From: an endosymbiont of Bathymodiolus septemdierum str. Myojin knoll
GTDB taxonomy: Bacteria > Pseudomonadota > Gammaproteobacteria > PS1 > Pseudothioglobaceae
Assembly: GCF_001547755.1 (NCBI RefSeq)
Contig: NZ_AP013042.1
Span: 682,001-746,000 of the forward strand
Length of the DNA stretch: 64,000 bases
Direction of reading: 5' to 3'
Part shown: positions 1-64,000 of the stretch, piece after piece
Layout of the letters: each line of letters opens with the position of its first letter
Numbering within the stretch: the first letter of the stretch is position 1
Translations under genes and position numbers: made by a program
Notes under the pieces: model-generated
What the model was told of the DNA's origin: nothing
Databases searched by the model: none
What the model saw: the letters and a program-made list of their open reading frames with translations, nothing else

Positions 1-100
1 GCTACAATGACACATTATAATGTCTGTAATTTTTTGCGTGATTTGAAACTTAACCTTACCACATAGGCATTCACCTTGATGCATTTTAACCCCTTTGAAT

Positions 101-178
101 TGGTGTCCTTGAGTGGATTCGAACCACTGACCTGCCGCTTAGGAGGCGGCTGCTCTATCCAGCTGAGCCACAAAGACA
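101..178 (-). tRNA. tRNA-Arg (anticodon CCT)
   Basis: Read on the minus strand, a full cloverleaf is visible. The 7-bp acceptor stem pairs GTCTTTG with CAAGGAC (one G-T wobble), the anticodon stem GCCGC/GGCGG encloses the loop CTCCTAA, and the T-loop is TTCGAAT. The 3' CCA is encoded at 101-103. The CCT anticodon reads the AGG arginine codon. Confidence 0.95.
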
Positions 179-219
179 AATTATGTAAAATCATGTATTT
201 TACAATATAATATAGGGTA

Positions 220-501
220 ATGAAAAATTGTCAACAAATAATACAACTCGCCAAGCAAGGTGATGCCCAAAGTCAATACGAATTAGGGTTAATGTATGAA
301 CTGGGCGCGGGTGTGGATAAAGATTTATCACAAGCCTTTGAATGGTATCAAAAATCTGCACAGCAGGAGCAGGCAAAAGCACAGTATAATTTAGGCATTT
401 TTTTTGCACTGGGTAAAGGTACAAAAAAGGACATAATAAAATCAAAACAGTGGATACGACGCGCGAACGAGAACGGCTATTCGGGTGCGAGTATTTTTTA
501 A
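220..501 (+). CDS. Small Sel1-repeat protein
   Basis: This 93-residue protein consists almost entirely of Sel1-type TPR-like helical repeats. Two copies are clear, QSQYELGLMYELGAGVDKD followed by AFEWYQKSAQQ, and then AQYNLGIFFALGKGTKKD. Sel1 repeats are known as protein-protein interaction scaffolds. No signal peptide or catalytic domain is seen, so the protein is probably cytoplasmic and its partner is unknown. The gene lies 17 bp upstream of pyrF on the same strand and may be co-transcribed with it. It is much shorter than typical Sel1 proteins but has an intact start and stop. Confidence 0.8.
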   Translation: MKNCQQIIQLAKQGDAQSQYELGLMYELGAGVDKDLSQAFEWYQKSAQQEQAKAQYNLGIFFALGKGTKKDIIKSKQWIRRANENGYSGASIF

Positions 502-518
502 CTAAAAAGGAAGACGAG

Positions 519-1226
519 ATGAAAACAAAGGACATTGACTTAAAAGACAGGCTGATTTTTGCATTGGATGTTCCAGAAGTGGCGCAAGCAAAAGATTTGG
601 TAATACAATTAGATGACAGCGTGAGTTTTTACAAAATCGGCATGGAGATGCTGATGACAGGTCAATTCTTCCCATTAATGGACTGGTTGATTGCACAGGA
701 TAAGAAGGTTTTTGTGGACTTAAAGTTTTTTGATGTGCCTGAGACCGTTGGTAGAACGATTAATCGTTTGAGTCAGTACGGTGCAACTTTTGCTACTATT
801 CACGGCAATCAGGCATTAATGGAAAAAGCTGCTGAAAACAAAGGCAACCTTAAAATATTAGCAGTGACCGCATTAACCAGTCTTGATAGGGGGGATTTGG
901 ATGATTTAGGTTTTAAATGCAATGTGCAAGATTTGGTAATTTCTCGTGCTAAGCGCGCCTTTGAGGCAGGTTGCGATGGCGTGGTTTCATCGGGTTTAGA
1001 GGTGCCATTCTTGCGCGAATTTGTAGACAATAAATTGATTGCAGTCACGCCAGGTATTCGCCCTGTTAATAATACAGTAGAAGACGATCAAAAGCGGGTA
1101 ATAGATGTGGCTACCGCTTTTAAATCGGGGTCAGATTATATCGTAGTAGGGCGCCCAATTAAAAATGCAGCGGATCCTTATCAAGCAGCAAGCAATATTC
1201 AAGATATTATTAAAACTTGCTTTTAA
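519..1226 (+). CDS. pyrF: Orotidine 5'-phosphate decarboxylase
   Basis: PyrF carries out the last step of de novo UMP synthesis, decarboxylating OMP in the cytoplasm. The catalytic array is visible as DLKFFD (residues 67-72, with Lys69 the proton donor), and the phosphate-binding GRPI motif follows near the C terminus. The 235-residue length matches the family. A longer reading frame opens at 450, but ATG 519 is chosen because it has an AAGGA ribosome site just upstream and because the 450 start would overlap the Sel1 gene and add residues unlike PyrF. Confidence 0.95.
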   Translation: MKTKDIDLKDRLIFALDVPEVAQAKDLVIQLDDSVSFYKIGMEMLMTGQFFPLMDWLIAQDKKVFVDLKFFDVPETVGRTINRLSQYGATFATIHGNQALMEKAAENKGNLKILAVTALTSLDRGDLDDLGFKCNVQDLVISRAKRAFEAGCDGVVSSGLEVPFLREFVDNKLIAVTPGIRPVNNTVEDDQKRVIDVATAFKSGSDYIVVGRPIKNAADPYQAASNIQDIIKTCF

Positions 1227-1250
1227 AACCCTTTATAATAACCGTCTTTT

Positions 1251-1327
1251 AGTCGCGTAGCTCAGTTGGTTAGAGCACTACCTTGACATGGTAGGGGTCG
1301 GTGATTCGAATTCACTCGCGACTACCA
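1251..1327 (+). tRNA. tRNA-Val (anticodon GAC)
   Basis: The acceptor stem AGTCGCG/CGCGACT is perfect, the anticodon stem CTACC/GGTAG holds the loop TTGACAT, and the T-loop is TTCGAAT. CCA is encoded. A TATAAT box at 1234-1239, overlapping the space after pyrF, is a plausible -10. The last 35 nt of this gene are the seed of the tandem array that follows immediately. Confidence 0.95.
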
Positions 1328-1715
1328 ATTTCCAAGCCTATTTATTAGTATATGTAGGTTTGCTCATGTCCCTGACGGATATAGTGATGAGGGGTCGGTG
1401 ATTCGAATTCACTCGCGACTACCAATTTCCAAGCCTATTTATTAGTATATGTAGGTTTGCTCATGTCCCTGACGGATATAGTGATGAGGGGTCGGTGATT
1501 CGAATTCACTCGCGACTACCAATTTCCAAGCCTATTTATTAGTATATGTAGGTTTGCTCATGTCCCTGACGGATATAGTGATGAGGGGTCGGTGATTCGA
1601 ATTCACTCGCGACTACCAATTTCCAAGCCTATTTATTAGTATATGTAGGTTTGCTCATGTCCCTGACGGATATAGTGATGAGGGGTCGGTGATTCGAATT
1701 CACTCGCGACTATCA
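1328..1715 (+). repeat. Four 97-bp tandem repeats containing the tRNA-Val 3' end
   Basis: Four near-identical 97-bp units follow tRNA-Val without a gap (1328-1424, 1425-1521, 1522-1618, 1619-1715). Each unit has about 62 bp of new sequence and then the last 35 nt of the tRNA, including variable region, T-arm, 3' acceptor strand and CCA. In the last copy CCA has become TCA. The new segment can form a short hairpin (AAGCCTA with TAGGTTT). The layout resembles the E. coli tyrT locus, where repeats carrying the tRNA 3' end follow the tRNA and give rtT RNA. There is no convincing ORF in it. Confidence 0.97.
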
Positions 1716-1724
1716 TTTTTTAAA

Positions 1725-1755
1725 CAAAAAAAATCTGTGAAAGCAGGTTTTTTTG
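1725..1755 (+). terminator. Rho-independent terminator of the tRNA-Val/repeat transcript
   Basis: A hairpin with AAAAATCTG paired to CAGGTTTTT across the loop TGAAAG, followed by a T run, lies just after the last repeat. This suggests that tRNA-Val and all the repeats are transcribed as one unit. Confidence 0.75.
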
Positions 1756-1806
1756 TTGCCTTTTCAAAGGGTCTCAAGGTTTTTATATGGTATTGTTAAC
1801 TTATGT

Positions 1807-1822
1807 TACACATATTTGTGTA
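1807..1822. promoter_or_regulatory. Possible operator: perfect inverted repeat TACACA-N4-TGTGTA
   Basis: A 6-bp perfect inverted repeat with a 4-bp spacer lies 82 bp upstream of the globule-like gene at 1905 and overlaps a -10-like TACAAT. It could bind a dimeric regulator. It is short and may be chance in AT-rich DNA, and no clear -35 was found. Confidence 0.25.
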
Positions 1823-1904
1823 CAATTACCTTGTGTTAGGAGAGATACCTAATACAAACAAGATGTATCAATAACGATATATTAAATTTATTTGGGAGAA
1901 TACA

Positions 1905-2402
1905 ATGAAAAAAATTATTGCAATCACTGCTTTGGTAGCGGCTACTTCAGCTTCTGCTTTCTTTAATAACGGCTATAACGGTAACAACTGGGGTCCAATG
2001 AACGGCTCTAACAACTGGGGTCCTTTTGATTCAGGTTCAAACTTTGGACCTATGAATTCAGGTTCAAACTGGGGTCCATTTAATGGTGGTAACAACTGGG
2101 GTCCTTTCAACGGTGGTTCAAACGCTGGTCCATTTAATGGCGGTTCAAACTGGGGTCCATTTAATGGTGCTAATAACTGGATGAATGATACTGACTTCGG
2201 TATGAATTTTGACACTAAGAATAAGAATAAGACTAACGCTTCTGGTGCTGCCGATGCTAAAGGTACTGGCGTTGCTGATGCTAGTGCTTCAGGTAAAGCG
2301 GATGCATATGCCAAAGGTCAGGCTGATGGTTTCGCTAAGGCACAAGCAGATGCGTATGCTAAAGGTTATGCAGACGCAATGGCTAAAGGTGCTACTAAGT
2401 AA
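1905..2402 (+). CDS. Secreted Gly/Asn/Trp-rich repeat protein, sulfur globule protein-like (paralogue 1)
   Basis: This 165-residue protein has a Sec signal peptide (residues 1-19, cleavage after ASA). It then has about eight imperfect decapeptide repeats of the type NNWGPFNGGS (residues 20-95), and a C-terminal third of Ala/Lys/Asp repeats around QADAYAKG. It has no cysteine. Sulfur globule envelope proteins of purple sulfur bacteria are small, secreted and rich in Gly, Asn, Trp and Tyr repeats, so this is a reasonable guess; a surface or structural protein is the alternative. It has a GGGAGA ribosome site. Paralogues lie at 41950 and 42611. Confidence 0.6.
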   Translation: MKKIIAITALVAATSASAFFNNGYNGNNWGPMNGSNNWGPFDSGSNFGPMNSGSNWGPFNGGNNWGPFNGGSNAGPFNGGSNWGPFNGANNWMNDTDFGMNFDTKNKNKTNASGAADAKGTGVADASASGKADAYAKGQADGFAKAQADAYAKGYADAMAKGATK

Positions 2403-2435
2403 CAACAGCATTGCTTAGAGATTAATTCAATTTAA

Positions 2436-2483
2436 CATAGACAATAAAAAACCACCCTTTGGGGTGGTTTTTTATTGTCTATG
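2436..2483. terminator. Bidirectional terminator with a 22-bp perfect stem
   Basis: Positions 2436-2457 and 2462-2483 are exact reverse complements around the loop TTTG. The stem has a GGTGG/CCACC core flanked by A and T runs, so it can terminate both the gene at 1905 and the convergent gene at 2502. Confidence 0.9.
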
Positions 2484-2501
2484 ACGCTGCATTGAATAAA
2501 A

Positions 2502-2954
2502 TTATAAAAATGGAATAAAGCGCCCAGTTTTTTCTCGATAGTTTCGATAAGCGCTGAAGCGTTGCAGTAATAATTTTTCCTCTAAGTTGGACTTTAGAAA
2601 CAAATCAACCACCAATATTAGCATTGCGAACTGTGCGATTTTATGGTCGTTGGTAGATGCAAATACATAAGACAAGAGTAAAACACTGGTATACATTGGG
2701 TGACGAATCCAGCGATAAATGCCACTTATGACTAATTGATGTTGATCTTTTAGGCTCGGCACGATATTGAGATTGTCGAGTTTCATTGTTGCCATAGCGC
2801 TTATCCCAATGACAACGGCAACGGCAATTAGACCATAGTCCAGTGAATTTAAAGCCTCAAAGCGGGCGTTAAAGAGAAAGTAAGCAATACAGCTAAATTG
2901 AACAATCACATAAATCATAATTAATTGGTGCTTGGTAGTTATAATAAGCATCAT
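2502..2954 (-). CDS. Isoprenylcysteine carboxyl methyltransferase-family membrane protein
   Basis: The 150-residue protein has about four hydrophobic segments. The ICMT/PEMT-family signature GIYRWIRHPMYTS lies near residue 90, and a C-terminal EEKLLLQRFSAYRNYREKTG block holds the SAM-binding Glu-Glu region. Bacterial members methylate unknown lipids or other membrane substrates, and the substrate cannot be told here. It is convergent with the gene at 1905 and divergent from the flavin hydroxylase at 2980. Two adjacent Met codons make the exact start uncertain by one residue. Confidence 0.75.
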   Translation of the reverse strand: MMLIITTKHQLIMIYVIVQFSCIAYFLFNARFEALNSLDYGLIAVAVVIGISAMATMKLDNLNIVPSLKDQHQLVISGIYRWIRHPMYTSVLLLSYVFASTNDHKIAQFAMLILVVDLFLKSNLEEKLLLQRFSAYRNYREKTGRFIPFL

Positions 2955-2979
2955 TATATCATTATTTTAGAAAGGAAAA

Positions 2980-4197
2980 ATGCAAACTAACTACGATATT
3001 GTCATTATTGGTGGTGGACCCGCGGGATTAAGTTTTGCCTGTTCGATGATAGATACCAATGTTCAAGTGCTAGTGGTAGAAAAATCAAATTTAGAGACGA
3101 TTTCTAAACCGACTTATGACGGTCGGGAAATTGCGTTGACACACCAATCATTAGGTATTTTGAAGACGCTAGGGGTTTGGGGCTTGGTCGATAAGAAAGA
3201 AGTGTCTTTACTTAAAGAAGCCAAAGTATTTGACGGCGACTCTCCTTCATTGTTAAACTTTAAAAGTTCCTCATCAGGTATTGAAGCTTTGGGCTATTTA
3301 GTGCCAAATTATCAACTAAGACAGGCCTTGTATCGTCGAGTGTCACAAGCGAGTAATGTCACAATAATGACAGATGCTTCGGTGAGCGATGTGGATTATC
3401 AAACTTCACATTCCAAGGTGATTTTTGCAGATGGCACCAAAGTTGAGGCGAAATTGGTGATTGCGGCAGACAGTCGTTTTTCAAGTATTCGTCGTAAGGT
3501 CGGTATTCCGTCAATGATGAAAGATTTTTCTAAGGTGATGATTGTCACCAGGATGAAGCACGAGAAAAGCCACCAGAATATCGCTTTAGAATGTTTTGAT
3601 TATGGACAAACTTTGGCATTGTTGCCAATGATTGGCAATGAATCGTCCATCGTCTTAACCGTGAAGACGGAACAATCTCAATCCATTATTGATATGAGCG
3701 AAGAAGACTTTAACGCCAAAATGACACAAGATTTTAGAGGGGAATTAGGGCAGTTAACGCAAGTCGGTGAGCGTCATTTTTATCCGTTAGTCGGCGTGCA
3801 TGCAGATACTTTTATTGCCAACCGCTTTGCCTTGGTAGGGGATGCGGCAGTCGGGATGCATCCGGTGACAGCACATGGTTTTAACTTAGGCTTAAGAGGG
3901 CAAAGTATTTTGGCGAAATTGGTAAAAGAGGCGATAGAGCAGGGGCAAGATATTGGCTCATCCTCTTTGTTAAGACTGTTTGAGAAAAAGCAAATTCGTT
4001 TAACTCGTATGATGTTCCATGGTACGAATGGCATCGTGGCATTGTTTACCAATGATGCACCTATGGCCAAACACATTAGACGATTTGTACTTAATTTTGC
4101 AGAGCGTTTTCCACCAATTAAACACTTGATTACCCAGCATTTGACTGAATCGAGTAAGGGCGCTTTCCCGAAACTCAAAAAAGTGTTACAAAAGTAA
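2980..4197 (+). CDS. ubiM: Ubiquinone biosynthesis flavin hydroxylase, UbiM-like
   Basis: This 405-residue protein belongs to the UbiH/UbiF/COQ6 FAD monooxygenase family, which hydroxylates the ring of ubiquinone precursors. The FAD dinucleotide motif GGGPAG is at residues 11-16 and the second FAD motif (FALVGDAAVGMHP) is near residue 285. The following AHGFNLGL differs from the usual GQGFNLGL of UbiH/UbiF, and from memory that variant fits the UbiM branch. A different ring position is possible. An AGAAAGG ribosome site precedes the ATG. glnD follows with one base between stop and start. Confidence 0.7.
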   Translation: MQTNYDIVIIGGGPAGLSFACSMIDTNVQVLVVEKSNLETISKPTYDGREIALTHQSLGILKTLGVWGLVDKKEVSLLKEAKVFDGDSPSLLNFKSSSSGIEALGYLVPNYQLRQALYRRVSQASNVTIMTDASVSDVDYQTSHSKVIFADGTKVEAKLVIAADSRFSSIRRKVGIPSMMKDFSKVMIVTRMKHEKSHQNIALECFDYGQTLALLPMIGNESSIVLTVKTEQSQSIIDMSEEDFNAKMTQDFRGELGQLTQVGERHFYPLVGVHADTFIANRFALVGDAAVGMHPVTAHGFNLGLRGQSILAKLVKEAIEQGQDIGSSSLLRLFEKKQIRLTRMMFHGTNGIVALFTNDAPMAKHIRRFVLNFAERFPPIKHLITQHLTESSKGAFPKLKKVLQK

Positions 4198-4198
4198 A

Positions 4199-6721
4199 AT
4201 GGAGCTGTCCACTTTTAAAGCAAGATATCAAGCGTTGCAAGCCTCGTTGGTGGTGGATTTTTTAAACAACCCTAATTCCGTAGATGCCTTAGTGCAAAGG
4301 CGCAGTGATGAGGTGGATATCTTGTTGTGTGATATTTGGCAAGCCTTTGAAGTTAGTGGGCAATTGTGTTTAGCTGCAGTAGGTGGTTATGGTCGCCGTG
4401 AGTTACATTTGCATTCAGATATTGATTTATTGATATTAATTCCGAATGGTGCACACGATACGCATCAGAAAAAACTTTCTAAGTTTTTAACTTTTTTATG
4501 GGATGTTGGACTTGAAGTTGGACATGCAACCCGTGATATTGCCGACTGTATGAAAAATATACACGATTTGAGTGTGGTAACAAATTTGTCCGAATCGCGT
4601 ATTTTGACGGGTAAAGAATCCTTATTTATGAGAATGAAGGCGATGATTAAATCCAGTGATTGGTCTTCTCAATCGTTTTTTGTCGGTAAGCAAAAAGAAC
4701 AGCATAATCGCCATTTGAATTATTCTAATAGCGCTTATAACTTAGAGCCAAATTTAAAAGAAAGCCCTGGTGGCCTGCGTGATATTCAAACGGTAGCGTG
4801 GGTGGCAAAGTGGTATTTTGATGTGGATTTACTCTCTGATTTAGTAGATAAAGAGTATTTGACGCAGGATGAATATAATTTACTCATTGAGGCGCAGTCA
4901 TTTTTGTGGAAGGTGCGTTTTGCCTTGCATGTGATTGCCAAGCGTCGTGAAGACAGAGTGGCATTTCAGTATCAGCGCGGGGTGGCAAAGGTATTGGGTT
5001 ATGCTGATGGTGACTCGATGGCAGTTGAACAGTTCATGCGTGAATATTATCAGACTGCAACAAAAGTGGCGCGCCTCAATGATATTTTGCTACAATTATT
5101 TGAAGAAAGCGTCCTACATACCCAGCATTTGAACAAGCGTTTTGTCATCAGTCATGGGTATATTTATATGACTGAGAGTACGGTCTTTAGTCGCTACCCA
5201 TCTGCATTTATTGAGATTTTCTTATTGGTAGCTAAGCATAATTATGTTACTGGTATTAGTGCAGATACACTTAGACAAATGCAGAAGGACATTGGTTTAA
5301 TTGACAAAAATTATTACAAAAAACGCCAAAACAATCGTTTATTTATTGAATTATTACAACAGAAAAAAGGTGTTAATAAGGCACTCAAACTGATGAATCG
5401 TTATGCTGTATTAGAACGCTATATCCCTGCTTTTGGTAAAATAACAGGCTTGATGCAGTATGATTTATTTCATGCTTATACGGTGGACCAGCACACTTTA
5501 TTTGTCATTCGTAACCTTAGGCGTTTTTTTGTTACCGAGTTTGCTAAAGAGTTTGCGTTGTGTAGTGAAATTGCAGCGACTATTGTTAAACCTGAACTGT
5601 TGTTTTTAGCAGGTTTATTTCATGACATTGCCAAGGGTAGAGGTGGAAATCATGCAATTTTAGGTGCAAAGGATGCGCAAGATTTCCTCAAACATCATCG
5701 CTTTAAAGCCAAGGACATCTCTTTAGTATCAGGTTTAGTAGAGCAACATTTACTAATGACGCAAGTTGCACAAAAGCAAGATTTAGAAGATTTTGAGGTC
5801 ATTAATCAATTTGCTAAAACAGTGAAATCCGTTGAATTTTTAGAATTTTTGTATTTACTGACGGTAGCAGATATTCGCGCTACTAAAGCAGATTTGTGGA
5901 ATGATTGGAAGGATTCATTGCTTAAAAAACTCTTCTATAAAACCAAGCAACAATTACAAGAAAAACCTAAGCCACCGAGTTTGAATGGTCAAGTTAAAAA
6001 GATAGAGAAAGCATTGATAGGGGCAGTCATTCAACAGGGATACGATAGTGTGCAGGTGAAAAAAATATTAGATACCTTGCCAAAAGATTATTTTCTACGC
6101 TATCAAGTAGATGATATTTTATGGCATCTTCAGTGTCTTACTCGGCAAAGTGACAAAGGTGTTAAGGTTATCAGTCGTTTGTCAGAGCATAATGTGGTGG
6201 ATATTTTTGTCCATAGCGAGGATAGTAAAGGCTTGTTTTTTAAGATGGTGAGTATTATTGAAAAATTAGGCTTGGATATTGTTGATGCAAAGATTTTAAC
6301 TAGTAAGGACAATAAATCCTACAATACAATTAGTGTTTTACAAGATGAAATTCTAGACAATATCAATATTAATCAAGTGATAAAAACGCAGTTAACGCAG
6401 TGGGTCAAAAACAGCGTTGATATTAGTAAAATGATTGAGAAATATACGCATCGCCACTTTGACCATAAGATGAAGATTGAATTTTCGTATAATAATAAAT
6501 GGGATTTGACTAAAGTTGAGGTTAGCATGATTGACAAACAAGGCTTACTATCTAATATTGCCCATATTTTTTATGAGCTGAATATTCACTTGATGAATGC
6601 GCGCATTTCCACTATGGGTGAACGAGTAGAAGATGTTTTCTTTATTAGTAATGCCGATAACAAACCACTTAATAAGGCAGAAGAGACGCAGTTAAAACAG
6701 TATTTCCAAGAAAAATTATAA
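4199..6721 (+). CDS. glnD: [Protein-PII] uridylyltransferase / uridylyl-removing enzyme
   Basis: GlnD senses glutamine and adds or removes UMP on PII proteins, setting nitrogen assimilation. The 840-residue protein has the whole architecture. The nucleotidyltransferase motif GGYGRRELHLHSDID is at residues 62-76, the HD phosphohydrolase motif FHDIAKGRGGNH is near residue 475, and two ACT domains occupy about 690-760 and 770-840. The start codon lies one base after the stop of the upstream hydroxylase, so the two are probably translated from one message. Confidence 0.95.
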   Translation: MELSTFKARYQALQASLVVDFLNNPNSVDALVQRRSDEVDILLCDIWQAFEVSGQLCLAAVGGYGRRELHLHSDIDLLILIPNGAHDTHQKKLSKFLTFLWDVGLEVGHATRDIADCMKNIHDLSVVTNLSESRILTGKESLFMRMKAMIKSSDWSSQSFFVGKQKEQHNRHLNYSNSAYNLEPNLKESPGGLRDIQTVAWVAKWYFDVDLLSDLVDKEYLTQDEYNLLIEAQSFLWKVRFALHVIAKRREDRVAFQYQRGVAKVLGYADGDSMAVEQFMREYYQTATKVARLNDILLQLFEESVLHTQHLNKRFVISHGYIYMTESTVFSRYPSAFIEIFLLVAKHNYVTGISADTLRQMQKDIGLIDKNYYKKRQNNRLFIELLQQKKGVNKALKLMNRYAVLERYIPAFGKITGLMQYDLFHAYTVDQHTLFVIRNLRRFFVTEFAKEFALCSEIAATIVKPELLFLAGLFHDIAKGRGGNHAILGAKDAQDFLKHHRFKAKDISLVSGLVEQHLLMTQVAQKQDLEDFEVINQFAKTVKSVEFLEFLYLLTVADIRATKADLWNDWKDSLLKKLFYKTKQQLQEKPKPPSLNGQVKKIEKALIGAVIQQGYDSVQVKKILDTLPKDYFLRYQVDDILWHLQCLTRQSDKGVKVISRLSEHNVVDIFVHSEDSKGLFFKMVSIIEKLGLDIVDAKILTSKDNKSYNTISVLQDEILDNININQVIKTQLTQWVKNSVDISKMIEKYTHRHFDHKMKIEFSYNNKWDLTKVEVSMIDKQGLLSNIAHIFYELNIHLMNARISTMGERVEDVFFISNADNKPLNKAEETQLKQYFQEKL

Positions 6722-6726
6722 ATAAC

Positions 6727-6756
6727 TTAACAATCTTTTGTAAATGACGCTATAAT
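6727..6756 (+). promoter_or_regulatory. Predicted sigma70 promoter of trxA
   Basis: TTAACA, an 18-bp spacer and a perfect TATAAT lie 64 bp upstream of the trxA start. The box falls in the only noncoding gap between glnD and trxA. Confidence 0.6.
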
Positions 6757-6819
6757 TTACCAAAAAAAAATTCAAATTGTTTTTTCTAGTAGCAACAATC
6801 AAAAAATAAACAAACAAAT

Positions 6820-7146
6820 ATGAACGATAAAATCAAAGTAATAACAGATGCTTCTTTTGAAGCGGATGTGCTTAATTCATCAGTTGCAGTTTTAGTTGAT
6901 TTTTGGGCGCCCTGGTGTGGACCTTGTAAGGCGTTAGCACCAACACTAGATGATATTGCTGATGAGTATGATGGCAAGATTGTGATTGCTAAGATGAATG
7001 TTGATGAAAACGACCAAACGCCACCAAAATACGGTGTTCGCGGTATCCCAACGATGTTGATTTTTAAAGATGGCGCGGTTGAGGCAACCAAGATGGGCGC
7101 ATTGTCTAAAGCAGAGTTAAGCACTTTCATTGATTCAAATATCTAA
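6820..7146 (+). CDS. trxA: Thioredoxin 1
   Basis: This is a classical 108-residue cytoplasmic thioredoxin that reduces protein disulfides with electrons from thioredoxin reductase. The active site is [10 protein letters not shown] with Cys33 and Cys36, and the cis-proline loop RGIPT is present. No signal peptide is seen. The trxA-rho order is common in gammaproteobacteria, although here a 270-bp gap with a repeat element separates the two genes. Confidence 0.97.
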
Positions 7147-7147
7147 A

Positions 7148-7310
7148 AGAGAACCTTTGCATAAAATATGAACAATCATCAAAAATCCACTTTTCACCCA
7201 CTTGGCACAATTTAAACCCTGCCTTAGCCTTGCTAGAACTAGGTTTAAGAAAATCACCAATTGGGCAATTGTGAATTTTACTGATCGCCCCTATTTATGC
7301 AAAGGTCTCT
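7148..7310. mobile_element. MITE-like element with terminal inverted repeats
   Basis: The trxA-rho gap holds a 163-bp segment bounded by inverted repeats. AGAGAACCTTTGCATAAA (7148-7165) pairs with TTTATGCAAAGGTCTCT (7294-7310), and the pairing is perfect over 13 bp with a one-base gap further out. An inner pair (TTAAACC/GGTTTAA) can form a second hairpin. No transposase is encoded; a short open stretch (7173-7271) without a good start could be an IS coding remnant. No clear target duplication is seen. Confidence 0.55.
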
Positions 7311-7418
7311 AAATTTACAAACCAATTAATTTTTTAATTCTAAGTCCTATTTATTGATAGGCAACACTTATGTTGGTCATTCCGATTAACATTTACAACT
7401 TTTACATTTGGAAATAAT

Positions 7419-8681
7419 ATGAAATTATCTGACTTAAAACGCTCGACGGCTGAAGAATTATTAGAATTAGCACAATCTCTTGGCATTGAAAACATTGCTA
7501 GGGCTAAAAAACAAACCCTTATTTTTTCTATTTTAAAGAGCAAAGCCTCTAATGATGAAGAGGTGATTGGTGATGGTGTGTTGGATATTTTACAAGAGGG
7601 CTATGGATTTTTAAGGTCGGCAGATGATTCTTATGTCTCTGGACCAGATGATATTTATGTGTCTCCAAATCAAATTCGTCGCTTCAATCTTTCAACAGGT
7701 GATGTGGTTGCGGGCAAGATTCGTGCGCCAAAGAAGGGTGAGAAGTATTTTGCCTTAGTGAAAGTTTACGAGGTGAATGACGAAGAACCGGATAAGATTA
7801 GAAATCGCATTCCTTTTGCTTCACTCACGCCACTGCACCCTGAAGAGCGTATTACTTTAGAGATTGGTAATGGCGGCACAGAGGATATCACTGCTCGTAT
7901 TATTGATTTGATTGCCCCTTTTGGTAAAGGACAAAGAGGGTTGCTGGTTGCACCACCTAAAGCAGGTAAAACCATGATTATGCAAAACATTGCCACCTCT
8001 ATTTCTCGTAATAATCCAGAGTGCGAGCTAATTGTCTTGCTAATTGACGAGCGCCCTGAAGAGGTTACAGAAATGGCACGCACAGTGCGCGGTGAAGTAG
8101 TCGCCTCTACCTTTGACGAGTCGGCAAAACGCCATGTGCAAGTAGCTGAAATCGTCATTGAAAAAGCCAAGCGTCGTGCAGAACAGGGTAAGGATGTGAT
8201 TATTTTATTAGACTCCATTACCCGTTTAGCTCGTGCTTATAATACCGTTGCACCCTCTTCGGGTAAGGTGTTAACAGGTGGTGTGGATGCCAATGCATTA
8301 CAAAGACCTAAGCGTTTTTTTGGTGCAGCAAGAAACATTGAGAATGGCGGCAGTATCACCATTATTGCTACCGCTTTGGTGGATACTGGTTCCAAAATGG
8401 ACGAGGTGATTTATCAAGAGTTTAAAGGTACTGGTAACATGGAGCTGCATCTTGAGCGTCGTTTGAGCGAAAAACGCATTTTCCCAGCGATTAATATTAA
8501 TGCGTCTGGCACACGCCGTGAAGAGTTGATTACCGATGAAAAAGAACTGCAAAAAATGTGGATTTTACGCAAAATCCTACACCCGATGGATACCGTAGAG
8601 GCGGCAGAATTTTTGATTGACCGTTTAAAACTAACCAAAACCAACGATGAGTTTTTTGCCTCTATGGCGCAGAAAAAATAA
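7419..8681 (+). CDS. rho: Transcription termination factor Rho
   Basis: Rho is the hexameric RNA-dependent ATPase that ends many transcripts. The 420-residue protein has the N-terminal helical domain, the cold-shock-like RNA-binding domain with GYGFLRS (residues 61-67), and the Walker A motif [12 protein letters not shown] (174-185). It also has the Walker B region with [14 protein letters not shown]. Length and order match E. coli Rho. About 108 bp of leader follow the upstream repeat element and contain a small hairpin (CCTAT/ATAGG). A GGAAAT ribosome site precedes the ATG. Confidence 0.98.
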
Positions 8682-8719
8682 AGATTTTTTTTGTTTGATA
8701 TTTCTTTATACTTAAATTT

Positions 8720-9892
8720 ATGAAGATACTCAAAAGCATATCTACCTTTCAGCAGGCTTATTATTTAATTAATACCATTATTGCAAAGTATGTTATGCGC
8801 AATGTGTGGGTGCTTCTAGGCGCAATTTTTTTGATTATCAGTTTGGTTATTTTTGGCAATCAAGTGGTGCTAATGCTAAAAGAAAGCCTGAAATATGGTA
8901 TTGCTACTGCTGATTTGTTTCCATTAATTGCTTTTAATATGATTAGAGATATTCCTTTAATCTTATCCTTATCCTTATTTTTAGCTATCATCTTAGCAAT
9001 TAGCAAATTGTACAAAGATTCAGAAGCAATTATTATGAATTCATTTGGTGTTGGCGATAAGCATTTTATGCTGTTTATTCAGCCTGTGGTATTGTCGGCA
9101 TTTACTTTTATTTTATTGCTGACTACATTGGTGGTGCCTTGGACTAAAGAACAAAAAAGTTTAATTACACACCGTAATGCTAATATTTCGGGATTTGCTT
9201 TTATCAAGCAAAAAGAGTTTCAAAAATTCAAGGGTGATGATATTATTTTTTATGCCAATAAGGTTGAAGAGGGAGATGGTAAGATACAACAGACAATGAA
9301 AGATGTGTTTATTTATACTTTAATAAATGACAAGCCTATTATTACTTTGGCAAAGGAAGCGCAAAAATACACCAACCTAAATACTCAAAGTGTTTACTTG
9401 CATTTAAAGGAGGGTACGCGTTATCACGGATTCCCTGACGATCTTAATAAGCGTATTCTGAATTTTGATTTGTATGATCTGCAGATTGTCGATGGTGAAA
9501 AACAAAACAATACACCTAAATTCACACGAGTCGAATCGCAAAGTACGATGGATTTGCTTTTTTCCAGTAAACCCAAGGACGCTGCAGAATTTCAATGGCG
9601 TATTTCACAGGCACTGAGTGTTTTCATTTTGTCATTTTTGGGTGTGTTATTGGGAAAGGCCTCCCCTAGAGGTGGAAAAAACTTAGGTCTATTATTTGGT
9701 ATTGCTATCTTTATTTTGTATAACAATGCTTTAATGGTGGCTAAATCTACACTAGAGCGCGGTGAGGTGGCTGCGTGGATTGGATTATGGTGGGTGCATT
9801 TTCTGATGTTTGTTATTATTATTCTTTTGTATGGCTATAGACATGAAAAATTCAGAACAGTGTCAAGATTTTTCCTCAAGCGTGTAAAATAA
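8720..9892 (+). CDS. lptF: LPS export ABC transporter permease LptF
   Basis: LptF is an inner-membrane permease of the LptB2FG complex, which extracts lipopolysaccharide and passes it to the LptC-A-D bridge. The 390-residue protein has the YjgP/YjgQ layout: three N-terminal membrane helices (about 25-130), a periplasmic beta-jellyroll (about 135-290) and three C-terminal helices. Assignment to LptF rather than LptG is from overall likeness. No lptG follows, so the partner is encoded elsewhere. lptD lies at 17472. Confidence 0.85.
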
Positions 9893-9920
9893 AAACACAT
9901 TTTTTAAAGGAATTAAACCG

Positions 9921-10307
9921 ATGTCGACCCAACCTTGTAAAGTTTTAGAAGTTTTTGACAATCCAAATCCTGAGCGTGATTATGTCATTCAAATTGATAT
10001 GCCAGAATTTACCTGTCTTTGCCCAAAAACAGGGCAGCCTGATTTTGCGACACTGCACTTAGAATATATTGCGGATAAGGCGTGCGTTGAACTTAAATCT
10101 TTGAAGATGTACATTTGGTCGTTTCGTGATGAAGGTGCATTTCATGAGGCGGTAACCAATCAAATCTTAGCAGATTTAGTAGCAGCCACTAACCCACGCT
10201 TTATGCGCCTTAAAGCGATTTTCAATGTGCGTGGCGGTGTTTATACTACGGTCATTGCTGAACATCAGCAAGCAGGTTGGGTACCCAAGCCTATTGTCAG
10301 CCTGTAA
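9921..10307 (+). CDS. queF: NADPH-dependent 7-cyano-7-deazaguanine reductase (unimodular)
   Basis: QueF reduces preQ0 to preQ1 in queuosine biosynthesis. The 128-residue length is that of the short, YkvM-type form. The catalytic Cys34 lies in CPKTGQPDF, followed by the family NADPH-binding motif ELKSLKMY (57-64) and the FHE substrate-binding residues (74-76). An AAAGGAA ribosome site precedes the ATG. pcnB starts just after the stop. Confidence 0.95.
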
Positions 10308-10329
10308 TTTGAAAAACTTCTTCAAACGC

Positions 10330-11499
10330 ATGTTCACAAAAGGCGAAAAACCTGCCACCGGAGAACCTGTCCGTCAATTTATTGAGTTTGATAAAAATCT
10401 GATAGATAAAAATGCCATTAAAGTTGTTAGTATTATTCACAAAGCTGGTTATGAAGTCTATCTAGTTGGCGGCTGCGTTAGGGACTTATTGCTCGATTTG
10501 AAGCCAAAAGACTTTGATATTGCCACCAATGCAAAACCCGAGCAAGTTAATAAACTATTTAAGCGTTCTCGTCTTATTGGTAGACGCTTTCGTTTGGTGC
10601 ATGTATTATTCAGTGCCCGTGATTTTCTTGAAGTGGCAACCTTTCGTTCTGGTAAAGTGCAAACTGCTAAGAATGGTGTAATTGTGCGTGATAATCATTA
10701 TGGCAGAATAGAGGACGATGTGATGCGTCGGGATTTTAACATTAATGCTTTATATTACGATCTTCAGAAAAAAGAAGTGATTGACTATGTCGGCGGTTTA
10801 AAAGATATTGCAGCTGGTGAAATTCATATGATTGGCAATGCCAAAAAACGCTTTGCAGAAGATCCAGTGAGAATGATTCGTGCCATTCGTTTTGCTGAAA
10901 AACTGGGCTCAGAAATGAGCGAAGAAATTAAAACAGCCATCTTTAAACAAGCGCATTTATTGGGCAATATTTCTTCGGCTCGTTTGTATGAAGAGTGTAT
11001 TAAATTGTTCCAAAATGAATATTCATTTGCGGTGTATGAGCAGTTAGAAGAATATGGTTTACTTAAATATTTGTTTAAGCAAACGCATAAAAATGATTTT
11101 ATTAAGAAAGCCTGTAATAATACTTCTGAGCGTATTAAATTGGGCAAGCCAGTGACACCTGCTTTCTTGTTCGCGGTGTTTTTATGGCAGGCACAAAATG
11201 AACGCTTTGCTTTGATTAAAAGAAAGCAACGCTCTTTCCATTTAGCGCAGTTGCAAGCTTGTGATGAAGCAATCGTCAATCAAATTAAACAAGTATCAAT
11301 GCCAAGATACCTTACTTCTAAAATCAAAGATGTATGGATGATGCAATCTAAATTAGAGAAAATACAGCCTAAAAAAGTACAGTCTTTATTGGACAATCGT
11401 AGCTTTAGAATGGCGTATGATTTTTTGCTTTTGCGTTCGCAGAGTATCAACCCTGAATTGAAAAAAGCAGTTGATTTTTGGACCAAAGCGCAAGAATGA
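10330..11499 (+). CDS. pcnB: Poly(A) polymerase I
   Basis: PcnB adds 3' oligo(A) tails that mark RNAs for decay. The class II nucleotidyltransferase head is clear: VGGCVRDLLL at residues 46-55 and the metal-binding DFD at 61-63. RRDFNINAL and the RNA-binding EDPVRMIRAIRFA follow. ATG 10330 gives 389 residues. The open frame reaches back into queF, but that extension is in the wrong frame for a shared product; a TTG at 10309 directly after the queF stop is the main alternative start. The stop overlaps the next ATG in ATGA. Confidence 0.9.
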   Translation: MFTKGEKPATGEPVRQFIEFDKNLIDKNAIKVVSIIHKAGYEVYLVGGCVRDLLLDLKPKDFDIATNAKPEQVNKLFKRSRLIGRRFRLVHVLFSARDFLEVATFRSGKVQTAKNGVIVRDNHYGRIEDDVMRRDFNINALYYDLQKKEVIDYVGGLKDIAAGEIHMIGNAKKRFAEDPVRMIRAIRFAEKLGSEMSEEIKTAIFKQAHLLGNISSARLYEECIKLFQNEYSFAVYEQLEEYGLLKYLFKQTHKNDFIKKACNNTSERIKLGKPVTPAFLFAVFLWQAQNERFALIKRKQRSFHLAQLQACDEAIVNQIKQVSMPRYLTSKIKDVWMMQSKLEKIQPKKVQSLLDNRSFRMAYDFLLLRSQSINPELKKAVDFWTKAQE

Positions 11500-12329
11500 A
11501 ATCGGTTTTAATCACAGGCTGCTCGAGTGGTATCGGTTTATGTGTTGCACAAGGGTTAAGGCAGGTAGGTTATCAAGTATTTGCCACCGCTAGGAAAGCA
11601 CAAGATGTGGTAACACTTAAAGACCAAGGTTTCGATGCTTATCAACTTGATTTAAGCTCATCAGAGTCTATTAAGTCTGCTATTGAGGCTATTTTTAAGC
11701 AAACAAACACGCTTTATGGTTTAATTCACAATGGTGCATACGGACAAGTGGGGGCGCTAGAAGATATTTCTCGTCAGGCGCTTGAAGCGCAATTTCAAAC
11801 CAATGTGTTTGGCTGGCACGAATTGACCAATTTGGTTTTGCCAAAAATGAAGCAGAGGAACGAAGGTCGTATTGTTTATTTGAGCTCAATATTGGGCTTT
11901 GTGGCAATGCCATTTCGTGGTTCTTATAATGCGTCAAAATTTGCAATTGAAGGTTTGGTAAATACGCTTAGATTAGAGTTGTCGCATACCAATATACAAT
12001 TATCACTCATTCAGCCTGGACCGATTGAATCTGACTTTAGAATCAACGCCTATAAAGCATTCAGTAAAAATGTAGATATGGAAAATAGTGATTATCACAT
12101 GAATTATAAGAAGATGATTGTACGATTGCGTTCAAAAGAATTAGCAGACTTTACATTACCTACGGAAGCAGTGCTAAAATGTTGCCTACATGCACTCAGT
12201 GCAAAAAATCCAAAAATTCATTATCGAGTAACTTTTCCAACGAAATTATTTGCATTTTTGATTAGAATATTACCAACAAGATGGATGGATAAAATACTTA
12301 ATAAAGCCGGTGGCGGTGGAGAAAGATAA
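11496..12329 (+). CDS. Short-chain dehydrogenase/reductase, substrate unknown
   Basis: This 277-residue classical SDR uses NAD(P)H. The cofactor motif TGCSSGIG is at residues 7-14, the NNAG-equivalent HNGAYG near 78-83, and the catalytic Ser131, Tyr144 and Lys148 (YNASK) are all present. ATG 11496 overlaps the pcnB stop codon and gives the glycine-rich motif its normal position; a frame open from 11478 would add residues unlike the family. The xseB start overlaps its stop by one base. The substrate cannot be told from sequence. Confidence 0.8.
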   Translation: MKSVLITGCSSGIGLCVAQGLRQVGYQVFATARKAQDVVTLKDQGFDAYQLDLSSSESIKSAIEAIFKQTNTLYGLIHNGAYGQVGALEDISRQALEAQFQTNVFGWHELTNLVLPKMKQRNEGRIVYLSSILGFVAMPFRGSYNASKFAIEGLVNTLRLELSHTNIQLSLIQPGPIESDFRINAYKAFSKNVDMENSDYHMNYKKMIVRLRSKELADFTLPTEAVLKCCLHALSAKNPKIHYRVTFPTKLFAFLIRILPTRWMDKILNKAGGGGER

Positions 12330-12550
12330 TGACAAAAAAATTTGATTTTAATAAAGGTTTGGAAAAATTAGAAAGCATTGTACAAACCATGGAAGAAGGT
12401 GATTTGAGTTTAGAGGATTCATTAAAATACTTTGAGGACGGCGTTAAACTAACGCGTCAATGTCAAACTGCGCTCAGCGAAGCAGAGCAAAAAATTGCTG
12501 TTTTAAGTGCCGATGATGGTTATCAATCTGAGAAACCTTTAGGCGAATAA
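12329..12550 (+). CDS. xseB: Exodeoxyribonuclease VII small subunit
   Basis: XseB is the small helical subunit that joins XseA to degrade single-stranded DNA. The 73-residue protein carries the family hallmark LEKLESIVQTMEEGDLSLED and then SLKYFEDGVKLTRQCQ. It overlaps its neighbours on both sides by one base (TAATG), as in the common xseB-ispA operon. No xseA is seen nearby. Confidence 0.95.
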   Translation: MTKKFDFNKGLEKLESIVQTMEEGDLSLEDSLKYFEDGVKLTRQCQTALSEAEQKIAVLSADDGYQSEKPLGE

Positions 12551-13392
12551 TGAACTACACCGAACGCGTTAATCAACATTTAGACAGATATTTATCCAAT
12601 CAAGGCAGCCTAACCGAAGCGATGCGTTATAGTGTATTGTCGGGTGGAAAGCGTTTTCGACCAATTCTGACTTATACCGTTGCCAATACTTTTGGAACCA
12701 GCCTTGATTTGGCAGATTCCAGTGCTTGCGCTGTAGAGCTCATTCATGCTTATTCTTTGATTCATGATGATTTGCCTGCAATGGATGATGATGATATTCG
12801 TCATAATCAGCCCGCTTGTCACAAAAAATTTGGTGAAGCGCAGGCAATCTTAACGGGCGACGGATTGCAAGCCTTGGCTTTTGAAGTACTGGCAAGCGAT
12901 CAATTGTTGCCTACGAAGACAAGAATTAATACCTTACAGGCATTAACACACGCTGCTTTTGAAATGGCAGAAGGGCAGTCAATTGACCTTGGTGTAGCGT
13001 CAAAAACCATTGGTATTGAAACTTTAAAAAATATGCACAGAAAGAAGACTGGTGCCTTACTTAGTTGCTCTGTGCAATTAGGTGTGCTGGTGTCTGGATG
13101 TAGTAATGAGGATGCGCAAATTCTCAATCAATTCTCTGAGCATATTGGTCTGGCTTATCAAATCCAAGATGATGTTTTAGATGTACTTACCCCCGAAGAA
13201 GTTTTAGGTAAAAAGCAACATTCCGATATTGATAAAAACAAGCCTACTTATCCGTCTTTACTGGGCTTGAGTGAGTCAAAGGCTGAATATGAAAGTTTAT
13301 ACCAGCAAGCATTTTCTAGCCTCGGTGAATTGAGCGTGGATACTACGAAATTACAAGCGTTAACAAAAAGATTACAGAGTAGGGCGTTCTAA
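12550..13392 (+). CDS. ispA: Farnesyl diphosphate synthase (polyprenyl synthetase)
   Basis: IspA condenses IPP with DMAPP and GPP to give farnesyl diphosphate for quinones and undecaprenyl lipids. The first aspartate-rich motif DDLPAMDDDD is at residues 73-82, and the second, QIQDDVLD, is near 215. The 280-residue length and the operon with xseB fit ispA rather than a longer-chain synthase. dxs, often next in this operon, is absent; fabH follows on the opposite strand. Confidence 0.93.
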   Translation: MNYTERVNQHLDRYLSNQGSLTEAMRYSVLSGGKRFRPILTYTVANTFGTSLDLADSSACAVELIHAYSLIHDDLPAMDDDDIRHNQPACHKKFGEAQAILTGDGLQALAFEVLASDQLLPTKTRINTLQALTHAAFEMAEGQSIDLGVASKTIGIETLKNMHRKKTGALLSCSVQLGVLVSGCSNEDAQILNQFSEHIGLAYQIQDDVLDVLTPEEVLGKKQHSDIDKNKPTYPSLLGLSESKAEYESLYQQAFSSLGELSVDTTKLQALTKRLQSRAF

Positions 13393-13394
13393 GT

Positions 13395-14339
13395 TTAGAA
13401 CTTAAGCAGAACACTACCCCAACTAAAACCGCCGCCAATACCTTCTAAGAGTAGGTTATGACCTTTTTGAATGCGACCATCACGCACTGCTATATCTAAT
13501 GCCAATGGAATGGAAGCAGCGGAGGTGTTGCCATGTTTGGGCAGGGTGACAATGACTTTATTCATTGGCATTTTGATACGCTTAGCAACTGCTGAAATAA
13601 TACGAATATTTGCCTGATGTGGCACCATCCAGTCCAGTTGTTCTGAGGTCATATTACATGCTTTAAGTGTATTTTCTGCTAAAGTAGATAGGCGATTGAC
13701 AGCAATTTTAAAAACTTCATTGCCTGCCATTTCAATAAATCCAACCTCATTAATACGCTCGTTGCTAACTTGCAGAGATGAAAGGTAACTACCATCACTA
13801 AAGAGTTTTGAGTGTAAGATGCCTGTTTCTTTGCTACCTTCAAGTACAACAGCGCCCGCACCATCGCCGAATAAAACAGCGGTACTGCGGTCCTTCCAGT
13901 TAACAATACGGGATAAGGTTTCACTACCAACAACCAAAACTTTACTGGCAGCACCGGTTTTAATATACTGTTCTGCAGTGGTCAAGGCAAAGATAAAGCC
14001 CGCACAAACAGATTGTAAATCAAAAGCAGGGCAGTTAGCGCCCAGTGCATTTTGTAGCATGGTTGCCGTTGCTGGGAATATTTTATCAGGCGTGGTTGTG
14101 GCTAAAATAATTAAATCTAACTCGTTGGCATTAATGCCTGCCATTTCAAGTGCATTTTTGGCAGCAATTTCGGCTAAATCACAAGTGCTTTCATTTTCAA
14201 CAATACGCCTTTCTTGAATCCCAGTGCGTGTGGTAATCCATTCATTTGTGGTGTCGATGGTTTTAGATAAATCGTCATTGGTTACCACTTTGGGTGGCAG
14301 ATAAGAGCCTGTGCCAATAATGCGTGCAAATTTACTCAT
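13395..14339 (-). CDS. fabH: 3-oxoacyl-[ACP] synthase III
   Basis: FabH condenses acetyl-CoA with malonyl-ACP to start fatty acid synthesis. The active-site Cys112 lies in DLQSVCAGF, the catalytic His in VPHQANIRI, and the catalytic Asn in KHGNTSAAS. The 314-residue length matches. Its start overlaps the plsX stop by 4 bp, and it is the last gene of the rlmB/yceD-rpmF-plsX-fabH run on this strand. Confidence 0.97.
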   Translation of the reverse strand: MSKFARIIGTGSYLPPKVVTNDDLSKTIDTTNEWITTRTGIQERRIVENESTCDLAEIAAKNALEMAGINANELDLIILATTTPDKIFPATATMLQNALGANCPAFDLQSVCAGFIFALTTAEQYIKTGAASKVLVVGSETLSRIVNWKDRSTAVLFGDGAGAVVLEGSKETGILHSKLFSDGSYLSSLQVSNERINEVGFIEMAGNEVFKIAVNRLSTLAENTLKACNMTSEQLDWMVPHQANIRIISAVAKRIKMPMNKVIVTLPKHGNTSAASIPLALDIAVRDGRIQKGHNLLLEGIGGGFSWGSVLLKF

Positions 14340-15361
14340 GATTTTGTCGCTTCCAATTCTAACGCCACCTGGGATTCTATTTTTTTAATGATTTTGGCGT
14401 TAACCTCTAAATAAGCTTCTTTAATGGCTTGAAAAAATGAATCTACACCTGCACCTCCATGGCTTTTAATGACAATACCTCGCAAACCTAAAAGACTGGC
14501 ACCATTGTATTTTCCAGGGTCAAGACTGGCTTTAAAATCTTTTAAAACTGGGGTGGCAACGAGTGCAATAATTTTGGTAAAAATATTTTTGTTAAAGGAT
14601 TTTTTAAGATAGTGACCCATCATTGATGCAACACCTTCACTGGCTTTTAGGGCAACATTACCTTCAAAGCCATCGCAAACTACCAGATCAACCGTACCTT
14701 TGTAAATATCGTCCCCTTCGACAAAGCCAGTGTAATTAAGATTGGATGCTTTGAGTAATTCTGAAGTTTTCTTGATATTTTCGTTGCCTTTCATCTCTTC
14801 TTCGCCAATATTAAGTAGTCCAATGGTTGGCGAGGTTATGTTGTCAGTATATTTAACCGCAATAGAGCCCATGACGGCAAATTCAAGCAAAGCTTCGGGC
14901 TTAGAATCTACATTCGCACCTAAATCCAACATGTGCGTATGTCCATTCATGGTTGGCATACGACCCATAATTGCAGGGCGGTCAATGCCTTTAATGGTTT
15001 TAAGAACGAAACGAGAAATTGCCATTAGCGCACCAGTATTACCTGCGCTCACGCAGGCATCTACAGTCCCTTCTTTAACGAGATTAATAGCAACACGCAT
15101 AGAAGAGTCTTTCTTTTTGCGTAGCGCAATGGAAGGGGATTCATTCATTGCGACCGTTTCACTGGCGTGCGTGATGCTGAAACGGTCTGTAAATTTTTGA
15201 GCGTCGCTATTTTTATCTAATTCTGCTTGGATATTATTAATATCACCGACAAAAACTAAATGTAAATCTGAAAACACACTCAAGGCTTTAATACCTGCTA
15301 CAACAGTTACGGGTATTCCGCAATCCCCCCCTGAGGCATCAATAGATACCTTGATTGCCAT
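14336..15361 (-). CDS. plsX: Phosphate acyltransferase PlsX
   Basis: PlsX makes acyl-phosphate from acyl-ACP for phosphatidic acid synthesis at the membrane face. The 341-residue protein has the family start IKVSIDASGGDCGIPV and the conserved core IGLLNIGEEEMKGNE, with FEGNVALKASEG further on. It sits in the usual place between rpmF and fabH, with 6 bp to rpmF and an overlap with fabH. Confidence 0.96.
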   Translation of the reverse strand: MAIKVSIDASGGDCGIPVTVVAGIKALSVFSDLHLVFVGDINNIQAELDKNSDAQKFTDRFSITHASETVAMNESPSIALRKKKDSSMRVAINLVKEGTVDACVSAGNTGALMAISRFVLKTIKGIDRPAIMGRMPTMNGHTHMLDLGANVDSKPEALLEFAVMGSIAVKYTDNITSPTIGLLNIGEEEMKGNENIKKTSELLKASNLNYTGFVEGDDIYKGTVDLVVCDGFEGNVALKASEGVASMMGHYLKKSFNKNIFTKIIALVATPVLKDFKASLDPGKYNGASLLGLRGIVIKSHGGAGVDSFFQAIKEAYLEVNAKIIKKIESQVALELEATKS

Positions 15362-15367
15362 TAGGAA

Positions 15368-15559
15368 TTAAGCTTCTACTTCTGGAATGTCTTTATTGAT
15401 GATTTTTTTACCACGGTAATAGCCATCGGCCGTAATATGGTGGCGTAAATGTGTTTCACCGGTTTCTTGATCTTCAGATAAAGCTGGGCTAGTTAGTGCA
15501 TTATGCGAACGACGCATGCCTCTCTTTGATGGGGTTTTTCTACTTTTTTGTACGGCCAT
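15368..15559 (-). CDS. rpmF: 50S ribosomal protein L32
   Basis: The 63-residue basic protein begins [19 protein letters not shown], which is diagnostic for L32 of the large ribosomal subunit. There are no zinc-binding cysteines, as in many gammaproteobacteria. It lies 4 bp downstream of yceD and just before plsX, the standard arrangement. Confidence 0.97.
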
Positions 15560-15563
15560 TTTC

Positions 15564-16064
15564 TTACTCCTTGGTTTTTAACTGTTTTAATATTGCAAAA
15601 GGGCTTTTCCTTTTTTCTTCTATTAACGGCGTGTCATCTTGATACGATACGCATTCATGCTCATGCATGGGTGTCATCGGCACAGATATTAACACTTCAT
15701 CCGTTATAAATTCTATGGTTGAAAATTCTTCTTCACTGTTTAGAATTGTCTCAAAGCTTTCACTTAAACCTTCGCCTTGTTGTTCGTTATGTAAAAATGC
15801 CAACTTGAATTTAGGCTCTAAATGAACATTAACTTCATCTAAGCAACGCTGGCAAGTGAGTGCCAAATCCAATTTAACCTTACCTTTAACACAAGGAATT
15901 CTACCTTCAAGTGCAAAACTAAGTTCAACATCAACTGCCGAATCTTGCTTGCTTGTTAATTTACTAATCCTTGGAAAATCCCTCACTTGATATTGTTGTG
16001 AGAAGATTAAGCCTTTGGAGGCAAACTTAAAAAGTTTAATTATTTCGGGTATTCCTTGTTTCAT
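15564..16064 (-). CDS. yceD: YceD/DUF177 family protein
   Basis: YceD is needed for normal 23S rRNA accumulation in E. coli and is widely linked to rpmF. The 166-residue protein keeps the family cysteines, in [12 protein letters not shown] (near residue 95) and HEHECVS (near 140). The acidic C-terminal half and the position directly upstream of rpmF support the call. The molecular activity is not known from sequence. Confidence 0.85.
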
Positions 16065-16121
16065 TGATAATAATCATAAAAAACCCGACAATTTTACCAA
16101 AAAATATAGCGGTATGTGTGC

Positions 16122-16865
16122 TTAATTTAATCGCTGCCTACTTGCTTCAAATAGGGCGACGCCCGTTGCTACTGAAACATTTAAACTTTCGACATTACCT
16201 TGCATTGGAATCTTTGCCAATAAGTCGCAATGTTTTTTAGTTAGAGAACGCAATCCCGAACCCTCAGATCCCATAATAATTGCACTCGGTATTGTTAAGT
16301 CTATTTGGTAGAGTGAGTTTTTTGTCGACCCATCTAGACCAATTACCCAGATATTTTCTTCTTTAAGGGCTTTAATGGTGCGCGCTAGGTTGGTCACTGA
16401 GAATATTTTAAGTTGATTTAGAGCGCCTGCTGAAGTTTTATGCACTAAGGCGTTAATCGGTGCTGAACCATCCTTGTTGATTACCACGCAATCCACACCT
16501 GCTGCATTTGCACTGCGTAAGCAGGCGCCTAGATTCCTTGGGTCTTGAATAGAATCTAAGATTAAAATCAAAGCGGACTTTTCCAGTTGAGTGACATAGG
16601 TAATTAAATCATCTTGATTAGGCAAAGTGGGGAGTAATATCTCTGCCGCAACACCTTGATGACTTTGGTTTTTGGTCATTTTATCCAGTTGCTGCTTACT
16701 ACTTACCAGTGTATTGATGCCAAGCTGATTTAATTGTGTGATGAGTGTATTTAGGCGTTTGTCATGACGATTATCTAGTGTATAGACTTTTAATAGACAC
16801 TCTGGGTTGGATTCAAGTTGCGCTTGAATTGAGTGAAACCCAAAAATAAGAATAGATTTCGACAT
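16122..16865 (-). CDS. rlmB: 23S rRNA (guanosine(2251)-2'-O)-methyltransferase
   Basis: RlmB is a SPOUT-class knotted methyltransferase for Gm2251 in the peptidyl-transferase P loop. All three motifs are present: DPRNLGACLRSANAAGVD (motif 1), IMGSEGSGLR (motif 2) and SLNVSVATGVALFE (motif 3). The 247-residue length matches E. coli RlmB, with an N-terminal L30e-like substrate-binding domain. In E. coli it follows rnr; here rnr is 7 kb away and rlmB instead follows the surA-like gene. Confidence 0.92.
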   Translation of the reverse strand: MSKSILIFGFHSIQAQLESNPECLLKVYTLDNRHDKRLNTLITQLNQLGINTLVSSKQQLDKMTKNQSHQGVAAEILLPTLPNQDDLITYVTQLEKSALILILDSIQDPRNLGACLRSANAAGVDCVVINKDGSAPINALVHKTSAGALNQLKIFSVTNLARTIKALKEENIWVIGLDGSTKNSLYQIDLTIPSAIIMGSEGSGLRSLTKKHCDLLAKIPMQGNVESLNVSVATGVALFEASRQRLN

Positions 16866-16873
16866 AAAAACTT

Positions 16874-17464
16874 CTATTGTGCTAATTTTTCTTTAAAGGT
16901 TTTTATGTAGGTATCTTTGCGCAAGTTTTTAATCCAGTTTGCAAAAAAAGAAGCTTGTTTAGAGCGAATAATTTGCGCCTTGATGTTAGCAAGATGTGCT
17001 TCTTCTGTTATTCCAGATTTTTTAGGGTTATTAGCAAGCGCTGCTGTTATTTCTGTTTGACTGATACGAATTTCTGCCTTCTGTAGAATGACCTGCCTAA
17101 GCCCTTCAAGGGTTATATTTTGATAGACGGTTGCAGAAATTTGGTCAAATTGAGGTTTGGCACGTAATTGCTCGAATGTTAGTTGATTTTTTTCAGCGAT
17201 TTCCTTTAAGACTAAATTGACGGTGTCTAATTTCGGGCTAATACCCAGTATTTGAATTTGTTCTTTTTGTAACTCAATGTCAATTTGGCGATCAAGTAAA
17301 GCCATTTTTTCTTTTTTAGTGGTTTTTTCGTTAGTTTGAGTATTAATGTCATCCAATGTAATAATGCTATTATTGACGACAGCAATAATGCTATTTGGCG
17401 TGGAAAACACGGTAAACGACAGGGTCAGTAAAAATGTAAATAAAATTTTCATAGTTGTGTGCAA
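16874..17464 (-). CDS. surA: Minimal SurA-like periplasmic chaperone without parvulin domains
   Basis: This 196-residue protein has a signal peptide (about 1-22) and then the SurA N-terminal core (IIAVVNNSIITLDDIN onwards). It ends with a SurA-type C-terminal helix (NWIKNLRKDTYIKTF). SurA normally has two parvulin PPIase domains between these parts and is about 430 residues long. Both are missing here, and there is no frameshift or decayed sequence between the two parts. In E. coli SurA the N- and C-terminal parts form the chaperone module, so the protein could still guide outer-membrane proteins. The position right after lptD is the conserved place of surA. ATG 17452 is an alternative start. 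Confidence 0.75.
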   Translation of the reverse strand: MHTTMKILFTFLLTLSFTVFSTPNSIIAVVNNSIITLDDINTQTNEKTTKKEKMALLDRQIDIELQKEQIQILGISPKLDTVNLVLKEIAEKNQLTFEQLRAKPQFDQISATVYQNITLEGLRQVILQKAEIRISQTEITAALANNPKKSGITEEAHLANIKAQIIRSKQASFFANWIKNLRKDTYIKTFKEKLAQ

Positions 17465-17471
17465 GGTCCTT

Positions 17472-19649
17472 TTAATTATCTAAATTAGCCAAGTAATTAG
17501 GTATTTCTTTTTTTAGTCGCGCCGCCAAAGTGGCATCACTTGAAGCCAAACCTTTGAGTACAAATTCAAATTTAGTTACCTTGTCGTTGTTACCTGTGTC
17601 GGTGCGCTGGTTAAAATGCGCTAAACGAATTGCCCAACAGCAAGACTCATAAGACAGCCCAACAGTTTTCCTGTTGGTGGTAGAATCATTAAGAGAGCGG
17701 TTAATATTACCAAATATGTGAATTTTTCTGTTAATTGGGTAGGCACCATAGATACCCGCAGTTTTTTTTCCTGCGTCATTTTCATGCGTTAGAGAAATGA
17801 ACTTTCTAGGGTTTGATAAGTAACTTAAAGTACTGTTGCTTTTAACGACTGATTTGCTATTTGGGTCGTATTGAATGGTATTATTAAAAGTAAACTGATC
17901 CAAGGTAAAATCAGCAGCAGTTATGATATTGGAGTAGTTTTTTTGTTTGACTAATGTACCTTCTGTGCTTGTTGTGGTATTACTAAGATGACGGGCTTGT
18001 GCGATTTTTAGGGTTAAGTAGGTATCTCCAGATTTTGCATCAATAAAACTAGATTCAAGCCCTACTACAATATCGTTAACTTTAGCAATGCGATCAAGAC
18101 CTGTAAATTTCTTAACCGAGAATAAATTCTCATAGGAGTTACTCATCTTTTCAGAATCAAAATTTTGCAAAGCACTTTGGTCTTTACCAGGCGTGTAGTT
18201 GTAAGCCAATCTTGGCGTTAGCGTTTGCACTGTGCTTTTGCCAAATATATTGACATTTCTTTCAAGTAATAATTTAGAATCAAGCCCAAAACTATAAATC
18301 GATCGATTCTGGTCAGTTGTGTTATTCATTGCGTATTTAGTTTTAGAGACGGTAAACTTAGGCTGTATTGAATAAGCATTGGTTTTAATATTACGACCAA
18401 AGGTCGCTTGGGCGTGGGTGCGCGTTCCAGTATTTTTGGCTGTGTTTGCGTGTTTAAACTTAGTACTAACCACAGAAAAATTCACTTCTCTGCCATTTAA
18501 GCCAATAACTTTTTTATTGATGGCAATTTCAGGTGCACGGGTATATTCGGCATTACCAGAAAGTAATTGCTCGTTTTCGGCGAAAATGGATGCGGTTATA
18601 TTGCGTGTTTTATCATCGTAAGCCATATTCACAGAAGACATTAAAACTGTTTTTCCTATATTTTCATGCGCCACTTCTTTAAAATATTTTTGATCTGAGA
18701 CACGGTTAGTGATTACTGTTAATTGCGTCTTGCTGTTTAAAGGTAAATCTAGTTTGGTATTAAGTAACCAGCGATTGTCCTTTTTGATTTTGTCTTTATT
18801 AAGGTAATGACCTTCAATTTCAATCCGCCCCTTGTTTAATAATTGGCGGTATTTTCCTTCAATCACGCTTCCTCGGGTGGACACCTGGTTGAGGGTTAAT
18901 AAAAAATCACGGTCAGCAGCAATATTGAAATAGTAAGGAATACGCAATTGATAACCTTTGTTGGCACTAGCATCTGACTCGGTGTAATCAGCGATACTAG
19001 GCGCTAAAAATCCAGAGCTTCTGCCTTTTAATGTCCATTCATGATGGGGCGAGTAGAAAATTGGAATACCCATAAATTCAATTGTGACATTCTTAGCAAT
19101 ACCAAGGTTGGCTTTTGTGTCTAAAGTTACCTTGTCTGCTTTCATTTGCCAGTCGGTATTGCCTATTGGACATAAACTATAAGTAATAGCGTTAAAGATT
19201 TGCTTATTGCCATCATTGACAATTTTCGCAGCCTTGCCTGTTATTTTGGTTTCTGGATAATGGTAGCTAACTTGCTCGAAAACAGAATGTATTTTTCCTT
19301 CTTGGTTTTTAATAACAGCCTTGCTACCTGTGAGCATGATTTTCTTATCTTGAAACTTAATATGACCGCTGGCTTTTGAGGTTTTTTCAGTCTTGTTGAT
19401 TTTAATTTTATCTGCTGATAGGTAGTATTTGCTTGATGTTAGAGCAGCATTGCCAGTTAATAGGTAGTTACCCCGCTGACTTTCACTATGATCTGCAATT
19501 ACATCAACATCCTTAAGGTCTAAAGATAATGTTTGCTTAGGGAATAGTAAAGGCGCGTTGCTACAACTAAGGGTGTATTCTGTTTGCTGTGCACTGACAA
19601 TATTTGACAATAAGAGCAGTAGAGCAGGAAGTGCAAGTTGTTTTCTCAT
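17472..19649 (-). CDS. lptD: LPS-assembly protein LptD
   Basis: LptD is the outer-membrane barrel that, with LptE, inserts lipopolysaccharide in the outer leaflet. The 725-residue protein has a signal peptide (1-20), an N-terminal OstA/jellyroll domain (about 45-170) and the LptD C-terminal barrel. The early Cys in LSCSNAP and the CC pair in YESCCWAIRL are the disulfide-forming cysteines expected for LptD. lptD, surA-like and rlmB follow each other closely on the minus strand. Confidence 0.95.
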   Translation of the reverse strand: MRKQLALPALLLLLSNIVSAQQTEYTLSCSNAPLLFPKQTLSLDLKDVDVIADHSESQRGNYLLTGNAALTSSKYYLSADKIKINKTEKTSKASGHIKFQDKKIMLTGSKAVIKNQEGKIHSVFEQVSYHYPETKITGKAAKIVNDGNKQIFNAITYSLCPIGNTDWQMKADKVTLDTKANLGIAKNVTIEFMGIPIFYSPHHEWTLKGRSSGFLAPSIADYTESDASANKGYQLRIPYYFNIAADRDFLLTLNQVSTRGSVIEGKYRQLLNKGRIEIEGHYLNKDKIKKDNRWLLNTKLDLPLNSKTQLTVITNRVSDQKYFKEVAHENIGKTVLMSSVNMAYDDKTRNITASIFAENEQLLSGNAEYTRAPEIAINKKVIGLNGREVNFSVVSTKFKHANTAKNTGTRTHAQATFGRNIKTNAYSIQPKFTVSKTKYAMNNTTDQNRSIYSFGLDSKLLLERNVNIFGKSTVQTLTPRLAYNYTPGKDQSALQNFDSEKMSNSYENLFSVKKFTGLDRIAKVNDIVVGLESSFIDAKSGDTYLTLKIAQARHLSNTTTSTEGTLVKQKNYSNIITAADFTLDQFTFNNTIQYDPNSKSVVKSNSTLSYLSNPRKFISLTHENDAGKKTAGIYGAYPINRKIHIFGNINRSLNDSTTNRKTVGLSYESCCWAIRLAHFNQRTDTGNNDKVTKFEFVLKGLASSDATLAARLKKEIPNYLANLDN

Positions 19650-19828
19650 GAATAATTCTGTGTTTTAGTTTAAAAATAAGTTCTAATTTTAACATTATCT
19701 CTATGTATTTTTTGATTATGTCGATGTGATATTTTACAATCAAAAGATAATATAATAATAGGGTGTTTTAATAAAGACACTTTGGGTAAAATAACTCAGA
19801 TTTTGTAACTTAAACACGGACGAATTTT

Positions 19829-20989
19829 ATGGCTTGGAATGACAACAATAAGAACCCTTGGGGCGGCAATGGACAGACGCCACCTGAGTTAGACGATGTA
19901 ATTAAAGACTTTAAGGATAAATTTAGCGGCATTATAGGCGGTGGAAAACCAAATGAAAAAGGCGTTCAATCTATCACCCCGTCAACGGGCGGCATGAAAT
20001 ATATATTTTTAGTCGGTATTTTGTTATGGGTTTTGTCGGGTATCTATATCATTGACCCTGCTGAAAAAGGCGTAGTATTGCGTTTTGGCGCTTTTCAAGA
20101 AGAAACTTCGCAAGGTCCACATTGGCATTTGCCCTATCCGATTGAAACGCTTAGTCGTATCAATGTTGAACAGATTAGAACAGCGCAAATTGGTTATAGA
20201 GACGCTGTGAGTAACCGTCGTGGTGGCAATGTGTCGTCTGAGTCGCTAATGTTGACGAAAGATGAGAATATGATTGATGCTAAATTTGCAGTGCAATATA
20301 AAATTAACGATGTGCAGGCTTATTTGTTTAATGTTGACAATCCTAATTTGACTTTGCGTCATGTGGTGGAGAGTGCAATTCGTCAAGTTGTTGGTAAAAA
20401 TACAATGGATTATATTTTAACCGAAGGGCGTGTGGATATTGCAGACAGTATTAAGGAAAAGTCGCAAGAATTACTAGATATTTATCAAGCAGGCTTAATC
20501 ATTACCACTGTTAATATGCAAGATGCACAGCCACCAGAGCAGGTTCAAGCGGCATTTTCTGATGCAGTAAAAGCGCGTGAAGACAAGCAGCGCTTGATTA
20601 ATGAAGCGCAAACTTATGCGAATGATATTTTACCCAAATCTCGTGGTAAGGCCGCAAGACTACTAGAAGAGGCAAAAGCATATAAGTCGAAAGTTGTCTC
20701 TAAGTCTGAAGGTGAGGCATCGCGTTTTGGTCAGATTTTAGCAGAATATGCAAAAGCACCAGAGGTAACCAGAGAGCGCTTGTATCGTGAAACCATGGAA
20801 AGCGTATTGGCAAACACCAGTAAGGTTGTGGTTGATTCAAAGGCAAATAGCATGATGTATTTACCCCTTGATAAATTGATAAACAGCAATAACAATACGC
20901 GAGTTACCATTCAAGGTGCACAGCCACAGCAAGTAAGGTCGAAAGGTGATAGCATTAGGAATGTTTTCCGTAATAGAGAGGTAAGATAA
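19829..20989 (+). CDS. hflK: FtsH protease regulator HflK
   Basis: HflK is a band-7/SPFH membrane protein that forms a cage with HflC around FtsH. The 386-residue protein starts with the glycine/asparagine-rich stretch MAWNDNNKNPWGGNG. A single membrane helix follows at about 52-72 (YIFLVGILLWVLSGIYII), then a band-7 domain and a coiled-coil region. The last base of its stop is the first base of the hflC ATG. A 179-bp AT-rich divergent region separates it from lptD. Confidence 0.95.
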   Translation: MAWNDNNKNPWGGNGQTPPELDDVIKDFKDKFSGIIGGGKPNEKGVQSITPSTGGMKYIFLVGILLWVLSGIYIIDPAEKGVVLRFGAFQEETSQGPHWHLPYPIETLSRINVEQIRTAQIGYRDAVSNRRGGNVSSESLMLTKDENMIDAKFAVQYKINDVQAYLFNVDNPNLTLRHVVESAIRQVVGKNTMDYILTEGRVDIADSIKEKSQELLDIYQAGLIITTVNMQDAQPPEQVQAAFSDAVKAREDKQRLINEAQTYANDILPKSRGKAARLLEEAKAYKSKVVSKSEGEASRFGQILAEYAKAPEVTRERLYRETMESVLANTSKVVVDSKANSMMYLPLDKLINSNNNTRVTIQGAQPQQVRSKGDSIRNVFRNREVR

Positions 20990-21846
20990 TGAAAAAATTT
21001 GTATTAATTATTTTGGCAGTGTTATTTTTCGTAGGTGGTTCAGCGCTATACACTGTGAAAGAAACAGAAACAGCGATTAAATTGCGTCTGGGTGAAATTA
21101 TCGCTGTTGACAGCACGCCAGGGCTTAAATTTAAAACCCCATTTGTGAACAATGTAGTGAAATTTGACAATCGTATTCAAACTTTGGATGCGCCAGCAGA
21201 GCGTTTTCTGACGGGCGAGAAGAAGAATGTCATTGTTGACTCTTATGTGAAATGGCGTATTACCGATGCCGAGCAATTTTATAAATCAACCGGTGGCAAT
21301 ATCGCGAGAACCAATAATCGTTTAGCGCAAATCATCAAAACAGGGCTTAAAAGCGAATTTTCTAAGCGTAGCATTACCGATGTAGTTTCAGGTGAACGCA
21401 GTGAAATCATGGCCAACATTGCTAAATTAGCAAAGCAAGACATTGCTGAGTTTGGCATTGAGATCATTGATGTGCGCATTAAACGAATTGATTTATCGAA
21501 AGAGGTGTCTAATTCTGTTTATCGTCGTATGCAAGCGGAAAGACATCGTGTTGCGAAAGAATTCAGGTCAAAAGGTGCGGAAGAAGCGGAAATTATCCGT
21601 GCAGCAGCTGACAAAAAGCGTACTATTATTTTGGCCAACGCTTACCGTGATTCTGAAGTGATTCGAGGTGAGGGTGATGCAGTTTCTGCGAATAATTATG
21701 CAAAGGCTTACAATAAAGATGCAAAGTTTTATTCTTTTTATCGTTCGCTAGAATCTTATAAGAAGTCATTTTCAGGTAACAATGATATTATGGTATTAAA
21801 TCCAAATACGGAATTTTTCAAGTACTTCAATCCAGCGATTAAGTAA
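20989..21846 (+). CDS. hflC: FtsH protease regulator HflC
   Basis: HflC is the partner of HflK. The 285-residue protein has one N-terminal membrane helix (about 3-21) and a band-7 domain. The coiled-coil AEAxxIRAAADKKRT region lies near 200, and the conserved C-terminal NPNTEFFKYF is present. It directly follows hflK and lies 3 bp before hisZ, the common hflK-hflC-hisZ-purA order. Confidence 0.95.
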   Translation: MKKFVLIILAVLFFVGGSALYTVKETETAIKLRLGEIIAVDSTPGLKFKTPFVNNVVKFDNRIQTLDAPAERFLTGEKKNVIVDSYVKWRITDAEQFYKSTGGNIARTNNRLAQIIKTGLKSEFSKRSITDVVSGERSEIMANIAKLAKQDIAEFGIEIIDVRIKRIDLSKEVSNSVYRRMQAERHRVAKEFRSKGAEEAEIIRAAADKKRTIILANAYRDSEVIRGEGDAVSANNYAKAYNKDAKFYSFYRSLESYKKSFSGNNDIMVLNPNTEFFKYFNPAIK

Positions 21847-21849
21847 ACA

Positions 21850-22803
21850 ATGAACACTTGGCAACTCCCTGAGGGTATTGATGAACTAACAGGCGACAGG
21901 GCGTGGGCTTTTGAGAAACTACGCCGTCAATTGATTGATTTATATACGAAAAAAGGTTTTGGACTGGTGATTCCACCGATGGTGGAAAACATTGAATCGT
22001 TACTATTAACCAGTAATTCTATCAATGAAAAAACCTTTAAATTTTTAGACCCTGTGAGTGGTAAGATGCTAGGTGTTCATGCTGATATCACCCCGCAGAT
22101 TGCACGCATTGACGCAAAAACACAGAGCGACAAAGTGGCCAAATATTGCTATGTTAATGCCATTTTGCAAACCAAAGCAGACGATTTTTATGCCTCCCGT
22201 TCGCCCATTCAAGCAGGTGCAGAATTGTATGGTTCTAATGACATTAGTGCTGATGTAGAAGTCATTGAATTAATGTTAGAGAGTTTGAAGTTGTTGTCAA
22301 TTAGTCCAATTGTCCTAAGTTTAGGTAATGTGGCTATTTTTGATGCTTTAATTGAAGATGAGGCATTAGATAGTGAACAAGCCTGCGCATTAAGACAGAT
22401 ATTTGTTAAGCGTTCTGTACCTGATTTAGTCGTCTTTTTAGCTGGTAGTGCGGTTAAAAATTCCGATAAATTTAGTGCGTTAATTACCCTGGAGGGCGAT
22501 GTTAGTATTTTAGATAAGGCATTGACTTTATTTGCTGATTTTCCAAAAGCAAAAGCAGCTATTGAAGACTTGGTAAGTATTAGTGCACAAATGAATGCTA
22601 CCGGCGTTGAAGTTGTGCTCGACCTTGCTGAACTTAAAACTTACGAATATCATACTGGTATTATCTTCTCTGCTTACAATGAACAGTATTCAAAAGCATT
22701 GGCACAAGGCGGTCGTTACAACGGACTGAGTGCTTCATTTGGACAATCAAGAGCGGCAACAGGTTTCTCATTTGATTTAAAATTTTTATCACAAACAAAA
22801 TAA
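21850..22803 (+). CDS. hisZ: ATP phosphoribosyltransferase regulatory subunit
   Basis: HisZ is a histidyl-tRNA synthetase-like protein without aminoacylation activity that allosterically controls short-form HisG, the first enzyme of histidine synthesis. The 317-residue protein has the class II aminoacyl-tRNA synthetase core. The remnants visible are QIARIDAK, the YHTGIIFSAY region and the glycine-rich QGGRYNGL. It lacks the anticodon-binding domain. Its presence implies that a short HisG is encoded elsewhere. Confidence 0.93.
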   Translation: MNTWQLPEGIDELTGDRAWAFEKLRRQLIDLYTKKGFGLVIPPMVENIESLLLTSNSINEKTFKFLDPVSGKMLGVHADITPQIARIDAKTQSDKVAKYCYVNAILQTKADDFYASRSPIQAGAELYGSNDISADVEVIELMLESLKLLSISPIVLSLGNVAIFDALIEDEALDSEQACALRQIFVKRSVPDLVVFLAGSAVKNSDKFSALITLEGDVSILDKALTLFADFPKAKAAIEDLVSISAQMNATGVEVVLDLAELKTYEYHTGIIFSAYNEQYSKALAQGGRYNGLSASFGQSRAATGFSFDLKFLSQTK

Positions 22804-22814
22804 TTAGGAAGTAA

Positions 22815-24137
<1,323 letters not shown>

Positions 24138-24166
24138 ATTCACATATTTAAATTAAAGGCTATATT

Positions 24167-26287
24167 ATGAGCGATCCACATCAAGCAAGAGAATCAGACA
24201 AGTACGAGAATCCAATTCCTTCAAGGGAATACATCCTTGAACATGTGACTAAAAAGCCACATTCCTTTTACGACTTAGTTGATGTGCTTGATGTTGAAGG
24301 CAAACAGAAGAAGCCATTAACGCACCGCCTCAAAGCCATGGTTCGTGACCAGCAGTTAAGTATGGACCGTGATGAAATGTATCATATTTTTGATGCAGAA
24401 CGAGACATTAAAGTGGGTACTATTAACGCCAATCCAAAAGGTTTCGGCTTTGTGATATTAGATGAGGGCGGTCAAGATTTGCGCCTTTCTGCTTATCAAA
24501 TGAAACAAGCCTTTCACGGTGACAGAGTCAAAGCCAGAATGCTTGACAATCGTGGTGATTCTGAAATCATTGAAGTGCTTGAAAGCCGTCAATCTGTCGT
24601 CGGTCGCCTGCATGTTAGCGCTAACGAGTCGTGGATTGTGGTGGATGACAAACGCATTGTGAATAATATCATTGTTAGTAATGTCGGCAATGACAACAAG
24701 AACGAGCAAATCGTTGTTGTTTCAATCACCAAAAGACCAACCCTTAAAGAACTTGCCGAAGGAGAAATTATTCAAGTTTTAGGTGACTATATGGACGAAG
24801 GTGTTGAAACTGAAGCCGCACTTTATCGCAACGGCATCCCAGTCGATTTTAGTGAAGAATCTTTGGTAGAAACAGCGCAATTGCCAACAGAAGTAACAGA
24901 TGCAGATAGAGAAGGTCGTATTGACATCACTGATATGAAGTTAGTAACAATTGACGGTGAAGATTCACGCGATTTTGACGATGCGGTTTACGCAGAATCT
25001 AATGATAATGGTTGGAAATTAGTTGTCTCTATTGCCGATGTTTCTCATTATGTAAAAGAAGGCTCAGCCCTTGATGCGGATGCAATTGAGCGTGGCAATT
25101 CAGTGTATTTTCCGCGTCGCGTCATCCCAATGTTGCCTGAAGAAATCTCAAATGGACTGTGTTCAATTAACCCAGATGTTGAGCGTTTATGTATGACTTG
25201 CGAAATGCAAATTGATTCGGAAGGTAATTTGGTTGATTCCAAATTCTACTCAGCCGTTATGTTTTCTCACGCACGCTTGACTTACACCAAAGTCGGTAAA
25301 ATTTTAGAAGACCATGACCAAGCATTGACAGAAGAATACGCTGTCGTAATGGACAATCTTAATGATTTATACGATTTATACAAAGCCTTAAAAGCGGCTA
25401 GAAGTCGCCGTGGAGTAATGGACTTCGACCGCATCGAAACGCAAATCGTTTTCGATGACAACGGAAAAATTGAAGACATCCTTGCCACTTCTCGCAACGA
25501 CGCACACAAACTCATTGAAGAATGTATGTTGATGGCAAACCAAGCCACCGCTAAATTCTTAGCCAAAAATGATGAAGATTTCTTATATCGTGTCCACCCC
25601 AAACCAACCGCAGAAAAAGTTGAGGTTACTCGCCAATTCCTAACCGCAGTCGGTTTAACGCTTGAAGGTGGCGATCAGCCAGAAACCGTTCACTTCGCTA
25701 AAGTCCTAGAAGACGCCAAAGGTCGTGATGATGAAAACATTATTAAGACTGTCGTTCTACGCACCATGAAGCAAGCCATTTACACCCCAGCTAATGAGGG
25801 TCATTTTGGTTTAGCCTTTGAAGATTACACGCATTTCACCTCGCCAATCCGTCGCTACCCCGACCTATTGGTACATCGCGCCATCAAACGCGTCATTGCT
25901 AAAGCCACCAGAAAACCAAGCAAACGCATGGTTGAACTTGGCGAAGAACTCTCTGTCACCGAACGCAGAGCCAACGAAGCCACTCGCGATGTTGAGCAAT
26001 GGCTAAAATGCGAATATATGCGCGATAAAGTCGGTGAAACTTTTAATGGTATTATCTCTGGCATTGCTCGTTTTGGCATTTTTATTGAGCTTACTGATAT
26101 TTATACAGAAGGAATGATTTCTATTCGTGATATGAAAGACGATTTTTATGTATTTGATGAAATTCATCATAAACTCAGCGGGCAACGCACTGGTAAAACT
26201 TTCCAGCTAGGCGATAACATTAAAATCCAAGTTGCATCTGTTAATTTGGATGAGCGCCAAATGGTCTTTGTGTTAGCTGATGATTAA
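24167..26287 (+). CDS. rnr: Ribonuclease R
   Basis: RNase R is a processive 3'-5' exoribonuclease that degrades structured RNA. The 706-residue protein has an N-terminal helix-turn-helix and cold-shock domains (to about 250). The catalytic RNB domain carries DGEDSRDFDDAVY near residue 264, and a C-terminal S1 domain follows (about 625-705). It is shorter than the 813-residue E. coli enzyme, mainly because the basic C-terminal tail is absent. It is convergent with waaA, now separated from it by the cassette. Confidence 0.95.
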   Translation: MSDPHQARESDKYENPIPSREYILEHVTKKPHSFYDLVDVLDVEGKQKKPLTHRLKAMVRDQQLSMDRDEMYHIFDAERDIKVGTINANPKGFGFVILDEGGQDLRLSAYQMKQAFHGDRVKARMLDNRGDSEIIEVLESRQSVVGRLHVSANESWIVVDDKRIVNNIIVSNVGNDNKNEQIVVVSITKRPTLKELAEGEIIQVLGDYMDEGVETEAALYRNGIPVDFSEESLVETAQLPTEVTDADREGRIDITDMKLVTIDGEDSRDFDDAVYAESNDNGWKLVVSIADVSHYVKEGSALDADAIERGNSVYFPRRVIPMLPEEISNGLCSINPDVERLCMTCEMQIDSEGNLVDSKFYSAVMFSHARLTYTKVGKILEDHDQALTEEYAVVMDNLNDLYDLYKALKAARSRRGVMDFDRIETQIVFDDNGKIEDILATSRNDAHKLIEECMLMANQATAKFLAKNDEDFLYRVHPKPTAEKVEVTRQFLTAVGLTLEGGDQPETVHFAKVLEDAKGRDDENIIKTVVLRTMKQAIYTPANEGHFGLAFEDYTHFTSPIRRYPDLLVHRAIKRVIAKATRKPSKRMVELGEELSVTERRANEATRDVEQWLKCEYMRDKVGETFNGIISGIARFGIFIELTDIYTEGMISIRDMKDDFYVFDEIHHKLSGQRTGKTFQLGDNIKIQVASVNLDERQMVFVLADD

Positions 26288-26608
26288 TAGTTTATCGTCC
26301 CCAAGCGGAGCTTGGGAACGAGGGTAAATAAACAAAAATATACCTTTAAGTAGGTGTTTGAGATTGAGAATAATTACACTCTGACCTTGATTATTTACCC
26401 TGATTATTTATTTGATTTTCTGTTATTATATCCGTCAATGTTAAATTTAAATCGTGTTTATTTTTTGTAATTTTAAATATTTTTCTACTTAAATATCAAA
26501 TATTAGGTAAAAAATTTATTTTATCTTAAAAAGATAGAAAATAAGCTATTTTTTACAGAGTTTATATTTTAATAGAGTATATAAGGGAATATGTCCTTAT
26601 ACTAATAG
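26288..26608. other. Intergenic region before the cassette: two inverted repeats, no gene
   Basis: This 321-bp AT-rich gap has no supportable gene. It starts with a GC-richer palindrome CCCAAGC-GGA-GCTTGGG (26300-26316), a motif of a type I recall as a short dispersed repeat in many bacteria; it may also act as the rnr terminator. GGGTAAATAA (26322-26331) pairs with TTATTTACCC (26391-26400). The left integron core GTTATGCC begins at 26608. Promoter-like AT boxes are too many to choose between. Confidence 0.5.
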
Positions 26609-26665
26609 TTATGCCTATCTTAAAGTTAATGGAATCATCTGAAAGAAAGTTGGTAAAATCCACAC

Positions 26666-28774
26666 ATGAGAACAATTGCTTTAAAATACTTACAAACTGC
26701 ACTTAACAACCAAGATGCAAACTTTAAAGATGGTCAATGGGAAAGTATTGAGTGTCTTTTAGATCATAAAAGAATGCTTGTCGTCCAGCGTACTGGCTGG
26801 GGGAAAAGTATGGTTTATTTTCTAGCGACAAAGCTTATTCGAGAGTCTGGCTTAGGGCCAACCTTATTAATTTCTCCTCTATTATCGTTAATGCGAAATC
26901 AACTTGAAGCAGCTAGTCGAATAGGCATTACTGCTAGAACGATAAATAGTACCAATGCTAATGAATGGGATAAAATTCAGAATGAGCTGGTTGACGATAG
27001 TGTAGATGTACTCCTTATTTCTCCTGAGCGTCTTGCAAATGACTCATTTCGCCAGAATATTCTCCCTGTTATTGCTGAAAAAATTGGACTTTTTGTAATT
27101 GACGAAGCTCACTGTATTTCAGACTGGGGACATGATTTTAGACCCGATTACAGACGTATTGTTCGTGTACTTCAGGCTATTCCTCCTAATGTTCCTGTAT
27201 TAGCAACAACGGCAACTGCCAATAATAGAGTTGTAAATGATGTTATGTTGCAACTGGGTAATGACATTGAACTGATCAGAGGATCTTTGGTCAGAGAAAG
27301 CCTTAAACTTCAAAATATAAATATGCCTAGCCCAGCAGCAAGAATGGCTTGGCTGGCACAAACTATTCCGAATCTTCCAGGTAGCGGAATAATCTATACC
27401 CTGACTCAGCGTGATGCAGAGCGACTCACCGAATGGCTCCAAGTTAATGAAATTAATGTAAAAGCCTACCACGCTGGAATTCCAAACCGTGAGGATGGCA
27501 CTTCAATTAAAGAGGAGTTAGAACAACAACTACTCAATAATGAAATAAAAGTTCTAGTTGCTACCGTTGCTTTGGGAATGGGGTTTGATAAGCCTGACTT
27601 AGGATTTGTAATTCATTTTCAAAGACCTGCTTCTGTGGTTCATTATTATCAACAAGTTGGTCGCGCTGGTCGTGCCGTTGAAGAAGCATACGGAATTCTG
27701 CTTTGTGGCGAAGAGGATGATCATATTGCAGACTTCTTCATCCGTAGCGCCTTCCCCCCTCAACAACATATCGCTGCTATTCTTAAAGCACTTGATAACG
27801 CAGATGATGATTTATCTGTACCATCAATGCAGCGCACTATAAATATTAGAAAGTCACAAATTGACAAAACAATCAAATACCTGATTGTAGAATCTCCCTC
27901 TCCAATTGCAAAAGTTGATTCTAAATGGCATGTGACAGCCTCGGCAGATAACTACGAAATAGATCAAGAATATGTAAATGAAATCACCCTGATTCGGAAA
28001 CAAGAACAGAGGCAAATGCAGGAATATATGGAGCATCAGGGGTGTTTGATGGTATTCCTTCAAAATGCACTGGATGACCCAAATTCACAAAACTGTGGTA
28101 AATGTAAAAACTGTAATCCTGATCTCCTTCTGCCTGAACAATATGATGACAAAATAGCAAATCGAGCAGCACTTTTTCTTCGAAGGAGTTATCAACCAAT
28201 CGAACCTCGCAAGCAATGGCCTGTAAAAGATATGTTTAAATATCATCAATTTGAAAAAAGGAATATCCCTACAGAGCTGCAAGCATCTGAAGGTCGCGCC
28301 CTAAGTTTGTGGCGTGATGCTGGCTGGGGACAGCTTGTTGCTTCAGGAAAATATCAATCTAATCGTTTTGCAGATGAGCTTGTAACAGCGTGTGTTGAAA
28401 TGATTGCAGAATGGAAGCCCACCTCTAGACCTGAATGGGTAACTTGCATCCCGTCACTTAACCATCCTGAGTTAGTTCCTGATTTTGCACAACGATTGGC
28501 AATAGCTCTTAACCTGCCATTCATTCCTTGCATAGGAAAAGTAAGGCAAAATGATCAGCAGAAAAATATGGAAAATAGCCTTCATCAGGCACAAAATTTA
28601 GATGGTGTATTCAAAATTAATCTTGATCATAAAGAACATAGCCCATGTTTGTTAATTGATGACATGGTTGATTCACGGTGGACTTTTACTGTTGCATCGG
28701 CTCTGTTGCGCCAAACAGGTTGCACTGCAGTATATCCTTTGGCACTAGCTCTTAATTCGCCAAGGATGGATTGA
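26666..28774 (+). CDS. RecQ-family helicase with C-terminal phosphoribosyltransferase domain
   Basis: This is a 702-residue fusion. Residues 1-340 are a RecQ-type SF2 helicase with Gln24 of the Q motif, Walker A RTGWGKS (42-48), DEAH (146-149) and the motif VI region QQVGRAGR. A zinc-type cluster CGKCKNC lies near 475-481. The last 120 residues look like a ComF-type type I phosphoribosyltransferase, with IPSLNHPELVPDFAQRLA and the PRPP loop LLIDDMVDSRWTF near 661-673. It lies 3 bp upstream of the DprA-like gene in the same cassette. A role in phage defence or as a toxin is inferred from the domain pairing; the cellular RecQ repair helicase is an unlikely alternative because of the fusion and context. 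Confidence 0.85.
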   Translation: MRTIALKYLQTALNNQDANFKDGQWESIECLLDHKRMLVVQRTGWGKSMVYFLATKLIRESGLGPTLLISPLLSLMRNQLEAASRIGITARTINSTNANEWDKIQNELVDDSVDVLLISPERLANDSFRQNILPVIAEKIGLFVIDEAHCISDWGHDFRPDYRRIVRVLQAIPPNVPVLATTATANNRVVNDVMLQLGNDIELIRGSLVRESLKLQNINMPSPAARMAWLAQTIPNLPGSGIIYTLTQRDAERLTEWLQVNEINVKAYHAGIPNREDGTSIKEELEQQLLNNEIKVLVATVALGMGFDKPDLGFVIHFQRPASVVHYYQQVGRAGRAVEEAYGILLCGEEDDHIADFFIRSAFPPQQHIAAILKALDNADDDLSVPSMQRTINIRKSQIDKTIKYLIVESPSPIAKVDSKWHVTASADNYEIDQEYVNEITLIRKQEQRQMQEYMEHQGCLMVFLQNALDDPNSQNCGKCKNCNPDLLLPEQYDDKIANRAALFLRRSYQPIEPRKQWPVKDMFKYHQFEKRNIPTELQASEGRALSLWRDAGWGQLVASGKYQSNRFADELVTACVEMIAEWKPTSRPEWVTCIPSLNHPELVPDFAQRLAIALNLPFIPCIGKVRQNDQQKNMENSLHQAQNLDGVFKINLDHKEHSPCLLIDDMVDSRWTFTVASALLRQTGCTAVYPLALALNSPRMD

Positions 28775-28777
28775 TAG

Positions 28778-30052
28778 ATGAGTAACTTTTTAACTAATGA
28801 TACGAAAGCGATAATTTTGCTCTGCGGAGTATTAGGGAAAGATCGCACTATTAAACCACTTACGCAAGCAGAATATAACGCTTTAGTCCGTTGGTTAATC
28901 AGTGAGAAAATGCGGCCAGAAGATCTACTTCGGCATGAAAAATTAGATTTGGCAGCAACAGGCTCTGGAATTGAAAGGGAACGTTTGAAGTCACTACTTG
29001 GTAGAGGCGTACAACTTGGATTTGTTGTGGAGGAGTGGCAGAGAAATGGCATTTGGATCATAAGCCGGAGTGATAGTGATTATCCTACACGCTATAAGAA
29101 ACATCTAAAAGACAAAGCACCTCCACTCCTTTTCGGAGTGGGTGACCGATCTCTATTGAAGGGTGGCGGTGTTGCAATTGTTGGCTCACGAAATGTTGAT
29201 AGCGACGGTGAGGCTTTTACCCGTAAAACAGCTGAGGCATGTGCCTACAACAAAATGCCTGTTATTTCTGGAGGAGCTCGTGGAGTCGATCAGATTGCTA
29301 TGACTGCCGCACTTGATTCTGGTGGTATTACAATAGGTGTTCTTGCTGAGAACCTCCTCAAGAAAAGCCTTGAACGAAATGCGCGAAAAGCAATATCCAA
29401 TGACCAACTACTTTTAATATCTCCTTACCACCCTAATGCCCGCTTTACGGTCGGAACTGCAATGGGGCGAAATAAATTAATTTATGCCATGGCTGATTAT
29501 GGCTTAGTTGTTAGTGCTGAACATAAAAAAGGTGGCACATGGGCTGGAGCAACAGAGGAACTAAAACGAGAAAATGCCCTACCTATTTTTATACGATCAG
29601 GTAAAAATATTCCTACAGGTAATAAAGAATTGTTGGGGTTAGGTGCTATTGAATGGCAAGAAGTAATAAGTCGAGATGATCTCAGCCAACAGCTTTCTGA
29701 TTCGGCTAAAAGTGTAAAGAGTAACAAACAAGAGAATTTAAGCCTCTTTGATCTTCAAGAACAGAATATCTCACAGGCCAATAAATCAAAAACAGATAAT
29801 AAACAGGAGGCTGTTTCCACTGAGACAATAATAGACGATAGTCACATGATAACACTAGGATCTACCATTTACGAAGCCGTATTACCGATCATTATTAATC
29901 AGCTAGGATCACCAACTGCGGTCGATGAATTAACAAAAATCCTGGATGTGTCTAAAACACAGTTAAACAGCTGGATAAAAAAGGCAGTGAATGAAGGAAG
30001 AATCAAAAAACTATTACGCCCAGTACGATATGAAAAAAACAACGCCAGATAA
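28778..30052 (+). CDS. DprA/Smf-like protein, partner of the RecQ-PRTase fusion
   Basis: The 424-residue protein has an N-terminal helical region (1-110) and a DprA Rossmann core (about 130-285). The core shows VAIVGSRNVDSDG, SGGARGVDQIA, the AMGRNKLIYAMAD nucleotide-loop region and GGTWAGA. A C-terminal winged helix follows (about 362-420). Housekeeping DprA binds ssDNA and loads RecA in transformation. Here the gene is in a mobile cassette, 3 bp after a helicase-PRTase gene, so a paired function is more likely. DprA-like proteins are known as partners of PRTase toxins in the ShosTA type of system, to my recollection. The linker at 300-350 is polar and low-complexity. Confidence 0.8.
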   Translation: MSNFLTNDTKAIILLCGVLGKDRTIKPLTQAEYNALVRWLISEKMRPEDLLRHEKLDLAATGSGIERERLKSLLGRGVQLGFVVEEWQRNGIWIISRSDSDYPTRYKKHLKDKAPPLLFGVGDRSLLKGGGVAIVGSRNVDSDGEAFTRKTAEACAYNKMPVISGGARGVDQIAMTAALDSGGITIGVLAENLLKKSLERNARKAISNDQLLLISPYHPNARFTVGTAMGRNKLIYAMADYGLVVSAEHKKGGTWAGATEELKRENALPIFIRSGKNIPTGNKELLGLGAIEWQEVISRDDLSQQLSDSAKSVKSNKQENLSLFDLQEQNISQANKSKTDNKQEAVSTETIIDDSHMITLGSTIYEAVLPIIINQLGSPTAVDELTKILDVSKTQLNSWIKKAVNEGRIKKLLRPVRYEKNNAR

Positions 30053-30074
30053 AATGAGTAGCATTTCTAGCCAA

Positions 30075-30162
30075 GGCATAACAAGTGCATCCACTCGGAC
30101 AAAATAAAGCTGCGCCGCTTCGCTCTGCAGCTTTATTTTGCCGGTGATGCAAGCGTTATGGG
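30075..30162 (+). other. attC recombination site of the integron cassette
   Basis: R'' is GGCATAAC and R' is GTTATGGG. L'' (TGCATCCACTCGG) pairs with L' (CCGGTGATGCA) if one C and one T of L'' are left out, giving the extrahelical bases typical of attC. A 14-bp stem CAAAATAAAGCTGC/GCAGCTTTATTTTG (30100-30113 and 30127-30140) with a 13-nt loop forms the variable terminal hairpin. The TTA at 30156-30158 is also the stop codon of waaA read on the minus strand. Confidence 0.9.
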
Positions 30163-31391
30163 TGCTTTATGTGATTTTTGATTTCTTGAATTAGATTTTT
30201 AACCACACCTTGCCTAGATTTAAAATATTGATTAGCATTATTACCTAAGGTCTTGGCATTGGCTTTATCAGTCAATAGCATTGCAACTTTTTCTAATAAT
30301 TCATCGGCATTTTGCACTTGAATACTGGCATTCTGACTGAGTAAATCAGCAGAAATCTCACTAAAATTAAACACATTTGGCCCAAATATAATCGCCTTGG
30401 AAAGCGCTGCAGGTTCTAACATATTGTGCCCACCTGTGTCATTTAAGCTACCGCCCATAAACACAACATCCGCTATTTTAAAATACGCCATCATTTCACC
30501 CATAGAGTCACCAAGTAAGACATTACACGCCTCACAATGCGTATTATCTGAGCGTTTACTAATTTTTAAACCTTTCCTTTTTGCTAATTTATACACTTCA
30601 TTAAAGCGCTGCGGATGTCTTGGTACGATAACCATTAATGCATCTATTGGGTTGCGCGTGTAAGCCTCTATAATCTTCGCCTCTTCGCCTTTGTGCGTGC
30701 TGGCAAAGACCACAATCTTGCGTTTGCCAGTAATTTTTTGCAGCTGCGCAACTACCTCTGAATCAACACTTGGATTTTGGTCAAATTTAATATTTCCTAG
30801 TGTTATTACTTTTTCAGCGCCTAATTGCTTAAAGCGATTCGTCGAATTATGATTTTGCGTTGCAATCAGTGTTAATTTATTTAAAGTTTGCTTGGTAAAG
30901 ACTGACATTTTTTGATATTTTTCTAAAGACCGTTGTGATAATCTAGCATTCGCCAGCAAGGTCGGGATATTTTGTTTATGCAGGTTATGAATTAGGTTTG
31001 GCCAAATTTCCGTTTCTAATAAAATGCACGCCTTAGGATTTATTTTTTTAAGGTAGCGTTTAATGATAAACGGCACATCAAACGGAAAATACAAATGAAA
31101 AACTCTATTTTGGTAATGTTTAGTAATTGCCTTAGAACCTGTTGGCGTGGTACTGGTCACTAAAATTTTATAATGTGGATATTCCATAATCAATGCGTCA
31201 ATCAACACCACTGCCGCTCTGAATTCCCCGACAGAAACACAATGCACCCAGACCACATCGACAGAAATTGTCTTAAAAAATCCTAAGCGTTCGCCAATCC
31301 TTTTTTGGTAGGTCGGGCCTTTAAATATTAGGCGTAATACCATTATCGGCAGCAGTAAATATCCAATTAGGTTGTATAAGGTTGAATTCAT
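30156..31391 (-). CDS. waaA: 3-deoxy-D-manno-octulosonic acid (Kdo) transferase
   Basis: WaaA adds Kdo residues to lipid IVA at the inner membrane during LPS core synthesis. The protein starts with a membrane anchor (LIGYLLLPIMVLRLIF), followed by RIGERLGF, the acceptor-side motif WVHCVSVGEFRAA, and the GT30 C-terminal GGSLNDTGGHNMLEPAA. The Met at 31391 is preferred since the protein then aligns with the usual N terminus; ATG 31415 would add eight residues and leave only 19 bp before obgE. The stop codon coincides with the integron insertion point. Confidence 0.93.
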   Translation of the reverse strand: MNSTLYNLIGYLLLPIMVLRLIFKGPTYQKRIGERLGFFKTISVDVVWVHCVSVGEFRAAVVLIDALIMEYPHYKILVTSTTPTGSKAITKHYQNRVFHLYFPFDVPFIIKRYLKKINPKACILLETEIWPNLIHNLHKQNIPTLLANARLSQRSLEKYQKMSVFTKQTLNKLTLIATQNHNSTNRFKQLGAEKVITLGNIKFDQNPSVDSEVVAQLQKITGKRKIVVFASTHKGEEAKIIEAYTRNPIDALMVIVPRHPQRFNEVYKLAKRKGLKISKRSDNTHCEACNVLLGDSMGEMMAYFKIADVVFMGGSLNDTGGHNMLEPAALSKAIIFGPNVFNFSEISADLLSQNASIQVQNADELLEKVAMLLTDKANAKTLGNNANQYFKSRQGVVKNLIQEIKNHIKHP

Positions 31392-31425
31392 TGATGATGG
31401 TATAATGTTGTTCATTGTATTTTAA

Positions 31426-33205
<1,780 letters not shown>

Positions 33206-33215
33206 AAAGTAAATT

Positions 33216-33689
33216 ATGCTGGCATATATCGGACTGGGTTCAAACCTTAATAACCCAAAAAAACAAATTAAAGATGCGTTAATCGCACTCAATACTGAAG
33301 CAGATGTGAAAGTTGTCGGGTTGTCGAGTTTGTATCAATCACCGCCAATTGACAACACTAATCAGCCTGATTATATTAATGCAGTGTGTGAAGTGCATAC
33401 GCATTTAACGGCATTGGAGTTGTTGTTTGTGTGTCAAAATATTGAGACTGCGCAACATAGGGTGCGTGAGAAAAAATGGGGGGCGCGAACAATTGATTTG
33501 GATATTATTACTTATGGGGTGCAGGTAATTGCATCAAAGCAGTTGATTGTTCCGCATCCTGAAATGATGAATCGTGCCTTTGTATTGGTACCATTGGCGG
33601 AGATTGAGCCTGATTTTAAAGTGCCAGTATTAGGACATATTCAGGAATTAATTGAAAAAGTGGACACATCAACATTAATTAAATTATGA
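33216..33689 (+). CDS. folK: HPPK, 2-amino-4-hydroxy-6-hydroxymethyldihydropteridine diphosphokinase
   Basis: FolK transfers pyrophosphate from ATP to 6-hydroxymethyl-dihydropterin in folate synthesis. The 157-residue protein begins AYIGLGSNLNNP and contains REKKWGARTIDLDIITYG, which holds the two magnesium-binding Asp residues, and VPHPEMMNRAFVLVPLAEI. Its stop overlaps the panB start by 4 bp. Confidence 0.96.
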   Translation: MLAYIGLGSNLNNPKKQIKDALIALNTEADVKVVGLSSLYQSPPIDNTNQPDYINAVCEVHTHLTALELLFVCQNIETAQHRVREKKWGARTIDLDIITYGVQVIASKQLIVPHPEMMNRAFVLVPLAEIEPDFKVPVLGHIQELIEKVDTSTLIKL

Positions 33690-34462
33690 AGATTAGTGAG
33701 TTACAAACCTATAAAGAACAAGGTGAAAAAATCACTTGTTTAACTGCGTATGACAGTTCATTTGCACAAGTGTTTGACGAATGCGGTATTGATATTATTC
33801 TCATTGGCGACTCACTTGGTAATGTCATAAAAGGCGGTGAAAACACTTTGTGCGTCGGTATGAGTGACATGGTTTACCACACGCAAGCGGTCGCACAAGG
33901 TGTGAAAAAAGCATTATTAATTGCCGATATGCCTCATCAAAGTTACACCAACGCCGAACAAACTTTGGCAAACGCCCAACGCCTAATAAACGCTGGCGCA
34001 CAAATGGTCAAACTTGAAGGTGGTCGCAAACTTGAAGCATCTTTCAAGATTCTATACGAAAACAATATCCCCGTCTGTGGACATTTAGGTTTACAACCCC
34101 AATCTGTTATAGAAATGGGTGGTTATAAAGTCCAAGGCAGGGACAACGATAGCGCCCAAAGAATTTTAGATGACGCCAAAGCGCTAGAAAATTGGGGGGT
34201 TAAAACCCTTGTCATTGAATGTATCCCTGCAACCTTAGGTAAAAAAATATCCAAGCAACTGACTATCCCAACCATCGGTATCGGTGCAGGTGTTGATTGC
34301 GATGGACAAGTTTTAGTCAGTTATGATATGCTCGGTATTACTCAAAATACACCAAAATTTGTTAAAAACTTTTTAACCAATGGCAACATTCAATCTGCTA
34401 CCAATGATTTTATCCAAGCCATTAAAAACAGTACTTTTCCTGCCGATGTCCACAGTTATTAA
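33686..34462 (+). CDS. panB: 3-methyl-2-oxobutanoate hydroxymethyltransferase
   Basis: PanB makes ketopantoate from 2-oxoisovalerate and methylene-tetrahydrofolate, the first step to pantothenate. The 258-residue protein carries LTAYDSSFAQVFDECG, the metal-binding GDSLGNV, KLEGG and the GHLGLQPQS motif. folK-panB-panC form an overlapping run on one message. Confidence 0.96.
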   Translation: MKISELQTYKEQGEKITCLTAYDSSFAQVFDECGIDIILIGDSLGNVIKGGENTLCVGMSDMVYHTQAVAQGVKKALLIADMPHQSYTNAEQTLANAQRLINAGAQMVKLEGGRKLEASFKILYENNIPVCGHLGLQPQSVIEMGGYKVQGRDNDSAQRILDDAKALENWGVKTLVIECIPATLGKKISKQLTIPTIGIGAGVDCDGQVLVSYDMLGITQNTPKFVKNFLTNGNIQSATNDFIQAIKNSTFPADVHSY

Positions 34463-35264
34463 GTCCAGCATTCTAGAACTACAAGAAACCTTAGGTGCAT
34501 GGCGTCAACAAGGGCAAGCAATTGCTTTTGTGCCGACGATGGGCGGGTTGCATCAGGGGCATTTATCGTTGATTAAGATTGCTAAAGAAAATTCCGACAG
34601 GGTGGTGGTAAGTATTTTTGTTAATCCGATGCAGTTTGCTGAAAATGAAGATTTTGGAGAATATCCTCGCACTTTGGGGGATGATTTGTCTTTGCTAAAG
34701 GAGTTGCAAGTAGATTGCGTATTTACCCCGACTGCAGAGATGATTTACCCTGATGGCTTGGGATTGACTATTGATGTGGGCAAGGTAGGGCAGATTTTGT
34801 GTGGTAAGACCAGGCCACATTTTTTTAATGGCGTGACGCAGGTGGTGCAACGCTTGTTTGATATTATAGAGCCAGATGTTGCAGTTTTTGGGCAAAAGGA
34901 TTGTCAGCAATTGAGTATTATTAAGCAGTTTACTTCAGGGGTTAAAATCCTTTCTGGGGCAATTGTGCGTGAGGCGGATGGGCTAGCAATGAGTACGCGT
35001 AATCAATATTTAAGTGTGGATGAACGGCAGATTGCACCCCAATTGTATCGGACGCTAAGTCAATTACATCAAGGTAAATTGGATTTGTATATGGCTAAAA
35101 AACAACTGCAACAATACTTTAAATTAGATTATTTAGAAATACTTGATGCAAATACCCTTAAGCAAATCACCGATAATACGAGTAAAATTGCGATATTATG
35201 TGCCGTGTTTTTAGGGTCAACGCGTTTGATTGATAATATAATTTTTAGGAGAGAAAATGTTTAA
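34446..35264 (+). CDS. panC: Pantothenate synthetase
   Basis: PanC joins pantoate and beta-alanine with ATP. The ATP-binding VPTMGGLHQGHLSLI, VVSIFVNPMQF, the VFGQKDCQQ motif and the KMSKS-like MSTRNQYLS are all visible. The frame is open from 34380, but ATG 34446 (272 residues) puts the motif at the usual distance from the N terminus. It overlaps the panB end by 17 bp, and nfuA in turn overlaps its end by 8 bp. Confidence 0.95.
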   Translation: MSTVIKSSILELQETLGAWRQQGQAIAFVPTMGGLHQGHLSLIKIAKENSDRVVVSIFVNPMQFAENEDFGEYPRTLGDDLSLLKELQVDCVFTPTAEMIYPDGLGLTIDVGKVGQILCGKTRPHFFNGVTQVVQRLFDIIEPDVAVFGQKDCQQLSIIKQFTSGVKILSGAIVREADGLAMSTRNQYLSVDERQIAPQLYRTLSQLHQGKLDLYMAKKQLQQYFKLDYLEILDANTLKQITDNTSKIAILCAVFLGSTRLIDNIIFRRENV

Positions 35265-35835
35265 TATTACTAACGAAGCAGAAACTTATGTAGCAGATTT
35301 ATTTGAGCAACAAGGTGAAGAAGATTTAGGATTGAAAGTAGATATCGAAAAAGCTGGCACACCTGCTGCTGCTGTGACTTTTAATTTTTGTTATTCTAAA
35401 GATTTGGGTAAAAGCTATTCTAAATTTGAATACAAAGGGTTTAATGCGTTCATTGACGAGGAAAATTTTGACTATTTAAAAGACTCCGAAGTGCTGTTAA
35501 AAGAGGAGGGTTCAGCTAAAAAACTTGCCATCACCGCACCGAATGCCAAAGGTGAAGTACCAAAAGACGATGCGCCGCTTGAAGAAAAAATTAAATACAC
35601 CATTGCTGCCGAAGTTAACCCTCAGTTAGCATCACACGGCGGTTTTGTTGATTTGGTAGAAATCACCAGTGATATGGATGTTATTTTAAATTTCGGTGGT
35701 GGTTGTCAAGGCTGTTCATCGGTTAAAGTAACACTTAAAAATGGTGTAGAGGCGCAACTTAAATCTATTTATCCAGAAATTAGAAACATCCTTGATGTTA
35801 CTGACCACAGCAAGAAAGAAAACGCCTACATGTAG
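35257..35835 (+). CDS. nfuA: Fe-S cluster carrier protein NfuA
   Basis: NfuA delivers 4Fe-4S clusters to target apoproteins. The 192-residue protein has a degenerate A-type N-terminal domain (1-95) and a Nfu domain (about 108-180) with the cluster-binding GGGCQGCSS (Cys150 and Cys153). A TAGGAGAG ribosome site precedes the ATG at the end of panC. Confidence 0.95.
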   Translation: MFNITNEAETYVADLFEQQGEEDLGLKVDIEKAGTPAAAVTFNFCYSKDLGKSYSKFEYKGFNAFIDEENFDYLKDSEVLLKEEGSAKKLAITAPNAKGEVPKDDAPLEEKIKYTIAAEVNPQLASHGGFVDLVEITSDMDVILNFGGGCQGCSSVKVTLKNGVEAQLKSIYPEIRNILDVTDHSKKENAYM

Positions 35836-35859
35836 TTCAAACCTCGATAGAAATTAACG

Positions 35860-36765
35860 ATGACGGAATTTGAATTAATTGAGCGATATTTTGATTGGGG
35901 CGAAGGTATTGGCGATGACTGTGCGTTGATTGAGGTTGATGCGCATCAGCAATTAGTCGCGACAGTTGATACCCTGATTGAAGGGGTGCATTTTCCAAAG
36001 GAAACCAATGCACATGACATCGCGTATAAAGCACTCGCCGTTAATCTCAGTGACTTATCGGCGATGGGCGCTACCCCTTTGTATTTTACTTTGGCACTTA
36101 CTTTGCCAGCGATGAATGAAAAATGGCTGCAGGATTTTTCATGCACACTTAAAACCCTTGCTCAAACATACAACATACGACTGGTCGGCGGTGATACCAC
36201 TAAAGGTGCGCTTAGCATTACTATCAATGCCACAGGTGTAGTCAAATGTCAGGCTTTAATGCGTTCAGGTGCAAAAGTAGGCGACAGTATTTTTGTCTCA
36301 AATACGATTGGTGATGCGGCATTGGCGTGGCAACAAATGCAAGTTCAGGAAATCCCATCAATAGATTTACTCAAACAATTCAACCGCCCAGAGCCACAAG
36401 TAAAACTCGGACAGTCTTTGCTGGGGGTTGCTAATAGCTGTATTGATATTTCTGATGGGCTGCAGCAAGATTTATCGCATATCTTGACGCGTTCAAAAGT
36501 TGGTGCCACTATCAATGTCGACGCTTTACCTTTATCTAACGAGGTCACACAACACATCAATAACACCGATGATTGGTGTATTGCATTAGCAGGAGGCGAT
36601 GATTATGAATTGTGTTTTACTGTGTCAAAAGCACAATTAGACAGCATTCAATCTATTGAAAAAGAATTGGGTATCGTTTTGACAAAAATTGGCATGATTA
36701 CCAATGGGCAAGGCTTAATAATAAAAGGATTGAATGAGACTTGTCAGTCTTATCGGCATTTTTAA
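35860..36765 (+). CDS. thiL: Thiamine-monophosphate kinase
   Basis: ThiL phosphorylates thiamine monophosphate to the diphosphate cofactor. The 301-residue protein has GIGDDCALI near the start and TVDTLIEGVHF. It also has the LSAMGATPLYFTL and GGDTTKG metal-binding loops, and the C-terminal AGGDDYELCFTV. Its last four bases overlap the convergent dksA gene. Confidence 0.96.
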   Translation: MTEFELIERYFDWGEGIGDDCALIEVDAHQQLVATVDTLIEGVHFPKETNAHDIAYKALAVNLSDLSAMGATPLYFTLALTLPAMNEKWLQDFSCTLKTLAQTYNIRLVGGDTTKGALSITINATGVVKCQALMRSGAKVGDSIFVSNTIGDAALAWQQMQVQEIPSIDLLKQFNRPEPQVKLGQSLLGVANSCIDISDGLQQDLSHILTRSKVGATINVDALPLSNEVTQHINNTDDWCIALAGGDDYELCFTVSKAQLDSIQSIEKELGIVLTKIGMITNGQGLIIKGLNETCQSYRHF

Positions 36766-37172
36766 ACTTCCTTTCTCTCGGCAATGGTTTTGCAATCAAT
36801 ACATTCGTCGGCGGTAGGGCGTGCTTCTAAACGCATCAAAGAAATCTCGGCGCCACAGGTCTTGCAATATCCATAATCGCCCAACTCAAGCATATGTAAG
36901 GTTTTTTCAATTTTTCCAATGAGCTTTCTTTCGCGGTCACGGGTTCTTAATTCAAGTGCAAATTCTTCTTCAAGTGTTGCTCTATCGTTAATGTCTGCGA
37001 CTTTTGAAGAGTCTTCTTGAATATGAGTGATGGTGCTTTCAGCGTCACTAACTAATTGATCTTTCCAAGTATTGAGTTTGATTTTAAAGTGTTCAATTTG
37101 ACCATCACTCATAAAATCTTCATCTTTCTTAGGTTTGTAATCGGGGATATTGTGAAAAACAGATTCTGACAT
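36762..37172 (-). CDS. dksA: RNA polymerase-binding transcription factor DksA
   Basis: DksA works with ppGpp at the RNA polymerase secondary channel in the stringent response. The 136-residue protein has the coiled-coil (about 30-95) with the conserved tip DINDRATLEEEF. A four-Cys zinc finger follows (CKTCG and CIDC). It is 84 bp from the divergent cbbY. Confidence 0.97.
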   Translation of the reverse strand: MSESVFHNIPDYKPKKDEDFMSDGQIEHFKIKLNTWKDQLVSDAESTITHIQEDSSKVADINDRATLEEEFALELRTRDRERKLIGKIEKTLHMLELGDYGYCKTCGAEISLMRLEARPTADECIDCKTIAERKEV

Positions 37173-37256
37173 AATATTTGTTTTTAAATTAAAAAAATAA
37201 TCTTTTTACCTAAACTGCCTTAAAATAGCAACATATTTCACAATTATAAATCTTTT

Positions 37257-38018
37257 ATGGGCTTACAGGCACTTATTTTTGATGTTGATGGTACACTGGC
37301 GAATACCGAGCGAGATGGGCATCTTATCGCCTTTAACCTTGCTTTCAAGGAATTAGGGTTGGACTGGCACTGGTCAAACGAACTTTACCATCAATTATTA
37401 GATGTAACGGGCGGGCAATTACGCATCAAACATTACATAAAAAATTATAAACCTGCATTTAAATGTGATGATATTGATGTTTTCGCTAAGGAAACGCATC
37501 AGTTAAAAACTAAAATTTATGTGCGTCTTGTAGATGCGGGCGATATTCCTTTGCGCATGGGCGTGGTGCGTTTGTTTAAAGAAGCGCGCGAGGCAGGACT
37601 GAGATTGGCCATTGCCACAACCACAACCCCTGCGAATGTGGATGCGTTGATTGCCAATACTTTGGGGCGTGAAGCATTGGATTGGTTTGAGGTAATTGGC
37701 GCAGGTGGTGTGGTGCCAAACCTTAAGCCTGCGGGCGATATTTATCATTGGGTTTTGGACAAAATGAATCTCAAATCTGAGGATTGTATTGTCTTTGAAG
37801 ATTCACACAATGGTATTATTTCAGCAACAGATGCAGATTTAAAAACACTCATTACTATTAATGAATACACTAAATCACATATTTTTAATGGTGCGATGGT
37901 GGTCCTAAATAACTTAGGTGAGCCAAATAAGCCGTTCACAATGATAGAGGGTGAGGCGACTGATGCCACCTATGTGAGCGTTGATTATCTCAAGGAGTTG
38001 TATGCAAAACATTGTTGA
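37257..38018 (+). CDS. cbbY: HAD-family phosphatase of the CbbY type
   Basis: CbbY removes xylulose 1,5-bisphosphate, a dead-end inhibitor of RuBisCO, in Calvin-cycle organisms. The 253-residue protein has the HAD nucleophile motif DVDGT (9-13), a helical cap, TTGGxxRI-like VTGGQLRI, the TTTTP segment of motif II and FEDSHNG of motif IV. The NLKPAGDIY segment is typical of the CbbY branch. A more general beta-phosphoglucomutase-like role cannot be excluded, and no RuBisCO gene is in the window. Confidence 0.75.
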   Translation: MGLQALIFDVDGTLANTERDGHLIAFNLAFKELGLDWHWSNELYHQLLDVTGGQLRIKHYIKNYKPAFKCDDIDVFAKETHQLKTKIYVRLVDAGDIPLRMGVVRLFKEAREAGLRLAIATTTTPANVDALIANTLGREALDWFEVIGAGGVVPNLKPAGDIYHWVLDKMNLKSEDCIVFEDSHNGIISATDADLKTLITINEYTKSHIFNGAMVVLNNLGEPNKPFTMIEGEATDATYVSVDYLKELYAKHC

Positions 38019-39495
38019 TTTAGTCAATTCAACTCGTGTTTACGAGGTCGTCAGTCCGACACCATTAAGTTTAACGCATCAGTTGAGTGAGCGCAGTAAA
38101 AACAAGGTTTACTTAAAACGAGAAGATAAATTAGCCATTCACGCTTTTAAACTCAGAGGTGCTTACCAAAAAATCTCTGGCTTATCAAAAGAAGAGGCCG
38201 CTAAAGGTGTTGTTGCTTCAAGTGCAGGTAATCACGCTCAAGGCGTGGCAATGTCTGCTAGTAAGCTTGGTATTGCTTCGGTGATTGTTATGCCGCTTTC
38301 CACACCTAAAATTAAAGTTAATGCGGTTGAACAATTGGGTGGAAAAGTAGTATTGCACGGCGATGTTTATGATGATGCTTATCAATATGCCAAGCAATTA
38401 GAGCGAGAACAAGATTTGGTTTTTATCCATCCCTATGACGATATTGAGGTCATGGCAGGACAGGCGACGATTGCCAAGGAATTATTAGCGCAATTACCGA
38501 CGATGGATGTGATATTTATCCCAGTTGGTGGTGGCGGTTTGATTGCAGGTATGGCAACTTATATTAAGCACCATGCACCACATATTAAAATCATCGGTGT
38601 CGAGCCAAACGATTCACCAACGCTATATCAAGCGTTAAAACTTGGCAAGCGTATTACCCTCCCAGAAGTCGGGCGTTTTGCTGATGGTGTTGCCGTTAAA
38701 CAAATCGGTGAAAAAACCTATCCAATCGCCAAACAAGTGGTGGATGAAGTTGTGCTAGTAAGTAACGATGAGATTTGTGCGGCTATTAAAGATATCTATG
38801 AAGATGTACGCGCTATTGCAGAACCTGCAGGTGCTTTAGCCACTGCGGGGCTGAAAAAATATGTTGAACAAAATAACCTTGAGGGTAAAAACTTAGTGGC
38901 TATCGTCTCAGGTGCAAATGTCAATTTTGACCGCCTGCGTTATATTTCTGAGCGGGCAGATTTGGGTGAGCACAGCGAGGCTATTATTGCTGCCACTATT
39001 CCTGAAAAACCAGGTAGTTTTTTAAAATTTTGTGAACTACTAGATCAACATGCGATTACAGAGTTTAATTATCGCTACGCACCTTCTGATCAGGCGCGTA
39101 TCTTTGTTGGTGTTGCACTCAATGAAGGACTCAAAGAAAAAGAAACGCTTTTGCTGAATTTGTCAAAATCATTCGATGTTTTAGATATGAGTAATAACTC
39201 AATTGCCAAAGACCATATTCGTTATATGGTTGGTGGTCGCGCTGAAGTTGACAATGAAGTCCTGTACCGTTTTGAATTTCCAGAGCGCCCTGGTGCCTTG
39301 CTTAATTTTTTAAAGAAAATTGGTAGTAAATGGAATATTTCTCTTTTCCATTACCGCAATCACGGTGCTGATTTCGGTCGTGTCCTCATCGGTCTACAAG
39401 TTGTCAATGTTACAGAAATCGAACGCAGTTTTGACGAACTTGGTTACTTCTACCGAAATGAAACTGACAATAAAGCCTATCAATATTTCCTTTAA
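38002..39495 (+). CDS. ilvA: Biosynthetic threonine deaminase
   Basis: IlvA converts threonine to 2-oxobutanoate, the committed step to isoleucine. The 497-residue protein has the PLP-binding Lys50 in HAFKLRGAY, SSAGNHAQG, the phosphate loop GGGGLIAG and two C-terminal ACT-like regulatory domains (about 325-495). These are expected to bind isoleucine and valine. ATG 38002 is chosen because a perfect AAGGAG lies 4 bp upstream; this start overlaps the cbbY end by 17 bp. Confidence 0.96.
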   Translation: MQNIVDLVNSTRVYEVVSPTPLSLTHQLSERSKNKVYLKREDKLAIHAFKLRGAYQKISGLSKEEAAKGVVASSAGNHAQGVAMSASKLGIASVIVMPLSTPKIKVNAVEQLGGKVVLHGDVYDDAYQYAKQLEREQDLVFIHPYDDIEVMAGQATIAKELLAQLPTMDVIFIPVGGGGLIAGMATYIKHHAPHIKIIGVEPNDSPTLYQALKLGKRITLPEVGRFADGVAVKQIGEKTYPIAKQVVDEVVLVSNDEICAAIKDIYEDVRAIAEPAGALATAGLKKYVEQNNLEGKNLVAIVSGANVNFDRLRYISERADLGEHSEAIIAATIPEKPGSFLKFCELLDQHAITEFNYRYAPSDQARIFVGVALNEGLKEKETLLLNLSKSFDVLDMSNNSIAKDHIRYMVGGRAEVDNEVLYRFEFPERPGALLNFLKKIGSKWNISLFHYRNHGADFGRVLIGLQVVNVTEIERSFDELGYFYRNETDNKAYQYFL

Positions 39496-39570
39496 GGTAC
39501 CCATGAGAGCATTTGACTTTTTATAGATAGGGGGCATTATTAATTTACTTATACTTCATTAAAGGTTGTT

Positions 39571-39696
39571 ATGAAAATAGTATTTATATTAGTTAGTTTG
39601 TTATTTTTAGTTGGCTGTGGGGAAGGTAATATTAAGTCAATTACTCATGGTGATAAAATTGGCTTAGAAATCAATAATAAAGGGGGGGTGAAATGA
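39571..39696 (+). CDS. Tiny predicted lipoprotein (41 residues)
   Basis: This short gene encodes a signal peptide ending in the lipobox LVGC (Cys16), followed by a 25-residue polar tail. An AAGG precedes the ATG. It may be an entericidin-like small lipoprotein or the first part of a lost gene; the function is unknown. The next reading frame overlaps its stop in ATGA. Confidence 0.5.
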   Translation: MKIVFILVSLLFLVGCGEGNIKSITHGDKIGLEINNKGGVK

Positions 39697-39722
39697 AAAA
39701 TATATTAATTATAGGGTCTTAA
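39693..39722 (+). pseudogene. Reading frame cut short by an IS end
   Basis: A frame starting ATGA-coupled to the lipoprotein codes for MKNILI. It then runs into the 22-bp palindrome at 39714, whose sequence supplies the last codons and the TAA stop. This looks like a gene truncated by an IS insertion whose body was later lost. Only a few native codons remain, so identity cannot be recovered. Confidence 0.35.
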
Positions 39723-39735
39723 CTAGTTAAGACCC
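39714..39735. repeat. 22-bp palindrome identical to the IS ends at 43546/44283
   Basis: GGGTCTTAACT followed by AGTTAAGACCC is a perfect palindrome. It contains the 18-bp terminal repeat of the IS1595-type element at 43546-44283 in both orientations, sharing the self-complementary core. It could be a scar of such an element or act as a terminator. No target duplication flanks it. Confidence 0.7.
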
Positions 39736-39748
39736 AAAAAGAAATAAA

Positions 39749-40060
39749 ATGAAAAGATTAGTTGTATTATTTGGTTTAACACTCTTAACTGTTGCTTGTA
39801 GCAACCAAGATTTAACCGAGCGAGAATTTATCTTGCAAAATCAAGCATCCGAGGTAGTTGCAGATGTATTGTTTGATAGGGATTTAAGTGGAAGCGCTTC
39901 TTATAATATAAGGAAAAATGGCGAAGTGGTGATTTTGTTTGCTAAGCAAGTTTCCTCAGTGCGTTATACTGAGGCAGTTAAATTTTTACGCAAACACCCA
40001 GCGATTAAAGCGGTGTATGCTGAGCAAGAGGGGTTAGAGGTTTGTAGACCTAGATTTTAA
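39749..40060 (+). CDS. Predicted lipoprotein, function unknown
   Basis: The 103-residue protein has a lipoprotein signal peptide with lipobox LTVAC (Cys17). Its mature part of about 85 residues has mixed alpha/beta character and ends EVCRPRF. I do not recognise the family. The stop overlaps the rimI start by one base, so the two genes are probably translated together, but this gives no strong hint of function. Confidence 0.65.
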   Translation: MKRLVVLFGLTLLTVACSNQDLTEREFILQNQASEVVADVLFDRDLSGSASYNIRKNGEVVILFAKQVSSVRYTEAVKFLRKHPAIKAVYAEQEGLEVCRPRF

Positions 40061-40503
40061 TGAATGTTTCTTTCAGGATTTTTGACAAGCAAGATATTGA
40101 TGCGGTTTTAGCGATAGAGCAATTGGCATATGAAATACCCTGGAACAGAGCGCAGTTTTCACAGAGTCTTGTCAATCCAAATACATTGGCACATCTTATT
40201 TTAAAAGAGAATCAAATAGTGGGTTATAGTGTGGCTTTACAAACGCCAGATTTTACTGATTTACTAAATATATGTATTCACCCTAAATTCCAACATCAGG
40301 GTCTGGGTGGGCAATTGTTTGATTATTTGTTGAGTGAATCGGGTGCAAGGTCTATTTTTATTGAGGTGCGTGCATCTAATCGTAACGCTTTGTTTTTCTA
40401 CAAAAAATTAGGCTTTGAGTTAATTAACATACGCAAAAAATACTATTCAGATGGCGAAGATGCTAAAATACTGCGTTTTTCAATAAGCGATAAATTAGAA
40501 TGA
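40060..40503 (+). CDS. rimI: Ribosomal protein S18 alanine N-acetyltransferase
   Basis: RimI is a GNAT enzyme that acetylates the N-terminal alanine of ribosomal protein S18. The 147-residue protein has the acetyl-CoA loop HQGLGGQL (motif A), then the [22 protein letters not shown] segment divided as VRASN and [11 protein letters not shown], both typical of RimI. Its last four bases overlap icd. Confidence 0.88.
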
Positions 40504-41750
40504 GCAAGCATATTCACGAGCCAGTCAATGGCGAAAAAATTACTTTTAAAGACGGTGTTATTCAAGTGCCGGACCAGCCGATTGTTACCTATATAGAAGG
40601 TGATGGTATTGGTAGAGATGTATCGCCAGTGATGAAAAAAGTCATTAATGCAATTGTAAAAAAAGCTTATGACGGCAAAAAAGAAATTCAATGGATGGAT
40701 ATTTATGCTGGCGAAAAAGCCAATGAAATTTATGGTGAATATTTACCGCAAGAAACACTTGACGCAATTAAAAATTATGCAGTTTCTATCAAAGGCCCTT
40801 TAACAACGCCTGTTGGCGGGGGTATGCGTTCGTTGAATGTTGCCATTCGTCAAGAACTTGATTTGTTTATTTGCCAGCGTCCTGTGCAATATTTCACTGG
40901 CACGCCGACACCAGTTAAAGCCCCTGAAAAAGTGGATATGATTATTTTCAGAGAAAATTCTGAGGATATTTATGCGGGTATTGAGTACCAGCAGGGCACT
41001 AAGGAAGTTAAAAAAATTATTGACTTTTTACAAGATGAAATGGGTGTGACTAAAATCCGTTTCCCTGAAACTTCAGGCATTGGCATCAAGCCAGTATCGA
41101 TAGAAGGTACGGTGCGTCTAGTTCGCGCTGCTATTCAATATGCGATTGACAACGATAAAGATTCTGTCACTTTGGTGCATAAAGGTAATATCATGAAATT
41201 TACTGAAGGTGGTTTCAGAGATTGGGGCTATCAGTTAGCGCAAGAAGAATTCGGTGCAACTTTGATTAGTGACGGGCCATGGTGTGAATTCAAAAACCCA
41301 AATACAGGTACAATGATTACCGTGAAGGATGTTATTGCCGATGCCTTCTTGCAACAAATATTATTGCGTCCAGAAGAGTATTCGGTGATTGCCACACTTA
41401 ACCTAAATGGTGATTATGTATCAGATGCTTTGGCAGCACAAGTGGGCGGTATCGGTATTGCACCAGGTGCAAATTTATCAGACACCACTGCAGTATTTGA
41501 AGCCACACACGGCACAGCGCCGAAATACGCAGGGCAGAACAAAGTCAATCCAGGGTCAATTATCCTATCAGCAGAAATGATGTTGCGCCATATAGGATGG
41601 AATAAAGCAGCCGATATGGTATTGAGCGCAATGTCAAATGTGATTCAAAACAAAACCGTGACTTATGATTTAGAGAGACTGATGGATGGTGCGACTTTAC
41701 TATCTTGTTCTGAATTTGGTGATGCGATGATTGATTCTTTGGAAAATTAA
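40500..41750 (+). CDS. icd: Isocitrate dehydrogenase (NADP+)
   Basis: Icd oxidises isocitrate to 2-oxoglutarate. The 416-residue protein is the E. coli type dimeric form. The regulatory serine equivalent to E. coli Ser113 is conserved in [17 protein letters not shown] (Ser111), and the IYAGIEY and [16 protein letters not shown]-binding segments are present. It may serve mainly 2-oxoglutarate supply in an autotroph. Confidence 0.97.
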
Positions 41751-41843
41751 GAGCAATACATAACTTTTTTAAATTTTTTTTAGGCTATAAAGCTTTTATA
41801 GTAAGGTTTTTTTAATATTATAAGATATTATATTAGAATATTA

Positions 41844-41871
41844 TTGAATTCTAATGTATTATCTGTATAAT
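41844..41871 (+). promoter_or_regulatory. Predicted strong sigma70 promoter of globule-like gene 2
   Basis: TTGAAT, a 16-bp spacer and a perfect TATAAT lie 78 bp upstream of the gene at 41950. The leader after it contains a hairpin (AACACC/GGTGTT) and an AGGAGAAT ribosome site. Confidence 0.7.
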
Positions 41872-41949
41872 ACGCATTATCAAGATAAAAAGTCTTGGTA
41901 AGGAGAACACCATAAAGGTGTTTTAAATAAAATTTTAGGAGAATATAAT

Positions 41950-42462
41950 ATGAAAAAAATTATCGCAATTGCTGCTATCTTAGCAGCCACATCAGCCTCA
42001 GCTGGCTGGTTTAATAACGGCTACAATGGTTATAACGGTGGCAACAACTGGGGTCCTTTTGACTCAGGTTCTAATTGGGGCCCATTCAATAGCGGCTCAA
42101 ACTGGGGTCCTTTCAATGGCGGTTCAAACGCTGGTCCTTTCAACGGCGGTTCAAACGCTGGTCCTTTCAACGGCGGTTCAAACGCTGGTCCTTTCAACGG
42201 CGGTTCAAACTGGGGTCCATTTAATGGTGCTAATAACTGGATGAATGACACAGATTTTGGACTTAAGTTTAATACTAAGAACAAAAACGACGCTAAAGCT
42301 GCTGGTTCTGCTGATGCTAAAGGTACTGGCGTTGCTGATGCTACTGCTAAAGGTCAAGCTGAGGCGTATGCTAAAGGTCAGGCTGACGCTTTTGCTAAGG
42401 CGCAAGCTGATGCTTACGCTAAAGGCTACGCAGATGCACAAGCTAAAGCTGCTTCTAAATAA
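41950..42462 (+). CDS. Secreted Gly/Asn/Trp-rich repeat protein, sulfur globule protein-like (paralogue 2)
   Basis: The 170-residue protein has a signal peptide (cleavage after ASA, residue 18). A run of decapeptide repeats follows, including three nearly identical copies of SNAGPFNGG encoded by perfect 30-bp tandem repeats (about 42118-42207). Then come the shared NNWMNDTDFG block and the QADAYAKG-type tail. It has no cysteine. The same family occurs at 1905 and 42611. A strong promoter and terminator frame it as a single-gene unit, fitting an abundant structural protein. The sulfur globule assignment is an inference from composition and the sulfur-related context. Confidence 0.6.
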   Translation: MKKIIAIAAILAATSASAGWFNNGYNGYNGGNNWGPFDSGSNWGPFNSGSNWGPFNGGSNAGPFNGGSNAGPFNGGSNAGPFNGGSNWGPFNGANNWMNDTDFGLKFNTKNKNDAKAAGSADAKGTGVADATAKGQAEAYAKGQADAFAKAQADAYAKGYADAQAKAASK

Positions 42463-42477
42463 TTAGCTACAGTATAG

Positions 42478-42507
42478 AAAAAACCACCTTTCGGGGTGGT
42501 TTTTTTA
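42478..42507 (+). terminator. Rho-independent terminator of paralogue 2
   Basis: AAAAAACCACC pairs with GGTGGTTTTTT across TTTCGG and is followed by a T run. The stem core resembles the terminator after paralogue 1 (2436-2483). Confidence 0.85.
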
Positions 42508-42524
42508 CGCCTGTTTTTAGCTAT

Positions 42525-42553
42525 TTGATTTTTAACTATTTTTTGATTATAAT
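42525..42553 (+). promoter_or_regulatory. Predicted sigma70 promoter of globule-like gene 3
   Basis: TTGATT, a 17-bp spacer and TATAAT lie between the terminator of paralogue 2 and paralogue 3, which shows that the two adjacent genes are transcribed separately. Confidence 0.7.
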
Positions 42554-42610
42554 TTACAACTTAAATACTGAAATTTTTTAGTGTTTTGAATAAAATATAC
42601 GGAGAGAATA

Positions 42611-43108
42611 ATGAAAACATTGGTAAAAGCAATTGCAATTGTAACAACAATCGCAGCAACATCAGCATCAGCCGGTTTTTTTGGTAATAATAATGGTTAT
42701 AACGGTGGTTATAATTGGGGTCCTTTTGACTCAGGTTCTAATTGGGGTCCATTCAATAGTGGCTCAAACTGGGGTCCATTTAACGGTGGCAACAACTGGG
42801 GTCCTTTCAACGGCGGTTCAAACGCTGGTCCTTTCAACGGCGGTTCAAACTGGGGTCCATTTAATGGTGCTAATAACTGGATGAATGACACAGATTTTGG
42901 ACTTAAGTTTAATACCAAGAATAAAAATGATGCCAGCGGATCAGGTTCTGCTGATGGAAAAGGTTCTGGTGCTTATGATGCATATGCTAAAGGTCAGGCT
43001 GATGGCTTTGCCAAAGGTCAAGCAGATGGTTTTGCCAAGGCACAAGCTGATGCTTATGCTAAAGGCTACGCAGATGCATTGGCTAGTGGCACTTCTAACA
43101 ATCGTTAA
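42611..43108 (+). CDS. Secreted Gly/Asn/Trp-rich repeat protein, sulfur globule protein-like (paralogue 3)
   Basis: The 165-residue protein shares the family plan: signal peptide (to about residue 22, ASA), six to seven NNWGPFNGGS-type repeats, the block NNWMNDTDFG and an Ala/Lys/Asp/Gly tail. The tail here carries more GQADGFAKG units and ends in TSNNR. The signal peptide differs more from the other two than the repeats do, suggesting that the repeats are kept alike by recombination. It has its own promoter and terminator. Confidence 0.6.
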   Translation: MKTLVKAIAIVTTIAATSASAGFFGNNNGYNGGYNWGPFDSGSNWGPFNSGSNWGPFNGGNNWGPFNGGSNAGPFNGGSNWGPFNGANNWMNDTDFGLKFNTKNKNDASGSGSADGKGSGAYDAYAKGQADGFAKGQADGFAKAQADAYAKGYADALASGTSNNR

Positions 43109-43126
43109 ACGCCACTAAATTATCAT

Positions 43127-43154
43127 AAAAGGACGCTTCGGCGTCCTTTTTTTT
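43127..43154 (+). terminator. Rho-independent terminator of paralogue 3
   Basis: AAAAGGACGC pairs with GCGTCCTTTT across a TTCG tetraloop, followed by further Ts. This is a textbook stable hairpin. Confidence 0.92.
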
Positions 43155-43206
43155 ATTAAAAATAATTAAATATAAAGTTCAGTTGTCGTTATAATGTCTC
43201 ACTTAT

Positions 43207-43282
43207 TCCTCGATAGCTCAGTTGGTAGAGCAATGGACTGTTAATCCATTTGTCGCTGGTTCGAGCCCAGCTCGAGGAGCCA
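43207..43282 (+). tRNA. tRNA-Asn (anticodon GTT)
   Basis: The acceptor stem TCCTCGA/TCGAGGA, D-arm GCTCAGTTGGTAGAGC, anticodon loop CTGTTAA and T-loop TTCGAGC form a full cloverleaf, and CCA is encoded. A TATAAT at 43190-43195 is a likely -10 for it. Confidence 0.97.
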
Positions 43283-43287
43283 TATTT

Positions 43288-43318
43288 AAAAAAGTCTGCA
43301 TTAATGCAGACTTTTTTA
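43288..43318 (+). terminator. Terminator of tRNA-Asn
   Basis: A perfect 15-bp self-complementary hairpin, AAAAAAGTCTGCATT followed by its complement ending in TTTTTT, directly follows the tRNA. Confidence 0.9.
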
Positions 43319-43375
43319 TGTGCACAATAAAAGTGTGGATGTGATGAATGCTTTTTAAATTTCTATGGGCGGATA

Positions 43376-43404
43376 TTGAAAGTGATTATGCTTTAAAATA
43401 GATA
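43376..43404 (+). promoter_or_regulatory. Predicted promoter of the orphan small RNA
   Basis: TTGAAA, exactly 17 bp and TAGATA precede the transcript candidate, placing its start near 43411. It lies in a stretch with no ORF. Confidence 0.5.
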
Positions 43405-43410
43405 CCGTGC

Positions 43411-43518
43411 CCTGACTTTACGGGGTACCTCTGAGTTTGGAAGTGTGGTTGCTTTTGAACTTATGATCCGTTCACAGGATCATTTTGGTCTTGGCTTTCG
43501 GTCAAGGCCATTTTTTTT
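43411..43518 (+). ncRNA. Candidate small RNA of about 108 nt, family unknown
   Basis: Between tRNA-Asn and the IS lies a noncoding segment with its own promoter and terminator. Three hairpins can be drawn: GTGCCC/GGGTAC near the 5' end, ATGATCC/GGATCAT (43463-43483), and the terminal GGTCTTG/CAAGGCC with eight Ts (43487-43518). It does not resemble 6S, 4.5S, tmRNA or RNase P RNA. A leader of a gene destroyed by the nearby IS insertion is the main alternative. Confidence 0.5.
43487..43518 (+). terminator. Rho-independent terminator of the small RNA
   Basis: GGTCTTG pairs with CAAGGCC (one G-T wobble) across GCTTTCGGT and is followed by A and eight Ts. It ends 27 bp before the IS. Confidence 0.85.
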
Positions 43519-43545
43519 CGCCTGATGGAAGTTAAAAAAAAGTTT

Positions 43546-44283
43546 GGGTCTTAACTAGTTAAGCAATTAAAAATTGCTTAAGATACTAGTTATGACAAGG
43601 AAAAATAAGTATTACAACCGTTCAAGACTTTCAGAGGCAAAATTTAGAGAGATAATTAGATATTTTTCTGTGGATTTAAGTGCCACACAAATTGCACACA
43701 CACAAATCTAAATTTAAATACTGTTAATAAAATTTTGACACTTGTAAGAATAAGAATTTTTGAATTATCAGCCCAAGATCAACTTCAATCTGCCCCACTA
43801 GTGGGGCAGATTGAAGTTGATGAAAGTTACTTTGGCGCACGGCGCGTCCGCGGGAAACGCGGTAGAGGCGCCAGAGGTAAAACAATAGTATTTGGCTTAT
43901 TAAAACGAGGAGATAAGGTCTATACTCAAATTATAGAAAAGTGTGATAGAATAACGCTTCACAGTATAATAAAAGACAAAACATCAACCGATAGTATTAT
44001 TAATTCTGATGGATGGCGTGGACATAATGGCTTAGTAGATTTTGGCTATAAAAAGCATTACCGTGTTCATCACGGCAAGAATGAATTTGCCAGAGGAAAT
44101 TCTCATATTAACGGTATTGAATCTTTTTTGGGGTGATAAATAGTTAAATTTAAAGGAATGAATAAAAAAATGTTTAAATGCCACCTTAAAGAATGTGAAT
44201 TTAGATTTAATAATCGCAAGCAAGATGTGTATAAAATCTTGCTTGATAATTTTCGAAAAAATTCGCTTAACTAGTTAAGACCC
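43546..44283 (+). mobile_element. IS1595-family insertion sequence, decayed (738 bp)
   Basis: The ends are the 18-bp inverted repeats GGGTCTTAACTAGTTAAG (43546-43563) and CTTAACTAGTTAAGACCC (44266-44283). The element is flanked by a perfect 8-bp duplication AAAAGTTT (43538-43545 and 44284-44291), the length expected of IS1595. The single transposase gene is frameshifted. The right-hand duplication includes the last bases of the cobO stop codon, so the insertion hit the exact 3' end of cobO without changing its protein. Confidence 0.9.
43592..44274 (+). pseudogene. IS1595-type (ISXO2-like) DDE transposase, frameshifted
   Basis: The reading frame starts MTRKNKYYNRSRLSEAKF and is broken near 43700 in a CA run. 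It resumes as NLNTVNKILTLVRIRIF, then carries the first catalytic Asp in IEVDESYFGARR, the second in INSDGWRGH and the Glu in INGIESF. It is broken again near 44130 in a T run where FWG is expected, and ends in a third stretch with CEFRFNNRKQD. At least two frameshifts make it inactive. The domain order is that of small IS1016-like members of the family. Confidence 0.88.
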
Positions 44284-44289
44284 AAAAGT

Positions 44290-44907
44290 TTATATATCAA
44301 TACCTTTCTGGGCTTTGATATTGGCTCGGAAAGCGTGTTTTTCGTCTTTTAGGATAGAGACGGTGTCGGCGATTTCTATTAAGGCCTTGCTAGCAGCTCT
44401 GCCAGTGACAACAACATGTTGTTTTTTTGGACGCTCTTTAAGTGCATTGAGTATTTTTTCTTCATCAAGATATTTGTAATTAATCATGTAAGTCAATTCG
44501 TCAATAACAACAAGGTCAATGGATGCATCTTTAAGGTATTGTTCGGCAACTGCCCAAGTCTCACAGGCTTTTTGAGTGTCGTATTCTCTGTCTTGCGTGT
44601 CCCAGGTGAAGCCTGTTTTCATACAGGTGGTGCGGACATTGGGTTGTTGAGCGAGAAAAGCATCCTCGCCTGTATCTTGCACGCCTTTTAAGAATTTGAC
44701 AATAGCAATTTGCATGTCGTGACCAAGCGCACGGCAAACCATACCGAGTGCTGAGGAAGATTTTCCTTTGCCATTGCCTGTGAGTAAGACGATGATACCT
44801 TTGTCTATATTTGCTTCTTCTATGCGGACATCAATATGCGCTTTTTTACGCGCCATGCGTTGCTTATATTTATCCGGCACTGCGTTGGAAATTAAGCGCA
44901 GGAACAA
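44290..44907 (-). CDS. cobO: Cob(I)yrinic acid a,c-diamide adenosyltransferase (BtuR/CobO type)
   Basis: This enzyme attaches the 5'-deoxyadenosyl group of ATP to reduced corrinoids to make the coenzyme form. The 205-residue protein has the basic N-terminal KYKQRMARKKAH, P-loop TGNGKGKSSSALG (about 42-54), VVIDELTYMINY and the C-terminal VTGRAASKALIEIAD. It overlaps the end of btuM by 38 bp and is last in the cobalamin operon. An IS sits just after its stop. Confidence 0.95.
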   Translation of the reverse strand: MFLRLISNAVPDKYKQRMARKKAHIDVRIEEANIDKGIIVLLTGNGKGKSSSALGMVCRALGHDMQIAIVKFLKGVQDTGEDAFLAQQPNVRTTCMKTGFTWDTQDREYDTQKACETWAVAEQYLKDASIDLVVIDELTYMINYKYLDEEKILNALKERPKKQHVVVTGRAASKALIEIADTVSILKDEKHAFRANIKAQKGIDI

Positions 44908-45451
44908 TGCGTGGCACCAGTGTAAACACTATAATCACAGCCATCATCCAGTATAAAGTTGTCGGAATTTCAACCAATGACCAATGAGTCATATAGGCAG
45001 GGAAGTTGCTCCAACCAGTTTTGATAAAAGTTGCTGTAAAGAAATAATAACTTGCTGTTGCCATAAGCCATTGAATACTAACAACGCTAATGATGATCAA
45101 TGAATTTTTAATTATATCTTTATTAATGGCCAGCGAACTAATATATTTTCCCGACCAAAATATACCATAAAAAGTGAGTGGCAACAGACTGTAGGCTGGG
45201 GTAATGCAATTTGCACTAACTCCCTGATGCACAATCGCATAATTATCAACAGACACTGCACTCAAAATCAACACAAATACCACCCAAAATTTACGCAAAT
45301 ACACGCCTGCAATAAACAATGCTGGAATGGTAAAGTCCGGCAAATGTACAAAACTTGATATCCAATTGCTATGTCCACGCGTGGCAATTATTAATAACAC
45401 CATAAGAAATACGGCGAATAAAGTGGTGATTTTGTTGATTTTATTTGTCAT
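44870..45451 (-). CDS. btuM: Predicted cobalamin transport membrane protein BtuM
   Basis: The 193-residue protein has about six membrane helices and resembles the BtuM family, solitary S-component-like vitamin B12 transporters described in Gram-negative bacteria such as Thiobacillus denitrificans. In that family one cysteine coordinates cobalt and removes cyanide from B12. The only cysteine here, Cys82 in VSANCITPAYSLLP, lies close to the reported position, about 80. It sits between btuB/PP-loop and cobO in a riboswitch-led operon. The family call is from memory of these traits, not an alignment. Confidence 0.72.
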   Translation of the reverse strand: MTNKINKITTLFAVFLMVLLIIATRGHSNWISSFVHLPDFTIPALFIAGVYLRKFWVVFVLILSAVSVDNYAIVHQGVSANCITPAYSLLPLTFYGIFWSGKYISSLAINKDIIKNSLIIISVVSIQWLMATASYYFFTATFIKTGWSNFPAYMTHWSLVEIPTTLYWMMAVIIVFTLVPRIVPALNFQRSAG

Positions 45452-45490
45452 TATCTTTGTTTAATTTAGTCAAAATCTCATTATATATAA

Positions 45491-46153
45491 TTACCACCAA
45501 TCGGTAAATACAAACCCATTTCTTTCAATGGTCTCCCCTTGATTAATTTTAATCGCTTTTGAGAAATCGGGTGAGTTATAAACCAGCGTGTGGAATTCGC
45601 CATTTTCCCCGCAAGGGTCAATATGTGCGGGCAGTGCATCTAATAAATCATAGTCATAATCCCAACCTGAAAATTTTGCATCTATCTGCATAGGGTCAAG
45701 ACAGGCGATTTTAGCTTTGATACCGATATCAATAATCGTATTACTAAGTTCATTGGTGGGAATCCCCCAACATGGAAACAGGGTGTCAATACCTGTGTTT
45801 GCCATTTGCTTAATACGATAGTTGCGAATATCTTCTAAATATAAGTCGCCAAATGCCAGTGCATCAATTTTATCTTTTTGTAACTGCGTGACAAAATCTC
45901 CCATAATCCATTCGTATTCTTTATTGGAACAAGGATACGGGATGTTGATAATATGCATGGGCAAGCCCATACTTTCTGCCTGTGCCTGTAGTAATTGCAC
46001 TCGCACCCCGTGCATTGCCACGCGTTTAAATTTTTGATTAACCGTGGTAAAAAGACCTAGAAGTTCTATATTTGGGTCTTTTTTAAGTAGATGCAAGGCA
46101 TAAGCACTATCCTTGCCACTACTCCACGAGAGCAGGGTGCGTTTAGAATTTAT
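45491..46153 (-). CDS. PP-loop ATPase of the Dph6/COG2102 type, apparent ATA start
   Basis: The family binds ATP with an N-terminal SxGKDS loop; relatives amidate diphthine in eukaryotes, while bacterial roles are unclear. The C-terminal signature GENGEFHTLVY is present. The first ATG (46096) would cut off the ATP loop LLSWSSGKDSAYALH, which is in frame upstream. No ATG, GTG or TTG lies between it and an in-frame stop. An ATA at 46153 has AGGAG six bases upstream and overlaps the btuB end; CTG 46135 is the other option. With ATA the protein has 220 residues. The operon suggests a role in corrinoid handling. Confidence 0.75.
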   Translation of the reverse strand: MNSKRTLLSWSSGKDSAYALHLLKKDPNIELLGLFTTVNQKFKRVAMHGVRVQLLQAQAESMGLPMHIINIPYPCSNKEYEWIMGDFVTQLQKDKIDALAFGDLYLEDIRNYRIKQMANTGIDTLFPCWGIPTNELSNTIIDIGIKAKIACLDPMQIDAKFSGWDYDYDLLDALPAHIDPCGENGEFHTLVYNSPDFSKAIKINQGETIERNGFVFTDWW

Positions 46154-47957
46154 AGCTTACTCCTATTTCTATGGTTCTACCAAGTTGGTTGTAGCCATTA
46201 ATAATTGTGTAATCTTTATCGGTCGCATTTTTAATGTTAAGTGATGCCTCGGCATTTTTATTGATATTATATTTAACCGATAAATTAACCAAGGTATAAC
46301 CTGGTAACTTGAAATCGCCCAGTCCATCAAAGGTAGTATCATCCAAACTAGAGGATTTCTTAATTATTTGTATACTTGGGTTAAATTTGCCAAATTGTTT
46401 GCTAATAGTTAAATTTGTTGTATTTTTTGCGCGTCTTGGGGCTTCTCCTTTTGCTGTTTCTCCGTTATTGCTAACTTCAGTTTTGTTATAATTGTAACTA
46501 AAATCAAGATGGTAGTTATTGATATTTGCATTAACGGACAATTCAATGCCTTTGGTGTTTAATTCCCCACTATTAAAATAATTTGCAACACCAGGATCGT
46601 AATGGCCGTCGTAGGTAATCCTATTTTTCATTTTATTCTTGTAAAAATTAATTCTACTAACACCCCAATAATGTTGTTTTTCAATGCCAAATTCAATATT
46701 TTTTGAGGTTTCTGCTTGTAAATTAGGGTTGCCAATATTGCTGTATATTTGATATATAGAAGGTGCATTAAATGCTGTGCCGTAAGTTGTTATTAATTTA
46801 ATACCATTATCAAAGTGTTTAGCAAAGGCTAAGTTGTAAATATTTTTATTGCCAAATCTACTATGTCTGATATGGCGAATACCTGTATTGATATCAATAC
46901 TATTGATGTTTTTTTGCCAGTTTACAAAAATTTCCTTGCTAGAAAGTTTTTGCTTGTCTGTTGTATTTTTATCGTCTTTTTTTGATATACCAATATTGAA
47001 TAAAGCATTATCAATTTTAATATCATTGAGTAAAGTAATGGCAGTGCTTTTATATTTATCGCCAATGGTGGCTGCATTTTCACCAATATTTCTGCTACTT
47101 GTAATTTGAGATAGAAGCAATTTAAGTTTCCAAATATCGCTTATTTTTTTATTAGTATTTATTGTTATTTTATTTGACTCTCTATCGGCTACTCTGTTAC
47201 TGGGGTTAGTGCCAAATGTATCGTCATATTGCGTTTTGTTTCTGGTTGTTAAATAACCAAGGTTAAAATGTTTATTGCCAATTTTAATTTGTGTAGTTTG
47301 ATTACTTATGCCATCTTTTTCATTTGTTGTATCAGCAATTCTGGCATTAATACCATCTGTTGTATATTTGTTATGTGTAAATCTAATAAAGCCATCCAAA
47401 CTACCACTACTTACTGATAAATTGTAATTCTTGGTATTGTGTGAGCCAAATTTGGTGCTAACTGTTGCATGGTTACCGTTTGCACCTTTCTTGGTGGTAA
47501 TAGAAATCACCCCAGCAATAGCAGATGAGCCATATAAAACCGAACCTGAGCCTTTAATAATCTCAACTTTTTCAATATCATTTAAGGCAATACTTGCTAA
47601 TCCATTTGATATTGCACCATTTGGCGATGAAATATCGTTAACACTAACCCCATCAACTAAAAATAAAGTGTGTTCTGAATTGCCACCACGCATAAATACA
47701 GCAGGCACATTGCCTTGTGAATTAATTAACCCAACACTTGGCACAGTTTCCAAGAAATCTAAAAAGGTGTTAGCACCTGTTGCTTTAATATCTTCCGCAG
47801 TAAAAGAAAGTGTTGAGGCAATAGAGCCGATAACAGGTGTGTCGGTTCTATACTCAGTATTCATATAAATCGGAATAGGTCCGAGTGCTGCGTTGGTAAG
47901 GGTTGTAGTTAAGGCGATACTAGCCGCTAAGATGATTTTTTTCATGATTTTATCCAT
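46143..47957 (-). CDS. btuB: TonB-dependent outer-membrane cobalamin receptor BtuB
   Basis: The 604-residue protein has a signal peptide and a plug domain with FLDFLETVPSVGL, VFMRGGNSEHTLFLVDGVS and EKVEIIKGSGSVLYGSSAI. A beta-barrel follows and ends in the terminal Phe of GVSYKF. These are the features of TonB-dependent receptors for vitamins and siderophores. Assignment to cobalamin rests on the riboswitch upstream and btuM/cobO downstream. The stretch between signal peptide and plug is odd, with no obvious TonB box. Met at 47945 is an alternative start. Confidence 0.9.
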   Translation of the reverse strand: MDKIMKKIILAASIALTTTLTNAALGPIPIYMNTEYRTDTPVIGSIASTLSFTAEDIKATGANTFLDFLETVPSVGLINSQGNVPAVFMRGGNSEHTLFLVDGVSVNDISSPNGAISNGLASIALNDIEKVEIIKGSGSVLYGSSAIAGVISITTKKGANGNHATVSTKFGSHNTKNYNLSVSSGSLDGFIRFTHNKYTTDGINARIADTTNEKDGISNQTTQIKIGNKHFNLGYLTTRNKTQYDDTFGTNPSNRVADRESNKITINTNKKISDIWKLKLLLSQITSSRNIGENAATIGDKYKSTAITLLNDIKIDNALFNIGISKKDDKNTTDKQKLSSKEIFVNWQKNINSIDINTGIRHIRHSRFGNKNIYNLAFAKHFDNGIKLITTYGTAFNAPSIYQIYSNIGNPNLQAETSKNIEFGIEKQHYWGVSRINFYKNKMKNRITYDGHYDPGVANYFNSGELNTKGIELSVNANINNYHLDFSYNYNKTEVSNNGETAKGEAPRRAKNTTNLTISKQFGKFNPSIQIIKKSSSLDDTTFDGLGDFKLPGYTLVNLSVKYNINKNAEASLNIKNATDKDYTIINGYNQLGRTIEIGVSYKF

Positions 47958-47983
47958 TGTAAAATTAAAATTAAAATTAAATT

Positions 47984-48069
47984 ATGTATCGGACTGACTT
48001 CTAAGAAGAATACCGTTGCAAGGACAGTGTAGGACTTTCACCTACTTCCATAATCAAACTGAGATACAT
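47984..48069 (-). promoter_or_regulatory. Compact cobalamin riboswitch upstream of btuB
   Basis: Read on the minus strand, the leader contains GGAAGTAGGTGAAAGTCC, then the B12-box-like CCTTGCAACGGTATTC and AGTCAGTCCGATACAT. These match the order of cobalamin riboswitch elements. ATGTATC and GATACAT at the two ends pair as P1. At 86 nt it is far shorter than the usual 180-220 nt, so peripheral arms are missing. A TATAAT (48069-48074) overlaps the P1 5' strand. Confidence 0.8.
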
Positions 48070-48136
48070 TATAGTCATTAAATAGCTGAGTTCTGATAAA
48101 ATTATCTTTATTTAGATCAATCGGGAGTTTGTCAAA

Positions 48137-49216
48137 ATGAGTCAAGTTTACAATTTTAGCGCGGGCCCTGCGATGTTACCAATGCAGGTAATGAAGCAGA
48201 TGCAAGCGGAGTTATTGGAATACGCTAACGCCAAAGCATCGGTGATGGAAATTTCGCATCGTGGTGCTGATTTTATGGAAATGGCACAAAAATCCGAGCA
48301 AGATTTGCGTGATTTGATGAATATTCCCGATAATTACAAAGTTTTGTTTTTACAAGGTGGTGCATCGGCGCAGTTTTCTATGGTGCCGATTAATTTATTA
48401 CGCGGTAAAAAAGTGGCAAATTATGCACACACGGGGCATTGGTCAAAGAAGGCGATTGCTGAGGCTCAGCGATATTGTGATGTTAATATTTGTACAGACA
48501 ACTCAAGTAATAAATATACCAATATTGATGATTTTGATAAATGGCGTATTGAGGAGCAAGGTGCTTATTTGCATTACACGCCGAATGAAACCATTGCAGG
48601 CTTGGAGTTTGATTACATTCCAGAGGTGGATATGCCACTGGTGGCAGATATGTCCTCAACGATTTTGTCGCGTGAAATTGATGTTTCTAAATATGGGGTG
48701 ATTTACGCAGGCGCGCAGAAAAATATCGGTATTTCTGGCTTGACCATTGTGATAATAAGAGAGGATTTAATTGGCAATGTAATTGCCAATCAGCCGGTTT
48801 TATTTGATTATACAACGCAGACAAATAATGATTCAATGTACAACACGCCGTCTACTTATCCTTGGTATGTGGCAGGTCGTGTGTTTGAATGGTTAAAAGA
48901 GCAGGGCGGTTTGAGCGCAATGGCAAAGATTAATGAGCATAAGGCGAAGACGCTGTATGATGCCATTGATGGTTCTGATTTTTATTCTAATCCGGTGGCA
49001 AAAAAATATCGTTCTTGGATGAATATACCCTTTTTGTTGGCGAACGAAGACATGAACGGCTTGTTCTTAGAAAAAGCGGCAGAGCGTGATTTAATTACTT
49101 TAAAAGGTCATCGTTCGGTGGGTGGAATGCGTGCCAGTATTTATAATGCGATGCCATACGAGGGTGTTGATGCGTTGGTAGGTTTTATGCAGGATTTTGA
49201 AAAAGAAAACGGATAA
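48137..49216 (+). CDS. serC: Phosphoserine aminotransferase
   Basis: SerC transaminates 3-phosphohydroxypyruvate to phosphoserine and also serves pyridoxal phosphate synthesis. The 359-residue protein starts YNFSAGPAMLP, has MEISHRG, and carries the PLP lysine in YAGAQKNIG near residue 194. A CGGGAG ribosome site precedes the ATG. It opens a run of six same-strand genes for serine, aromatic amino acids and histidine. Confidence 0.97.
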   Translation: MSQVYNFSAGPAMLPMQVMKQMQAELLEYANAKASVMEISHRGADFMEMAQKSEQDLRDLMNIPDNYKVLFLQGGASAQFSMVPINLLRGKKVANYAHTGHWSKKAIAEAQRYCDVNICTDNSSNKYTNIDDFDKWRIEEQGAYLHYTPNETIAGLEFDYIPEVDMPLVADMSSTILSREIDVSKYGVIYAGAQKNIGISGLTIVIIREDLIGNVIANQPVLFDYTTQTNNDSMYNTPSTYPWYVAGRVFEWLKEQGGLSAMAKINEHKAKTLYDAIDGSDFYSNPVAKKYRSWMNIPFLLANEDMNGLFLEKAAERDLITLKGHRSVGGMRASIYNAMPYEGVDALVGFMQDFEKENG

Positions 49217-49221
49217 TCATT

Positions 49222-50379
49222 ATGTTTACAATACAAACGCTGAATAATATTTCTTCGATTGGCTTAGAAAAATTGCCAAGGGATAGTTATGAAGTTGCAA
49301 CTAAAATGTCCAATCCTGATGCAATTTTGGTGCGTAGCGCAAAAATGCATGAGATGGAAATTGGTGACAACCTTAAAGCAGTAGGGCGCGCTGGTGCGGG
49401 TGTGAATAATATTCCACTTGAGAAGATGAACGACAAGGGCGTGGTGGTTTTTAACGCACCAGGGGCGAATGCGAATGCGGTCAAAGAGTTGGTAATTTCA
49501 TCGATGTTGTTGGCAAGTCGTAATATTTGTCAGGCGTGGGATTATGTGAATGGACTACCATTGGACAACCTAAAAACGGCAATTGAAGAGGGCAAAAAGA
49601 ATTATGCAGGGTCGGAACTGCCAGGTAAGACATTAGGTATAGTGGGTCTAGGTGCAATTGGCGTACAAATTGCCAATGCGGCGAATATGTTGGGGATGCA
49701 AGTGATTGGTTTTGATCCGAGTATTACCATTAAAAGCGCCTGGAAGTTGTCATCGGATGTGGCGCATGTATTGAGTGTGGATGAATTATTTTCACGCAGT
49801 GATTTTGTGTCTTTTCATGTGCCGTTGGTTGAAAGTACCAAGAATTTATTAAATAAAGAGCGTATTGCCTTGTTGCCAGTAGGCGCTACAATTTTGAACT
49901 TTGCTCGTGATGGTATTATTGACGAAGATGCGTTAATTGCAGCATTGGAAGCGGGCAAGGTTAACTATTATGTAACCGACTTCCCAATTGACGATAAGAA
50001 AAATCACAAGCGCGTGATTGCCTTGCCACATTTGGGTGCGTCAACGATTGAGGCAGAAGATAATTGTGCAATTATGGTGGCAAATCAGGTGAAAGATTAT
50101 TTGGAAAATGGTAATATTGTTAATTCGGTGAATTTTCCAGAGGTGAAAATGCCAAGGTCTGGTGGTGTGCGTTTGGCAATTACCCATCAAAATATCCCAA
50201 ATATGGTTGGACAGATTTCAACCGTTCTTGCTGATGCAAGGATTAATATTATTGATATGTCGAATAAATCAAGAGATGAAGTGGCTTATACTTTAATTGA
50301 TATAGAAGGTGAAATTTCTGATACAGTAGTTGACAGTTTGAAAAAAATTGAAGGTGCACTCATTGTTAGGGCTTTATAG
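49222..50379 (+). CDS. serA: D-3-phosphoglycerate dehydrogenase
   Basis: SerA starts serine synthesis by oxidising 3-phosphoglycerate. The 385-residue protein has the NAD-binding GLGAIGVQIANAANMLGM (near 145-162), HVPLVESTKNL, a catalytic region with LPHLGAST and a C-terminal ACT domain (about 312-385) for serine feedback. It is the shorter form with an ACT domain but no intervening domain. Confidence 0.95.
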   Translation: MFTIQTLNNISSIGLEKLPRDSYEVATKMSNPDAILVRSAKMHEMEIGDNLKAVGRAGAGVNNIPLEKMNDKGVVVFNAPGANANAVKELVISSMLLASRNICQAWDYVNGLPLDNLKTAIEEGKKNYAGSELPGKTLGIVGLGAIGVQIANAANMLGMQVIGFDPSITIKSAWKLSSDVAHVLSVDELFSRSDFVSFHVPLVESTKNLLNKERIALLPVGATILNFARDGIIDEDALIAALEAGKVNYYVTDFPIDDKKNHKRVIALPHLGASTIEAEDNCAIMVANQVKDYLENGNIVNSVNFPEVKMPRSGGVRLAITHQNIPNMVGQISTVLADARINIIDMSNKSRDEVAYTLIDIEGEISDTVVDSLKKIEGALIVRAL

Positions 50380-50387
50380 AGGAAAAA

Positions 50388-51464
50388 ATGCGCAAAACAT
50401 TAGATGAATTAAGGGTTGAAATCGACACACTGGATAAGAAAATTCAGTCGTTGATTGGCGACCGAGCAGAGCTTGCTTCGGCTGTTGCAGATGTCAAAAA
50501 AGCATCAGATGACAACAGCAGTTTCTACCGTCCAGAACGAGAAGCACAAGTATTGCGCAGGATTATTAAGCGTAACGACAACCTGCTAAAAGACAAAGAT
50601 ATGGCACATATATTCCGTGAGATTATGTCGGCTTGTTTGGCGCTTGAGCAAGGCATTAGCGTTGCTTATTTGGGCCCTGAAGGCACCTTTACGCAAGAGG
50701 CAACGCTAAAGCATTTTGGTCATGCGGTTTCTACTTTGGATTGCGGTAGTATTGACGAAATATTCCATCAAGTCGAAAAAGGTAATGCCAATTATGGTGT
50801 TGTTCCAATTGAAAATTCATCCAATGGTGTCATTGGCGGAACGGTTGATATGCTCTATTCTCAAGATTTAAAAGTTTGTGGCGAGGTAGAGATTTCAATC
50901 CAGCATCAATTAATGATGGCAGACCAGTCCCAGAAAATTAAAGTAATTTACGCACATCAACAAGCGCTTGACCAGTGTCAGCGTTGGCTAAGTAATCATT
51001 ATCCAAACACAGAATTAAAGGCGGTAGCGTCAAACGCCTTAGCCGCGCGAATGGTGAAAGATGAACCAAATTCAGCAGCAATTGCCTCAGAAGTAGCCTT
51101 AGGTTTGTATGATTTAGAGCGTGTGGCAAAAAATATTGAAGATAAGCCTGGTAATGTAACGCGTTTCTTGGTTATTGGTAATGAAGTCGTGCCACCGTCG
51201 GGCGAAGATAAAACTTCTTTATTGGTTGTCACTAGGCATCAATCTGGTGCATTGTTAGACCTATTAGAGCCTTTCAAAGAGCAAGGCATTAATCTACTGC
51301 AAGTGGCCAAGCATCCCATCCCTGGTGTCAAATGGGAATATCTGTTTCTCATTGATATTGAGGGGCATCGGGAGGAAGCTCATGTACAAAATGCCTTGAC
51401 AGTATTGACAGAAAAAGCACTTAAAGTTAATATTTTGGGCTCCTATCCTGTTGCAGTTTTATAA
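50388..51464 (+). CDS. pheA: Bifunctional chorismate mutase / prephenate dehydratase
   Basis: PheA turns chorismate to prephenate and then phenylpyruvate for phenylalanine. The 358-residue protein has an AroQ chorismate mutase domain (1-90; LRVEIDTLDKKIQSLI) and a dehydratase domain with VAYLGPEGTFTQEA, PIENSSNGVIGGTVD and NVTRFLVIG. An ACT domain follows (about 275-358). A GAGGAAAAA ribosome site lies 9 bp after serA. Confidence 0.97.
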   Translation: MRKTLDELRVEIDTLDKKIQSLIGDRAELASAVADVKKASDDNSSFYRPEREAQVLRRIIKRNDNLLKDKDMAHIFREIMSACLALEQGISVAYLGPEGTFTQEATLKHFGHAVSTLDCGSIDEIFHQVEKGNANYGVVPIENSSNGVIGGTVDMLYSQDLKVCGEVEISIQHQLMMADQSQKIKVIYAHQQALDQCQRWLSNHYPNTELKAVASNALAARMVKDEPNSAAIASEVALGLYDLERVAKNIEDKPGNVTRFLVIGNEVVPPSGEDKTSLLVVTRHQSGALLDLLEPFKEQGINLLQVAKHPIPGVKWEYLFLIDIEGHREEAHVQNALTVLTEKALKVNILGSYPVAVL

Positions 51465-51482
51465 CGACACCTTTGTATAAAT

Positions 51483-52550
51483 ATGAGCATTTGTCCAGCC
51501 ATTAAAAAATTAAGACCCTATCAAGGTGGTAAGCCGATTAGTGAATTACAGCGAGAGTTGGGTTTGGACAATATTGTTAAACTCGCCAGTAATGAAAATC
51601 CATTGCCGACCAGTAATAAAGTTAGACTGGCAATTGAACGGGCAACGAGCGAGATAGGGCGTTATCCGGACGGCAACGGGTTTGCGTTAAAGCAGGCGAT
51701 TGGTCGGCATTTATCGGTGCCTATGGGTATGATTACTTTAGGTAATGGTTCAAATGATTTGCTGGAGTTGATTGCCAGAGCGTATGTATGTTGTGCGAGT
51801 GATGAGGTGATTTTTTCGCAATATGCATTTGTGGTATATCCGTTAATAACACAGGCACTTGGGGCAACTGAAGTGGTAACGCCAGCAAAGGAATTTGGGC
51901 ATGATTTGGCGGCGATGTTGGCGGCGATTACGGATAATACGCAGTTAATTTTTATTGCCAATCCAAACAATCCAACAGGTACATTATTAACAGATGAAGC
52001 GCTTTATCTATTTTTGTTAAAGGTACCAAAGTCAGTTATAGTGGTTCTTGACCAAGCATATGTTGAATATTTAGACACAGATGATAATGCAATTAATTGG
52101 TTATATGAATTTGATAATTTGGTGATTACACGGACATTTTCTAAGGCATATGGCTTGGCAGGATTGCGGGTTGGCTATTCAATTTGTTCTGTGGAAATTG
52201 CCGATTATTTAAACCGTATTCGTCAGCCGTTTAATGTTAATCATATTGCGCAAAGCGCAGCAATCGCAGCGTTATCTGATAAAGAGTTTATTGTGCAATC
52301 TGTGCATGACAATAAAAATGGATTACTGCAACTTGCCAAGGGTTTTGATGAATTAGGCTTATCTTATATCCCTTCTTCGGCGAATTTTATTACACTAGCA
52401 GTGAGCGATACAGAGGCGATTTATCAGCAATTATTGGAGAAGGGTTTTATTGTTCGGCCAGTGGAGGTGCCAAACCACATTCGTGTTACGGTAGGGACAA
52501 AAAATGAGAATGTAGCGCTCCTGAATGCATTAAAATCATTGTATGAATAA
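51483..52550 (+). CDS. hisC: Histidinol-phosphate aminotransferase
   Basis: This class I/II aminotransferase serves histidine synthesis. HisC paralogues in such aromatic operons often also transaminate aromatic keto acids. The 355-residue protein has LASNENPLP, IFIANPNNPTG, LDQAYVEY and the PLP-binding lysine in TRTFSKAYGLAGLRVG. The location between pheA and tyrA makes aromatic transamination plausible. It overlaps tyrA by 8 bp. Confidence 0.92.
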   Translation: MSICPAIKKLRPYQGGKPISELQRELGLDNIVKLASNENPLPTSNKVRLAIERATSEIGRYPDGNGFALKQAIGRHLSVPMGMITLGNGSNDLLELIARAYVCCASDEVIFSQYAFVVYPLITQALGATEVVTPAKEFGHDLAAMLAAITDNTQLIFIANPNNPTGTLLTDEALYLFLLKVPKSVIVVLDQAYVEYLDTDDNAINWLYEFDNLVITRTFSKAYGLAGLRVGYSICSVEIADYLNRIRQPFNVNHIAQSAAIAALSDKEFIVQSVHDNKNGLLQLAKGFDELGLSYIPSSANFITLAVSDTEAIYQQLLEKGFIVRPVEVPNHIRVTVGTKNENVALLNALKSLYE

Positions 52551-53394
52551 AATTTGTATTATTGGCGTTGGACTGATTGGTGGCTCATTTGCACTTGGCT
52601 TGAAAAAGGCGGGGAAAGTGCATAATATTATTGGCTATAGTAGAAGCGAAAACAATTTGAAAATGGCAGTAGAATTGGGTGTGATTGACAGTTATAGCAC
52701 AGATATTGGTCAAGCATTATCTGGGGTGGATATGGTGCTGATTGCGACACCAGTGAACAGTTTTCAATCGGTGTTGGAGATGATTAAGCCTCATATTGAC
52801 GAGAATGTGATTATCTCGGATGTTGGCAGCACCAAAGGTAGTGTAATTGCGATGGCGAAGGCAGTTTTTGGCATAATGCCATCGAGATTTATTCCTGCAC
52901 ATCCGATTGCAGGCAAGGAAAAAAGTGGAGTAGAGGCGGCGGACGCTACTTTGTTTAAAGGCAAGCGGGTGATTTTGACACCAACGGAAAATACCGATAC
53001 GCAGGCGCTTATAACGGTGAGTGATTTGTGGGAAAGTATAGGTGCAAGGGTGGAAGTACTGGACGATAAAATCCACGATGATTTGTTAGCAATGACCTCA
53101 CACCTGCCACATATGTTGGCATTTTCATTAATGGATTATTTGATAAACAGTGATGCCAGTGCGCTTAATTATGCGGCGGGTGGTTTTAAGGATTTTTCGC
53201 GTATTGCTTCGTCAGATGCGTCGATGTGGCGAGATATTTGTATTAATAATGCAGATGAAATTGTTAAGCATATTGAGGGCTTCCAAAGGAATCTAAGTCA
53301 AATTTCAGACTTAATTAAAGGCGCTCAAGCGCAAGAAATAGAATCATTATTTGTAAATGCAAAAACAGCAAGGGACAATTGGTTAAATGAGTAA
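52543..53394 (+). CDS. tyrA: Prephenate/arogenate dehydrogenase
   Basis: TyrA oxidatively decarboxylates prephenate (or arogenate) towards tyrosine. The 283-residue protein has the dinucleotide-binding GVGLIGGSFALGLKKAG (residues 7-23), SDVGSTKGSV, PAHPIAGKEKSG and the catalytic His region MTSHLPHMLAFSL. It is monofunctional, lacking a chorismate mutase domain. It overlaps aroA by 8 bp. Confidence 0.95.
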   Translation: MNKICIIGVGLIGGSFALGLKKAGKVHNIIGYSRSENNLKMAVELGVIDSYSTDIGQALSGVDMVLIATPVNSFQSVLEMIKPHIDENVIISDVGSTKGSVIAMAKAVFGIMPSRFIPAHPIAGKEKSGVEAADATLFKGKRVILTPTENTDTQALITVSDLWESIGARVEVLDDKIHDDLLAMTSHLPHMLAFSLMDYLINSDASALNYAAGGFKDFSRIASSDASMWRDICINNADEIVKHIEGFQRNLSQISDLIKGAQAQEIESLFVNAKTARDNWLNE

Positions 53395-54688
53395 ATTTAT
53401 AGCGCAACCTACCAACACACTTCATGGCAACCTAAAAGTACCGGGTGATAAGTCTATTTCGCATCGTTGTATTATGCTCGGTTCATTAGCGAATGGCATC
53501 ACAGAAGTCAGTGGTTTTTTACAGGGTGAAGATGCTTTGGCAACGCTAAAGGCCTTTCAGGCGATGGGGGTTGATATTCAACGAGAGGGTGATAAAGTCA
53601 CAATTCACGGTGTTGGTCTACATGGGTTGAAAAAGCCAAATACAGCACTTGACTTAGGTAATTCAGGGACTTCGATGCGATTGATGTTAGGAATTTTAGC
53701 GGCGCAAAAATTTAGTACAGAGTTGAAGGGTGATGTATCTTTGTCTAAGCGACCAATGGGCAGAGTGATTGACCCATTGATGCAGATGGGTGCGGTGATT
53801 GGGAGCAATCAAGGTAAGCCACCTTTGAAAATTAAGGGCGGTCAGTCGCTTAAAGGTATTCATTATGATTTACCAGTGGCTTCGGCGCAGGTAAAGTCTT
53901 GTGTTTTATTAGCAGGTTTGTATGCGCAGGGTGAGACTTGTGTGCTTGAACCAGAAACCACACGCGACCATACTGAACGAATGTTGAAGGGGTTGGGATA
54001 TCCAGTAAATGTTGTTGATAATAAAATGTGTTTAACAGGTGGTGGCAAGTTGACTGCTACGCAATTTCAAGTACCAAGTGACATTTCATCGGCTGCCTTT
54101 TTTATGGTAGCGGGGTGCATTGCACCGCAATCAGACATTGTTTTAAAAGGGGTTAATATCAATCCAACCCGTACAGGTGTTATCGATATTTTAAAACTAA
54201 TGGGTGCAAATTTAGAATTGTTAAATAAACGAGAAATTGGTGGCGAATTATTGGCTGATATCCGTGTGCAATCATCAAACTTGAAAGGTATTCAAATCCC
54301 ATCAGAATTGGTGCCATTGGCTATTGATGAATTTCCAGTTATTTTTATCGCTGCCGCTTGCGCTCAGGGTGAAACCGTTTTAACAGATGCCCAAGAACTC
54401 CGCGTTAAAGAGTCAGACCGCATTCAAGTAATGGCAGATGGCTTGAATATTTTAGGCATTCAAAATCAAGTATTAGAAGATGGTATTAAAATTCAAGGTG
54501 GCAGCTTCCAAAAACCAACGGGCGTAATTCAATCTCACCACGACCATCGCATCTCTATGTCCTTTGCAATGGCATCAGCCCGATGTCAGTACCCAATAGA
54601 AATTGATGGGGTTGATAATGTGGCAACTTCTTTCCCTAATTTTGTTGAATTGACAAACTCTATTGGGATGAAAATTGTACAGAGATAG
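53387..54688 (+). CDS. aroA: 3-phosphoshikimate 1-carboxyvinyltransferase (EPSP synthase)
   Basis: AroA adds enolpyruvyl from PEP to shikimate 3-phosphate. The 433-residue protein has PGDKSISHR (19-27), LGNSGTSMRLM, SKRPMGRVIDPL, ATGKSxx-like PVASAQVKS and the late RVKESDRI and HDHRISMSFA motifs. It is the last gene before a strong terminator, closing the serC-aroA run. In many genomes cmk-rpsA follow, but here they do not. Confidence 0.97.
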   Translation: MSKFIAQPTNTLHGNLKVPGDKSISHRCIMLGSLANGITEVSGFLQGEDALATLKAFQAMGVDIQREGDKVTIHGVGLHGLKKPNTALDLGNSGTSMRLMLGILAAQKFSTELKGDVSLSKRPMGRVIDPLMQMGAVIGSNQGKPPLKIKGGQSLKGIHYDLPVASAQVKSCVLLAGLYAQGETCVLEPETTRDHTERMLKGLGYPVNVVDNKMCLTGGGKLTATQFQVPSDISSAAFFMVAGCIAPQSDIVLKGVNINPTRTGVIDILKLMGANLELLNKREIGGELLADIRVQSSNLKGIQIPSELVPLAIDEFPVIFIAAACAQGETVLTDAQELRVKESDRIQVMADGLNILGIQNQVLEDGIKIQGGSFQKPTGVIQSHHDHRISMSFAMASARCQYPIEIDGVDNVATSFPNFVELTNSIGMKIVQR

Positions 54689-54692
54689 ACAG

Positions 54693-54724
54693 AAAAAAGG
54701 CACTCAAATGAGTGCCTTTTTTTG
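54693..54724 (+). terminator. Rho-independent terminator after aroA
   Basis: AAAAAAGGCACTCA pairs perfectly with TGAGTGCCTTTTTT across a 2-nt loop. The A and T runs on the two sides make it usable in both directions, so it may also serve the convergent rspA. Confidence 0.92.
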
Positions 54725-54745
54725 TTTAAAATTTAGAATTAAGTT

Positions 54746-55072
54746 TTAATAACCACCTTTGCGCTTAGTCTCAGGCAGTCCAGCGATTTTACCCGCTTGC
54801 TTTGCAGGACCTTTAGGGAACAAAGTGTACAATTCTTTCGTTGTTAATTTACCATCCCAGTCAGCCTTCAAGCCTTTAACCATGTTGCGCTCGTTAGGTT
54901 GGTTTGCGTTATTGTTGATATATTCTTCACGCAAAAAAGCAATTAATTTAAAACTTTCGTCTGTTAAGTTAACACCTTCTTCTTCTGCAAACTCGCGTGC
55001 AACATCTTCATTCCAGTCATTAAGGTCAACCAAGTAACCGTGTCCGTCTCTTTCTAAATCAGCTAATGCCAT
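54746..55072 (-). CDS. rspA: DsrC/TusE-family protein lacking both cysteines (RspA type)
   Basis: DsrC carries sulfur on a C-terminal cysteine for dissimilatory sulfite reductase, and TusE does so in tRNA thiolation. This 108-residue protein has the full fold signature, with DLNDWNEDVAREFAEEEGV and LFPKGPAKQAGKIAGLP. Both C-terminal arm cysteines are replaced: canonical GCKIAGLP reads AGKIAGLP, and the penultimate Cys is lost in KRKGGY. There is no cysteine at all. Such proteins were proposed as regulatory RspA in sulfur oxidisers. It is convergent with aroA and divergent from lepB. Confidence 0.85.
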   Translation of the reverse strand: MALADLERDGHGYLVDLNDWNEDVAREFAEEEGVNLTDESFKLIAFLREEYINNNANQPNERNMVKGLKADWDGKLTTKELYTLFPKGPAKQAGKIAGLPETKRKGGY

Positions 55073-55097
55073 TTTTGATTTCTCCGTGATTAAATAA

Positions 55098-56066
55098 ATG
55101 AATTATTATATAATAAACCCTTTATCCTTTGACCATTATTTTTATATGACTATTGAAAATGCTTCTTCTTTTTTAGCTTGGGATGTTTCCTCTTATCTTG
55201 CGGTATTCTTAATAATGGCTTTTATTATTGTCGTGACTGATCATTTTTTTATGGGTGGGTCAGTGGTTAATGCGCCAACGACGAAAAAATCTTTACTAGG
55301 TAAATGGTTGTATTTTGTTTGTTTCTTAAAATTAAATAAATCGAAAAAATATTTACATCGCTCTAAAATCGTACAGCTTTCAGCAGAGTTTTATCCTATG
55401 TTGTTATTGATTTTTGCATTAAGAGGTTTTATCGTAGAACCGTTTAGAATCCCATCTAATTCAATGATGCCGACTTTTTTAACTTATGATTTTTTATTAG
55501 TAGATAAAATTTCTTACGGCATTCATTTACCTATTTTAAACACAGAATTGCTAGATATTGGCGACCCAGAGCGGGGCGATGTAGTGGTGTTTAGGTATCC
55601 TAATTACGAAAAACGCAGCACTTACAAGGGTGCAGATTTCATTAAGCGTGTGATTGGTTTGCCAGGCGATAAGATTGAGTATATCAATGATCAGCTGACT
55701 GTAAACGGTGAAGCGGTTGAGTATAAAAAAATTGGCACTTATTCAGGTATTGAGAAAGGTATTGAAATGACAGGATATAGGCATGTGCGTGAGCTGTTGG
55801 GCGACAACCCACATGATGTGTTACTACACCCTCGCAAAAATTCTCGGAGCGTGAGATTGGTTGTACCTCAAGGGCATTATTTTGTAATGGGGGATAATCG
55901 TGCAAATAGTAGTGATAGTCGTTTTTGGGGGTTTGTACCCGAGAAGTATATTATTGGTAGGGCCTTTTATATTTGGGCACATGGTGATATTGGCGGGTTA
56001 TTTTCTAGCAGCCCATTAAAAGCCTTAAAAACTTTTACATTTAGTAGAAATGGCGTTATTGACTAA
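55098..56066 (+). CDS. lepB: Signal peptidase I
   Basis: LepB cleaves Sec signal peptides on the periplasmic side of the inner membrane. The 322-residue protein has two N-terminal membrane segments (about 28-50 and 92-110) and the catalytic Ser in PSNSMMPT. The catalytic Lys is in DFIKRVIGLPGD, and box E is GDNRANSSDSR. ATG 55146 (MTIENASS) is an alternative start nearer the first helix; neither has a clear ribosome site. The gene starts 25 bp from divergent rspA. Confidence 0.95.
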   Translation: MNYYIINPLSFDHYFYMTIENASSFLAWDVSSYLAVFLIMAFIIVVTDHFFMGGSVVNAPTTKKSLLGKWLYFVCFLKLNKSKKYLHRSKIVQLSAEFYPMLLLIFALRGFIVEPFRIPSNSMMPTFLTYDFLLVDKISYGIHLPILNTELLDIGDPERGDVVVFRYPNYEKRSTYKGADFIKRVIGLPGDKIEYINDQLTVNGEAVEYKKIGTYSGIEKGIEMTGYRHVRELLGDNPHDVLLHPRKNSRSVRLVVPQGHYFVMGDNRANSSDSRFWGFVPEKYIIGRAFYIWAHGDIGGLFSSSPLKALKTFTFSRNGVID

Positions 56067-56096
56067 ATAAAGTTAAATTATTAAAGGAAAAATTTA

Positions 56097-56936
56097 TTAT
56101 TGAATGTGCTTTAGGATGGCGTTAAACTCGTCTTTGCTTTGATAATGAATGACAATCCTGCCTTTGTCATTATCGCCTTTAATTTCAGTTTTTGAATTAA
56201 GTCTTTTGCTTAAGGTATCTGACAATGTTTTAATGTGAGGGTCAACGGCAGTACTCTTAACGGGTTTTGGATTTAGGATGCGTTTAACCAATTCTTCTGT
56301 TTGTCGCACGGATAAAGATTTCTTTATCACTTGATTGGCTGCTTCTAATTGTTGCTCTAGATTTAATGACAATAAAGTACGACCGTGACCCATCTCTATT
56401 TTTCCACTACTTAGCAGGCTTTTTACATCGTCGCTGAGTTGTAATAAACGGATTAAATTACTCACACTTGAGCGCGACCGACCAACCACTGTTGCCACCT
56501 CTTCGTGGGTCATTTTAAAGTCTTCGATTAATTGTGTTAATGCCTTAGCCTCTTCAAGCGGTGTTAATGATTCGCGTTGAATGTTCTCAATCAGACCAAT
56601 AGCCAACGCTACTTGGTCGTCAATCTTACGGACAATAACAGGGACTTCTTTCAGCCCTGCAATTTTAGCAGCACGCCAGCGTCTTTCACCGGCAATGACT
56701 TCATATTTATCATAGGTAATTTTGCGAACAACCAAAGGCTGAATAACCCCCTGGGCAGAGATTGAGTTTGCAAGCTCTTGCAGGGTTTCAGGGTCAAAAT
56801 CATCTCTCGGCTGAAATTTTCCGCGTTGAAGTTCATTTACACCCAGCATTATTAGGTTATTATCAGGCCGCTCATTATTGGTCGATTGCCCTAATAATAT
56901 GTCTAATCCGCGTCCTAATTTTGAAGAATTTGCCAT
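56097..56936 (-). CDS. parB: Chromosome partitioning protein ParB
   Basis: ParB binds parS sites, spreads as a CTP-dependent clamp and works with ParA in chromosome segregation. The 279-residue protein has the N-terminal QPRDDF, the CTPase/ParB motif VIAGERRWRAAKIAGL, a helix-turn-helix with EVATVVGRSRSSVSNLIRLL and a C-terminal dimer domain. It follows parA by 5 bp. I found no consensus parS in the window. Confidence 0.95.
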   Translation of the reverse strand: MANSSKLGRGLDILLGQSTNNERPDNNLIMLGVNELQRGKFQPRDDFDPETLQELANSISAQGVIQPLVVRKITYDKYEVIAGERRWRAAKIAGLKEVPVIVRKIDDQVALAIGLIENIQRESLTPLEEAKALTQLIEDFKMTHEEVATVVGRSRSSVSNLIRLLQLSDDVKSLLSSGKIEMGHGRTLLSLNLEQQLEAANQVIKKSLSVRQTEELVKRILNPKPVKSTAVDPHIKTLSDTLSKRLNSKTEIKGDNDKGRIVIHYQSKDEFNAILKHIQ

Positions 56937-56941
56937 CTGAT

Positions 56942-57718
56942 TTAATTAATTAAAATTGTTGTTTTTCTAACCACTTCGCTTGCCAATGATACATACGAAA
57001 TCGAGCCTTTGGACGATCTTGCGTAATTAATAGCTGCTTGTCCGTGACTTGGCGCTTCTGCTAATTTTACATTTCTTGGGATGATAGTCTTGAATACTTT
57101 ACTAGAAAAGTATTGTTGTAATTGCACCGAAACTTCATTCGACAAGTTGTTGCGTACATCATACATGGTTCTAACCAATCCTGTTATTTTTAAAGAAGCA
57201 TTGGTGGTTGCCTGAATTTTTTCAATGGTTTGCATTAAAGCACTCAATCCTTCTAAGGCATAATACTCACATTGCATTGGAATAATAATGCCATTCGATG
57301 CCGTAAATGCATTAATCGTGAGCATATTCAATGAAGGTGGGCAGTCAATAATGACATAATCATAGTTGTCGTCAACGATAGCAAGCGCTTCTTTTAATTT
57401 GTATTCTGAGTGACTATTTTGTAGTAGAGCAATCTCAGCGGTAATTAAATCGGTGTTAGAAGGGATGACATCAATATCAACAGCATCTGAATAAGTAATA
57501 GATTCTTCAATGCTACATTCACCTAATAACAGTTCACATGTAGAGTTTGACAGTTTGTTTTTGTCAATACCACAACCCATGGTTGCATTACCTTGCGGGT
57601 CAATATCAATTAATAAGACTCGTTTTTTAATGGTTTTCAATGCGGCACTTAAATTCACAGCAGTGGTGGTTTTACCCACACCACCTTTTTGATTTGCAAT
57701 TGCAAGAACGATAGCCAT
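56942..57718 (-). CDS. parA: Chromosome partitioning ATPase ParA
   Basis: ParA is the deviant Walker ATPase that positions ParB complexes on the nucleoid. The 258-residue protein has the P-loop NQKGGVGKTTTAVNLS at residues 8-23, with the signature lysine, DIDPQGNATMG and VIIDCPPSL. It is the short chromosomal (Soj) form without an N-terminal helix-turn-helix. It starts 2 bp after ctpA ends. Confidence 0.96.
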   Translation of the reverse strand: MAIVLAIANQKGGVGKTTTAVNLSAALKTIKKRVLLIDIDPQGNATMGCGIDKNKLSNSTCELLLGECSIEESITYSDAVDIDVIPSNTDLITAEIALLQNSHSEYKLKEALAIVDDNYDYVIIDCPPSLNMLTINAFTASNGIIIPMQCEYYALEGLSALMQTIEKIQATTNASLKITGLVRTMYDVRNNLSNEVSVQLQQYFSSKVFKTIIPRNVKLAEAPSHGQAAINYARSSKGSISYVSLASEVVRKTTILIN

Positions 57719-57719
57719 T

Positions 57720-59072
57720 TTATTTTTTTAATACCGTGAGTGCTTTGAGTAAATTTCGAGCCTGAAGGATAAAATAGTCTTTTTCAAGTCTGTCTAACGC
57801 CTTCTTATTTTCTTCTGATTTCTTACTTTCTTGAGCGTTTAGAATTTCTTTGGTAGAGAGTTTGGTTGGATCTTCTATTTCCAAATGTCCCTCTAAATCG
57901 CTTTCCGAAGTCTCGGTAATACTGTCCTCTTTTTCATCACCTAATTTGATGTTTTTAAGCTTGATGTCTGGCTCTATGCCTTTGGCTTGAATGGATCGGT
58001 CGTTTGGTGTGTAATATCTTGCTGTGGTTATTTTTAGACCGTAGCCACCTTTTAACGCAAGAATGGTTTGCACCGAACCTTTGCCGAAAGAGGTGCTACC
58101 CATAATGATGGCGCGTTTATGATCTTGCAGAGCACCAGCAACAATTTCTGAAGCGGAAGCAGAGCCTTTATTGATTAAAACCACCATTGGGGAGTTATCT
58201 AAGATATCACCAGCATCAGAGATAAATTTGGCATTTGAACCAGGAATTCGACCTTTGGTATAGACAATAATACCTTTATCGTCCAAGAATAAGTTGGAAA
58301 CATCAACAGCACCATTTAACACGCCACCTGGGTTATTTCTTAAATCAAGAATAAGAGAATTTAGGTCGCCATCGTTTTCCTCTTTTAAGCGTTGAATGGT
58401 TTTTTCTAATAAATTAGCTGTCGGACTTTGAAAGCTAGAAATACGCACATAACCAATACCGTCTTCAAGTAAAAAACCTTTGACTGACACAATGGTAATG
58501 ATTTCACGGGTAATTTTGACCACAAAAGGTTTGGCGTTCTTACGCAAAATAGTAATACTGATATTTGTTCCAGCTTTGCCACGCATAAGACTAACACCTT
58601 CTTCTAGTGTCATGCCACGCACAAGCTTTCCATCAATTTTTATAATCTTGTCACCCGCCTGAATACCCGCCCTGTAAGCGGGCGTATCGTCAATTGGGGA
58701 AATCACTTGAATAGCGTCATCCTTTTTAGTAATGACGATACCCAATCCGCCAAATTTACCAGAGGCACTCTCTAATAGCGTTTTTTGTTCTTTTGGTTCT
58801 AGGTAAACAGAGTGCGGATCAAGCCCACTAACCATGCCTTTAATAGCATTGGTAAATAATTTTTTGTTATCAATCTCTTCTACATACAGTCCTTTAATTT
58901 TGCTGTAAGTAACGGTAAATGCCTTAAGGTCCTTGAAAAAGGCTTCTAATTTTTCCTTTTCTTTGTTAGAATCGGCTGAGGCAGGGGCGCTCAATACAAA
59001 GAACGCGGTAATGATAACTAAGAGGGTTGAGTTTTTAAATTTATTTAATAAAATCATAATATAATTATTCAC
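57720..59072 (-). CDS. ctpA: S41 carboxy-terminal processing protease
   Basis: This periplasmic serine protease degrades or trims C-terminal tails of envelope proteins. The 450-residue protein has a signal peptide or anchor (about 13-33), a PDZ domain (about 95-180) and the S41 catalytic core. The nucleophile Ser is in NKGSASASEIVAGAL and the Lys is in TSFGKGSVQ. A charged C-terminal tail follows. The first methionines (MNNYIMILL) leave the start uncertain by a few codons. Confidence 0.93.
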   Translation of the reverse strand: MNNYIMILLNKFKNSTLLVIITAFFVLSAPASADSNKEKEKLEAFFKDLKAFTVTYSKIKGLYVEEIDNKKLFTNAIKGMVSGLDPHSVYLEPKEQKTLLESASGKFGGLGIVITKKDDAIQVISPIDDTPAYRAGIQAGDKIIKIDGKLVRGMTLEEGVSLMRGKAGTNISITILRKNAKPFVVKITREIITIVSVKGFLLEDGIGYVRISSFQSPTANLLEKTIQRLKEENDGDLNSLILDLRNNPGGVLNGAVDVSNLFLDDKGIIVYTKGRIPGSNAKFISDAGDILDNSPMVVLINKGSASASEIVAGALQDHKRAIIMGSTSFGKGSVQTILALKGGYGLKITTARYYTPNDRSIQAKGIEPDIKLKNIKLGDEKEDSITETSESDLEGHLEIEDPTKLSTKEILNAQESKKSEENKKALDRLEKDYFILQARNLLKALTVLKK

Positions 59073-59179
59073 TTATAAAGAATTGAAGGTTAAAAATGGA
59101 TATAATATATTGAATAAAATATCCATCAAGTTGTTTTTGGATTTTACTTGTTTTTTGTTTTAAGGTAACGGAGAAAAAA

Positions 59180-59770
59180 ATGAAAAAATTAAATAATGTG
59201 TTATTGGTGTTTGTACTTTTGGTATCGTCAGTCGTATATTCAGCAGAGGTACAGAGAGTGACAACGATAGAAAACCCAGTTAAAGTCATACAGTCAACTA
59301 TTGTTAAGCTTAATCAGTTAACAACCGCAACGATTTACTCTCCACAAATGATGGGTTTTTTGGTTGAACAAGAGATTACCCCTTTGTTCGATTTTGAGCA
59401 CATTGCCACTGAAGTTTTATCAATAAGTCGTATTAACTTAGGTGAAGAAGAGACAGAGTTTTTCGCAAATAGGATTAAGAAAAATGTCATTAACACCTTG
59501 ATATCAAAATTGGCAAGAAGTCACACAGGTTCATTTTATTTTGTCTCTGCAAGACCAACTATACAGAATAATATTATCGTTAGATTGAGTGCAAAAGGGT
59601 ATTCTAGATTTGCGCTTAACTTAGACTTGTTTTTCCATCAGAGCAAGTCAGGAAAATGGCAAATTTTTGATGTTGCATTAGGCCACGATAGTTTGGTTAA
59701 CTATTATCAAAGAGTGGTGCGTAGTAAAGTAAGAAGGTATGGCGTGTATGGCATGCTAGGTAGAATTTAA
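59180..59770 (+). CDS. mlaC: MlaC/Ttg2D-like periplasmic phospholipid-binding protein
   Basis: MlaC shuttles phospholipids between the outer-membrane MlaA complex and the inner-membrane MlaFEDB transporter. The 196-residue protein has a signal peptide (1-21), then the family features PLFDFEHIATEVLSI and the C-terminal WQIFDVALGHDSLVNYY. That last part corresponds to the usual DVxxxGVSLVxxYR. No other mla gene is adjacent, so the symbol is by family. A GGTAACGGAG ribosome site precedes it. Confidence 0.8.
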   Translation: MKKLNNVLLVFVLLVSSVVYSAEVQRVTTIENPVKVIQSTIVKLNQLTTATIYSPQMMGFLVEQEITPLFDFEHIATEVLSISRINLGEEETEFFANRIKKNVINTLISKLARSHTGSFYFVSARPTIQNNIIVRLSAKGYSRFALNLDLFFHQSKSGKWQIFDVALGHDSLVNYYQRVVRSKVRRYGVYGMLGRI

Positions 59771-59793
59771 TTTATATAAATAAAAAAAATAGA

Positions 59794-60093
59794 ATGGAAT
59801 TATTAGAAAGAAACGAAGACATTGAAAAGGCAACAAACGCCTTGAAGGCGATGGCACACCCATTGCGTCTAAAGATTTTATGTGCGTTAAAAAGTGATGA
59901 ATTGCCTGTGCTTGAAATCGTTGAACAGGTTGGCTCATCCCAATCTAATATTTCACAGCATATTGAAATCTTAAGAGTCAAAAATATTATTGAATCTCGA
60001 CGCGACGGTAATCGAATTTTATGCAAGGTTAAAGATACAAAAATTTTGAAATTAGTTGCCAATATGCAAGCGGTTTTTTGCTCAGGAAGTTAG
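59794..60093 (+). CDS. ArsR-family transcriptional regulator
   Basis: The 99-residue protein is a single winged helix of the ArsR/SmtB type: KALAHPLRLKIL-like KAMAHPLRLKILCAL, then the recognition helix SQSNISQHIEIL and a beta wing (RRDGNRI). There are no metal-binding ELCVCDL-type cysteines in helix 3 (LPVLEIVEQV is in that place), so the signal is probably not arsenic or zinc at that site. In sulfur oxidisers such regulators (SoxR/SqrR/BigR-like) can sense sulfane sulfur through two cysteines; here Cys31 and a Cys near the C terminus could act so, which is speculative. Confidence 0.85.
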   Translation: MELLERNEDIEKATNALKAMAHPLRLKILCALKSDELPVLEIVEQVGSSQSNISQHIEILRVKNIIESRRDGNRILCKVKDTKILKLVANMQAVFCSGS

Positions 60094-60109
60094 CTAATTG
60101 ATAGTTTAT

Positions 60110-60186
60110 GCGCTCGTAGCTCAACTGGATAGAGTATTGGCCTCCGAAGCCAAATGTTGGGTGTTCAAATCACCTCGAGCGCACCA
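60110..60186 (+). tRNA. tRNA-Arg (anticodon CCG)
   Basis: The acceptor stem GCGCTCG/CGAGCGC, D-arm, anticodon stem TTGGC/GCCAA with loop CTCCGAA, and T-loop TTCAAAT form a full cloverleaf with encoded CCA. It reads CGG codons. It marks the border between core genes and the accessory region to its right. Confidence 0.95.
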
Positions 60187-60326
60187 TACATAAAATCCTT
60201 TATATATAAGGCATAACACACATAAACACACCTTGATATAGCACTACATTTTAAGTATAAATTTACTAAAAATGTAATAATAGTGTAATATTTAATCTTG
60301 TTTTCACAATACAGGAATTAAATAAA

Positions 60327-60830
60327 ATGGATATTACAGGCACACAATCAAAACAAATTAGAGAGGATTTAAACCTTTCACAAAACAAAACTGCTCAAGG
60401 CTCTAGGGTTAATCGTGGGTATTTATCAATGTTTGAAGCGGGGGTGTTTCAACTACCCGAACATTACAAACAACAACTGATTAATTTTTACGCCTCACAA
60501 GGCTATCTATTCACTCAAAATGAGATGATTATTGATAATGGCTATATTGATGAGCCGATAGATGTAAATGATGATAATCGCTATTATGAAGAAGAAAGCT
60601 GCACAGAAAATAATAATGTAACTTTTAATACAACCCAAAGTGTAGACAAAGAAATAGTAGAAACATCGAAAATTGCCATCAATCCAAAACTAGCTAATGC
60701 AATACTGGTAATTACTACTTTAACGATTTTTCATCAAATTGCTAAAAATAACGGCTTTGATATTTTTGATTGGATTGATGATAAATTATCATCCAAGAAA
60801 AACAACGATTATTTTGATGGGTTTTATTAA
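60327..60830 (+). CDS. HTH (XRE-like) protein with a C-terminal hydrophobic segment
   Basis: The 167-residue protein begins with a compact helix-turn-helix (about 4-45; SKQIREDLNLSQNKTAQGSR and then VNRGYLSMFEAG). A very acidic linker (70-115) follows, then a hydrophobic stretch LANAILVITTLTIF (about 129-142) and a charged tail. The hydrophobic stretch may be a membrane anchor or an oligomer helix. It is convergent with the HEPN gene of the restriction locus, only 13 bp apart. A mobile-element regulator is likely, but no known family was recognised. Confidence 0.6.
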   Translation: MDITGTQSKQIREDLNLSQNKTAQGSRVNRGYLSMFEAGVFQLPEHYKQQLINFYASQGYLFTQNEMIIDNGYIDEPIDVNDDNRYYEEESCTENNNVTFNTTQSVDKEIVETSKIAINPKLANAILVITTLTIFHQIAKNNGFDIFDWIDDKLSSKKNNDYFDGFY

Positions 60831-60843
60831 CTTATTAAATAAA

Positions 60844-61581
60844 TCAACTAACAGGGATTTTGTGAACAATTTTTCTTAGTGTGAAATATGCAAATTTATA
60901 AACTTTCATCACATCTTCATTTGGCTCTACTTCGCTATGAAAAAGTGCATTTCTTAGCTTGTATAGAATTACCATATAGCCTTGATAAATACCTTTAATA
61001 ATTTTACCTTGCTCCATACTGTCATATTCATCAAAAGATTTTAATTTATCTAATTCTTCTATTAAATTTACTGTGTATTTTGATACAAAGCCTATAATTT
61101 CAGATTTAACTTTTTCTTTTTGAGTTTTGCTTATTTTTGCATTAATTATAACTTGATCTAAATCATCATAAGAAAAAGGGTTTGACTGATATTTTTTAAC
61201 TGTAAATGTAAATTTATCACCATCAATTGCTTTAATAAAATATTGAGTTTTATTAAATTTTTGATTAAATACATCTTTTACCTCGTGCTTGCCAATTTTT
61301 ACTACTGATAAATTAATAACTTTACCGTTATTCATTATTTCTGTTGCAGTTATTGCATCTCGCAAGGCAATTAAATCATCTTTAAAATGTTTTCCAGAAT
61401 TAACTAACCCCTCAAACTTTCCTAAAACAATGATATTTCCTTGAATTTCTTGTATTTGCTCCGTGTCATTGTTGTTTGGATATTTGCATTTAAGATAAGC
61501 ATTAAAGGCAAAATAAGCCTTAGTAAAATAGACATAATAATCTATATCAATAGACTCTCTATAAGTTTTAAATTTGTTCAT
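60844..61581 (-). CDS. HEPN-domain protein in the type I R-M operon
   Basis: The 245-residue protein has no known enzymatic domain in its N-terminal two thirds. Its last part, however, contains the HEPN ribonuclease signature Rx4H as LRNALFHSEVEP (about 211-222), followed by VYKFAYFTLRKIV. HEPN proteins are common RNA-cutting effectors in phage defence and toxin-antitoxin systems. Its start overlaps the hsdS end by 14 bp, so it belongs to the hsdM-hsdS transcription unit. A structural, non-catalytic HEPN is possible. Base composition is very AT-rich. Confidence 0.65.
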   Translation of the reverse strand: MNKFKTYRESIDIDYYVYFTKAYFAFNAYLKCKYPNNNDTEQIQEIQGNIIVLGKFEGLVNSGKHFKDDLIALRDAITATEIMNNGKVINLSVVKIGKHEVKDVFNQKFNKTQYFIKAIDGDKFTFTVKKYQSNPFSYDDLDQVIINAKISKTQKEKVKSEIIGFVSKYTVNLIEELDKLKSFDEYDSMEQGKIIKGIYQGYMVILYKLRNALFHSEVEPNEDVMKVYKFAYFTLRKIVHKIPVS

Positions 61582-62998
61582 TGATTAACTTTTTGGCTTG
61601 GGTTTCATCTTGCTCAATTGCCATTTCAACCGCTTTTTTGGCGAGTTCTAAAAGTTGCCTTGACTCTTCTTTTAGTTTAAAAGATTTTTTGATTTTTTCT
61701 TCTATTTGGGTTTGGGTTTTACTGTCTATGATAGGAATTAAAACCTCTCCTATTTCTGATGGCTTCCAATGTTTGATAATTGAGCCTCCTGCGTCTCTTT
61801 GACTTTGCATTTGCACAACCAAACTATTTAAAATTAAAGTTAAATACTCACTAAAAATTTTCTCTTTATATTTACTCTTAATTGTTAAATGCAGTAACGC
61901 ACCAGATGTAATAAAATTAGTATTTTTTTTAACATTATAAGCAATGCCAACCGTTCCATCTTTTGATAATAAAATAGTGTCTTTTTTAGGTTGCAATTTT
62001 TCTAACACTTCATCATCAAATAATGTTTTTGATAAGTGAATATCAGGACTTGATAAGCCAAATTTTGTAATATTTGAAACCCTTACAAAAGGAATGCCAC
62101 TTTCTTGATAAGCATCACTTCCTGGTTCTATGGATTTTTGAATATTAACAACATTATCTAAAATGTCATATTTTGTGCTTTTAACTTTATCAATTATTTC
62201 ATCATATTTTGGCTGGTAATATTCGCTATCAAGTCGCCCACTAACCTCAAAACTCTCACTAAATGACTTAATGGCGATATTTTCATTTGATGGCTTAAAA
62301 TTTAGTAAATCTAATTCTGTTAATAAAAGATTTTCTGCTTCACTATAAAACTTTTTACTTTGTTCAATTTTATTTTGAGATAATTTAACTAATTCTTGTA
62401 TTTTTAATTGAAAAGAATTTGATACAACGGGTATTGGTATTTTTTTCATATCACCAACATTTAATTTTGGCTGAGCATTACCACTGATTCGTCTTAAAAT
62501 TAGATTTTGAGAATATAATGAATTTAAATAAACTAAAATATAAAATTTTTCACTATCTATAAAATTTAATAGTTTAATACCTAAGTTATTTTCACTTATA
62601 TTACAAGTTCCTATTTCTTCATCTACTCTTGCAATAAGTCCTATTGTATTACCTACTTTTGACATAACTAAATCATTCAGAAATAATTGTGAATTTTTTA
62701 ATAAAAGATTATTTTCATCTGATATGTAAACAAGAGTATCTTTCTTAATTATAAACTTATCTTTTAAATTTTCAACTCGTACAAAAGCCACCCCTTTATC
62801 TAAATAACTATGGCTTTTAAGCGTTGAACCAAAAGGACCACTTACAACATTCTCTAAATAAAAATACTTTTTAGTTTTAAGTAATTTATCAAAATATAAA
62901 CTTTTTTTATTAAAAAATTCGCTATCTATTCTTTGAGTATCATTGCCCTCTAAAACCTCACTAAGCCTAAGTTCAACTATTTCCAGCCCATCCAACAA
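61568..62998 (-). CDS. hsdS: Type I restriction-modification specificity subunit HsdS
   Basis: HsdS gives the HsdM/HsdR complex its DNA target. The 476-residue protein has two target recognition domains in tandem. Each ends in the conserved pattern: GNAQPKLNVGDMKKIPIPV near 195, and SIIKHWKPSEIGEVLIPI near 420. Each is followed by a coiled coil (QELVKLSQNKIEQSKKF and the like). The two half-sites cannot be predicted. The frame is open upstream of 62998, so the true start may be a few codons earlier, close to the hsdM stop. Confidence 0.9.
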   Translation of the reverse strand: MLDGLEIVELRLSEVLEGNDTQRIDSEFFNKKSLYFDKLLKTKKYFYLENVVSGPFGSTLKSHSYLDKGVAFVRVENLKDKFIIKKDTLVYISDENNLLLKNSQLFLNDLVMSKVGNTIGLIARVDEEIGTCNISENNLGIKLLNFIDSEKFYILVYLNSLYSQNLILRRISGNAQPKLNVGDMKKIPIPVVSNSFQLKIQELVKLSQNKIEQSKKFYSEAENLLLTELDLLNFKPSNENIAIKSFSESFEVSGRLDSEYYQPKYDEIIDKVKSTKYDILDNVVNIQKSIEPGSDAYQESGIPFVRVSNITKFGLSSPDIHLSKTLFDDEVLEKLQPKKDTILLSKDGTVGIAYNVKKNTNFITSGALLHLTIKSKYKEKIFSEYLTLILNSLVVQMQSQRDAGGSIIKHWKPSEIGEVLIPIIDSKTQTQIEEKIKKSFKLKEESRQLLELAKKAVEMAIEQDETQAKKLINEQI

Positions 62999-63027
62999 CG
63001 CCTGATATTTGGCGTTATTAAATGGGC

Positions 63028-64000
63028 TTAGGTCTTTCCCACAAAAGAAAGTTGTTCCTTTTTAGCAAATTCGGTAAATGCTTCGGCTATTCCATCGTTT
63101 GTAATTCCATCATGATTAAATAAATCGTGGTCAATAATTAAATGGTCGTGTTTGTCTAACTTGTTTGAACCATCATCATTTTTAACATAGATTTTTTCGC
63201 CTGAATTGTCTTTGCTAGGCTTGGACATGGTGGCAAAAAAGATATTGTAGTCATCAGTTTTGGGGCATAATTCATCATCCCATTTTTGCACCAATAAAAC
63301 ACTGGTTTTTGTGCCTGTGTGTGGCTTAAACACATTGCCATGAAGTCCTACAACTGCTAATATCCTACAACGCTCGGCGATAAAATCACGGATATTTTTA
63401 TCACTAGAATTATTAAATCTACCTTGTGGCAAAACTACTGCCATTCGTCCGCCACTTTTTAGCATATCAAGATTGCGTTCAATAAAAAGTATATCTCTGC
63501 CTACTTTGGTTTGATATTTACCATTGGGTTTTTTACCTAGTTCGTAACGATGCAAAATTCTACCTTCTTTGATGTCTCCTGCAAAAGGCGGATTTGCCAT
63601 AACGATATCAAAGTTAAATTCTTTATTTTCTTTTTTAACTTTTCTTAATTTTTTAAGTCTTTTCCAGCCTTCAAAATAGGTATCTTGCCAGTCTTCGTCT
63701 TTGGCATTTTCATCCCATCTTTCAAAATCAAGTGAGTTCATATTTAAAACATTAGTATGTCCATCACCTGCGATAATGTTTAGCATTCTTGCTACTCGCA
63801 CTGATTTTTTGTCAAAATCAATGCCAAATACTTTTTCTTTTACATAATTTAATGCCCTAGGGTGTTTTTCTTCTGCTGTGAATAAGTGGCTTTCTGTAAT
63901 ACCTTCGTCTTGATATATTTTTTTCCACACTTCAAAAACACTATGAATAGGAAAACCACAACTACCTGCTGCGGTATCAATCATTGTTTCATATTCTTGT
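63028..64000 (-). CDS. hsdM: Type I restriction-modification methyltransferase HsdM (partial)
   Basis: HsdM methylates adenine in the target half-sites. The visible C-terminal part (more than 320 residues) carries the SAM motif I region DTAAGSCGFP, FGIDFDKKSVRVARM and the N6-adenine catalytic motif IVMANPPFAG. The frame continues past the right edge of the window, as residues QEYET precede the first internal Met, so the N terminus is outside. hsdR is not seen and would be expected further right or elsewhere. Confidence 0.93.
   Translation of the reverse strand, partial: QEYETMIDTAAGSCGFPIHSVFEVWKKIYQDEGITESHLFTAEEKHPRALNYVKEKVFGIDFDKKSVRVARMLNIIAGDGHTNVLNMNSLDFERWDENAKDEDWQDTYFEGWKRLKKLRKVKKENKEFNFDIVMANPPFAGDIKEGRILHRYELGKKPNGKYQTKVGRDILFIERNLDMLKSGGRMAVVLPQGRFNNSSDKNIRDFIAERCRILAVVGLHGNVFKPHTGTKTSVLLVQKWDDELCPKTDDYNIFFATMSKPSKDNSGEKIYVKNDDGSNKLDKHDHLIIDHDLFNHDGITNDGIAEAFTEFAKKEQLSFVGKT

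Follow-up and report, generated by a model that had tools for sequence, protein, structure and literature searches.

Here, we observe that the tRNA-Val(GAC) gene of a symbiont genome (G000) is directly followed by an array of tRNA-linked repeats (TLRs). The 388 bp immediately 3' of the gene consist of four 97-bp units (1328-1715), each ending in a copy of the 3' part of the tRNA, and by its anatomy this is a TLR array. New here are, in addition, TLR-like copies at two further tRNAs of the same genome, tRNA-Asp and tRNA-Phe, and in related species, where they occur in arrays or in decayed form. Unless a genome is named, coordinates refer to the window, i.e., the whole stretch of 64,000 nt that was analysed, which represents positions 682001-746000 of the complete 1.47-Mb genome. 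The nearest named relatives of this genome are SUP05/Thioglobus-type gammaproteobacteria, including Bathymodiolus gill symbionts.

In E. coli, 22 TLRs are located at ten loci, the tyrT/rtT repeats included, and each shares 18-19 identical bp with the 3' end of the tRNA or rRNA before it (PMC8144298). They are traced to Egan and Landy 1978 and Rudd 1999, as cited in PMC8144298, and their function has been unsettled since the first description in 1978 (PMC8144298). Three TLRs between dual rrn terminators, rrA/rrB/rrF, yield sRNAs that bind Hfq and CsrA in vitro, and the repeated tail was proposed as an RNase E processing signal by the authors of the same study (PMC8144298). The rtT repeat has been catalogued as a 175-bp VNTR (PMC2658671). 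The TLR papers found concern E. coli and its order; a literature search that covered few subscription journals returned no description of TLRs outside the Enterobacteriales.

The parent gene, tRNA-Val(GAC) with an encoded CCA, occupies 1251-1327 on the plus strand (ARAGORN; Rfam RF00005, 66 bits). Sequence comparison identifies its last 35 nt (1293-1327, plus strand) as the tail that is repeated in each unit. Unit 1 (1328-1424) begins at the base after the CCA of the tRNA, in the same orientation, and comprises a 62-bp spacer with two hairpins and the 35-nt tail with CCA. Units 2 (1425-1521) and 3 (1522-1618) are identical to unit 1 in spacer and tail, and unit 4 (1619-1715; all units on the plus strand) differs only at its end, where a single change in the CCA gives TCA. 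The 30-mer GGGTCGGTGATTCGAATTCACTCGCGACTA is found in five copies with an exact 97-bp spacing (at 1295, 1392, 1489, 1586, and 1683), at a chance expectation of 0, and no copies were found elsewhere in the 1.47-Mb genome. The gene call by ARAGORN and the exact period of the tails agree with a sequence-only reading of this DNA, which had described four 97-bp repeats behind tRNA-Val, each ending in the tRNA 3' end. Its count of five 35-nt tails also holds, but not the CCA in all of them: the last tail ends in TATCA, so that CCA is encoded in four out of five 3' ends.

A promoter-like site (1210-1239, plus strand) is located 5' of tRNA-Val, with a TATAAT box at 1234-1239 and TTAAAA 18 nt upstream of the box; it is a consensus match only, of a type that is not more frequent than in shuffled sequences. 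The array is followed by a probable intrinsic terminator (A-tract, hairpin, U-tract; 1719-1757, plus strand), whose strong fold (-11.5 kcal/mol, z = -4.7) ends near 1757 and was not flagged by a simple consensus terminator scan. With a promoter-like box before the tRNA and a strong U-tailed hairpin behind the array, tRNA-Val and its units likely form a single transcript of ~510 nt. A protein-coding repeat, like tpr in rtT, was considered and rejected: no ORF of at least 60 aa overlaps the units, and a period of 97 bp is not divisible by three. Adjoining the array, a gene at 1905-2402 contains a 27-bp repeat (NNWGPF-type) and encodes a small protein that begins like a signal peptide. Similar genes also come after tRNA-Val at the loci L007, L011, and L023.

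A second array is present in a sister species. In the complete genome of G056, tRNA-Val is followed by four full units of 98-99 bp and a truncated spacer remnant; the four units represent two types, arranged as A B B A. Related strains had been named in the sequence-only reading as the place to look for the 62-bp segment, and here it is found with 70-77% spacer identity. The same reading had considered that its observation could fall to an assembly artefact, a single real unit multiplied during assembly. The exact identity of the units in the window would fit this idea, but the complete G056 genome carries its own array of diverged, non-identical units, and we regard an artefact as extremely improbable.

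Among the genomes searched, the Val array was found in G000 and G056 only. The tail pattern, sought in 83 family genomes, gives one copy per matching genome and five copies in each of these two. Matches of the RNA model in 35 other genomes are weak and correspond to the 3' part of tRNA-Val wherever the location was compared. Synteny of pyrF and tRNA-Val is found in many relatives, and those inspected have a single tRNA with its own trailer. The array is thus dispensable for the relatives that lack it. In a pyrF tree, G000 and G056 are sisters (support 97/98), so that one gain of the array suffices.

Spacer identity between the two genomes (70-77%) compares with 45% (39/86) at the four-fold sites of pyrF (Fisher P = 1e-4 and 2e-3; shuffled-alignment baseline 52%). 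At the variable loop, tRNA-Val and its units both read GGGTC in the window, and both read AAGTC in G056. Bases that are shared within a genome and differ between genomes point to sequence exchange between the tRNA and its units. Moreover, tRNA-Val of G056 (L093) has GGAGGAAGTC in the anticodon stem and variable loop, versus GGTAGGGGTC in the other relatives seen. The AAGTC part of this variant is also present in the G056 units, as if the tRNA and its units had exchanged sequence.

The strongest rival explanation is an array without a role that is maintained by recombination. A partial tandem duplication of the tRNA 3' part, arisen by chance, would have produced a neutral passenger, whose RNA is degraded as a trailer and has no role, and which expands and contracts by unequal crossing-over while gene conversion with the essential tRNA keeps its copies alike. 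We consider this well possible, albeit on the doubtful side. It is in good agreement with the presence of the array in two sister species only and with the identity of the units within the window genome, and concerted evolution accounts for the tails. Against it speak the spacers, which lie outside the tRNA-derived tail and are more conserved than four-fold sites, with their hairpins kept.

Each Val unit is predicted to fold into hairpin 1 (CAAGCCUA..UAGGUUUG), hairpin 2 (UCC-CUGAC-GGA), and an extended T-arm. The hairpins are kept in 94% of the cells versus 31-44% when slid, and two two-sided changes are seen; this test comprises three distinct full unit sequences only, the same from which the structure was derived. 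The covariation score is matched or passed by column shuffles in 58 out of 500 cases. RNAalifold on the cores alone (A2) retains hairpin 2 only, because hairpin 1 is not aligned in register. No strong terminator was found between the units. A mobile or viral origin of the spacer was also considered and dropped, as there was no exact match to viral contigs, phage matches were weak or tRNA-like, and plasmids gave none. On the minus strand, positions 1289-1446 give a sub-threshold match to the Rfam antisense RNA HPnc0260 (43.7 bits, gathering 59; E = 0.001), which we rejected as probably the tRNA T-arm read from the opposite strand.

In equilibrium folding, the 5' acceptor strand of tRNA-Val prefers the last copy, with a mean pair probability of about 0.9 in a model that ignores co-transcriptional folding, tertiary structure, and processing. 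Pairing of the acceptor strand with the extra copies, as envisaged in the sequence-only reading, is thus allowed by the model, which is, however, no evidence of its occurrence in the cell. Such pairing could make the array a decoy or switch: the extra acceptor strands would compete for the single 5' acceptor strand, or titrate T-arm enzymes, and thereby limit or time the maturation of tRNA-Val. The tails, being perfect copies of T-arm and acceptor, would suit this purpose. But tRNA-Val is made, and able to fold, before the units, tertiary contacts are outside the model, and the Asp and Phe copies are located behind terminators, which leaves this explanation very improbable.

These Asp and Phe copies emerged from a scan in which each of 177 tRNA genes from five genomes was compared with the 400 bp behind it. 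Three tRNAs alone were conspicuous: Val-GAC (G000, G056), Asp-GTC (G000, G056), and Phe-GAA (G000, G059). The complete genomes G052 and G061 show no TLR-like copies behind their tRNAs. In G000, tRNA-Asp(GTC) is accompanied by a 5'-truncated copy 143 bp on (G000:C1:482990-483209, outside the window; loci L129, L180), and G056 has a matching copy at +121. The Asp copy, which begins within the D-loop, retains the two strands of the anticodon stem, with the loop enlarged from 7 to 15 nt (CCTGC-TATTGCCTTTATTAC-GCAGG in G000). Behind tRNA-Phe(GAA), G000 has one extra 22-nt tail copy at +97 (G000:C1:57952-58124, also outside the window; loci L127, L187). In G059, tRNA-Phe is followed by tandem 93-bp units (G059:C8:1-274), at least two of them extra, as the contig ends inside the array. 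The G059 copy begins at the anticodon arm, and its T-arm is enlarged by about 9-11 nt.

Asp and Phe copies alike lack the 5' part of the tRNA, and a single loop is enlarged by about 8-11 nt; in G000, each of the two single copies is placed between two terminator hairpins. Likeness to the tRNA 5' of the insertion is beyond chance for Asp in G000 and Phe in G059 (0 out of 1000 shuffles); compared with shuffles, it is not significant for Phe in G000 (P = 0.30) and for Val (P = 0.5-0.9). The idea that the Val spacer stems from the anticodon arm of the tRNA (CCCTGAC vs CCTTGAC) was therefore dropped, and for Val only the 35-nt tail is demonstrably tRNA-derived. Decayed copies are found for Asp in G053 and for Phe in G054 and G080, the latter of another genus. 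Decay is what would be expected of a neutral passenger, whereas the conservation of the expanded Asp and Phe loops between species argues against it.

Fragments of tRNAs often originate from integration (PMC9897764), and the copies might be scars of integrative elements which used tRNA 3' ends as attachment sites and left displaced 3' ends behind when they were lost. A P4-type tyrosine integrase gene lies directly 3' of tRNA-Val in a relative (L012:4045-5289), and tRNA-Val is thus used as an integration site in the family. G080 provides a further case (L300; G080:C68:38000-57900, about 10300-12422), where an integrase-like remnant accompanies tRNA-Phe and an unbroken tRNA copy lies displaced by about 2 kb. 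An old Phe unit is located 80 nt beyond this displaced copy, i.e., an integration scar and a TLR-like unit occur at one tRNA. The scar of G080 is unbroken, however, whereas the Asp and Phe units are interrupted by the expanded loop. The Val tail, which begins 3' of the anticodon loop, is uninformative on unbroken identity across the crossover loop. Copies 97 bp apart leave no room for element genes between them, and the constant period and the two alternating spacer types in G056 do not fit scars either. Neither an integrase nor an element was found between or beside the Val copies, where the spacers have 62 bp and the next gene is that of the repeat-rich small protein. We hold an origin by integration to be quite unlikely.

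The explanation we prefer, with moderate confidence, is that of an array of the TLR kind, which is co-transcribed with its tRNA, cut by RNase E, and kept matched by recombination, and whose RNAs probably have a minor or conditional role. Its anatomy, its conservation in the sister species, the kept hairpins, the sharing of sequence between tRNA and units within each genome, and the lack of ORFs of at least 60 aa are direct observations; co-transcription, RNase E cutting, the duplication route, and any role are what we infer. Transcription would start at the promoter of tRNA-Val, traverse all four units, and stop at the terminator near 1757. The RNase E encoded in G000 would cut the A/U-rich stretch just 3' of each T-arm/acceptor tail, as proposed for the E. 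coli TLRs. This would free tRNA-Val and up to four ~97-nt RNAs, each with two hairpins and an extended T-arm hairpin. Release of T-arm-bearing small RNAs, already supposed in the sequence-only reading, is our best guess. The units may have been born by local duplication of the tRNA 3' part; unequal exchange would raise their number, and recombination with the parent tRNA would keep them matched to it. Any role of the RNAs would be tied to tRNA-Val transcription.

Counting against this proposal are the small number of distinct unit sequences, the last tail without CCA, the distribution over two genomes, and the proteins Hfq and CsrA, which were not found. CsrA gave no hit over the cut-off in 12 genomes of the genus, and Hfq was not found in three genomes, so that the sole mechanism proposed for TLRs does not carry over to the symbiont. 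A CsrA sponge was rejected as well: UGACGGAU in spacer hairpin 2 is close to a CsrA site, but the genus gave no CsrA over the cut-off.

The TLR plan is found behind three tRNAs of a lineage that is distant from E. coli and gave neither Hfq nor CsrA in these searches, which shows the plan to be independent of those proteins. The species of this lineage can be compared for parent tRNA and expanded loop as well as for gain, decay, and homogenisation, and this makes the origin and function of TLRs testable by comparative genomics and symbiont RNA-seq.

A more far-reaching interpretation takes TLRs as a general, repeatedly arising class of sRNA genes linked to stable RNAs, formed by 5'-truncated tRNA arms with an expanded loop, matched to their parent and doing a job that requires neither Hfq nor CsrA. 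We consider this unlikely. If the general class existed, its job might be, e.g., to act on the enzymes or the folding path of the parent tRNA, and the symbiont lineage would be the simplest system for finding it.

The sequence-only reading had named tyrT with its rtT repeats as the only parallel. The parallel is right in kind but not the only one, given the 22 TLRs at ten loci cited above. In a scan of 48 E. coli tRNAs by the method used for the symbiont genomes, we recovered TLR units behind Tyr, Lys, and Arg genes. All identity blocks there have 18-19 nt and start in the T-loop, and the tyrT unit shows the 5' side of the T-arm followed by a ~70-nt insertion, with modest support (P = 0.002-0.024). 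The claim that the 62-bp spacer is unrelated to tyrT is borne out: the model R1 of the Val unit has no match in the tyrT locus (L094), and Rfam families give no RtT match to the array at E <= 10. An rtT/RttR identity of the Val unit is rejected on the same grounds, the 178-bp tyrT-type unit sequence being absent. Common descent with the E. coli TLRs finds no support in these comparisons, and the resemblance is likely convergent.

Compared with known systems, the Val units share with attR-type displaced tRNA 3' fragments (PMC9897764) the truncated 3' copy downstream of an intact gene. They differ by their constant short period and by having no element between them, and the Asp and Phe copies differ by their expanded loops. 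The 3'ETS-leuZ RNA of E. coli is, in the account given of it in PMC8144298, likewise a regulatory RNA that RNase E releases from a tRNA trailer, but it has no repeated tRNA end and forms no array. By the same account, it acts on RyhB and RybB by base pairing, and these two are not known in the symbiont. Like rrA/rrB/rrF, the Val unit has as its last part the 3' end of the stable RNA that precedes it, and the Asp and Phe copies of G000 are placed between two terminator hairpins. The Val array, however, has no strong terminator between its units, and the proteins bound by rrA/rrB/rrF in vitro, CsrA and Hfq, were not found in the genomes of the symbiont lineage searched. The E. coli TLRs in general, including tyrT/rtT (rttR), occur in another bacterial order. 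They have unrelated spacer sequences, tails of 18-19 nt in contrast to 35 nt, and, in tyrT, a unit of 178 bp instead of 97 bp and an ORF such as tpr. Both they and the Val array combine a spacer that is not tRNA with a copy number that varies.
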